DNA of 35,523 nucleotides, taken from assembly GCA_937981995.1 (NCBI GenBank), contig CALJNC010000042.1:1-35523 (forward strand). The letters run 5' to 3'. Made by a program: the position numbers and the translations under genes. The notes under the pieces were generated by a model, which worked only from the letters and a program-made list of their open reading frames with translations, was not told where the DNA came from and did no database searches. Shown here piece by piece: positions 1 to 35,523 of this stretch. The DNA is from an uncultured Chitinophagaceae bacterium. Its GTDB lineage: Bacteria; Bacteroidota; Bacteroidia; Chitinophagales; Chitinophagaceae. Every line of letters starts with the position of its first letter. Positions within the stretch are counted from its first letter, which is position 1.

Positions 1-1
1 T

Positions 2-139
2 GGAGATATGTCTAACGTACACGTTGCAGCTTATGTAAATGTAAATTCAGGTTCTACAAATGCCAATGCAAATAATGGTGGTAAGTGGATCTTAAACGCT
101 CAATCTGCAGGATTGAACGAAGTAAAAAAGTGGGATTAA
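2..139 (+). CDS. 3' end of an Omp28-like secreted protein gene (partial)
   Basis: Only the last 45 codons are in the window, read in the frame starting at base 2 and ending at TAA 137-139. The end of the product (…AGLNEVKKWD) resembles the end of the complete Omp28-like lipoprotein encoded just downstream (…VHLGETKKFD). The preceding stretch of both (VHVAAYVN here, LYILAFVN there) also matches in pattern. I infer a tandem paralogue of that gene. A terminator follows 48 bases after the stop. The N-terminal part and any CxxC motif are outside the window. Confidence 0.6.
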   Translation, partial: GDMSNVHVAAYVNVNSGSTNANANNGGKWILNAQSAGLNEVKKWD

Positions 140-186
140 TACTCAACTAATAACGTAACCTTTTCGGGATACGAAAGTGAATATAG

Positions 187-220
187 AAAGCGAGCTAGAT
201 AATTCTAGCTCGCTTTTTTT
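187..220 (+). terminator. Rho-independent terminator after the first Omp28-like gene
   Basis: A 13-bp perfect stem (187-199 pairs with 204-216, core AGCGAGCTAGA) has a 4-base loop (TAAT) and is followed by a T run to 220. The same stem sequence recurs at 1361-1390 after the next gene. Confidence 0.9.
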
Positions 221-395
221 GGATAATATTTTATTCATTTTTTAAATAAAATTTATTTATAGCGTTGATTCATAGGGGTTTGAGCCCAATTAGTCGACAT
301 AATATATAAGCGATCTTATCTTACTGCATGCATGATCAATTGAGAGATAAAATTTCTTAAAAACTTAAACTTTAAACGAATAAAAATTTATCACT
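221..395. other. Intergenic region upstream of the Omp28-like lipoprotein gene
   Basis: This AT-rich stretch lies between the terminator and the next start codon. It must hold the promoter of the following gene if that gene is transcribed separately, but I see no convincing TTG-N19-23-TAnnTTTG pair. No small coding region, RNA gene or repeat was recognised. Confidence 0.4.
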
Positions 396-1337
396 ATGAG
401 AAAAGCAATAATGTTTTTCCTAGTAGCAAGTATTGTTCTTGCCCTAGGATCATGTACCAAAGATGCACCTAACCAAGGTGGCAGTAACCCATTTTATATT
501 CCTGGCGGATCAATTGACCCAGGCCCAGATCCAGATCCTACACTTGGCTCACCAGTAGGAGATGTACCCCTGACCTTTACCAAAAAAGTTATCATAGAAA
601 AAATGACTGGAGAGTGGTGTGGGGCATGCCCAGGTGGTGGCAATACGATTGATGCAATTGTAGCAGCCAATCCAGGAAAAGTTTATGCTGCCTCATGGCA
701 AATGTCTAATGGGGACCCTTTTCAAATACCAGAATCACAAGCATGGCGCTCACATATTTCGGCCGGTGCTGGACTATCTGGTTTTAGTTTCCCAAGCGCA
801 TCTATAAGCAGGGCAACTTCTATTACAGCATCTTATGCAGATGCTGCTTTAGATAAAATTGGACAACCAAATAATAATTGGGCTACCCAAACAAATGCTG
901 AATTAGCTAAAACAGCAGATTGTGGTTTAGCATTAGTAACAAGCGAAAAAGATGATAAAGTAAATGTGGATGTTTATGTAGGATATAATAATCCAATCAC
1001 CACACCGAACACGCGAGTAACCATTTATCTTATTGAGGATAAGGTTCCGGAAAGTACGGTAGGAGCTCAAGCAGGTGCCGCGGATGGTTATTTACACCCA
1101 CACATGATACGAGATGTGCTTACCGCCGACCTAGGAAACCCTATTGATTTAAATACTAAGAGTGCAACGAATTATGCAAAAATTGAAATCAAAGATTTTG
1201 ATATTGCAGGAAAATATCATGACAAAAGCAATTTGTATATTCTTGCATTTGTAAATCAAAATGAGGCAGAAGCAAAAGAACTTTCTGTTTTAAATGTACA
1301 AGAAGTGCATTTAGGTGAGACAAAAAAGTTTGACTAA
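396..1337 (+). CDS. Omp28-related lipoprotein with a thioredoxin-like CxxC
   Basis: The 313-residue product starts with a type II signal peptide; the lipobox is LGSC and the acylated residue is Cys20. Such proteins in Bacteroidota are usually sent to the outer membrane. A low-complexity Gly/Pro/Asp linker (residues ~28-55) follows. Then comes a segment IIEKMTGEWCGACPGG, which matches the Omp28 family pattern 'EEFTG..C..CP.G' and resembles a thioredoxin active site (C-x-x-C). The first known family member is the Porphyromonas gingivalis Omp28 adhesin-like antigen; the biochemical role of the family is not settled, so no enzyme activity is claimed. The upstream partial gene appears to be a paralogue. 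A shared-looking terminator follows 23 bases after the stop. Confidence 0.75.
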   Translation: MRKAIMFFLVASIVLALGSCTKDAPNQGGSNPFYIPGGSIDPGPDPDPTLGSPVGDVPLTFTKKVIIEKMTGEWCGACPGGGNTIDAIVAANPGKVYAASWQMSNGDPFQIPESQAWRSHISAGAGLSGFSFPSASISRATSITASYADAALDKIGQPNNNWATQTNAELAKTADCGLALVTSEKDDKVNVDVYVGYNNPITTPNTRVTIYLIEDKVPESTVGAQAGAADGYLHPHMIRDVLTADLGNPIDLNTKSATNYAKIEIKDFDIAGKYHDKSNLYILAFVNQNEAEAKELSVLNVQEVHLGETKKFD

Positions 1338-1356
1338 CCAATTGAACTTGAGAATT

Positions 1357-1394
1357 AAAAAAAGCGAGCTAGAATAATCTAGCTCGCTTTTATT
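1357..1394. terminator. Bidirectional terminator between the Omp28-like gene and tpx
   Basis: The stem 1361-1373/1378-1390 (AAAGCGAGCTAGA and its complement) has a 4-base loop. On the plus strand it is followed by T-rich sequence. On the minus strand the A run at 1357-1363 reads as T's, so it can also end transcription of the convergent tpx gene. The stem is base-for-base identical to that at 187-216. Confidence 0.85.
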
Positions 1395-1419
1395 TTCTTC
1401 TTAATTAATACTGTATGAA

Positions 1420-1917
1420 TTACAAGCTACCTAGTGCAGCTTCGTAATTTGGTTCGTCTACGATTTCGCTTACTTGTTCAGTATGAACTATTTTACCGTC
1501 AGCATTTACTACAACTATGCAACGTGAGCTTAAACCAGTAAAAGGTCCGTCTACAAAGTTTAAACCATAGTCGTCACCAAATTGACCAGTTTTAAAATCA
1601 GAAAGCATCTCAACATTTTCAATTCCCTCTGCTCCACAAAAACGTCCCTGAGCAAATGGTAAATCTCTTGAGATACATAATACTTTTGTGTTTTCAAGGC
1701 TTGCCGCTTTCTCATTAAAACTACGAACCGATGTAGCACATACACCAGTATCTACACTAGGAAAAATATTCATCACAACATTTTGTCCTTTATAATCTGC
1801 CCACGTTTTAGTTGATAAATCGCCTGCTATTAAATTAAAATCTTTTACATCGCTACCCACTGCTGGTAATTCACTTTTAGTGTTTACCGGAGTACCTTTC
1901 ATTGTTACTTGTGCCAT
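1420..1917 (-). CDS. tpx: Thiol peroxidase (atypical 2-Cys peroxiredoxin)
   Basis: The 165-residue product reduces hydrogen peroxide and alkyl hydroperoxides, normally with thioredoxin as electron donor. The peroxidatic cysteine is Cys60 in SVDTGVCATSV and the resolving cysteine is Cys94 in GRFCGAEG. Arg132 follows in LSSRCIVV. These spacings match the Tpx subfamily (E. coli Tpx uses Cys61/Cys95), and the length is full. There is no signal peptide, so it is cytoplasmic here. It is divergent from the cation antiporter gene, with 73 bases between the start codons, and convergent with the Omp28-like gene across the bidirectional terminator. A weak -7-like box (TACCTTAG) lies at 1934-1941 on this strand, 16 bases before the ATG, without a good -33 element. 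Confidence 0.95.
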   Translation of the reverse strand: MAQVTMKGTPVNTKSELPAVGSDVKDFNLIAGDLSTKTWADYKGQNVVMNIFPSVDTGVCATSVRSFNEKAASLENTKVLCISRDLPFAQGRFCGAEGIENVEMLSDFKTGQFGDDYGLNFVDGPFTGLSSRCIVVVNADGKIVHTEQVSEIVDEPNYEAALGSL

Positions 1918-1990
1918 TGTTATTATTTTTTTGCTAAGGTAAGAGACGGGCTTCTTTTAATTTGAAAACAGCTGGACTATCTTCGCTCTA

Positions 1991-2917
1991 ATGCCTAATA
2001 GTCTTTTACTTCTAAGTTTAATTTTCGTTGCTAGTTTGGCTTTATTAGTTTTCGCTTCAGCAAAGTTTATTAATGCATCAGAAAAATTGGGCTTGGCATT
2101 AGGTTTACCTCCTTTCGTAATTGGGGTTACAGTGGTTGCTTTAGGAACTTCTTTACCTGAGTTAGTTTCTTCAGTTTTTGCAGTATTGCATGGCAATTCA
2201 GAAATTGTGGTTGGAAATATTGTAGGCTCTAATCTAACTAATCTTTTATTAATTATAGGAGTTGTTGGATTTTTAGGAAAATCGGTTACCATAAATTTTG
2301 ATTTTAAAAAGGTAAGCTTGCCATTTTTAATAGTTACGCCGCTTTTTTTGTTGTTTGCTATTTGGGATTTAAAAATTGCCCTTTGGGAAGGCATTGCACT
2401 TTTGGCAATGTGCGTTTCATATGTTTTTTTATCTCTTCGCAAAGGCAATGACTTAACAGATGATGTAGTACCTAAAATTACAAGTACGGTAATCCTTTGG
2501 TTGCTTTTAGGTGGTGTAGGAATTTATTTTGGTGCACAGTACAATATTGAAAGTGTTGTAAAAATTGGGGAAGTTTTAAAAGTTTCTCCAGCAATAATTG
2601 CACTTACGGCAGTTGCATTGGGTACGTCTTTACCCGAGTTATTTGTAAGCTTGGCAGCAGTGCGACAAGGAAAGGGCGAAATTGCTATAGGAAATATCCT
2701 AGGATCAAACATTTATAATATTGTAGCAATTGGCGGTATTAGCAGAATGGTAGGTGAAATAAATGTACCTATTGAGATACGTACAACCACCATTTGGATT
2801 ATGCTTGGTGCAACAGCGCTATTTGCGTATATGCTATGGAATAAGCATTTGAGCCGGTGGGAAGGTATTATTTTACTGCTAGGTTATATTGCGTTTTTAC
2901 TATTTTCATTTCTATAA
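1991..2917 (+). CDS. Calcium/sodium antiporter, CaCA family (YrbG-like)
   Basis: This 308-residue integral membrane protein exchanges Ca2+ (or another cation) for Na+ or H+ across the inner membrane. It has the two inverted alpha repeats of the CaCA superfamily: ALGTSLPELVSS with GNIVGSN around residues 50-85, and ALGTSLPELFVS with GNILGSN around 207-240. The acidic residues of the two GTSLPE motifs are the expected ion ligands. About ten hydrophobic helices are visible, and the length fits the YrbG-like group. The sequence TATCTTCG at 1978-1985 resembles a -7 box but lies only 5 bases before the ATG; if real, the mRNA would be leaderless. Confidence 0.9.
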   Translation: MPNSLLLLSLIFVASLALLVFASAKFINASEKLGLALGLPPFVIGVTVVALGTSLPELVSSVFAVLHGNSEIVVGNIVGSNLTNLLLIIGVVGFLGKSVTINFDFKKVSLPFLIVTPLFLLFAIWDLKIALWEGIALLAMCVSYVFLSLRKGNDLTDDVVPKITSTVILWLLLGGVGIYFGAQYNIESVVKIGEVLKVSPAIIALTAVALGTSLPELFVSLAAVRQGKGEIAIGNILGSNIYNIVAIGGISRMVGEINVPIEIRTTTIWIMLGATALFAYMLWNKHLSRWEGIILLLGYIAFLLFSFL

Positions 2918-3046
2918 AACAGATGAATTAAATTGTGGAAACAACTATTTTTTAAATAAAGAATCAATGAACTTTTTACATCACGAAAGGCAATTAAACA
3001 AAGGATGATTGTCATATTTTATTCTGTCATTTTTTCTTGACAATTG
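2918..3046. other. Intergenic region upstream of the respiratory operon
   Basis: This AT-rich gap lies between the antiporter gene and the ACIII operon promoter. No strong terminator hairpin and no small gene were recognised. It could hold upstream regulatory sites for the respiratory operon, but no palindromic operator is evident. Confidence 0.35.
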
Positions 3047-3079
3047 TTGATAATTTTCCACAATCCGCACTTACCTTTG
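3047..3079 (+). promoter_or_regulatory. Promoter of the ACIII-cytochrome oxidase operon
   Basis: A canonical Bacteroidota sigma-A promoter: -33 TTG at 3047-3049, a 22-base spacer, and a -7 box TACCTTTG at 3072-3079 matching TAnnTTTG. Transcription should start a few bases later, giving a leader of roughly 25 bases before the actA ATG at 3110. Confidence 0.8.
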
Positions 3080-3109
3080 TACGAAATTTTTTAACATAAA
3101 TCCATCCAA

Positions 3110-4402
3110 ATGCGCATACCTCAGTGTAGAGTTCATATAAGAGTATTAACAGTTTTTCTTTTCGCTACTTTATTGTCTTTGTTTGCAATCAATACTAGTG
3201 CTCAAGAAATAAATGGTGAAGCATTATTTAAAGCAAATTGTGCGTCATGTCACCACCCTACAAAGGATGGTACAGGTCCTGCTCTTAAAGGGGTTGATGG
3301 TCGTGTGCCGAGCCAAGAGTGGCTTTATAAGTGGGTTAAAAACTCTGCGGCAGTAATTGCTTCTGGTGATTCATACGCAAATGATATTTACAAGAAATGG
3401 AACAAAACAGCCATGACGGCGTTCCAAAGTCTTAAAAATGAGGAGATTGATGCAATTGTTGAATATGTAAATTCTTATAGCCCACCAAAGCCTACAGGCG
3501 GTGGCGGAGGTGATACCACCGATACAGAAGCTACTCAAAATGGTGGTGGAAGTACTTGGCTTTACGCTCTACTCACTTTAGTTCTTTTATTAGCCGCATT
3601 TGTTTTATCACAGGTAAACAAAATGCTTAATAAGAATGCCAATGATAAATTAGGCCTTCCTACTAAAAAAGCAATTCCTTTTTACAGAAACAAAGTATAC
3701 ATAGCACTTGCAGCCGTATTGTGTTTTATTGGTATGGGTGTTTACTTATCCAAGGGCGGTGTAGATATGGGGCGTCAAAAAGACTATATGCCTGAGCAGC
3801 CTATTTTCTACTCACACAAAGTACACGCAGGGATAAATAAAATTAATTGTCAGTATTGTCATAGTGGTGCAGAGAAAAGTAAACATGCAATGGTGCCTTC
3901 AACTAATGTATGTATGAATTGCCACAAACAAATCAACGAGTATACAGGTGACAAAGAACATCCATTGTATACCGCAGAGGGCGAAAAGGTAAACGGTACC
4001 AAAGAAATTCAAAAACTATACAAATACGCAGGTTGGAATCCTGAGAAAAAAGATTACAACCGAGATGCGGAAGGTAATATTTTAGCAACAGCAATTCCTT
4101 GGGTTAAAATACATAACCTACCCGATCACGTATACTTTAATCACTCATTGCACGTAGTATCTGGTAAAGTTGCTTGTCAGCAGTGCCATGGTAATATTGA
4201 GCAAATGGATGAAGTAAAGCAACACTCAGAATTAAGTATGGGTTGGTGTATAAATTGTCACCGCGAAACCGATGTACAATTTGCTGATAACCACTACTAC
4301 TCAATTTTTGAGAAGTACCATCAAGAAATTAAGGACGGAACAAGAGAAAGCGTGAAAGTGAGTGATATTGGAGGTTTGGAATGTCAAAAATGCCACTATT
4401 AA
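3110..4402 (+). CDS. actA: Alternative complex III subunit ActA, multiheme cytochrome c with an extra N-terminal monoheme domain
   Basis: This 430-residue subunit of the menaquinol:cytochrome c oxidoreductase ACIII carries six CxxCH heme-binding motifs. A signal peptide or anchor (~8-31) leads to a small cytochrome c domain with CASCH at 44-48. A Gly-rich linker (~130-148) and two hydrophobic helices (~150-168 and ~196-214) follow. The pentaheme ActA domain then has CQYCH 247, CMNCH 268, CQQCH 356, CINCH 380 and CQKCH 425. The hemes face the periplasm and carry electrons from the quinol site to the oxidase. It is the first gene of a 12-gene operon. ACIII is generally described with a pentaheme ActA, so the N-terminal heme is an additional domain. 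Confidence 0.93.
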   Translation: MRIPQCRVHIRVLTVFLFATLLSLFAINTSAQEINGEALFKANCASCHHPTKDGTGPALKGVDGRVPSQEWLYKWVKNSAAVIASGDSYANDIYKKWNKTAMTAFQSLKNEEIDAIVEYVNSYSPPKPTGGGGGDTTDTEATQNGGGSTWLYALLTLVLLLAAFVLSQVNKMLNKNANDKLGLPTKKAIPFYRNKVYIALAAVLCFIGMGVYLSKGGVDMGRQKDYMPEQPIFYSHKVHAGINKINCQYCHSGAEKSKHAMVPSTNVCMNCHKQINEYTGDKEHPLYTAEGEKVNGTKEIQKLYKYAGWNPEKKDYNRDAEGNILATAIPWVKIHNLPDHVYFNHSLHVVSGKVACQQCHGNIEQMDEVKQHSELSMGWCINCHRETDVQFADNHYYSIFEKYHQEIKDGTRESVKVSDIGGLECQKCHY

Positions 4403-4427
4403 TAATAAATAATTGGAGCGAAATAAT

Positions 4428-7400
4428 ATGAGCACAAAAAAATATTGGAGAGGAATAGAGGAAATCAACCCGACTGAGGAATACTTGGCTAAGGTAAATG
4501 AAGAGTTTCAAGAAAGCTCAGACGTTCCTTTTGCTGATGTAGAAAGCATTGAAAATGCACCTACAACTCGTCGTGATTTTTTAAAGTATTTAGGTTTTAC
4601 CACAGTAGCCGCTACCCTAGCAGCTAGTTGTGAGATGCCCGTACGTTCGGCATTGCCTTACGCTATTAAACCAGAAGATGTTACACCTGGTGTACCATTA
4701 CACTACGCTTCTACTTTTGTAGATGCAGGTGTAGCTATACCAGCATTGGTTAAGGTACGCGATGGTCGTCCTATAAAAATAGAAGGTAATAAAGACAGTA
4801 AATTATTTGAAGGAGCTACAGATGCGCGTATGCAGGCTTCGGTATTAAATTTATATGATGCTGCTCGATTACAAGCGCCATTAGTAGGTGGTAAAAAAGC
4901 TACATGGAAAGCGGTAGATACTAAAGTAAAAGCAGGCCTTACAGGAAATGTATACTTAGTAAGCTCTACAGTTAATAGCCCTTCAGGAAACGATGTAATT
5001 AACAAATTTGTAGCCGCAACGGGTGCAAAGCATGTACAATATGATGCAGTATCTTATAGTGGTGCGTTAGATGCCAATCAAGCTAGTTTTGGCAAGCGCG
5101 CTTTACCTATGTATCGTTTTGATAAAGCAGCTACAATAGTATCTATTGGTGCTGATTTCTTAGGTACGTGGGGTACGCCTTCATTAAACTCAAAGCAATA
5201 TGGTAAAGGCAGAAAAATTTCTGCTAAAAATCCTAACATGAGCAAGCACATTCAGTTTGAAGGTGTTATGTCCTTATCAGGAATGAATGCTGATGATCGT
5301 TTTGTTTGTCGTCCATCTGAATTTGGAATGGTGGCCACAGCCTTACTAGCCGCTTTAGGAGGTGCTAGTGCAAATTTGGGTAATGATTATTTAAATAAAG
5401 CAGTTGCAACAACAGCTAAAGCGCTACAAGCCGGAAATGGTTTAGTAGTTTGCGGAAGCAACGATAAAAATGTACAAACAATCGTAAATGCAATCAATAG
5501 TAAAATTGGCGCATTTGGATCTACAATATCTACTTCAACAACTAATAATTCAAAGCAAGGGAATGATGCAGAAATGCAGGCCTTTGTAGATGCCTTAATT
5601 GGTGGTGGTGTAGATGCAGTTGTTTTCCATGATTGTAATCCAGTATATGAGCACCCATTAGGTGAAAAAATTGCTGCAAAATTAAAATCAGTGAAACTTA
5701 GTGTTTCATTAAATGATAGAAAAGATGAAACGGCTGCTGTATGTAGTGTAGTGGCACCTACTCACCATTTTTTAGAAAGTTGGGGTGATGCTGAATCGTT
5801 TAGCGGTTATGTTTCATTTATACAACCTACAATAGGTAACTTATTCAATACACGTCAGTGGCAGGAAAGTTTAATGACTTGGTCTGGTACAGAAGGTACT
5901 TGGTATGATTATTATCAAAACTATTGGACAGGAAAATTAGGCGGTCAAAAAGCTTTTGATCAAGCCTTACAATTTGGACTAATTGAGCCAGGTGAGTTAA
6001 GCACCGGCGGAAGCGGTTCAGGCGCAGGTTCTGATGCTGCAGCTGCTGCAATAGCTGCTATGCCCAAAGCTGGTAAAGATGCTATTGAGGTAGTATTATA
6101 TGAGAAAGTTGGAATAGGACATGGAGGTGCATGGAGTAATAATCCATGGTTACTTGAAATGCCTGATCCTATATCAAAATGTACTTGGGACAACTATGCA
6201 ATCATGTCGCAAAACTTAGCCAAGAAGTTTGGTGCTGAGTGGACAGATTTGAATGAAGTAGAAAGAGAAAAACAAGTAGTATCTATCCAAACAAAAGGAG
6301 GTACTGTAAAATTACCTGTTTTAGTTATACCAGGAATGCATGATAATGTTGTAGGTCTTGCCCTAGGGTATGGTCGTGGCGAAGGTGTAGGGATGGCTGC
6401 AAATAATGGTAAGGATGATGGAGTAACTGGTGTAAAGGTTACACAACTTGCTACAGCAACTGCTGCAGGCATTAGTTATACTACTAGCGCTAAAGTGAGC
6501 GCAGCTGCGGGCGAAACATTCCCATTGGCTGTTACACAAACGCACCACTCGTACCAAGAGCGTCCTATATTATATGAGTATACTTTAGAAGAATTTCAAA
6601 AGAATCCGGGTCAGTTAGAGAAATGGAGAAGAGGAGATGACGGATTGCGTATAGATCATTACCTAGCTGAAGATGGTGTAAATCATCACGGTGGTGAACA
6701 TGGTGAGCATGGTGCTGAAGATGCACATGGTGCTGCCGCAAAACATGATGATCATGGACACGGTGACCATGGTCATGGTGAACCAAAAGAAGAAAAAGAA
6801 TGGCAAGAAGCTTATAGAGATAATGCAACCTTGTACCATATGGATGAGCATCCTAACCCTGGTATTAAATGGGGTATGAGTATTGACTTAAGTTCTTGTA
6901 CTGGTTGTAGTGCTTGTACAATTGCTTGTCAGGCCGAAAACAATGTATCCGTTGTAGGTAAAGAGCGTGTAATGAAAGTGCATGACATGCATTGGATACG
7001 TATTGATCGTTACTTTAGTGGAGATGTTGAAGATTCTTCTTCAATCCAAACGGTTTTCCAACCGATGCTTTGTCAGCATTGTGATAATGCACCTTGTGAA
7101 AACGTATGTCCAGTAAATGCAACAAATCATAGCTCAGAAGGATTAAACCAAATGGCTTATAACCGTTGTATTGGTACAAGATATTGTGCAAATAACTGTC
7201 CTTATAAAGTACGTCGTTTTAACTGGCGTGACTTTAATGGTGCCGATAGTTTTGTAAGTAACTTATACGAAGATGGTCGTAGAGATGGCGTAAATAATAG
7301 TGTAACACGTATGGTATTAAACCCTGATGTTACAGTACGTAGTCGTGGTGTAATGGAAAAATGTAACTTCTGTGTACAGAAACTACAATCAGCTAAACGT

Positions 7401-7712
7401 GATGCACGTAAAGAAGGTAGAGTAATGGCAGATGGCGAAGCGCAAACGGCTTGTCAAACAGCATGTGCTACTGGAGCAATCACATTTGGTAACGTAAAAG
7501 ATAAATCAAGTGAGATTTATAAAGTACGTAACGAAGAACAAAAAGAACGTGTATTCTACACATTAGAAGAAATACATACCCTACCAAATATTAATTATTT
7601 GAGTAAGATTAGAAATACAGATCATGTTGAAGGAAGAGAAAAACCTCAACCTGCAGCACACGGCGCAGACCATGGTCATAAGAAAGAACATAAAACTGAA
7701 ACGCACGGATAA
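4428..7712 (+). CDS. actB: Alternative complex III subunit ActB, molybdopterin-oxidoreductase-like and iron-sulfur fusion
   Basis: This 1094-residue peripheral subunit is a fusion of a molybdopterin-oxidoreductase-like domain with a ferredoxin-type domain. ATG 4428 is chosen over an in-frame TTG at 4413; GGAG at 4415-4418 fits as its ribosome site. The N-terminus (MSTKKYWRGIEE…) and the twin-arginine stretch TTRRDFLK at 47-54, ahead of a short hydrophobic region ending LAASC (Cys68), fit the ActB-type Tat signal. The enzyme-like domain is known in ACIII to lack the Mo cofactor. A Gly/Ser/Ala linker lies near 525-545 and a His-rich insert near 752-785. From ~824 come the cysteine clusters CTGCSACTIAC, CQHCDNAPCENVC, CIGTRYCANNC, CNFC and CQTAC. 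The C-terminus is again His-rich. It follows actA after 25 bases. Confidence 0.93.
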   Translation: MSTKKYWRGIEEINPTEEYLAKVNEEFQESSDVPFADVESIENAPTTRRDFLKYLGFTTVAATLAASCEMPVRSALPYAIKPEDVTPGVPLHYASTFVDAGVAIPALVKVRDGRPIKIEGNKDSKLFEGATDARMQASVLNLYDAARLQAPLVGGKKATWKAVDTKVKAGLTGNVYLVSSTVNSPSGNDVINKFVAATGAKHVQYDAVSYSGALDANQASFGKRALPMYRFDKAATIVSIGADFLGTWGTPSLNSKQYGKGRKISAKNPNMSKHIQFEGVMSLSGMNADDRFVCRPSEFGMVATALLAALGGASANLGNDYLNKAVATTAKALQAGNGLVVCGSNDKNVQTIVNAINSKIGAFGSTISTSTTNNSKQGNDAEMQAFVDALIGGGVDAVVFHDCNPVYEHPLGEKIAAKLKSVKLSVSLNDRKDETAAVCSVVAPTHHFLESWGDAESFSGYVSFIQPTIGNLFNTRQWQESLMTWSGTEGTWYDYYQNYWTGKLGGQKAFDQALQFGLIEPGELSTGGSGSGAGSDAAAAAIAAMPKAGKDAIEVVLYEKVGIGHGGAWSNNPWLLEMPDPISKCTWDNYAIMSQNLAKKFGAEWTDLNEVEREKQVVSIQTKGGTVKLPVLVIPGMHDNVVGLALGYGRGEGVGMAANNGKDDGVTGVKVTQLATATAAGISYTTSAKVSAAAGETFPLAVTQTHHSYQERPILYEYTLEEFQKNPGQLEKWRRGDDGLRIDHYLAEDGVNHHGGEHGEHGAEDAHGAAAKHDDHGHGDHGHGEPKEEKEWQEAYRDNATLYHMDEHPNPGIKWGMSIDLSSCTGCSACTIACQAENNVSVVGKERVMKVHDMHWIRIDRYFSGDVEDSSSIQTVFQPMLCQHCDNAPCENVCPVNATNHSSEGLNQMAYNRCIGTRYCANNCPYKVRRFNWRDFNGADSFVSNLYEDGRRDGVNNSVTRMVLNPDVTVRSRGVMEKCNFCVQKLQSAKRDARKEGRVMADGEAQTACQTACATGAITFGNVKDKSSEIYKVRNEEQKERVFYTLEEIHTLPNINYLSKIRNTDHVEGREKPQPAAHGADHGHKKEHKTETHG

Positions 7713-7727
7713 ACCCTAAATAGAAAA

Positions 7728-9158
7728 ATGCATTTAAAATACGAATCATACGTCAGAGAAGCATTGGTTGATGGTAAAAAAGATTACCATCAGGTTACCG
7801 AAGATATATGTGCTCCTATCGAAAATAAACCTACCAAACTTTGGAGGCTCGGCTTTTTAATTTCCTTGTCTCTTTTAGGTTTTGGTGTATTTAGTATTGC
7901 TTGGGAAGTATGGCTAGGTACAGGTGTTTGGAATTTGAACAGAACCATAGGATGGGGTTGGGATATTACAAACTTTGTATGGTGGGTAGGTATTGGTCAC
8001 GCCGGTACATTAATCTCAGCCATTCTTTTATTATTTCGTCAGGGTTGGCGTACTGGTGTAAACCGTGCGGCAGAGGCCATGACAATTTTTGCGGTAATGT
8101 GCGCAGGTCAATTCCCAATATGGCACATGGGTCGTGTATGGGATGCCTTTTTTGTATTACCATACGGTAACTCAAGAGGTCCATTATGGCCAAACTTTGT
8201 ATCACCACTTTTGTGGGATGTATTTGCCATATCAACGTATTTTACGGTATCACTTTTATTCTGGTATGCAGGTTTAATCCCTGACTTTGCTACTATACGT
8301 GATCGTGCTAAAACTAAGTTTAGAAAAAATGCCTACGGTATTGCTTCATTTGGTTGGGCAGGTAGTGCAAAGCACTGGCAACGTCATGAGTATTTATCAC
8401 TTGTATTGGCAGGTTTGAGTACACCACTTGTACTTTCAGTACACACAATTGTATCGTTTGATTTCGCTACTTCGGTTATACCGGGTTGGCATACAACTAT
8501 TTTCCCTCCTTACTTTGTAGCGGGTGCGGTATTCTCTGGTTTTGCGATGGTACAAACGCTTTTAATTATTACGCGTAAAGTATTGAACTTGCAAGATTAT
8601 ATTACCATTGGTCACCTTGAGGCAATGAATAAAGTAATATTAGTAACTGGTTCGATTGTAGGTGTAGCCTATATCACTGAGTTATTTATTGCATATTACT
8701 CAGGTGTATTGTGGGAGCAAGAAGCGTTCCGTTTACGTGTAATGGGTCCTTACTGGTGGGCATACTGGGCTATGATGACTTGTAATGTTGTGAGTCCTCA
8801 GTTATTCTGGTTTAAAACATTAAGAAGAAATATTTGGTTTACGTTCTTTATGAGTATCATAGTAAATATTGGTATGTGGTTTGAGCGTTTTGTAATTATC
8901 ATGTCTTTACACCGTGATTACTTACCAAGTAGCTGGTCTTACTACACGCCAAGTTGGCCTGAGATAGGATTCTATCTTGGATCGTTTGGATTATTCTTTA
9001 CTTGTTATTTCTTATTTGCCAAGTACTTCCCAGTAATTGCAATTGCAGAGATTAAGTTTATTCTTAAAACAAGTGGAGATAAGTATAAAGAAGAAATGAC
9101 GCCAATTGATGAGCAGAGTGAAGAATCATTTATTGAAGAACAAGCGCATCATCATTAA
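7728..9158 (+). CDS. actC: Alternative complex III subunit ActC (NrfD/PsrC-like quinol-binding membrane subunit)
   Basis: This 476-residue protein has about ten hydrophobic helices and Trp/His-rich loops typical of NrfD-family proteins (for example VWWVGIGHAGTLIS, and CAGQFPIWHMGRVW). In ACIII, ActC carries the quinol oxidation site and contacts the iron-sulfur part of ActB and the hemes of ActA/ActE. The Asp/His residues within the helices are candidates for proton handling; which are used cannot be told from sequence alone. The C-terminus ends with a short acidic tail and three His. It starts 15 bases after actB and precedes actD, as in known ACIII operons. Confidence 0.93.
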   Translation: MHLKYESYVREALVDGKKDYHQVTEDICAPIENKPTKLWRLGFLISLSLLGFGVFSIAWEVWLGTGVWNLNRTIGWGWDITNFVWWVGIGHAGTLISAILLLFRQGWRTGVNRAAEAMTIFAVMCAGQFPIWHMGRVWDAFFVLPYGNSRGPLWPNFVSPLLWDVFAISTYFTVSLLFWYAGLIPDFATIRDRAKTKFRKNAYGIASFGWAGSAKHWQRHEYLSLVLAGLSTPLVLSVHTIVSFDFATSVIPGWHTTIFPPYFVAGAVFSGFAMVQTLLIITRKVLNLQDYITIGHLEAMNKVILVTGSIVGVAYITELFIAYYSGVLWEQEAFRLRVMGPYWWAYWAMMTCNVVSPQLFWFKTLRRNIWFTFFMSIIVNIGMWFERFVIIMSLHRDYLPSSWSYYTPSWPEIGFYLGSFGLFFTCYFLFAKYFPVIAIAEIKFILKTSGDKYKEEMTPIDEQSEESFIEEQAHHH

Positions 9159-9185
9159 TTTATTAAATAATTAAAAGAGAAAACA

Positions 9186-9782
9186 ATGGCAATAAAAAAA
9201 TTCGCAACCGCAACATACAGTGACGAAGCTGTACTATTTGATGCGGTGAAAAAAACACGAGGCGAAGGGTATAAGATACACGATGTGTATACGCCTTTTG
9301 CAATTCATGGTTTGGATGAAGCCTTGGGTTATAAAGTGAGTGACTTGCACGTAGCTGGTTTTATTTATGGATTAACCGGTACATGTACTGCACTTGGATT
9401 TATGGGTGCAATTTTTACCACTTGGTGGCCACAAAACTTTGGTGGTAAGCCGCATTTTCCTTTACCAGCTTTTATTCCTATCACATTTGAGTTAACGGTT
9501 TTATTTGCAGCGGTAGGAATGGTTTTGACATTTTGTTATCTGTGTCAAATTATGCCAGGAGTGAAAAAACATATTTTTAATCCAAGACAAACTGATGATA
9601 AGTTTGTAATGGCAATTGAAGTAAACGATAGTAACGCAGGTGCTGTAGAAGGCTTTATGAAAACAACTGGTGCTGAACATACTGATGTACAAGTTGCAGA
9701 AGCTGATTGGTGGTATGGCTTATGGAGCAACAAAGAAGATTACGAAGAATCAAATAATACGCAAACACAAGAAGTTATATAA
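9186..9782 (+). CDS. actD: Alternative complex III subunit ActD (DUF3341)
   Basis: The 198-residue protein has an N-terminal soluble part (~1-55, with KIHDVYTPFAIHGLDEALG) followed by two hydrophobic segments (~58-80 and ~100-123) and a C-terminal soluble part. This is the DUF3341 architecture of ActD, a membrane-anchored structural subunit with no cofactor. It lies between actC and actE, and its TAA stop overlaps the actE ATG by one base, which suggests translational coupling. Confidence 0.9.
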   Translation: MAIKKFATATYSDEAVLFDAVKKTRGEGYKIHDVYTPFAIHGLDEALGYKVSDLHVAGFIYGLTGTCTALGFMGAIFTTWWPQNFGGKPHFPLPAFIPITFELTVLFAAVGMVLTFCYLCQIMPGVKKHIFNPRQTDDKFVMAIEVNDSNAGAVEGFMKTTGAEHTDVQVAEADWWYGLWSNKEDYEESNNTQTQEVI

Positions 9783-10486
9783 TGAAGAAGATACATTTCA
9801 TATTAATAGTTGTAGTAGGTGCCATGGTGGTTACCTCTTGTGGTAAAGATTACCGTAGAAATCCTGGTAAGATTTATGCGCCGGATATGACCTATTCAAG
9901 AGCATACGATTATTACAATACAACAGATTCAATTAATGCAGCAGGCGGAACATTTAATAAAATGCCTGTAAAAAATACAATTGCTCGTGAGCAAGGTATT
10001 CCAACACACATTTCTGAGACAGATACAAATGCGGCAAAAGCATTGCAAAATCCTTATGCACTTTATGCTAAAGATTTAGAGCAAGGAAAAAGATTGTATT
10101 TAATCCATTGTGCAATTTGCCATGGTGAAAAATTAGACGGTCAAGGTCCATTATATACAAGTGAAAAATACATTGCTGCTCCAGCTAATTTAATTGGTGG
10201 GAAGTACTTAAATTTTTCGGCAGGTAAAATTTACCATGCAATTGTTTATGGTAAAAACATGATGGGATCATACGCAAGTCAATTAGATTCAAAACAACGT
10301 TGGAAAGTAGTAGCGTATATTAAAAGCATACAAGCTGATAAAGGCGGTGCTGCATTTAATATGATAAGTGAAGAGTCCGTAGTTGAAGAAGCTGTTGCAG
10401 AACATAATCATAGTGAAGAAGGAGAAGAACATGACCAGGATGGAGATCATGAGCATGAAAATGGAGAAGAGCACGGAGCACACTAA
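9782..10486 (+). CDS. actE: Alternative complex III subunit ActE, monoheme cytochrome c lipoprotein
   Basis: The 234-residue periplasmic lipoprotein has a signal peptide ending in VVTSC (Cys20 acylated). A single cytochrome c domain has CAICH at 110-114 and a likely distal Met at 160 or 161 in GKNMMGSYA. In ACIII, ActE sits beside ActA and extends its heme chain. The last ~35 residues are unusually rich in His, Glu and Asp, a tail outside the heme domain that could bind metal ions. The start codon overlaps the actD stop (TAATG). Confidence 0.92.
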   Translation: MKKIHFILIVVVGAMVVTSCGKDYRRNPGKIYAPDMTYSRAYDYYNTTDSINAAGGTFNKMPVKNTIAREQGIPTHISETDTNAAKALQNPYALYAKDLEQGKRLYLIHCAICHGEKLDGQGPLYTSEKYIAAPANLIGGKYLNFSAGKIYHAIVYGKNMMGSYASQLDSKQRWKVVAYIKSIQADKGGAAFNMISEESVVEEAVAEHNHSEEGEEHDQDGDHEHENGEEHGAH

Positions 10487-10526
10487 ATAGAAAAGACAAA
10501 GAAATAATTATAACAAAAAGGAAGAA

Positions 10527-11735
10527 ATGACAAACCAAAATTTTAATATACCAGCAAAAGCTAAGACAGTAAGTCTAGTGCTAATGGTAATCGGTGCGTT
10601 AGCAATAATCGCAGGTGGAATTACCATGTTAGGTAGTGATCATACTGCAACAAGATTCTGGGCATCGCTTTTACAGAACAGTGTATTTTTCTTATTAATC
10701 TGTGTAGCAAGTTTATTTATTTTATCGGCAACTTCACTTGCACAAGCAGCTTGGATTGTAGCATTTAGAAGAATACCAGAAGCTATTGGAAGTATCGTAT
10801 GGATATTGGGCGTTATTGTTTTTGCAATTCTACTAATCCTTATTCTTACTGATAACACACACATCTATCCTTGGTTAGAAGAGGGGCACATTCCACACAA
10901 TGGACGAAATGGTTTAAAGCATTTCTTTTTGAGTAGAGGGTTCTTTTTATTTTGGAGTGCCTTTACGGTTGCTGCTTGGGGTTGGCTTGGTCATAAGATT
11001 AGTGATATCTCATTAAAAATGGGGAAGGATAAAGAAGGGAGTGTAAAATTATTTTGGAAAAACTTCAACTATAGTGCAGCCTTCTTATTTGTATTTGCAA
11101 TTACATTAGCTTCTACCATTCCATGGTTGTGGTTAATGAGTATTGATGCACACTGGTTCTCTACCATGTTTAGCTGGTACACATTTGCAAGTTCTTTTGT
11201 AAGTGGTATGTCCATGATTATGCTTTGGATGCTTTACACTAAGCGCCATGGTAATCTAGAATTAGTGACTGATGAGCACGTACATGATGTTGGTAAATTC
11301 ATGTTTGCCTTTACGATTTTTTGGACCTACTTATGGTTCTCGCAATTCATGTTGATTTGGTATGCAAATATTCCTGAGGAAACAGTATACTTTAAAATTC
11401 GTATGCATGGACCTTACTCGTTTTTCTTTTGGATCAACTTAGTATTGAACTTTGTAACTCCATTATTAATACTAATGTCAGCTCCTGCTAAAAGAAACTA
11501 CTTTGTAGTATCTGTAGTTGCTATAATTATATTGTTTGGTCACTGGATTGATTTTTATCAAATTGTAATGCCGGGTACGGTAGGTGCTGATTGGCACTTA
11601 AGTTGGTATGAGATTGGAGTTGTATGTGGTTTTGTAGGCTTAGTAATTTTCTTAGTAAGTAACAAACTAAGTAAGCTACCTCAAATACCAGAAAATCATC
11701 CGTACTTAAAGGAAACTGTAATACACGTAAGCTAA
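10527..11735 (+). CDS. actF: Alternative complex III subunit ActF (NrfD-like membrane subunit)
   Basis: This 402-residue protein has about ten predicted membrane helices and is a second NrfD-like subunit, shorter than ActC. It shares features such as IPWLWLMSIDAHWFSTMFSW in the middle of the protein. In ACIII the paired NrfD-like subunits ActC and ActF form the membrane core; ActF has been proposed to contribute to proton translocation rather than quinol oxidation. It ends the act block, and coxB starts 20 bases later. This arrangement is common where ACIII forms a supercomplex with the oxidase. Confidence 0.9.
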   Translation: MTNQNFNIPAKAKTVSLVLMVIGALAIIAGGITMLGSDHTATRFWASLLQNSVFFLLICVASLFILSATSLAQAAWIVAFRRIPEAIGSIVWILGVIVFAILLILILTDNTHIYPWLEEGHIPHNGRNGLKHFFLSRGFFLFWSAFTVAAWGWLGHKISDISLKMGKDKEGSVKLFWKNFNYSAAFLFVFAITLASTIPWLWLMSIDAHWFSTMFSWYTFASSFVSGMSMIMLWMLYTKRHGNLELVTDEHVHDVGKFMFAFTIFWTYLWFSQFMLIWYANIPEETVYFKIRMHGPYSFFFWINLVLNFVTPLLILMSAPAKRNYFVVSVVAIIILFGHWIDFYQIVMPGTVGADWHLSWYEIGVVCGFVGLVIFLVSNKLSKLPQIPENHPYLKETVIHVS

Positions 11736-11755
11736 TTAAAATTAAATAGAAGAAT

Positions 11756-12829
11756 ATGTCAGGTTTATTATTAATCATACTCGTTGCGCTTATCTTTTTG
11801 GTCTTATACCAATTAGGGCAATCTAGCGAAATAATGGCAACCCTACAGGGGGAGAAGGAATTTGAGCACAAGCGTAATAAATGGATGGGCTATGCAATGC
11901 TTGGCGTTTTTGCCGTATTGATGATCGGATTTTATGCTACACATGTATACATGATGCCATTGATAAAAGATATGCTGATAGCAGCATCTGATCATGGAGA
12001 GGAGTACGACAGAATGTTTTTTATAACATTAGTTGTAACAGGGATTGTATTTCTTATCACACAATTCTTGACATTTTACTTTGCATTTAAATATCGCGAT
12101 ACTGGAAAACGTAAACCTGTATTTTTTGCGCATAGTAATAAATTAGAGATGATATGGACTACAGTACCTGCATTGGCAATGGCTATTTTAGTTGCCTTTG
12201 GTTTACGTGCTTGGTTTACTATGACAAATCCTGTACCAGCTGGTAAGGAAAAACAAATTGTAGAAATTATTGGAAAGCAGTTTAACTGGATTACACGTTA
12301 CCCTGGTAAAGATGGTGTGATTGGTAAAAAATATTTTAAGAATATTAATGAAGAAAATAATATCTTAGGATTGGACTGGACAGATAAAGCTTGTAAAGAT
12401 GATATTGTAAATGGTCAAGGTGAATTACACATAGTTGTGGGTAAGCCGGTAGAATTAATTATAGGATCGCGCGATGTAATTCATGATGTAGGGCTTTCTC
12501 ATTTTAGAATGAAAATGGATGCCGTACCGGGTATCACAACTCGTATGTGGTTTACACCTACAATTACATCTGATAGTATGAAAATACTTACTGATAATCC
12601 AGACTTTGTATATGAATTGTCATGTGATCAAATGTGTGGTAAAGGACACTATAGTATGAAAGCGCTAGTTTTTGTAGAAACACAAGCGCAGCACGATGCA
12701 TGGTTAGCAGAGCAAGTACCGTATCATAAACTTGGTTTCCCTGATGAGTATCCTTCTGAAGAAAAAGCAGAAGGTGACGATAAAGCAACCGAAGAGGTTC
12801 AGGAAGGTGAGCCAATGGCAAAGAAGTAA
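11756..12829 (+). CDS. coxB: Cytochrome c oxidase subunit II (CuA subunit)
   Basis: The 357-residue subunit accepts electrons into the binuclear CuA centre. The N-terminus has extra hydrophobic helices (~3-20, 44-66) before the two usual ones (~86-112, 130-156). The periplasmic cupredoxin domain carries His243 (DVIHDVGL) and the cluster C290-x3-C294-x3-H298-x2-M301 (SCDQMCGKGHYSM), a complete CuA ligand set. The usual Glu between the cysteines, which binds through its backbone carbonyl, is Gln here. There is no fused cytochrome c domain, so electrons must come from an external heme domain such as ActA or ActE. The C-terminus is Glu-rich. Confidence 0.95.
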   Translation: MSGLLLIILVALIFLVLYQLGQSSEIMATLQGEKEFEHKRNKWMGYAMLGVFAVLMIGFYATHVYMMPLIKDMLIAASDHGEEYDRMFFITLVVTGIVFLITQFLTFYFAFKYRDTGKRKPVFFAHSNKLEMIWTTVPALAMAILVAFGLRAWFTMTNPVPAGKEKQIVEIIGKQFNWITRYPGKDGVIGKKYFKNINEENNILGLDWTDKACKDDIVNGQGELHIVVGKPVELIIGSRDVIHDVGLSHFRMKMDAVPGITTRMWFTPTITSDSMKILTDNPDFVYELSCDQMCGKGHYSMKALVFVETQAQHDAWLAEQVPYHKLGFPDEYPSEEKAEGDDKATEEVQEGEPMAKK

Positions 12830-12867
12830 GAAGATAATAGAAACAATAAAGAGAAAAATAAATTGCA

Positions 12868-14694
12868 ATGAGCAACGAAACGCATAACACAGCACACGGG
12901 CACGAAGCACACAATGATCATAATGATGATCATCATCATGAGGAGCATCACCAACACTTCTTTAATAAGTATGTGTTCAGTATGGATCACAAAATTATCT
13001 CTCGTCAGTTTTTAATCACGGGAATGTTTTGGGCCATTGCAGGTGGTTTAATGTCTGTATTTTTTAGATTACAATTAGGTTTCCCTGAAGAATCTTTCCA
13101 AGTACTTTCAGCTTTTTTAGGTGATTGGGCTAAAGGTGGTAAAATGGATCCTGAAATGTATTATGGTTTGGTAACAATTCATGGTACTGTACTTGTATTC
13201 TTTGTATTAACGGCCGGCTTAAGTGGTACGTTTTCTAACTTTTTAATTCCGTTACAAATTGGAGCACGTGATATGGCATCACCATTTTTAAACATGCTTT
13301 CCTACTGGTTCTTCTTTGCTGCCGGTGTGGTAATGTTTGCTTCATTATTTGTACATACAGGACCTGCCTCTGGTGGTTGGACAACCTACCCACCACTTAG
13401 TGCCATGAAAGAAGCCTCTATGGGTTCAGGTATTGGTATGGATTTGTGGTTAATTAGTATGACCTTGTTTATTATATCTTCCTTACTAGGAGGTTTAAAT
13501 TATATTGTAACTATTTTAAACATGCGTACAAAAGGAATGAGCATGAAGCGATTACCGCTTACTATTTGGGCATTCTTATTTACTGCTGTTTTAGGTGTAC
13601 TTTCTTTCCCAGTATTACTATCTGCTGCGGTATTATTAATTTTTGATCGTCACGGAGGTACAAGTTTTTATCTTTCTGAAATATTTATAGGTGGTCAAGC
13701 AATGCCAAATGTTGGTGGGTCGGCTATTTTATATCAGCATTTATTCTGGTTCTTAGGTCACCCTGAGGTATATATCATTATGCTACCTGCCATGGGAATG
13801 GCATCAGAAATTTTAGCCACAAATGCCAGGAAACCCATCTTTGGATATTTTGCCATGGTAATTTCTATTTTAGGAATTACGGTACTAGCATTCTTAGTAT
13901 GGGCGCACCACATGTTTGTTACGGGTATGAGTCCGTTCTTAGGAGGAGTATTTGTATTACTTACTTTATTAATTGCAATTCCTTCGGCCGTAAAAGTATT
14001 TAACTGGATTGTTACAATCTGGAAAGGAAATATCCGTTTTACAAACGGGATGCTTTTTGCATTAGGATTTGTATCCTTATTTATATCTGGTGGTCTAACA
14101 GGGATTTTCTTAGGAAACTCAGCATTAGATATTCACTTACACGATACGTATTTCGTAGTAGCTCACTTCCATATTGTAATGGGTATCTCAGCATTCTTTG
14201 GAATGTTTGCAGGTGTGTACCACTGGTTCCCTAAAATGTATGGTCGTTTTATGAATAAGACCTTAGGTTACATTCACTTCTTTATTACATTTATTGGAGC
14301 GTATGTAATTTTCTGGCCTATGCACTATGAAGGTGTTGCGGGTATGCCTCGTCGTTATTATGACTTTAGTAGCTGGCAAAGTTTTAGCCAGTTTGGAGAT
14401 TTAAACAAAATGATTTCTATCGCAGCAATTGTTGTATTTTTCGCGCAGTTGTTATTTGTGTTCAACTACTTTGTAAGTATTTGGAGAGGTAAAAAAGTTA
14501 CTGGAGAAAAACCAAACCCTTGGGATTCTACAACCTTGGAGTGGACTACAGCAGCAGATCCTGGTCACGGAAACTGGCAAGGACCTATACCTGAAGTACA
14601 CCGTTGGGCATATGACTTTAGAGAAAATGAGGTAGATGGTACAGACTTCATAATGCAAGATGTACCCTTACGTGAAGGAGAAGAAGAACATTAG
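12868..14694 (+). CDS. coxA: Cytochrome c oxidase subunit I (heme-copper oxidase, A-type)
   Basis: This 608-residue catalytic subunit reduces O2 to water and pumps protons. Visible ligands are His105 (heme a, TIHGTV), His298 with Tyr302 (CuB and its cross-linked Tyr in GHPEVY), His347/His348 (CuB, WAHHMF), and His433 (heme a3) with His435 (heme a) in VAHFHIVMG. Glu300 of HPEVY marks an A1-type D-channel. About twelve helices follow a soluble N-terminal stretch (residues ~4-32) crowded with His, Asp and Glu, which is not part of the conserved core. It lies 38 bases after coxB. Confidence 0.96.
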   Translation: MSNETHNTAHGHEAHNDHNDDHHHEEHHQHFFNKYVFSMDHKIISRQFLITGMFWAIAGGLMSVFFRLQLGFPEESFQVLSAFLGDWAKGGKMDPEMYYGLVTIHGTVLVFFVLTAGLSGTFSNFLIPLQIGARDMASPFLNMLSYWFFFAAGVVMFASLFVHTGPASGGWTTYPPLSAMKEASMGSGIGMDLWLISMTLFIISSLLGGLNYIVTILNMRTKGMSMKRLPLTIWAFLFTAVLGVLSFPVLLSAAVLLIFDRHGGTSFYLSEIFIGGQAMPNVGGSAILYQHLFWFLGHPEVYIIMLPAMGMASEILATNARKPIFGYFAMVISILGITVLAFLVWAHHMFVTGMSPFLGGVFVLLTLLIAIPSAVKVFNWIVTIWKGNIRFTNGMLFALGFVSLFISGGLTGIFLGNSALDIHLHDTYFVVAHFHIVMGISAFFGMFAGVYHWFPKMYGRFMNKTLGYIHFFITFIGAYVIFWPMHYEGVAGMPRRYYDFSSWQSFSQFGDLNKMISIAAIVVFFAQLLFVFNYFVSIWRGKKVTGEKPNPWDSTTLEWTTAADPGHGNWQGPIPEVHRWAYDFRENEVDGTDFIMQDVPLREGEEEH

Positions 14695-14743
14695 AAAATA
14701 AATTTTGATTAAACAGGAAAAAATATCAGTTCATTTACTTGCT

Positions 14744-15610
14744 ATGATAAGTCAAAAAATAAAAGACTATCAGCAGCTTGTAAAATTCAACCTTTCTTTA
14801 TTGGTTGTGTTTTCAAGTGTGATCGGATATTTAATTATTCCTGAATTAGTTTTTAGCATAGCAAATGTTGTAATGCTTTTCTTAGGAGGCTTTTTGGTAA
14901 CAGCTGCAGCAAATGCTACTAACCAACTTATAGAAAAAGAAGAAGATAAATTGATGAAGCGCACATTGGATCGTCCAATTGCTGCCGGTAGAATGGGTCA
15001 GCAGGAAGCGATATTTTTTATATGTGTAAGCTTACTTGCTGGTTTTGCTATTTTACTTATTCAATTTAATCCTTTGGCGGCTTTCTTAAGTTTAGCTTCT
15101 TATGCCTTATACTCATTTGTATATACACCGCTCAAAAAGAAAACAGCACTTTCTGTTTTGGTGGGCGCACTACCGGGTTCGTTACCTTGTGTAATAGGTT
15201 GGGCTGCAGGAACCGGTTCTATAAGTATGTCTGAAGCTTGGGTATTATTCGCCTTTCAGTTTTTCTGGCAGTTCCCGCACTTTTGGGCTATTGCTTGGTT
15301 AGGGCATGACGATTATAAAAAGGCAGGCATGAAAATGCTTCCACAGGAAACTAAAGAAAGTAGATACACGGCTTTCCAGTCTGTATTTTATTCCTCTATC
15401 TTATTACCACTTGCTATACTTCCTAAAATATTAGGATTAACAAGTTGGGTAGGCACTGCTGTATTGGCTGCAGCTGCTCTTGGATTTATATGGTTTGCGT
15501 TTCAATTTTTTAAACGAAATAATGATACCAAAGCGCGCCAACTGATGTTTGCGTCTTTTGTTTACTTGCCCGTTATATTGTTCACTTTTTTAATAGATAA
15601 ATTTATTTAA
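14744..15610 (+). CDS. ctaB: Protoheme IX farnesyltransferase (heme O synthase)
   Basis: The 288-residue UbiA-family membrane enzyme adds a farnesyl group to heme b to make heme O, the precursor of heme A for the oxidase encoded next to it. The first prenyl-diphosphate/Mg motif is NQLIEKEEDKLMKRT, with NxxxExxxD in place of the common NxxxDxxxD. The second is the GHDDYKKAG region. About eight or nine hydrophobic helices are visible. I chose ATG 14744 (MISQKIKDYQQ…) rather than an in-frame TTG 39 bases upstream, because the conserved N-terminus begins there. The heme A synthase ctaA is not in the window. Confidence 0.92.
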   Translation: MISQKIKDYQQLVKFNLSLLVVFSSVIGYLIIPELVFSIANVVMLFLGGFLVTAAANATNQLIEKEEDKLMKRTLDRPIAAGRMGQQEAIFFICVSLLAGFAILLIQFNPLAAFLSLASYALYSFVYTPLKKKTALSVLVGALPGSLPCVIGWAAGTGSISMSEAWVLFAFQFFWQFPHFWAIAWLGHDDYKKAGMKMLPQETKESRYTAFQSVFYSSILLPLAILPKILGLTSWVGTAVLAAAALGFIWFAFQFFKRNNDTKARQLMFASFVYLPVILFTFLIDKFI

Positions 15611-15612
15611 GA

Positions 15613-16197
15613 ATGAGTACACTAATAGCAACAGACAATTCCAATAAATTAAATTCGCATAAGCTACTTATGTATATTGCCATAGGCAGTATGACAATGA
15701 TGTTTGCAGGTTGGATAAGTGCGTATATGGTGCGTCAGGGTCAAGGGAGATGGGAGCACATTCATTTACCTTCAGCTTTTTATATTTCTACTGCAGTAAT
15801 ATTAGTTAGTAGTCTTACTATACACTTAGCTGCTAGGGCACATAAAAATAAAAAATTTGGATCTTACAAATTGTTCTTATTAGTCTCAATGATTTTAGGA
15901 GTACTCTTTTTGGCATTCCAATATTCAGGATTCTTAGAAATGTATAATGAAATGGGCATTAAGCTTAATGGAAATAATGCAGCCGGAGAATTTACATATG
16001 TAATACCATTTGTACATGGCTTACATGCTTTAGGTGGAGTAATTGCGTTAATCGTAGTGGCTGTATCTAATTCAATTAAAACAAAACGAAATAAATATTC
16101 AAGTACAGGAATTCAGATAGCAGCAACCTACTGGCACTTTGTAGATGCCTTGTGGTTATTTATCTTCCTTTTTTTATTGTACAACCAACAAGCATAA
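15613..16197 (+). CDS. Cytochrome c oxidase subunit III-like protein (first copy)
   Basis: This 194-residue membrane protein of the heme-copper oxidase subunit III family has about five helices. Recognisable segments are MFAGWISAYMVRQG near the start and YVIPFVHGLHALGGVIAL and YWHFVDALWLFIFLFLL near the end; the HGxHxxGG and YWHFVDxxW patterns are family hallmarks. It starts 2 bases after the ctaB stop and is followed by a longer subunit III gene. Such pairs of subunit III-like genes are usual in Bacteroidota oxidase operons. Which copy, or both, is assembled into the enzyme is not decided by sequence. Confidence 0.9.
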   Translation: MSTLIATDNSNKLNSHKLLMYIAIGSMTMMFAGWISAYMVRQGQGRWEHIHLPSAFYISTAVILVSSLTIHLAARAHKNKKFGSYKLFLLVSMILGVLFLAFQYSGFLEMYNEMGIKLNGNNAAGEFTYVIPFVHGLHALGGVIALIVVAVSNSIKTKRNKYSSTGIQIAATYWHFVDALWLFIFLFLLYNQQA

Positions 16198-16209
16198 AAG
16201 AAAAATAGT

Positions 16210-16941
16210 ATGAGTACAGCAGCAGTAGCAAATAAAAGAAATAAATGGATGGGTGGCGAAAGCCCATTTGATATTAGCTATGGTAAAATGATGATGTGGT
16301 TTTTCCTCATGTCAGATGCATTTACGTTTGGAGCGTTTTTGATATCGTATGGTACCATTCGATTCTCTAGTCCATTATGGCCAGATCCTAATGCGGTATT
16401 TAGAGCATTCCCTGGAGGCTTTGAAAATGCACCATTAATGTTTGTGAGTTTAATGACATTTATTTTAATCCTTAGTTCTGTAACAATGGTACTTGCAGTG
16501 CATGCAGGTCATTGCCGAGATAAAAAAGGTGTAGTAAAATGGATGATATGGACAATCCTTGGTGGGATTGCCTTTTTGAGCTGTCAGGCTTGGGAATGGA
16601 TTCACCTAAACCACGAAGGTGGCTGGTGGGGTTCGTTCAGAGATGGCGCTGATATGTCGCACTTGGCTAACTTCTTTGCTGCTACAGTATCTCCACAAGA
16701 TTTAGCAACTTACGGAGCAGATGCAGCGCATAAATTTTTCAATTTCTTTTTTACCATTACAGGTTTCCATGGTTTTCACGTATTCTCTGGTGTAGTATTT
16801 AATATCATGATATTAGTATTTACTATGAATGGTGTATTTGAGAAAAAAGGACACTATGAGTGGGTTGAGAAGTGTGGTTTATACTGGCACTTTGTAGATT
16901 TAGTATGGGTATTTGTATTTACTTGTTTTTATCTACTATAA
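16210..16941 (+). CDS. Cytochrome c oxidase subunit III (second copy)
   Basis: The 243-residue subunit III family protein has about six or seven helices. MMMWFFLMSDAFTFGAFLISY is the subunit III start pattern (its conserved Glu is replaced by Asp in MSDAF). FTITGFHGFHVFSGV and GLYWHFVDLVWVFVF are the conserved C-terminal motifs. Subunit III stabilises subunit I and supports sustained proton pumping. It lies 12 bases after the shorter copy and is longer through an insert near residues 125-160. Confidence 0.92.
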   Translation: MSTAAVANKRNKWMGGESPFDISYGKMMMWFFLMSDAFTFGAFLISYGTIRFSSPLWPDPNAVFRAFPGGFENAPLMFVSLMTFILILSSVTMVLAVHAGHCRDKKGVVKWMIWTILGGIAFLSCQAWEWIHLNHEGGWWGSFRDGADMSHLANFFAATVSPQDLATYGADAAHKFFNFFFTITGFHGFHVFSGVVFNIMILVFTMNGVFEKKGHYEWVEKCGLYWHFVDLVWVFVFTCFYLL

Positions 16942-16969
16942 TTAATAAAAAATAAAATTAGAATATATA

Positions 16970-17380
16970 ATGGGACACTTTAACGATTACGAAGCAGATC
17001 AATCAAGACTATATAACTTAGGTCATGTAGAGGATATTAATAGTTCTGAAAGCAAGGCCAAGGTAAAAGGAATTTGGAAAATTACAGGCATCTTAACCAT
17101 CATTACGATTGTAGAGGTATTAGGAGGATTGATGTTATCTGAGACTGCTGATGCAAGTGGTATGCGTTGGATGTTGAATACAGGTTTTATCATTCTTACT
17201 GTATTGAAGGCTTACTTTATTGTAAGTAATTTCATGCACTTAGGCGATGAGAAAAAAGGAATGCGCTTGTTGGTGTATGTACCATTAACTTTATTCATAT
17301 GGTTTATCATAGCCTTCTTAGCAGATGGTAGCTGGTGGCTTTGGATTAATGAAAACATGGGCTACTCGCATCCTGCATAG
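16970..17380 (+). CDS. Cytochrome c oxidase subunit IV family protein
   Basis: The 136-residue protein has three hydrophobic helices (~36-56, 66-86, 100-120). The pattern LKAYFIVSNFMHLGDEKKG matches the bacterial oxidase subunit IV (CyoD/CoxD-like) family. The N-terminal 30 residues are hydrophilic. It is the last gene of the ACIII-oxidase operon; a strong terminator follows 20 bases after the stop. Confidence 0.88.
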   Translation: MGHFNDYEADQSRLYNLGHVEDINSSESKAKVKGIWKITGILTIITIVEVLGGLMLSETADASGMRWMLNTGFIILTVLKAYFIVSNFMHLGDEKKGMRLLVYVPLTLFIWFIIAFLADGSWWLWINENMGYSHPA

Positions 17381-17400
17381 GATTTAGAGAAATATTTTTG

Positions 17401-17430
17401 AAAGCACTCCAGTTTTGGAGTGCTTTTTTA
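17401..17430 (+). terminator. Terminator of the ACIII-oxidase operon
   Basis: The stem AAAGCACTCC (17401-17410) pairs with GGAGTGCTTT (17417-17426) around a 6-base loop and is followed by more T's. It marks the end of the operon that begins at 3110. Confidence 0.9.
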
Positions 17431-17524
17431 TTACGCAGAGAGAGGAGTTATTTCAATAAACAGTAAAAACTATTCTAGCACAAACTTCCTAAACTCTCAA
17501 AACCAATTAAACCCCAACCAATAC

Positions 17525-17532
17525 TATCTTTG
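17525..17532 (+). promoter_or_regulatory. -7 promoter box abutting the pheS start codon
   Basis: TATCTTTG is a perfect match to the Bacteroidota -7 consensus TAnnTTTG. It ends 4 bases before the chosen pheS ATG, so the transcript would begin at or very near the A of the ATG. No TTG is seen at the usual -33 distance. Confidence 0.5.
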
Positions 17533-17536
17533 CATT

Positions 17537-18562
17537 ATGCAATCATTAAAGGATGGAATTAATTCTATCCGAGAAGAAATAAAGGAAACAGCAGTATCTA
17601 ATGCAGAGCAGTTGGAGCAGTTTCGTATTAAGTTTTTGGGCACCAAAGGAAAGCTCAAAGGTTTGATGGGTGAGATGAAAAATGTAGCCAAAGATCAAAA
17701 GCGCGAAGCCGGTCAAATGCTAAATGAGTTTAAGCAATTTGCTGAAGGTCGTTTTGAAGAATTGAAGGCACAATTCAAAACAAATGTTACAAGCGATGGA
17801 GATGCTGCAACAGATGCGAGTCTACCGCCTTTGCCAAATGAAACCGGAGCAAGACATCCTTTGTCAACCGTTCAAGAAAAAATGATTTCTATTTTTGAAC
17901 GCATAGGTTTTACTGTAGCAGAAGGTCCTGAGATAGAAGATGATTGGCATAACTTCTCAGCCTTAAATTTACCCGAGCATCACCCAGCGCGTGATATGCA
18001 GGATACATTTTTTATAAGTAAAGATCCTGATTGGGTTTTGCGAACGCATACTTCTAGTGTTCAAATTCGCACTATGGAAAAAGGGGTTTTACCTATTCGT
18101 CAAATTTTCCCAGGTCGTGTATATCGTAACGAAACAATTAGCGCAAGAGCGCATTGTTTCTTTCATCAAGTAGAAGGATTGTATATTGATGAAAAAGTAA
18201 GTTTTGCAGATTTAAAACAAACCTTGTATCATTTTGTACAACAAATGTTTGGCGAGGATGTACAAGTTCGTTTTAGACCATCTTACTTCCCATTTACGGA
18301 GCCGAGTGCCGAGATGGATGTTAGTTGTTTTATCTGTGATAGCAAAGGTTGTAGCGTATGTAAACATACCGGATGGGTAGAAATTTTAGGTTGTGGAATG
18401 GTACATCCTAATGTATTAAAAAACACGGGCATTGATCCAGAGAAGTACTCAGGTTTCGCCTTTGGTATGGGTGTAGATAGAACTACCATGCTTATGTACG
18501 GTATTAATGACATTCGATTATTAAGTGAGAATGACATTCGTTTTTTGAAACAATTTAAATAG
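17537..18562 (+). CDS. pheS: Phenylalanine-tRNA ligase alpha subunit
   Basis: The 341-residue catalytic subunit charges tRNA-Phe as an alpha2-beta2 enzyme with PheT (not in this window). It has the N-terminal coiled-coil arm (~1-90), class II motif 2 in FHQVEG…, FRPSYFPFTEPSAEMDV, and motif 3 in GFAFGMGVDRTTMLMYGI. The Cys-rich loop between them (CFICDSKGCSVCKHTGW) is normal for many bacterial PheS proteins. ATG 17537 is chosen because the family begins at MQSLKDGIN; an in-frame ATG at 17420 would add 39 residues that overlap the preceding terminator and do not look like PheS. Confidence 0.95.
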   Translation: MQSLKDGINSIREEIKETAVSNAEQLEQFRIKFLGTKGKLKGLMGEMKNVAKDQKREAGQMLNEFKQFAEGRFEELKAQFKTNVTSDGDAATDASLPPLPNETGARHPLSTVQEKMISIFERIGFTVAEGPEIEDDWHNFSALNLPEHHPARDMQDTFFISKDPDWVLRTHTSSVQIRTMEKGVLPIRQIFPGRVYRNETISARAHCFFHQVEGLYIDEKVSFADLKQTLYHFVQQMFGEDVQVRFRPSYFPFTEPSAEMDVSCFICDSKGCSVCKHTGWVEILGCGMVHPNVLKNTGIDPEKYSGFAFGMGVDRTTMLMYGINDIRLLSENDIRFLKQFK

Positions 18563-18563
18563 A

Positions 18564-19538
18564 ATGAATGTTCTAGTTACAGGTGGAACAGGGTTTATAG
18601 GAAGTCACTTACTAAAACTTCTTTTACAAAAGGGTTATACAATACGAGCAATTTATAGAAGTGAAATTTCTTGCTTTCTTTCAAAAGTAGAAAACGATAA
18701 AGTAGAGTGGGTAGAAGCAAATGTGCTTGACAATTATTCTCTTGAAAAAGCAATGCAGGGTATGCAAGCAGTTTTTCATTGTGCTGCTATGGTAAGTTTT
18801 GATGCCAGAGAACGAGAACAGTTAATGAAAACAAATGTGGAGGGAACGGCCAACGTGGTGAATGTAATGCTGGACCAAGGTATTGAAAAAATAGTTTACT
18901 TAAGCTCGGTTGCAGCCTTGGGAAGAAACTCTAGCAAAGAAAAAATTAATGAAGAAGCTGACTGGGTAACGAGTAAGTACAACTCGCAATATGCTGTAAG
19001 CAAGTACGAGAGTGAAATGGAAGTTTGGCGCGGGGTAGCTGAGGGGTTACAAGCTGTGATAGTAAATCCTGGTATTGTTTTAGGCGAAGGGGATTGGACT
19101 AAAGGCAGCAATAAATTATTCAAAACGATTCATGACGAATTTCCTTTTTATACAAAAGGGATTACTTCATTTGTAGATGTAAAAGATGTAGTTCAGTCGA
19201 TGGTTCAACTATTTGAAAAAGAGATTTTCAATGAACGATTTATTATTAGCGATGGGACTTATCGCTATAAAGAGGTTTTTGATTTAATGGCAAAAGGATT
19301 TGGGAAGAAAGCTCCAAGCCGAGAAGCAAAACCATGGATGATAGAATTTGTATGGCGTTTTTATGAAATGAAAAAATGGTTTTCAAGTAAAGAGCAAACC
19401 ATTACCCAAGAAACCGCAAGAAGTGCGCAGGCCAATTACGAATACGATAATAGCAAGCTTTTGAAGTATCTACCCGAATTTATGTATACACCTATCAATC
19501 AAACAATACAACGGGCTTGTACTTTTTATAGTAAGTAA
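18564..19538 (+). CDS. NAD(P)-dependent epimerase/dehydratase family protein (extended SDR)
   Basis: The 324-residue protein has an N-terminal Rossmann fold with TGGTGFIGSHLL at 6-17. The catalytic YxxxK is Tyr143-Lys147 (QYAVSKYE), preceded by the Ser-rich strand VYLSSVAALG at 111-120. This is the extended short-chain dehydrogenase pattern of sugar-nucleotide epimerases, dihydroflavonol-4-reductase-like and 3-beta-HSD-like enzymes. The C-terminal substrate-binding part does not let me name a substrate. It begins 1 base after the pheS stop, so it is probably cotranscribed with pheS, with no obvious functional link. Confidence 0.85.
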   Translation: MNVLVTGGTGFIGSHLLKLLLQKGYTIRAIYRSEISCFLSKVENDKVEWVEANVLDNYSLEKAMQGMQAVFHCAAMVSFDAREREQLMKTNVEGTANVVNVMLDQGIEKIVYLSSVAALGRNSSKEKINEEADWVTSKYNSQYAVSKYESEMEVWRGVAEGLQAVIVNPGIVLGEGDWTKGSNKLFKTIHDEFPFYTKGITSFVDVKDVVQSMVQLFEKEIFNERFIISDGTYRYKEVFDLMAKGFGKKAPSREAKPWMIEFVWRFYEMKKWFSSKEQTITQETARSAQANYEYDNSKLLKYLPEFMYTPINQTIQRACTFYSK

Positions 19539-19604
19539 TGGACATTCTGCACTCTTAACAGAAGATTGCCTTTCAAATCCAATTCAAAATTTTACTTTTA
19601 AAGC

Positions 19605-20207
19605 ATGGATAGAAAGTCGTTTCTTAAAAAAACAGGATTAGCTGTTTTTTCAATGTCGGTATTGGGCAAGGTAATGGAAGCAAGCCCTGGTGTTTTTAGC
19701 TCAGATTGTGCTACAACGAATGATATTTTGGGTCCTTTTTTTAGAACCAACGCACCAGAACGTTCAAATTTATTGATAAAAGGAGTTGACGGAGATGTTA
19801 TAGATATAGCAGGTACGGTTTATGGCACTGATTGTAAAACACCTTTAGAAGGAGCTAAAGTAGAAATATGGCATTGTGATACGCTAGGTAATTATGATAA
19901 TGATTCTAAGGAATACAGACATAGAGCCACAGCCTATTCTGATAAAGAAGGAGGCTATACTTTCAGAACAATTATTCCAGGCAAGTATTTGAATGGAGCG
20001 CTATACAGGCCAGCACACATACATTTTAGAGTAACAGATAAAAACCATAAGGAATTAGTTTCTCAAATTTATTTTCAAGGAGATCCACACATTGAGAAAG
20101 ACCCTTGGGCTTCGCGCAAAAGAGCTTCGCATAGGATTCTTCCTATTTTTCCAAAGGATACTTATAGCAGTCTTGCTGTTACGTTTGACATTTTCATGTC
20201 AGCATAA
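19605..20207 (+). CDS. Intradiol ring-cleavage dioxygenase-like exported protein
   Basis: The 200-residue protein has the non-heme Fe(III) ligand set of the intradiol dioxygenase family: Tyr97 (DTLGNYDND), Tyr128 (IPGKY), His138 and His140 (RPAHIHF). A transthyretin-like beta fold is implied by GTVYGTDCKTPLEGAKVEIW. The family cleaves catechols between the two hydroxyls. The short N-terminal leader (MDRKSFLKKTGLAVFSM…) looks exported but lacks the RR of a classical Tat signal (it has RK). Many small exported members have no known substrate, and no other catechol-pathway gene lies beside it, so the substrate is unassigned. The 66-base gap upstream holds no clear promoter. Confidence 0.85.
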   Translation: MDRKSFLKKTGLAVFSMSVLGKVMEASPGVFSSDCATTNDILGPFFRTNAPERSNLLIKGVDGDVIDIAGTVYGTDCKTPLEGAKVEIWHCDTLGNYDNDSKEYRHRATAYSDKEGGYTFRTIIPGKYLNGALYRPAHIHFRVTDKNHKELVSQIYFQGDPHIEKDPWASRKRASHRILPIFPKDTYSSLAVTFDIFMSA

Positions 20208-20275
20208 GATTAGAACTTATTATTATGCTTATGAATTAGGCAGTATTTTTACGTTAGAACGTTTCATGTTGTCCA

Positions 20276-21070
20276 ATGACGAATAAGGCTACCTTCATTA
20301 GAAAAATTGTGATTCTCATTTCACTATTGGTAATAGTGGGAATGGCATGCTCATTTTATATTGAGAAGGGTTTTGAAAAGTATAAGAGTAGTTTTAAAAC
20401 GCCCACACCTTCGTGCGAAATTTGGTCGCATAGAGGAATTGTATCTGATAGTTTAAAAGAGAACACAATTAAAGCTTTTGCTGCTTCAAAGGATGGCGGA
20501 GCAACTGGTATAGAGGTTGATGTTTTTTGGATTGATAGTTTGCAGGAGTGTATTGTAATGCATGATATGGATACTAGCTCTAACTTAAGGGACATGTTGA
20601 ACCTAACTGATGTAGTCATACGTTTTAAAGACAGTTTAAAATATTGGATAGATTTAAAAAATCTAACGAATAAAAATGCACCATTGCTTAAACAGTACTT
20701 TCAAAAATTAGTACAACAGCAGGCTTCTAAAGCAAAAGTTTGTGTTGAAAGTGGCAATGCCGATGCCTTGGCCAGTATAAAGACAGCATCAATTCAAACA
20801 ATTTATTGGATTCAGTTTAATAGAAGTAATCCCATAAGGAAATGGCTAAAACTGAAATACCTAAAACGAAAAATTGCGAATGCGCAATTTGATGGTTATT
20901 CGGTTGCAGTAAAATTATTTGACCCAGATTATCAAGAATATTTTTCAGGACTGCCTACTTATTTATTTCATGGGACCTATAAACAGTATAAAAAGTTATG
21001 TTTAAATGATAGCTTTAATATTCAAGTTGTATTGGTAGATCAAGATTATTATCAGCTTGAAAGGAATTAA
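20276..21070 (+). CDS. Glycerophosphodiester phosphodiesterase-like protein, membrane-anchored
   Basis: The 264-residue product has one N-terminal hydrophobic helix (~9-28) and then the GDPD signature. Catalytic His52-Arg53 lie in WSHRGIV, ENT at 62-64, the metal ligands Glu80 and Asp82 in GIEVDVF, and His96 in VMHD. YWIDLKNL (~122-129) gives the next strand with Asp/Lys. The family hydrolyses glycerophosphodiesters to glycerol-3-phosphate and an alcohol. The protein is somewhat short and its second half is poorly conserved, so substrate preference is open. The next gene, an LtaS-like phosphoglycerol transferase, overlaps it by 14 bases, which suggests a shared role in glycerophosphate polymers or lipids. 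Confidence 0.8.
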   Translation: MTNKATFIRKIVILISLLVIVGMACSFYIEKGFEKYKSSFKTPTPSCEIWSHRGIVSDSLKENTIKAFAASKDGGATGIEVDVFWIDSLQECIVMHDMDTSSNLRDMLNLTDVVIRFKDSLKYWIDLKNLTNKNAPLLKQYFQKLVQQQASKAKVCVESGNADALASIKTASIQTIYWIQFNRSNPIRKWLKLKYLKRKIANAQFDGYSVAVKLFDPDYQEYFSGLPTYLFHGTYKQYKKLCLNDSFNIQVVLVDQDYYQLERN

Positions 21071-22928
21071 TAAGATATTGAAATATTATGGCTTAGCGTT
21101 ATTTATAATGCTTTTGCTTCGTGTGCTATTCATGCTTATAAACTATTCGTTTATACCTATTGAAAGTAAGGCGGATACTTTTAAAATCTTTATTGCCGGT
21201 GCACGTTTTGATTTATCCATTATAGCTTGGGTACTTACACCCATGCTCCTACTATTTATCATTAATAACTTTAGCAAGAAAAGATGGCTTAGCAGAATTG
21301 AAAATGTAATATATCATATAGGTATGCTATTGATTATTCTTTCAAGTTTGATTGATGTGTTTTATTATTCTTTTAATTTAAGAAGATCAACCCTTGAGAA
21401 TTTTAGGATGATGCAAGACACCAATGGCAATATATCTTCTATAATTCTTCAACAACCTGGTTTTGTAATTAGTTTAGTCTTATTCGTAATTCTTTATTTT
21501 ATTTTATTCAGAAAATTGATAAATCGTAAAGAGTATAACGTATCCAATGGGTGGGTGATACTATTTTTAGGATTAAACATTTTAGCTATTCGAGGGCTAA
21601 ATACGGCTATTTTATCGCCGCTTAGCGTGCCACTATATACAGGTGCCCAATACACACCCTATGTTTCAAACTCACCGCAAACGTTACTATTTTCTTTTAT
21701 TTCTTCAAGGAGGTCTAATCGATTTGAAAGCTTGAAAGAAAGAAATTATTTTTCGCAGACTGAAAGTGAAAAGCGATATCCTTACATACATGAATTAAAA
21801 GGGAGTGGTTTACAAAAAAGGAATGTAGTTATTTTTATTTTAGAGAGTTTTTCCCGCTCGTATCTAGAAAAAGGGAATTCTTTAAAAGCACATACGCCAT
21901 TTCTTGATTCTATAATGAGTAATAGCTTAGTATGCACAAATGCTTTTGCTAATGGAAGTATTTCACTCAACGGAATTCAAAATATCTTGAGTGGAATTCC
22001 TACGATTGAATCCGCTAGTTTATTATCATCACCCTATTATGCCAATCATATAGAAGCAATGCCTGCCTTGCTTAAGCGTAACGGATATGAAACGATGTTT
22101 TTTCATGGATTCAAGGAAGACTTATTTGGTTTTGAACGCTTGACCAAAAAGTTTGGAGTTACTCACTACTATTCTGAGAATGATTTACAGGTACTTAGAA
22201 AAGATAGGTGCATTTGGGGAATTCATGACGGGCCTTATTTTCAGTTTGCAGCTAATACGCTTACCGCAAAAAAGGAACCCTTTTGTGCTACAATTTTTAA
22301 TATTAGCTCTCACCACCCTTATAATATTCCGGTCACTTTTAAGAAAACAATTTCTTCTCAGACAGATGTTCAAAACGCAGTCACTTACGTAGATGATTGT
22401 CTAAAGGAGTTTTTTATGAATGCCAGAAAGCAATCTTGGTATGAAAATACATTATTTGTTTTTACGGCAGATCATTGGAATAAGGAAGACGCAACAAATG
22501 CTGAAAAGTCAGGTTTGAATCGTCATGAAATTCCATTATTTTTCTACGCACCATATGATTCAAATCTAAAAGGAACGTATTCCTATGTTATTGATCAAAA
22601 TTCTATTTATCCTAGTGTTTTGGATTTACTAGGCTATAATGGAAAGCTTTGTTCTTTTGGAAAGAGTATAAAGGATACTACTGACCGCGCTATAAGCTTT
22701 ATGTATCAACACCCACATATTTTAGAAGTAGTTACAGATAAACTCGCGGTGCAATTTGATAAGACTTCTGATAAAATAATAGAGATTGAAAATTATAAAA
22801 ATTTGCCACAAGTAGATTCATTATTAATTTTGAATACTACTGATAGACTCAAAGCATTTATTCAAAACTATAGTCATGCTCAACGATTAAATAGACTATA
22901 CTCAAATGATTTCAAAAGTTATAAATAG
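21057..22928 (+). CDS. LtaS/sulfatase-family phosphoglycerol transferase-like membrane protein
   Basis: The 623-residue protein has five N-terminal membrane helices (~10-32, 46-70, 84-106, 136-153, 165-182). A periplasmic alkaline-phosphatase-superfamily domain follows from ~255. VVIFILESFSRS supplies the first metal ligand Glu263. NGSISLNG places Ser303 where LtaS-type enzymes have the catalytic Thr. SSHHPYN (~418-423), TADHW with Asp472-His473, and RHEIPLFFYAP with His490 complete the site. The family transfers phosphoglycerol or cleaves sulfate/phosphate esters. The start is taken as TTG 21057, overlapping the GDPD-like gene, because the first in-frame ATG (21108) would cut into helix 1. 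The 3' end overlaps the convergent gene by 10 bases. Confidence 0.8.
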   Translation: MKGINKILKYYGLALFIMLLLRVLFMLINYSFIPIESKADTFKIFIAGARFDLSIIAWVLTPMLLLFIINNFSKKRWLSRIENVIYHIGMLLIILSSLIDVFYYSFNLRRSTLENFRMMQDTNGNISSIILQQPGFVISLVLFVILYFILFRKLINRKEYNVSNGWVILFLGLNILAIRGLNTAILSPLSVPLYTGAQYTPYVSNSPQTLLFSFISSRRSNRFESLKERNYFSQTESEKRYPYIHELKGSGLQKRNVVIFILESFSRSYLEKGNSLKAHTPFLDSIMSNSLVCTNAFANGSISLNGIQNILSGIPTIESASLLSSPYYANHIEAMPALLKRNGYETMFFHGFKEDLFGFERLTKKFGVTHYYSENDLQVLRKDRCIWGIHDGPYFQFAANTLTAKKEPFCATIFNISSHHPYNIPVTFKKTISSQTDVQNAVTYVDDCLKEFFMNARKQSWYENTLFVFTADHWNKEDATNAEKSGLNRHEIPLFFYAPYDSNLKGTYSYVIDQNSIYPSVLDLLGYNGKLCSFGKSIKDTTDRAISFMYQHPHILEVVTDKLAVQFDKTSDKIIEIENYKNLPQVDSLLILNTTDRLKAFIQNYSHAQRLNRLYSNDFKSYK

Positions 22929-23674
22929 TAATTCTCAACAAGGGAGCTAACAATATCCTTTACTGTAAACAAACTATTTTGAGTAGTTACAAAATGTATT
23001 TTGTTGTCACGCAAGCTTACTACGCGATACTCAGTACTCATAATTCCTTTTGCGGTTGCTTCTGCAATTTGTTTGCCCTTGTGATTATAAATTTTATACC
23101 GTATTATTATTGTACCTAATGTTGCTTGCTGCGTCTTAGTAACTGTTGCTATTTGCTTAAAATCTTGTTCCACCTTGTTACCAAAAACTTGAATCGTTGC
23201 ATTGCGATTGCGATCCAGTAGGTCATTCTCACTTTGATCATCGTTACCTACTTTCTCGGTAAACATTGGTTTACTTACTACATTTCCCCCATAATAGGTA
23301 CCCATTAAGGCTGAGATAAATCTGGCTTCTTTGTTTGATTGATATTCTCCATCTTTTACAATTTTAGATTTTATATATGCTTTTGCTATTTTATTTGCAA
23401 AAGATATATTCGCTGGACAAGTCCCCTTATTATCTGTTTGGGCAAAAAATATTTCAAAATATTCTTCTTGAGGATTGTTCAGTTTGGGTTCGAAAGAGGC
23501 AATCTCTTCACCACTAGCATCATAAAGTGTAAAGCTTTTAGCTAGTCCGCCACTTTTTTCTACATTACCTATTTTAGCTCCTTTATACATTATCGCACCC
23601 GTTTTTTTATCTACTTTTTGAGCGATTAAGGAGAATGGAAGGAAGGCTAAGACTATAAGAACAAATTGTTTCAT
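22919..23674 (-). CDS. Secreted protein of unknown function
   Basis: The 251-residue product has a clear Sec signal peptide (MKQFVLIVLAFLPFSLIAQ, cleavage after about residue 19). I recognise no domain in the mature part. It opens with a beta-rich stretch (KTGAIMYKGAKIGNVEKSGG) and includes one Cys in GTCPANISF. It is convergent with the LtaS-like gene and overlaps it by 10 bases. Its start codon lies in one arm of a perfect 9-bp inverted repeat. The AraC regulator gene starts 156 bases away on the other strand, so the two may be divergently controlled. Confidence 0.65.
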   Translation of the reverse strand: MKQFVLIVLAFLPFSLIAQKVDKKTGAIMYKGAKIGNVEKSGGLAKSFTLYDASGEEIASFEPKLNNPQEEYFEIFFAQTDNKGTCPANISFANKIAKAYIKSKIVKDGEYQSNKEARFISALMGTYYGGNVVSKPMFTEKVGNDDQSENDLLDRNRNATIQVFGNKVEQDFKQIATVTKTQQATLGTIIIRYKIYNHKGKQIAEATAKGIMSTEYRVVSLRDNKIHFVTTQNSLFTVKDIVSSLVENYYL

Positions 23675-23692
23675 AACTTATTAAAGTTATGA
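23671..23692. repeat. Perfect 9-bp inverted repeat over the start codon of the secreted-protein gene
   Basis: TCATAACTT (23671-23679) and AAGTTATGA (23684-23692) are exact reverse complements around a 4-base loop. On the minus strand the ATG of the gene at 22919-23674 lies in the 3' arm. It could be an operator in the divergent region or an RNA hairpin covering the start codon. The arms are AT-rich, so the hairpin would be weak. Confidence 0.5.
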
Positions 23693-23830
23693 ATTATGGT
23701 TTGAATAAGGATTAAAGAATCGGTTAAAACATCCAAGGAAGTCTAGTATGTTTCTATATCTTTTTAAAATAACTGTTTTTTTTATTGAGTTCGCTCGTCT
23801 AATAGTAACACGGTCTAAAAAATCTTAATT

Positions 23831-24688
23831 ATGAAATTTGAAGGAAGCAATAATGAGCATTTTAATCTCGAAACAATAAAAGGAACCCAACTAATTAAAA
23901 AAGCGCAAGAAACGGAACTCACCTTATTATGGTTTATGACCGATGGCAATAGATTACGCATAGATTCTGTGGAGTATACATTTAATAAATATGATATACT
24001 GTGCCTAACTCATTTTCATGAGTTAGAAGTTATGCAGTTAGGAGAGGTAAAATTTTTACGTTGGAACAAGCCTTTTTATTGCCTGCTAAATCATGATAGC
24101 GAAGTGGGTTGTAAAGGCCTTCTCTTTTATGGTGCCGCTACTTTACCAGTCATTAATCCTTCTAGTCAAGAAGTAGATACTTTATCTACAGTATGGAAAA
24201 TGTTAGAACAAGAAATGGTTTCTCAGGATAATTTGCAACAGGAAATGCTTCAAATGATGCTAAAGAGAATATTGATACTTTGTGCACGTATTTACAAAAC
24301 TCAAGAAAATTACGGTTCAGTAGAACATGCTAATGTTGATATTATAAGAGAATATAATTTTTTGGTTGAGCAACATTTCAAAGAAAAACACGGAGTAGCT
24401 GATTATGCTGCTATGCTCAATAAATCACCCAAAACACTTTCTAATTTATTTAAAAAAGTAGGTAACAAATCGCCTTTGCAGTATATACATGAGCGTAAAA
24501 TATTAGAGGCGCGCAGAATGCTTAGCTATACTGATAAGCATGTTACTGAGATTAGTTATGAGTTAGGTTTTACAGAAGTACAAGCCTTTAGTCGATTTTT
24601 TAAGAAACATGAAATGGTTTCTCCAATAGAATTTAAGAAAAGAAAGGAGTTGGGAAATATTGCCACATCATCAGGAAAAGATGCCTAA
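23831..24688 (+). CDS. AraC-family transcriptional regulator
   Basis: The 285-residue protein has an N-terminal domain (~1-150) with a cupin-like feel but no motif I can pin down. The C-terminal AraC double helix-turn-helix spans ~180-275: NKSPKTLSNLFKKVGNKSPL is HTH1 with its recognition helix, and VTEISYELGFTEVQAFSRFF is HTH2 with the conserved LGF…FSRFFKK pattern. The AhpD-like gene follows with only a 69-base leader and is the likely target, or is cotranscribed. Confidence 0.88.
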   Translation: MKFEGSNNEHFNLETIKGTQLIKKAQETELTLLWFMTDGNRLRIDSVEYTFNKYDILCLTHFHELEVMQLGEVKFLRWNKPFYCLLNHDSEVGCKGLLFYGAATLPVINPSSQEVDTLSTVWKMLEQEMVSQDNLQQEMLQMMLKRILILCARIYKTQENYGSVEHANVDIIREYNFLVEQHFKEKHGVADYAAMLNKSPKTLSNLFKKVGNKSPLQYIHERKILEARRMLSYTDKHVTEISYELGFTEVQAFSRFFKKHEMVSPIEFKKRKELGNIATSSGKDA

Positions 24689-24757
24689 CAACGAAGGATG
24701 ATTCGTACTGATATTTGCTTTATAAATAATTACAAACAATTAATTAAAAATTTAAAC

Positions 24758-25306
24758 ATGCAAAAATTTCAAGTACCAACAAGAGAAGAAGTATCAGAAA
24801 GCAATCAAGCAATTTTTGATAATTTAAAACAAAACTTAGGTTTTGTACCAAACCTATATGCTTATTACGCAAAAAATGAAACCGCTTTGGTTGACTACCT
24901 TGCTCTACAGGGCAGAAAATCTACGCTAAGCGCTAAAGAGCGTGAGATAGTAAACTTAGTAGTAAGCCAATTCAATGGTTGCCGTTATTGTCAAAGCGCA
25001 CACACTGCATTGGGCAAAATGAATGGCTTCACAGAGGAGCAAATATTAGAAGTAAGAGGAGGCCGCGCGAGCTTCGATGAAAAATTAGATAGTTTGGCAA
25101 AATTTACTTTGGCAGCTGCAGCAAATAAGGGTCAAGTAGCTGAAGATGTAAAAAATGAATTATTCAACGCTGGATATACAGAATCAAATATGATTGACAT
25201 TGTAATGGTAATCGGAGATAAAATTATCAGTAATTACATTCATAATTTAACGGGCTTTGAAATTGATTTTCCGTTAGCTGTAGAGTTAGAAGCAGTAACT
25301 CACTAA
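24758..25306 (+). CDS. AhpD-like carboxymuconolactone decarboxylase family protein (peroxidase-related)
   Basis: The 182-residue protein has the AhpD-type core FNGCRYCQSAHTALG, with Cys75-x2-Cys78-x3-His82, preceded by the conserved acidic stretch SAKEREIVNL. In AhpD the two cysteines and His form a thiol relay for peroxide reduction. The family also includes carboxymuconolactone decarboxylases, but those lack this CxxC. I chose ATG 24758 (MQKFQVPTREE…), where the family homology starts, over an in-frame ATG 60 bases upstream, which would begin inside the leader after the regulator gene. There is no signal peptide, so it is cytoplasmic. Confidence 0.87.
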   Translation: MQKFQVPTREEVSESNQAIFDNLKQNLGFVPNLYAYYAKNETALVDYLALQGRKSTLSAKEREIVNLVVSQFNGCRYCQSAHTALGKMNGFTEEQILEVRGGRASFDEKLDSLAKFTLAAAANKGQVAEDVKNELFNAGYTESNMIDIVMVIGDKIISNYIHNLTGFEIDFPLAVELEAVTH

Positions 25307-25402
25307 TTCATAAAAGATTATAATAGAGTACCATTTGAACCAGTCGGAATTTGCAGAACAAGACTTTAAACTGAAGTAAGGCAACAAATTAAATTATATA
25401 AC

Positions 25403-26302
25403 ATGAAAAGAATAAATTCAATTTTAGCAGTAGCCATGATGGCAATTTTATTTACAGCTACAAGCTGTAACAAGGAAAAAGAAGTAGTAGATATTTCTAC
25501 TAAATCAAATTTAGAAATGAACTTTACCGGTCTTGAAGATTTGGGAAGCGATTATGCTTATGAGGGTTGGTTGATTGTAGACGGAGCTCCAGTATCAGCA
25601 GGAATATTTACAGTAAATGAAGCAGGTATTCCATCGGCTTCGTCATTCGAAATGGATATAGCTACCTTAGAAAACGCAACAGCTTATGTATTAACGATTG
25701 AGCCTAGCCCAGACAATGACCCGGCACCTAGTAAAGTACACATCCTTGCTGGTGATTTTAATGGAAATACTTCTACATTAGGTGTAGATCATCCGTCGGC
25801 AATTGCTACTGATTTTAAAGCTTCTACAGGTAAATACATTTTGGCTACACCTACTGATGGTGGCGGAATGGATAACGAAGAAAGCGGCGTATGGTGGTTA
25901 GATCCTGCTGCAGGTCCAGGTCCTGGTTTATCCATACCAGCTTTGCCAGAAGGATGGGAGTATGAAGGTTGGGCAGTTATAAACGGAGTACCTGTAAGTA
26001 CTGGAAAATTTACAATGGCTAGTGGCAACGATGATTTTTCCGGATTTAGTGGAACGTCTGCAGGTCCTGCATTCCCTGGTGAAGATTTCTTAATGAACGC
26101 ACCAAGTGGTTTGACATTTCCTACTGATTTAACAGGGGCAACAGTAGTAATTTCTGTTGAGCCTAAGCCAGATAATAGTCCAGCACCATTTTTACTTAAG
26201 CCATTAGTAAGTGCTGTACCATCAGGTGCTATGACGCACAGTGCTTTGGATATGACAAATAATGCCGAAGCTACAAATCCTACCGGTACAATAACACGAT
26301 AG
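25403..26302 (+). CDS. Lipoprotein with two tandem anti-sigma-K-like repeats
   Basis: The 299-residue lipoprotein (lipobox TATSC, Cys22) contains two copies of one module. Copy 1 (~50-125) has YEGWLIVDGAPVSAGIFTV and LTIEPSPDNDPAPS. Copy 2 (~186-275) has YEGWAVINGVPVSTGKFTM and ISVEPKPDNSPAPF. The pattern 'EGW.v.dG.pvs.G.Ft … iEP.pDN.PAPs' is like the C-terminal domain of RskA-type anti-sigma-K factors, but there is no sigma-binding domain or inner-membrane helix, so regulation of a sigma factor is not supported. A Gly/Asp-rich linker joins the copies. A terminator follows 24 bases after the stop. Confidence 0.7.
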   Translation: MKRINSILAVAMMAILFTATSCNKEKEVVDISTKSNLEMNFTGLEDLGSDYAYEGWLIVDGAPVSAGIFTVNEAGIPSASSFEMDIATLENATAYVLTIEPSPDNDPAPSKVHILAGDFNGNTSTLGVDHPSAIATDFKASTGKYILATPTDGGGMDNEESGVWWLDPAAGPGPGLSIPALPEGWEYEGWAVINGVPVSTGKFTMASGNDDFSGFSGTSAGPAFPGEDFLMNAPSGLTFPTDLTGATVVISVEPKPDNSPAPFLLKPLVSAVPSGAMTHSALDMTNNAEATNPTGTITR

Positions 26303-26323
26303 ATTGATATTGACCTTTATATA

Positions 26324-26360
26324 AAAAAACCCAGTTCGAGAGGACTGGGTTTACTTTTTT
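26324..26360 (+). terminator. Rho-independent terminator after the repeat lipoprotein gene
   Basis: The stem 26327-26337/26342-26352 (AAACCCAGT with ACTGGGTTT at its base) is followed by TTACTTTTTT. The A run before the stem could also serve the minus strand. Confidence 0.85.
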
Positions 26361-26375
26361 AATAAAAAATTATTT

Positions 26376-26455
26376 CTAAACTGATGAACTCAAATACTCA
26401 CGATTCATACGAGCAATATTGGAAATAGAAATTCTTTAAGCACATTTCAACGAAC
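26376..26455 (-). pseudogene. Decayed copy of the sdhB 3' end
   Basis: Read on the minus strand, this stretch encodes [16 protein letters not shown] followed by a few residues and TAG (26378-26376). The intact sdhB (27472-28233) ends with [16 protein letters not shown], a few residues and TAG. Upstream in the same frame a Lys codon of sdhB (AAA in CPKG) is TAA here, and homology fades by about 26455. The two copies share an exact 18-bp core, 26404-26421 and 27506-27523, with silent differences around it, so the relic has diverged for some time. It has no start and cannot make a protein. Confidence 0.85.
26404..26421. repeat. 18-bp direct repeat, copy 1 (in the sdhB relic)
   Basis: TTCATACGAGCAATATTG is identical to 27506-27523 inside the 3' end of intact sdhB, 1102 bases away in the same orientation. 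It may be an attachment-site-like core or just the best-conserved part of the duplicated gene end. Confidence 0.8.
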
Positions 26456-26482
26456 TTCCAGCCGCGGTTTCTCCGCAATTTG

Positions 26483-26947
26483 TCAATACCCGTTAAGGTA
26501 GGTCTTGTCTCTAATTTTTTCTTTAACAAGGTCATTTAGCTTTTTATACTTTGCGACATTTTCTTCAACGTAATATTTATCTGCACCATTTTTAAATACC
26601 CAGTCAGACCACAATTGTAGATATTTACTGCATCGATTGTAAGTAAAATGGACTAATAAATTGGACAAATCTTTATATTCAGTTCTGTTGATTATTTGTA
26701 CAAGAACCTGAGCATGTTGGATTTGGCAAAGCTCTCCTTCAGGTGGTGTATAATGTACCAATGTTCCAAAAAAAGAGCCATCTCCTTCAAAATGGGCCCA
26801 GATAATCCTTTTATACCACTCCCGCTCTTTTTTAGCTTGTGTACAATTTAGTTCCTTACCAATTTCAATTCCCTCTACATTGACCGAAGAGCAGCATCCA
26901 ACCAATAAAAGTGGTATAATTAATAGGAAAAGAGTCTTTCGATTCAT
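26483..26947 (-). CDS. Small lipoprotein of unknown function (first of a pair)
   Basis: The 154-residue product has a signal peptide and lipobox ending LLVGC (Cys18, followed directly by Cys19). The mature part has three more cysteines, the aromatic segments WYKRIIWAHFEGDG and YLQLWSDWVF, and a Lys-rich C-terminus. I recognise no family. It lies 14 bases downstream of another small lipoprotein gene on the same strand. Both genes are in the ~1.1-kb segment between intact sdhB and its 3' relic, so they look like inserted cargo. Confidence 0.6.
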   Translation of the reverse strand: MNRKTLFLLIIPLLLVGCCSSVNVEGIEIGKELNCTQAKKEREWYKRIIWAHFEGDGSFFGTLVHYTPPEGELCQIQHAQVLVQIINRTEYKDLSNLLVHFTYNRCSKYLQLWSDWVFKNGADKYYVEENVAKYKKLNDLVKEKIRDKTYLNGY

Positions 26948-26961
26948 TCTATGAATTTGGT

Positions 26962-27444
26962 TTATAAAATGGAATGGGCTTTGAAAAGGAAAGGATATCC
27001 TAAATGTCTGTAAAAGGTATCATTCTTAATACTAAACTTAGCCAAAGACAAGAAGTTGATATTTAATGTGTCTCTACCGGAAGTAAATAAGACTTGCTCA
27101 TTTTTCTCTACAAGCACGATATCTGAGTATCTCAAAACTGAAACTGGCATGTCTCTATGTGATTTAATTCTCGGAGAATACTTAAAGTCGTACCAAGTGC
27201 TGGTATAGTCACGATCAAAATTTAACCATACTATTTTTTGTACTACATCAACGTATTTATCCTGAAGCCAGAATCCAGATAAATATTTTTTTACTGTATC
27301 TATGTTTTCGGTAGGTATTTTTTCAGTTTTATCTTGGAAAATAAGATTATTCCTTTCTTCAAATCTGTTTTCCAGGCATGAAGAAGTTGCTAAGAACAAG
27401 ATTAAAAAATAGCAGAGCTTAGATTTAATTAGAGGGTATTTCAT
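26962..27444 (-). CDS. Small lipoprotein of unknown function (second of a pair)
   Basis: The 160-residue product has a signal peptide ending LATSSC (Cys23 acylated). The mature part has a repeated aromatic/charged character (SGFWLQDKYVDVVQKIVWLN, TSTWYDFKYSPR) suggesting a beta-rich domain. I recognise no family. It starts 27 bases downstream of the sdhB stop on the same strand, so it could be read from the sdh promoter. It forms a pair with the next lipoprotein gene inside the segment bounded by the sdhB 3'-end duplication. Confidence 0.6.
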   Translation of the reverse strand: MKYPLIKSKLCYFLILFLATSSCLENRFEERNNLIFQDKTEKIPTENIDTVKKYLSGFWLQDKYVDVVQKIVWLNFDRDYTSTWYDFKYSPRIKSHRDMPVSVLRYSDIVLVEKNEQVLFTSGRDTLNINFLSLAKFSIKNDTFYRHLGYPFLFKAHSIL

Positions 27445-27471
27445 ACTCAGTTTAACGAAGTGTTTAAGCTC

Positions 27472-28233
27472 CTACTTAGTAATTGTAGCACTCAAGTATT
27501 CGCGGTTCATACGAGCAATATTGCTAATCGAAATTCCTTTAGGACATTCCACCTCGCAAGCTCCTGTGTTTGTACAAGCACCAAAACCTTCTTTGTCCAT
27601 TTGAGCTACCATATTTTGTACACGCTCTTTTGCTTCTACTTGCCCCTGTGGTAACAATGCAAATTGCGAAACTTTAGCTCCTACGAATAACATGGCCGAA
27701 GCATTTTTACAAGTAGCTACACATGCACCACAACCAATACAAGTGGCAGCGTCCATTGCCATATCAGCATCTTCTTTGCGGATTGGAATAGCATTCGCAT
27801 CCTGTGTATTACCCGAAGTATTTACAGATATAAAGCCGCCTGCATGTTGAATACGATCAAATGATGAACGATCTACCATCAAATCTTTTATTACGGGGAA
27901 TGCCTTAGCTCTCCAAGGTTCAATGTGAATGGTATCTCCATCATTAAAGCTTCGCATGTGCAACTGACAAGTTGTTACGGCTTTATCTGGTCCGTGAGAC
28001 TCACCATTGATGTGCATAGAGCATGATCCACAAATACCCTCACGGCAATCATGGTCAAAGGCTACAGGCTCCTCGTTTTTAGCTACAAGCTGCTCGTTTA
28101 ATACGTCCATCATTTCTAAGAAGGACATATGATCCGAAATTTCGGAAACTTTATATTCCACCATTTCACCTTTTACAGATGCATTAGCCTGGCGCCAAAT
28201 TTTTAGTGTAAGATTCATACTTTCTTGTGACAT
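27472..28233 (-). CDS. sdhB: Succinate dehydrogenase/fumarate reductase iron-sulfur subunit
   Basis: The 253-residue subunit passes electrons from the flavin of SdhA to quinone. The plant-type [2Fe-2S] site is Cys63, Cys68, Cys71 and Cys89 (CREGICGSC … TTC). The [4Fe-4S] and [3Fe-4S] sites use [11 protein letters not shown] (165-175) and [11 protein letters not shown] (220-230). No signal peptide is present; it faces the cytoplasm. It is the last sdh gene in the order sdhC-sdhA-sdhB, but a four-helix-bundle gene is wedged between sdhA and it. Its 3' end is duplicated as a relic ~1.1 kb downstream. Confidence 0.95.
27506..27523. repeat. 18-bp direct repeat, copy 2 (in intact sdhB)
   Basis: This copy is identical to 26404-26421 and lies 32 bases inside the sdhB 3' end, coding NIARMN on the minus strand. 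Confidence 0.8.
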
Positions 28234-28246
28234 AATATTTTTTTTT

Positions 28247-28278
28247 GAAGCGATTAGTGAATAGCGAAAAGCGATTAG
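28247..28278. repeat. Left inverted repeat of the IVS-type element
   Basis: The stretch holds repeated short units GCGATTAG, GCGAAAA and GCGATTAG. It pairs imperfectly with 28648-28674. The stop codon of the four-helix-bundle gene (28275-28277) lies in it. Confidence 0.65.
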
Positions 28279-28637
28279 GGCTTTTCTTCTAGTCTTTTAA
28301 TTAAAGAATTTAGCATTTTGCTTATTTCTGTTATTGAACTGTCTATTTCTTCGCTGTTATGTATAAAATTTAAGTTTTTACTAATTAATGTTTGTGTTTC
28401 GAGTTCGAATAAAGAACCTCTTGACGTTCTAAGGAATCGGATATAATCTCTACGAGAAAAACGGCCCCAACCTTCAGCAATATTTGACGGGATAGAGACA
28501 GCACAACGTTTAATTTGACTTGTTAATCCATATTGTTCTTCTTTTGGAAAGTTTTTTACCATAGAGTATACCTTAGTAACCAAAGCCATTGATTTTTGCC
28601 AAACTAATAACTCTTTATATGATTTTAATTCTCCCAT
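28275..28637 (-). CDS. Four-helix bundle protein (23S rRNA intervening-sequence protein family)
   Basis: The 120-residue protein belongs to the IVP/S23 family: an N-terminal [16 protein letters not shown] helix, the hallmark [19 protein letters not shown] in the middle, and a [19 protein letters not shown] helix. Members form pentameric four-helix bundles and are best known as genes carried in intervening sequences within 23S rRNA genes; their activity is not established. Here the gene sits alone between sdhA and sdhB, within inverted repeats, on the sdh coding strand. It looks full length and intact. It does not resemble an sdh subunit, and sdh operons do not normally contain it. Confidence 0.92.
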
Positions 28638-28647
28638 TGAATATTCT

Positions 28648-28674
28648 CTATTCGCTTTCCGCTAATCGCTCTTC
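28648..28674. repeat. Right inverted repeat of the IVS-type element
   Basis: Read on the minus strand, it carries GAAGAGCGATTAGCGGAAAG followed by CGAATAG. It pairs with the left repeat 28247-28278 with small gaps, and lies 11 bases upstream of the four-helix-bundle ATG. Confidence 0.65.
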
Positions 28675-28682
28675 CCTAATAT

Positions 28683-30698
28683 TTACTTATATGATCTCTG
28701 TTTTAATTCTATATCGTTGAACTCAAGTTGCTCTTTGTGCAACACAGCTTCACTTGGCTCTCCTTTATATTCCCAAGCTGCTACATAAGCATACTCATCA
28801 TCTTTACGTTTTGCTTCACCTTTTTGTTCGCCGTCAAGCTCTACACTTTCTTCACGGAAGTGACCTCCACAACTCTCGTTACGGTTTAAAGCATCTGTTG
28901 CAAATAATTCGCCTAGTTCTAAAAAGTCTGCCACTCGACCAGCTTTTTCTAACTCTGCATTTACTTGATCAGAACCTCCGGGTACACTTACGTTTTTCCA
29001 GAAGTCTTCACGCAAGGCTTTGATTTCAGCAATGGCTTCTTTTAATCCTGTTTCGTTACGAGACATTCCAACTTTCTCCCACATGATTTTACCAAGTATC
29101 TTATGATAATAATCAACGGAGTGTGTTCCTTTATTATTTACAAAGAATTCAATTCTTTCTTTTACATCTTTTTCCGCAGCTTCAAATTCAGGAGTATCCG
29201 TAGGAATTTTTCCCGTACGAATATCATGAGATAAATAATCACCAATCGTGTATGGCAATACAAAATAACCATCAGCCAATCCTTGCATAAGCGCAGAAGC
29301 TCCTAAGCGGTTGGCACCATGATCAGAGAAATTAGCTTCGCCAATGGCGTAACAACCAGGAATGGTAGTCATTAAGTTATAATCAACCCATACACCGCCC
29401 ATGGTATAGTGCGTAGCGGGATAAATCATCATTGGTGTTTTGTATGGATCTTCTGCTACGATTTTTTCGTACATCTGAAATAAGTTACCATACTTCGCCT
29501 TAACGATGGCTGCACCTAATTCAGTTATTTTTTCTTGTGAGGCATTATCTAAATTCTGCAGTTTAGCTTGCTCTTTACCATAACGCTCTATTGCCGATTT
29601 AAAATCAAGATAAACCGCTTCACCCGTTGCATTCACTCCATAACCAGCATCACAACGTTCTTTGGCCGCACGAGATGCAACATCACGAGGTACTAAGTTT
29701 CCAAATGCTGGATAGCGTCGCTCTAAATAATAATCTCTTTCTTCTTCGCTAAGATCAGTAGGCTTTTTAGTTCCGTTACGAATAGCTTCTACATCCTCTA
29801 AATTTTTAGGTACCCAAATACGTCCATCATTACGAAGTGACTCCGACATCAAAGTCAATTTAGATTGATAATCGCCCGAACGAGGAATACACGTTGGGTG
29901 AATTTGTGTGTAACAAGGATTAGCGAAGTAAGCACCTTTCTTATGTACTTTCCATGCGGCGGTTGTATTACTACCCATGGCATTTGTACTTAAGAAATAT
30001 ACATTACCATAACCACCACTAGCTATTACTACAGCATGTGCTGAGTGTCTTTCAATTTCTCCCGTAACCAAGTTACGTGCGATAATACCACGAGCCTTAC
30101 CATCTACTTTTACAACGTCTAGCATCTCGTGACGGTTGTGCATTTCAATTTTACCACGTGCTATCTGACGATTCATAGCGGAGTAACAACCTAATAAAAG
30201 TTGTTGTCCTGTTTGTCCTTTGGCGTAAAAGGTTCTTGAAACTAATACACCACCAAAAGAACGATTGTCTAATAAGCCACCATAATCACGAGCAAAAGGA
30301 ACCCCTTGTGCAACGCATTGGTCAATAATATTGGTAGATACTTCAGCCAATCGATAAACGTTGGCCTCGCGTGAGCGATAATCACCACCTTTTACCGTAT
30401 CATAAAATAATCGGTAAGCCGAATCACCATCACCCTGATAGTTTTTTGCTGCATTGATACCTCCTTGTGCAGCAATCGAGTGCGCACGACGTGGAGAATC
30501 CTGATAGCAAAACGCTTTTACATTGTAACCAAGTTCAGCGAGCGTAGCTGCAGCAGAACCTCCTGCTAATCCAGTACCCACAACAATCACGTCTATATTA
30601 CGTTTGTTGGCAGGGTTTACTAAGTCAATTTTATTTTTATAGTTTGTCCACTTATCAGCGATATCGCCTTTTGGAACTTTAGAATCTAATGTACTCAT
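28683..30698 (-). CDS. sdhA: Succinate dehydrogenase/fumarate reductase flavoprotein subunit
   Basis: The 671-residue catalytic subunit oxidises succinate to fumarate. The FAD-binding motif is [19 protein letters not shown] (~40-57). His73 in [13 protein letters not shown] is the expected site of covalent FAD attachment. [10 protein letters not shown] and the C-terminal [11 protein letters not shown] and [18 protein letters not shown] stretches are conserved substrate and FAD contacts of the b558-linked group. It starts 18 bases after sdhC. Its stop codon overlaps the right AATATTT repeat of the inserted element. Confidence 0.96.
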
Positions 30699-30716
30699 AT
30701 AATAATCTCTTTAAGT

Positions 30717-31388
30717 TTAGTGAGTAATTGGGTTTAAATAATGGTAAATCGCAATGAATGCAAAGGCTGCTGGCACAACAATGGCAAATGCGTTACCTAC
30801 TTTCTTAATGATAGGTGTGTATTTGTTATTATTAAAGCCAACCGACTGAAACGAAGATTGAAAACCATGCAATAAGTGTAGTGCAAGTGCCACAAATGAT
30901 ATTAGGTAAATTATTACTCGTATAGGGTCTTGAAACTTTTCTACCGTCTCATGAAAATATCTTGTTGGATCTTCGGGTTGAAATTCAATATATTTTACAA
31001 CCATCTCATGCATCCAAAAATCATATAAGTGTAAGCCCAAAAATGCCATAATAACCGCACCGGTGTAAATCATATTACGACTCATCCAGTTAGAGTTAGC
31101 GCTTGGCTTGTTGTATGCGTATTTTACTTCGCGAGCTTGGTTATTTTTTAGCTCTAAATAAATACCCATTATTAAGTGAAAAAACACCCCAAACATAAGC
31201 ACAGGCTGCATTGCAAACTGTATTACTGGGTTCGTTCCCATGAAATGTGAAGCTGCATTAAAAGCATCTTCGCTAAATACAGAAACAAGGTTAATAGATA
31301 CGTGTATTACTAAAAAGGAAACAAGGAATAATCCCGAAAGTGCCATAAGCACTTTTCTTCCTATTGTCGAAAACTTTGAGTTTGCCAT
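30717..31388 (-). CDS. sdhC: Succinate dehydrogenase cytochrome b558 subunit
   Basis: The 223-residue membrane anchor has five hydrophobic helices and His residues within them (including FLVIHVSINL, GVFFHLIMGIY, LALHLLHGF) for two b hemes. This single-subunit, five-helix anchor is the type found in Bacteroidota and Bacillus. It passes electrons to menaquinone. It is first in the minus-strand operon sdhC-sdhA-sdhB and follows a clear promoter. Confidence 0.93.
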   Translation of the reverse strand: MANSKFSTIGRKVLMALSGLFLVSFLVIHVSINLVSVFSEDAFNAASHFMGTNPVIQFAMQPVLMFGVFFHLIMGIYLELKNNQAREVKYAYNKPSANSNWMSRNMIYTGAVIMAFLGLHLYDFWMHEMVVKYIEFQPEDPTRYFHETVEKFQDPIRVIIYLISFVALALHLLHGFQSSFQSVGFNNNKYTPIIKKVGNAFAIVVPAAFAFIAIYHYLNPITH

Positions 31389-31409
31389 AGTTTTTTTTCT
31401 GAAGTCTTA

Positions 31410-31440
31410 CAAAGATACTTTAGGACACTTGAATAGTCAA
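31410..31440 (-). promoter_or_regulatory. Promoter of the sdhCAB operon
   Basis: On the minus strand, TTG (31440-31438) is separated by 20 bases from the -7 box TATCTTTG (31417-31410), a canonical Bacteroidota promoter. The sdhC ATG is 21 bases further on. Confidence 0.8.
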
Positions 31441-31516
31441 TTTTTATAGGGCTTAGGGCTTATTTTTTTTACATTTTTCTTACCGAATGATATTAAGGTG
31501 ATTGTCGGTTCATTCG

Positions 31517-31524
31517 TATATTTG
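31517..31524 (+). promoter_or_regulatory. -7 promoter box of paaA
   Basis: TATATTTG matches TAnnTTTG and lies 20 bases before the ATG at 31545. No convincing TTG is seen at the -33 position. Confidence 0.55.
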
Positions 31525-31544
31525 TAGTACAAAATTTGACGATT

Positions 31545-32483
31545 ATGAGCGAGGAAAAAGGGAAGCAGTTATTTGAACAAAAAATTGAAAACGAGGTAAA
31601 AATCGAAGCAAGAGATTGGATGCCAGATGCGTATCGCAAAACATTGATTCGCCAAATTTCACAACACGCGCATAGCGAAATTGTGGGCATGTTACCCGAA
31701 GGAAATTGGATTACCCGTGCGCCTAACTTAAGACGCAAATTAATTTTAGTAGCTAAGGCACAAGACGAAGCTGGGCATGGATTGTATTTATACTCTGCTG
31801 CAGAAACATTGGGCATTACACGCGATGAGATGTTTGAGCAGTTACATACAGGTAAGGCAAAATATTCGAGCATTTTCAATTATCCAACACTTACTTGGGC
31901 TGATATTGGTACCATTGGTTGGTTGGTTGATGGTGCCGCAATTATGAATCAAGTAATGTTGTGTCGCACATCCTATGGACCTTATGCAAGAGCCATGGTT
32001 AAAATATGTAAAGAAGAAAGTTTCCATCAACGTCAAGGTTACGAAAGCCTTTTAGTTTTAAGTAAAGGAACTGATGCGCAAAAAGCAATGTTGCAAGATG
32101 CAGTTGACAGATGGTGGTGGCCAAGTATTATGATGTTTGGCCCTAGTGATGCTGAAAGCACGAATAGCGAAAAAAGTATTGAATGGAAAATCAAACGTCA
32201 AACAAATGATGAACTTCGTCAGCGTTTTGTTGATGCAACAGTTGAGCAAGCAGAAATTTTAGGTGTTACGCTTCCTGATCCTGATTTAAAATGGAATGAA
32301 GAACGTGGTCACTATGACTTTGGCGAAATTGATTGGGAGGAGTTTTGGAATGTAGTGAAAGGAAATGGTCCTTGTAATAAAGAAAGGCTTGCAGCCCGCA
32401 ACAAAGCTTGGGATGAAGGTGCTTGGGTACGAGAAGCAGCTATGGCACATGCCGAGAAAAAAGCAAAACGTAAAGCAGCATAA
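31545..32483 (+). CDS. paaA: 1,2-phenylacetyl-CoA epoxidase catalytic subunit A
   Basis: The 312-residue ferritin-like diiron oxygenase subunit inserts oxygen into the ring of phenylacetyl-CoA in the PaaABCE complex. The six expected metal ligands are in place: Glu45 (HSEIVG), Glu75 and His78 (DEAGH), Asp129 (LVDGAA), Glu158 and His161 (EESFH). ATG 31545 (MSEEKGKQ) is preferred to a TTG three codons upstream. The length is full. The normal operon paaABCDE is missing: the next gene is an FKBP lipoprotein 11 bases later. The partner subunit PaaC and the reductase PaaE must be elsewhere, or this paralogue does something else. Confidence 0.92.
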
Positions 32484-32494
32484 AAAATATAATA

Positions 32495-32959
32495 ATGAAA
32501 AAAATAAGTAATACGCTATTTGTACTGTCCTGTATATTATTCATGGGATTAGCATTTACAGCATGTAAAAAGGATGATGATGTTCTTGCACAGAATATTG
32601 AAGAGATTGAGCAATACATAGCAGATAACAATTTAAGCGATGTACAAAAAACTGAAAGTGGATTACACTATATAGTAACTACTGAAGGAGATGGAAATTT
32701 TCCTGATATTAATAGTACCGTAAAGGTGAGCTATAAAGGCTATTTAACAGATAACTCTGTATTTGATGCAAATCCTAATTCTGAATTTCCACTTGCCAAT
32801 GTAATTGAAGGATGGCAAGAAGGGATTCCTAAATTTTCAAGAGGAGGTTCAGGAATATTGCTTATTCCAAGTAAATTGGGTTACGGCTCTAGTGGTGCAG
32901 GAAGTAGTATTCCCGGAAATGCAGTTTTAATTTTCGAGGTAGACCTACTAGATTTTTAG
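32495..32959 (+). CDS. FKBP-type peptidyl-prolyl isomerase lipoprotein
   Basis: The 154-residue protein has a type II signal ending AFTAC (Cys24). One FKBP domain spans ~65-154, with VKVSYKGYLTDNSVFD, VIEGWQEGIPKF, GGSGILLIPSKLGYG and the terminal FEVDLLDF. It should catalyse prolyl cis-trans isomerisation in the cell envelope, probably helping outer-membrane or secreted proteins fold. It lies 11 bases after paaA and 4 bases before the next gene, so the three may be cotranscribed. Confidence 0.92.
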   Translation: MKKISNTLFVLSCILFMGLAFTACKKDDDVLAQNIEEIEQYIADNNLSDVQKTESGLHYIVTTEGDGNFPDINSTVKVSYKGYLTDNSVFDANPNSEFPLANVIEGWQEGIPKFSRGGSGILLIPSKLGYGSSGAGSSIPGNAVLIFEVDLLDF

Positions 32960-32963
32960 ACAT

Positions 32964-33482
32964 ATGACATTGCCTACCAAATCGAAGAAGTACATAGGAC
33001 TTGTTTTGATTTGCCTTGCTAGTTGCGCATTGGTTTATATATTTTATAGGCCAGAAGCTTCTCTCATAAATATTTTTCTAAATTTATTTATGCCGGATTC
33101 ATTTTTAGTTTTTAAAGAATCTGTTAGAAATTTAATTCCACTCAATGAAACAATTATCTATTCCTTACCGGGCGGTCTTTGGGTATTTAGTGCCACTATT
33201 GTATCAAGAAATTTAGGACTAAAAGTTGCCGAACGATTTATTAATTTGGAATGGCTGCCTATGACTTTTGCTTTGTGGTTAGAAGCCTTACAGTATTTTT
33301 CATTAATCAAAGGACGTTTTGATATGGTAGATATTTTGCTCGTATTAGTTTGTGGCTTAGGGGCTAAATTTTTATTCGCAAGACATGAAAATAGAATAAC
33401 ATCTTTTAGTTGGCAAAGTCAACAGAGTGTTGCGTTTGCACTCGTTTTTTTATGTGTATTTATGGCACATGTTTTTGAGTAG
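32964..33482 (+). CDS. VanZ-like small membrane protein
   Basis: The 172-residue protein has about four or five hydrophobic helices. The segment ALWLEALQYFSLIKGRFDMV followed by DILLVLVCG resembles the VanZ pattern 'iE..Q…..GR..d..Dil.N..G'. The VanZ family has no general defined reaction; one member gives low-level teicoplanin resistance. The match is partial, so it is offered as VanZ-like only. It starts 4 bases after the FKBP gene and overlaps the convergent FAD oxidoreductase gene by 23 bases at its 3' end. Confidence 0.6.
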   Translation: MTLPTKSKKYIGLVLICLASCALVYIFYRPEASLINIFLNLFMPDSFLVFKESVRNLIPLNETIIYSLPGGLWVFSATIVSRNLGLKVAERFINLEWLPMTFALWLEALQYFSLIKGRFDMVDILLVLVCGLGAKFLFARHENRITSFSWQSQQSVAFALVFLCVFMAHVFE

Positions 33483-35040
33483 CATCCGCTACTCGTTCAC
33501 CATCAATTGCCGCACTAATAATACCACCTGCATATCCTGCACCTTCTGCGCAAGGGTATAATCCTTTAACTTGAATATGTTCTAACGTTATTTTGTCTCT
33601 AGGAATTCTTAGTGGCGATGATGTTCTACTTTCTGTGGCTACCACAATAGCATCGGGGTGAATGTAATTTTTTACTCTACGTGAAAATTGTTTAATGCCT
33701 TTTTGAATAGAGTTATATATAAAAGAGGGGAGTACTTCTTTCATGTTTGATGGAAGGACTCCTGGTAAATAAGAATGTTCGCCTATCGATTGAGACGTTT
33801 TATTATCAATTAAATCAGAAACCTTTTGTGTAGGGGCTACGAATTTTCCTCCACCAACTTCAAATGCTTTTTGTTCTATACTTTCTTGAAAATGCATGCC
33901 AGCAAGTATTCCTTCTTTTTGAAACATACCAAAATCTTCTTGACCCACTTTTACAACTAAGCCACTATTTGCATAAGGGTTATTCCGTTTAGAAGGACTC
34001 CAACCGTTTACAACGAGTGATTTATTTTCGGTAGAAGCAGGAGCGATAATTCCACCAGGACACATACAAAATGAGAATACACCACGACCATTTACTTGCT
34101 CTACTAAGGAGTAAGCAGCAGGTGGCAAAGCACCGTCCTGGTTGACTTCTATGGCACGAGCATACTTTTTTCCGTATTGAATTTCATTGATTAAATCTTG
34201 CGGGTGTTCAATGCGAACACCTATGGCAAAATCTTTTTCTTCAAGTTGAATTCCTTTTTTATGAAGCAACAAATAAATATCCTTAGCGGAATGTCCCGTA
34301 GCTAAAACTACATTTTTACAATCAACCTTAGAAGCATTATTTATTTCAAAACCGGTAATGGAATTCTCTTTTAGGTAAAGATCCGTGAGTTTATGCTCAA
34401 AATGGATCTCACCACCACAAGCAATAATATGCTCGCGAATGTTCTCAATAATTTTGGGCAGTTTATTGGTTCCAATATGCGGGTGGGCTACATATCCTAT
34501 TTTTTCATCTGCTCCAAAGTGAATAAATATTTGTAGCATTTTTTGTACGCTACCTCTTTTCTTAGAGCGTGTATATAATTTGCCATCACTATAAGTGCCT
34601 GCACCTCCTTCTCCAAAGCAGTAATTACTTTCTTCGTTGAGGATGCCTTCTTTATTTAGTGCTGCCAAATCTCTACGGCGGTCACGTACTTTTTTACCTC
34701 TTTCAAAAACAATGGGTTTAATACCCAACTCTAAACAACGTAATGCACAGAATAAACCTGCTGGTCCTGCGCCAATGATATGTAAGGACTCTGTAGCATT
34801 ATGAACATGCTTATAGTTTAATTCATGTGTTGAATCATTATCACTTGCCTCATTCACAAAAGCTTTAAGCTTGAGTTGATAATGAATTGGTTTCCTTCGA
34901 GCATCAAGTGATAGTTTGATTTTCGTAATTCGTAATTCGTCATCATTTTTAATTCGTAATTGAATCTTCGTTTTTCGAATGATGGCTTGTTCATTCTCTA
35001 TCTCGCTTGGCGCAAGTCTTATAGTAATTTCTTTTTGCAT
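33460..35040 (-). CDS. FAD-dependent oxidoreductase, COG2509 type
   Basis: The 526-residue protein has an N-terminal ~90-residue domain typical of the group (…KIKLSLDARRKPIHYQLKLK). The dinucleotide-binding motif is IIGAGPAGLFCALRCLELG, followed by FERGKKVRDRRRD. VLATGHSAKDIY is the second FAD contact, and the C-terminal PCAEGAGYAGGIISAAIDG closes the FAD site. The family is widespread and conserved, but its substrate is unknown; it is often annotated only as an FAD-dependent dehydrogenase. It is cytoplasmic. The N-terminal coding part contains a run of AATTCGT-like repeats (34922-34966) without breaking the frame. Confidence 0.85.
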   Translation of the reverse strand: MQKEITIRLAPSEIENEQAIIRKTKIQLRIKNDDELRITKIKLSLDARRKPIHYQLKLKAFVNEASDNDSTHELNYKHVHNATESLHIIGAGPAGLFCALRCLELGIKPIVFERGKKVRDRRRDLAALNKEGILNEESNYCFGEGGAGTYSDGKLYTRSKKRGSVQKMLQIFIHFGADEKIGYVAHPHIGTNKLPKIIENIREHIIACGGEIHFEHKLTDLYLKENSITGFEINNASKVDCKNVVLATGHSAKDIYLLLHKKGIQLEEKDFAIGVRIEHPQDLINEIQYGKKYARAIEVNQDGALPPAAYSLVEQVNGRGVFSFCMCPGGIIAPASTENKSLVVNGWSPSKRNNPYANSGLVVKVGQEDFGMFQKEGILAGMHFQESIEQKAFEVGGGKFVAPTQKVSDLIDNKTSQSIGEHSYLPGVLPSNMKEVLPSFIYNSIQKGIKQFSRRVKNYIHPDAIVVATESRTSSPLRIPRDKITLEHIQVKGLYPCAEGAGYAGGIISAAIDGERVADATQKHVP

Positions 35041-35164
35041 AGTGTTAGGTTTTTATCCTAAAGTGCTTTTACGAAGATAGTTTTTATTTGATAGGGATAT
35101 GAGCAACCAAACCACAAAATGCTTGCCTATAATCTCTATGCCAATTTCTTCGTAAATTGCAGTT
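35041..35164. promoter_or_regulatory. Divergent promoter region
   Basis: This gap lies between the divergent starts of the FAD oxidoreductase and the secreted protein. On the minus strand, TATCTTCG (35079-35072) is one base off the -7 consensus, 31 bases before the ATG. On the plus strand, TTG at 35123-35125 and a weaker TTTCTTCG at 35145-35152 are 19 bases apart. Both assignments are tentative. Confidence 0.35.
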
Positions 35165-35523
35165 ATGAACCATTTCTACAGATTTTCAATTCTTTGTTCT
35201 TTTATAGTTTTTTCCTTTTCTGCAAATGCGCAAATAAATAGACCTATTGGAATCAATTTATCTGGTGTACAAGACTGGAGCGAAGAGTTTGTATTTGTAG
35301 ACGTTATGAAGCAAGCGCGACAATGGGTAACACATGACACTGCAGGAGGATCGGCTTGGTCCAGTAATTTGGCAGTGCCTATGGGTACCAATGGTTATCC
35401 AACACAAGTGCCTTTTACAGTGGGCACTAGTGCGCCGCAGCAGGTGCGCACCTTGTTTTATGCTGGCGAATTAAATGGTTTATATCCTGCAGGCATGTAT
35501 CGTTTGCAAGCATCGGGCAGTGG
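35165..35523 (+). CDS. Secreted protein, 5' end only (partial)
   Basis: The reading frame opens with ATG 35165 and runs off the window after 119 codons. A Sec signal peptide ends near SFSANAQ (residue ~23). The mature part begins INRPIGINLSGVQDWSEEFV, a start seen in large secreted Bacteroidota proteins resembling glycoside hydrolases or surface adhesins that end with a type IX secretion domain. That C-terminal part is not visible, so function is left open. Confidence 0.7.
   Translation, partial: MNHFYRFSILCSFIVFSFSANAQINRPIGINLSGVQDWSEEFVFVDVMKQARQWVTHDTAGGSAWSSNLAVPMGTNGYPTQVPFTVGTSAPQQVRTLFYAGELNGLYPAGMYRLQASGS

Follow-up and report, generated by a model that had tools for sequence, protein, structure and literature searches.

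The 35.5 kb stretch of DNA analysed here (the window) carries an intact gene of 120 amino acids from the IVP family (PF05635; 28275..28637, minus strand) between sdhA, its upstream neighbour (28683..30698, minus strand), and sdhB, its downstream neighbour (27472..28233, minus strand), with all three genes in one direction. The gene, already recognised in the first-pass annotation, was confirmed by its ORF and by matches to PF05635 23S_rRNA_IVP (E = 4.2e-39, 133.5 bits, curated cut-off 33.8) and TIGR02436 four helix bundle protein (E = 3e-39, 133.6 bits, cut-off 24), each of which makes the protein a family member, and its nearest solved structures are 2gsc and 2rld. Two profiles of the DGR accessory protein Avd were also matched (bAvd PF22296, E = 1.9e-7; NF033474, E = 2.7e-7), but under the curated cut-offs (32 vs 40 bits and 30.8 vs 80 bits, respectively), which makes the protein a distant relative of Avd and not a member. 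No reverse transcriptase adjoins the gene: the IVP gene alone lies between the repeats described below, with the sdh genes on either side. No match to the protein occurred in 50,697 phage records. In the available text of one report (PMC4990558), IVP/S23p proteins have no known function and a Xanthomonas member of the family is a pentamer of four-helix bundles.

The gene is enclosed by two arms, each a run of degenerate 7-nt units, a feature absent from the first-pass annotation. The upstream (5') arm (28642..28677, minus strand; AGCGATT, AGCGGAA, AGCGAAT, AGAGAAT), identified by inverted-repeat alignment, has its G-richer strand running toward the IVP gene and opens with AGGGAAGAGCG, 5 nt after the sdhA stop codon. 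The downstream (3') arm (28249..28278, minus strand; CTAATCG, CTTTTCG, CTATTCA, CTAATCG) is its inverted copy. The imperfect inverted repeats claimed earlier thus hold up at 77–79% complementarity, with 28249-28278 pairing to 28648-28677 over 30 nt (77%) or, alternatively, 28249-28277 to 28642-28670 (79%), and the pair has an arm score of 34 and a period of 7. The downstream arm (28249-28287) was the only above-threshold period-7 array in the 35.5 kb window, compared with zero in three single-letter shuffles, and the upstream arm fell below the threshold of the same scan. As had been reported, AATATTT occurs just outside both ends (28234..28240 and, overlapping the sdhA stop codon, 28678..28684; both unstranded), and removal of the segment with one copy leaves TAA-ATATT-ATG.

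Repeat arms and period across IVP loci

At least one IVP gene was present in 94 of 119 related genomes, from which loci were taken from the best matches only, and the sample leans to canonical IVPs (the best 80 of at least 586 confirmed matches, pattern SIPSNIAE). Inverted arms scoring at least 30 flank 143 of the 181 testable IVP genes (four of 185 ORFs were left out), and 145 have a clear period by comparison with single-letter shuffles (7 nt in 100, 8 nt in 38), with four genes having neither arms nor period. The repeat unit varies from locus to locus and agrees inside each locus. Across 108 loci (five of 113 were left out for short flanks), the arm match score was 38.9 within loci vs 20.4 (sd 6.3) between loci, and the locus's own arm pair beat 95% of the arms of foreign loci in 75 cases, with 33 failing to do so and 13 of the 108 scoring in direct orientation. 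With dinucleotide shuffles as the background, the mean Z of upstream/downstream IVP arms was 2.8/2.5 at lag 7, 1.2/1.3 at lag 8, 2.1/1.7 at lag 14, and within 0.3 of zero at the remaining lags, compared to 0.3/0.7 at lag 7 for control genes (108 sampled from 667); Z exceeded 3 in 14 upstream and 23 downstream control flanks, at lag 7 in 5 and 10 of them. Using single-letter shuffles, arms were detected at 69 of 766 non-IVP genes on the same contigs (small genes, 31/251; large genes, 38/515) vs 61 of 80 IVP genes, and PDDEXK_3 genes had arms in 17 of 30 cases, with the strongest periodic signal at lag 9.

The period also follows the protein. On the IVP tree, it required 15 changes vs 33.7 for shuffled labels (minimum 29) among 138 loci (of the 181, those left out were 36 that lacked a clear period and seven with periods besides 7 or 8), and 8.2 changes vs 15.3 (minimum 12) using one locus per junction, counts that are approximate, the protein being short and the tree built with FastTree. 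Both periods were present in five of ten genomes checked. This tracking may be mere inheritance of the arms with the gene. Mismatches in the arms showed no preference for G-U wobble (103 of G-U type vs 132 of A-C type, p = 0.07), which counts against selection for an RNA stem; such selection, as judged by a wobble signature, was rejected.

Given the lack of a G-U signature, the two arms could also have come to match through events in the DNA itself, as they would if the arms were ordinary slippage arrays, in which intergenic 7-nt repeats accumulate, acquire inverted partners via template switching in a quasi-palindrome, and merely tolerate the IVP gene. In many bacteria, long simple repeats are most often arrays of 7 nt (Mrazek 2007, cited in the available text of PMC4679880), gene-less inverted pairs account for 15 of 30 cases at gmk|nadD and, in the accessible part of PMC4692102, number 70 and 75 in two Xanthomonas genomes, and the periodic control flanks at lag 7 point the same way. 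Slippage is nonetheless unlikely to be the explanation, as it fits poorly with the excess of arms at IVP genes over other genes of the same contigs, the tracking of the protein tree by period with several genomes carrying both periods, the 9-nt peak of PDDEXK_3 within the same group of genomes, and the similar arms that accompany similar genes at different junctions (below).

Operon junctions, relocation and inheritance

The IVP genes usually lie in sense orientation, with both neighbours in the gene's own direction for 82 of 98 and both opposed for five. The arms usually occupy the gap from stop codon to start codon, their outer edges lying a median of 3 nt past the upstream stop and 10 nt ahead of the downstream start (101 of 153 elements with alignable arms). 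The genes downstream of the IVP fall into 21 recurrent homology groups and 68 singletons across 171 loci, where the site label was the longest downstream ORF starting within 350 nt, called mechanically and grouped by homology. One such group (S06), considered as sufC, proved to combine various ABC ATPases, with a median identity of 0.29, and was not used as evidence.

Similar cassettes occur at different junctions. Two sdhA|sdhB cassettes (L096 and L114) share 70–76% of their protein with the Flavobacterium gmk|nadD cassettes and are built largely from the same TAATTAGT units, and a further pair from different junctions (L107 and L008) shares 70% of the protein, with GGTTAGT units in both. For the 30 different-junction pairs with >65% protein identity, the arm score was 40.9 vs ~21 for pairs below 45%, though these 30 are non-independent and ten include L096 or L114. 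In the wide sense of a mobile element, one unit that occupies differing sites among relatives, these 30 non-independent pairs qualify. Conversely, unrelated IVPs sit at one thiolase junction with neighbours ≥60% identical, where eight IVPs need seven tree changes vs 7.9 for shuffled labels, indicating repeated arrival. At some other junctions inheritance predominates, with 2 changes for 12 loci at gmk|nadD, 6 for 17 at sdhB and 4 for 10 at argD, and IVP identity correlated with neighbour identity at sdhB (Spearman 0.61) and argD (0.85).

After leaving out six of 63 pieces without a readable sdhA end, 57 sdhA|sdhB junctions could be read, of which eight, counting those of the window and the congener, contain an ORF of the IVP family, 41 are gene-free and ≤161 nt, and others are occupied by PDDEXK_3, MNT/HEPN or further genes; some IVP-free junctions hold another hairpin or gene. 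Glycosyltransferase-like, carboxypeptidase-regulatory-like and PDDEXK_2 genes were also observed there. The IVP at this site is kept in one congener (G001) and several Flavobacteriia. A second congener (G002) has no IVP gene here, but with an SdhB of only 71% identity it does not form a clean before/after pair; no occupied/empty pair was found among near-identical strains, with empty junctions only in more distant genomes. The exact empty site predicted earlier, TAAATATTATG, was not found at the sdhA-sdhB junction of relatives. The idea that MNT/HEPN genes are regular cargo came from a single case, the sdhA|sdhB junction of another genome (G079), and was rejected: of 11 PF08780 loci, ten were testable and none had an arm score ≥30.

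The inheritance at sdhB and argD, along with the retention of the gene in the congener and several Flavobacteriia, would suit a vertically inherited operon gene, in which the IVP would be a host protein that regulates sdh (and other operons) or acts as their assembly factor, while the arms would serve as hairpins for RNA processing. So would the strong purifying selection on the Flavobacterium IVPs at gmk|nadD (dN/dS 0.076 in 37 of 55 pairs, the other 18, as well as 28 of 55 NadD pairs, being left out as beyond the usable dS range, and median dS already ~1). In the predicted fold of the window RNA, moreover, the arms close a stem round the IVP ORF, as in the terminal stem of an IVS, at a stability only somewhat above that of shuffles (z = −1.75). 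An operon gene of this kind is quite unlikely, however, given the scarcity of IVPs among the sdhA|sdhB junctions, the variety of downstream genes, the absence of a G-U signature, and the occurrence of one IVP clade at unrelated junctions.

Element ends and the proposed cassette

The AATATTT pair had been read as a 7-bp target duplication, a claim that did not survive comparison with other elements. Among 153 IVP elements, the longest word common to both outer ends averaged 3.84 nt vs 3.78 nt for mismatched ends, and words of ≥7 nt occurred in five elements vs 1.4% of mismatched pairs, with a word of 8 nt in the window element, while the element of congener G001 lacks the flanking repeat; the duplication was therefore rejected as not clearly beyond chance. 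The GCGATTAG end, also expected to be common, is missing from the other three IVP genes of the source genome (G000). Its four loci have different flanking units and share no terminus of the MITE kind, with two (L002 and L003; scores 54 and 42) having matched arms built of different units and a third, doubtful (L004; score 32), having arms no better matched than foreign ones. IVP copies fetched from ten genomes (2–8 each) had a mean amino-acid identity of 30–40% (maximum 0.70), with no recent burst of copies seen. REP/RAYT and MITE-type elements are short palindromes between genes, only some of which carry a gene themselves, whereas the window element has no transposase gene and its ends are not one sequence per genome. 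The strict form of the earlier proposal, a non-autonomous transposon of the classical type, or a MITE, that makes a 7-bp target duplication and relies on a transposase in trans, is highly improbable despite its inverted ends and flanking AATATTT, because the duplication is not above chance, the copies in each genome are diverged, and ends that differ between loci and match mainly within a locus could hardly be known by sequence to a single transposase.

The looser claim of a minimal, transposase-less element that enters protein operons keeps its support from relocation, the thiolase junction and the short empty junctions, and loses the 7-bp duplication and the common end. We consider it probable that the IVP gene inside inverted degenerate 7- or 8-nt arrays, seated between operon genes, is such a cassette and moves slowly. 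Several observations sit less easily with this reading: no target duplication, recombinase or excision was seen in these loci, the gmk|nadD, sdhB and argD junctions are mostly inherited, 33 of 108 loci fail to beat 95% of foreign arms, 13 score in direct orientation, and periodic control flanks exist. The absence of a burst or phage match, the lack of G-U preference and the modest fold z-score also weigh against it, and the Xanthomonas GGGAATC heptamers are, in the available text, not generally associated with mobile elements (PMC4692102).

As a cassette, the arms and gene would move together as a unit. The IVP protein may bind the arms as DNA or RNA and be needed if its own cassette is to be captured or to spread, which would explain why unit length tracks the protein (7/8 nt at IVP and 9 nt at PDDEXK_3 genes). 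The inverted arms could fold into a transcript stem, which would allow the insert to be looped out, or RNase III to cut it as happens in 23S rRNA, and this is proposed as the reason the operon tolerates it. Movement would be rare and by host machinery, either recombination or a reverse transcriptase in trans. Many bacteria have comparable gene-plus-array packages, set between unrelated genes and each built on a repeat of its own, which suggests a widespread minimal mobile cassette, described so far mainly from ribosomal RNA genes. More tentatively, and with some doubt, these may form a class of minimal selfish cassettes over many phyla, with unit length set by the protein (perhaps 10 nt in gene-less forms), that fits stop–start gaps without transposase or duplication, in which many heptamer repeats would be solo arms, 23S IVSs the rRNA-resident members and the IVP a mobility factor. 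A period that tracks the protein would represent a new principle of recognising or making element ends.

Comparison with heptamer repeats and rRNA intervening sequences

The anatomy common to IVP loci outside rRNA characterises the vehicle of the gene and connects it with bacterial heptamer repeats, which lack an explanation. Cyanobacterial STRR are also 7-nt tandem simple repeats. The TAACTGA (PMC4679880) and GGGNATC/GGGGAYT (PMC4692102) repeats are likewise 7-nt tandem arrays, mainly intergenic and often by start or stop codons, and the Xanthomonas arrays often form convergent inverted pairs like the window arms, unlike the Nostoc repeats, few of which are in inverted pairs, as far as the accessible text of these studies goes. 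Each study treats one motif type with regulatory or G-quadruplex roles, and their available text contained no link to IVP genes (PMC4679880, PMC4692102). No published link of IVP genes outside rRNA to repeat arms was found in the literature searched, which excluded preprints and most subscription journals.

The old question of whether IVSs are mobile, and by way of S23p, becomes simply testable. According to the available text of PMC4990558, 23S IVSs with an S23p/IVP ORF share with the window element the protein family, sense orientation, a terminal inverted stem and a similar length (428–444 nt vs ~450 nt), but they are inserted in rRNA, which they fragment, whereas the window element lies in a protein operon. 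The five exact 23S motifs occurred in none of 289 loci, many of which span just 1.5 kb per side. According to PMC4990558 (in part), the ORF in Coxiella is decaying and its protein is probably not produced, in contrast to the purifying selection on the gmk|nadD IVPs, and that text, as available, contained no description of an array in the downstream arm. The 23S IVSs are best read as rRNA-resident members of the cassette class, and in candidate phyla IVPs are reported from insertions in 16S as well as 23S (PMC11270868, accessible portion). The Coxiella 23S IVS itself has a 28-bp terminal stem and tandem heptamers ahead of the S23p ORF, the copy number of which varies between strains (PMC4990558, available text).

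The cassette between sdhA and sdhB

The minus strand of the window carries, in order, sdhC (30717-31388), sdhA, an IVP gene and sdhB; the three sdh names are presumed, in part from the first-pass annotation, and are backed by conserved homologues. The IVP ORF (28275-28637, minus strand) is intact, encodes 120 aa and matches PF05635 and TIGR02436, and its nearest solved structures, 2gsc (E 7.9e-24) and 2rld (E 8.2e-6), were both deposited as uncharacterised proteins. Along the coding strand, the TAA that ends sdhA precedes, in turn, ATATTAGGGAAG, the units AGCGATT AGCGGAA AGCGAAT AGAGAAT, the sequence ATTCA and the IVP start, while the gene is followed by CTAATCG CTTTTCG CTATTCA CTAATCG, a short A-rich spacer and the sdhB start. 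The imperfect GCGATTAG/GCGAATAG repeats reported here by the first-pass annotation are present and, judging from the unit runs on both sides of the gene, are two inverted tandem arrays of a 7-nt unit (the "arms"; arms and gene together form the "cassette"). Across the window, no period-7 array other than the 3' arm exceeded the threshold. The 7-bp target duplication also proposed there was not seen at IVP elements. The IVP at the congener's sdhA-sdhB junction is 67.5% identical to that of the window and has different units on both sides (CCAATAG/CTATTGG), so the two arms changed together.

Two further observations concern the sdh genes. Downstream of the intact sdhB, a minus-strand fragment (26373-26477) with two stops is 59% identical to the last 34 SdhB residues and is perhaps left over from a partial duplication or from an older sdhB. 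The SdhB of the window genome and of one congener (G001, 92%) are closer to those of other families (G079, 79%; G096, 78%) than to that of a second congener (G002, 71%), and the sdh operon (27472-30698) may have been acquired horizontally, perhaps together with its cassette.

Arms at IVP genes

The window genome has four IVP genes; at least one occurs in 94 of 119 related genomes and none in the 14 control genomes. A scan of genome contigs with one pattern gave 586 matches, the best 80 of which, the named IVP loci, span Bacteroidota, Desulfobacterota, Clostridia, Acidobacteria, Planctomycetes, candidate phyla and one archaeal MAG. At most IVP loci the flanks read as short tandem units that vary by locus and are mirrored on the opposite side, with units of 7 nt (AAGTATT, GGTTAGT, GAGCTAT, GGGAACA, GTGACAG) or 8 nt (AGGCAACA, GGCACAAA, TTCAAAGG).

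Upstream and downstream arms matched with a mean score of 38.9 within loci compared to 20.4 (sd 6.3) when the arms came from different loci. Of 108 loci, 75 outscored 95% of foreign arms, 50 outscored 99% and 33 fell below the 95% mark; in direct orientation that mark was passed by 13 (arms are direct instead of inverted in L110, L130 and L137). Lag analysis of both arms gave a peak at 7 (with 14), a lesser peak at 8 and nothing at other lags, with Z > 3 in 81 upstream and 79 downstream flanks of 108 IVP loci, compared to 14 and 23 of 108 control genes, among which the peak lay at lag 7 in 5 and 10. On the contigs of the best 80 of 586 matches, arms accompanied 61/80 IVP genes, compared to 31/251 other small and 38/515 larger genes. 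The main rival explanation, in which the arms arose by mutation alone, becomes less probable on these comparisons with control genes but is still a candidate. In a larger set of 177 loci with 185 IVP ORFs, 181 of the ORFs could be tested; of these, 143 reached an arm score of at least 30, the mark for having arms, 145 had a clear period (7 nt, n = 100; 8 nt, n = 38; 9 nt, n = 4; other, n = 3) and only four had neither. Of the 143 loci with arms, 131 have the G-richer strand reading toward the gene on both sides. Arm composition is 26% G and 9% C, compared to 16–17% each beside control genes.

Both neighbours were called at 98 loci, with the IVP gene between two co-directional genes in 82, against both in five and mixed in 11. 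Among elements with alignable arms (101/153), the 5' arm has its outer edge a median of 3 nt past the upstream stop (quartiles 0–11), and the 3' arm has its own a median of 10 nt ahead of the downstream start (4–16); the insertion thus occupies the gap in the operon, and neither neighbouring gene is disrupted.

Several loci depart from the simple arrangement. Another IVP gene of the window genome (L003, 1495-1857) has two in-frame stops and yet retains arms of short repeats, scoring 42 inverted and 40 direct, from which arms may outlast their gene. Two different IVP genes, each with its own arms, share one operon in L073, L108 and L126, one of them ahead of a presumed leuD-like gene and the other ahead of a presumed leuB-like gene. 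A single fatty-acid operon (L110) has arrays of one TATACAACAATACAT type at several junctions, some in direct orientation, and exchange between neighbouring arrays is possible. Five loci on cyanobacterial plasmids were read. Both arms are inverted in L287 and L288, and L285 and L286, on sister plasmids, share one kind of element with a clear array on the 5' side only. The fifth (L289, 2288-2969, Pseudanabaena) has long 7-nt arrays (AAAAGCT/AAAAGCC), partly in direct orientation, and is flanked by cas6 and cas4 in a type I-D CRISPR operon.

Junction occupancy and spread

Among 63 sdhA-sdhB pieces, including the window's own, 57 were readable. The junction was gene-less (161 nt or less) in 41 and held an IVP-family ORF in eight (L034, the window; L035, the congener; L047, L053, L293, L297, L305 and L306), with those of L047, L297 and L305 apparently shortened or without a full ATG-started ORF. 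The others held a PDDEXK_3 ORF (L057, L321), an MNT/HEPN pair (L036; the MNT part presumed), a PDDEXK_2 gene (L307) or other genes (n = 4). By eye, short-repeat arrays occur in some gene-less junctions, mirrored in L054 and L061 and one-sided in L046 and L058. Heptad-like sequence (GAAATAG ACATTAG TGACTAG) also precedes the MNT/HEPN pair of L036 (genome G079), and arms were absent from other PF08780 loci.

For gmk-nadD, a NadD match was found in 145 of 150 genomes searched, and loci were assigned in 30 Flavobacterium genomes. Ten of these carry an IVP cassette, 15 a hairpin without a gene and five another ORF, of 140 aa. The best lag of the hairpins was 10 nt in 10/15, with Z of only 1.6–3.3; within L180-L203, 14 of the 30 loci have, where the IVP cassette would lie, hairpins of 105–113 nt whose arms are of the CGAATCTTTG type, and L202 has a different hairpin. 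The 140-aa ORF, which replaces cassette or hairpin (L175, L177, L178, L198, L201), is unassigned to a family and membrane-protein-like by eye. Median dN/dS was 0.076 for IVP (37/55 pairs) and 0.049 for NadD (27/55 pairs), values that are rough because dS is near 1; on this sequence comparison the IVP protein is clearly kept by selection.

Overall, grouping the genes downstream of 171 loci by homology gave 21 recurrent groups plus 68 singletons. IVP tree and junction agree for gmk-nadD (two changes, 12 members) and sdhB (six changes, 17 members) and disagree at the thiolase junction (seven changes for eight members; shuffled, 7.9). As the thiolase neighbours are at least 60% identical while the IVPs have diverged (only 40–57%), and the tree disagrees, this junction was probably entered more than once. 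Cassettes are also shared between junctions: L096 and L114, at sdhA-sdhB in two MAGs, have 70–76% protein identity to Flavobacterium gmk-nadD cassettes and mostly the same TAATTAGT units, and L107, a possibly mis-binned contig assigned to Ruminococcus, has 70% protein identity and GGTTAGT units in common with L008, from a relative of the window genome. Arm similarity across different junctions was at background (about 21–22) below 55% protein identity, 24.6 at 55–65% and 40.9 at or above 65% (30 pairs, 10 of which include L096 or L114). The other 20 are scattered over many loci and include 8-nt GGCACAAA/GGCAACAA-type cassettes from Bacteroidota, one Desulfobacteraceae MAG and one Nitrospirae MAG. 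Fetched IVP copies within a genome had mean identities of 30–40% (maximum 0.70), so movement is rare or chiefly between genomes.

Proposed working, unit length and protein family

None of the loci tested with five exact 23S motifs lies in a 23S gene, and the 23S link here therefore stands on published work. According to PMC4990558, a 28-bp stem closes the ends of the Coxiella intervening sequence (428 nt), which has tandem GACAGAT heptamers (three or two by strain, plus one variant) before its S23p ORF, an arrangement that corresponds to the 5' half of the IVP cassettes; the same paper cites earlier proposals that the intervening sequence is a mobile element whose ORF serves mobility.

Arms and gene together would be the unit, as suggested by arm similarity across junctions and by cassettes shared between different junctions, with the IVP protein probably the arm binder; weak profile matches relate it to Avd of diversity-generating retroelements. 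In fold predictions the arms can close a stem round the ORF in the transcript and, by analogy with 23S rRNA, RNase III would cut the insert out of the mRNA. A G-U signature is missing from the arms, which counts against strong RNA constraint. Spread of the cassette would be rare and would have to borrow other enzymes.

Unit length tracks the protein. Mapped onto the tree of IVP proteins, the 7-or-8 label required 15 changes compared to 33.7 when shuffled (minimum 29; 138 loci), and 8.2 compared to 15.3 (minimum 12) with a single locus per junction group. Both periods were present in five of 10 genomes checked, so period goes with the element rather than with the genome. The protein may read or make the array, or the arms may simply be inherited with the gene.

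The IVP protein family, 23S intervening sequences and heptamer simple repeats are each already known separately; the literature searched gave no description of the three combined outside rRNA, of arms that match each other, of 9-nt arms at PDDEXK_3 genes or of a period that depends on the protein. There is a real chance that the IVP cassette is a kind of its own. For PDDEXK_3 (presumably GxxExxY), a separate family of small proteins, 17 of 30 loci had an arm score of at least 30, matching was 34.1 compared to 21.4, and 13/30 beat the 95% mark. Mean Z was highest at lag 9 (1.55/1.34) and next to nothing at lag 7 (0.04/0.35), with 9 the best significant lag in 6/30 upstream and 6/30 downstream flanks. 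These arrays are possibly a sister type of cassette. PDDEXK_3 genes (L115, L057, L321, L204-L233) are often enclosed by inverted arrays whose unit is about 9 nt long, such as CGCGGATTA in L115.
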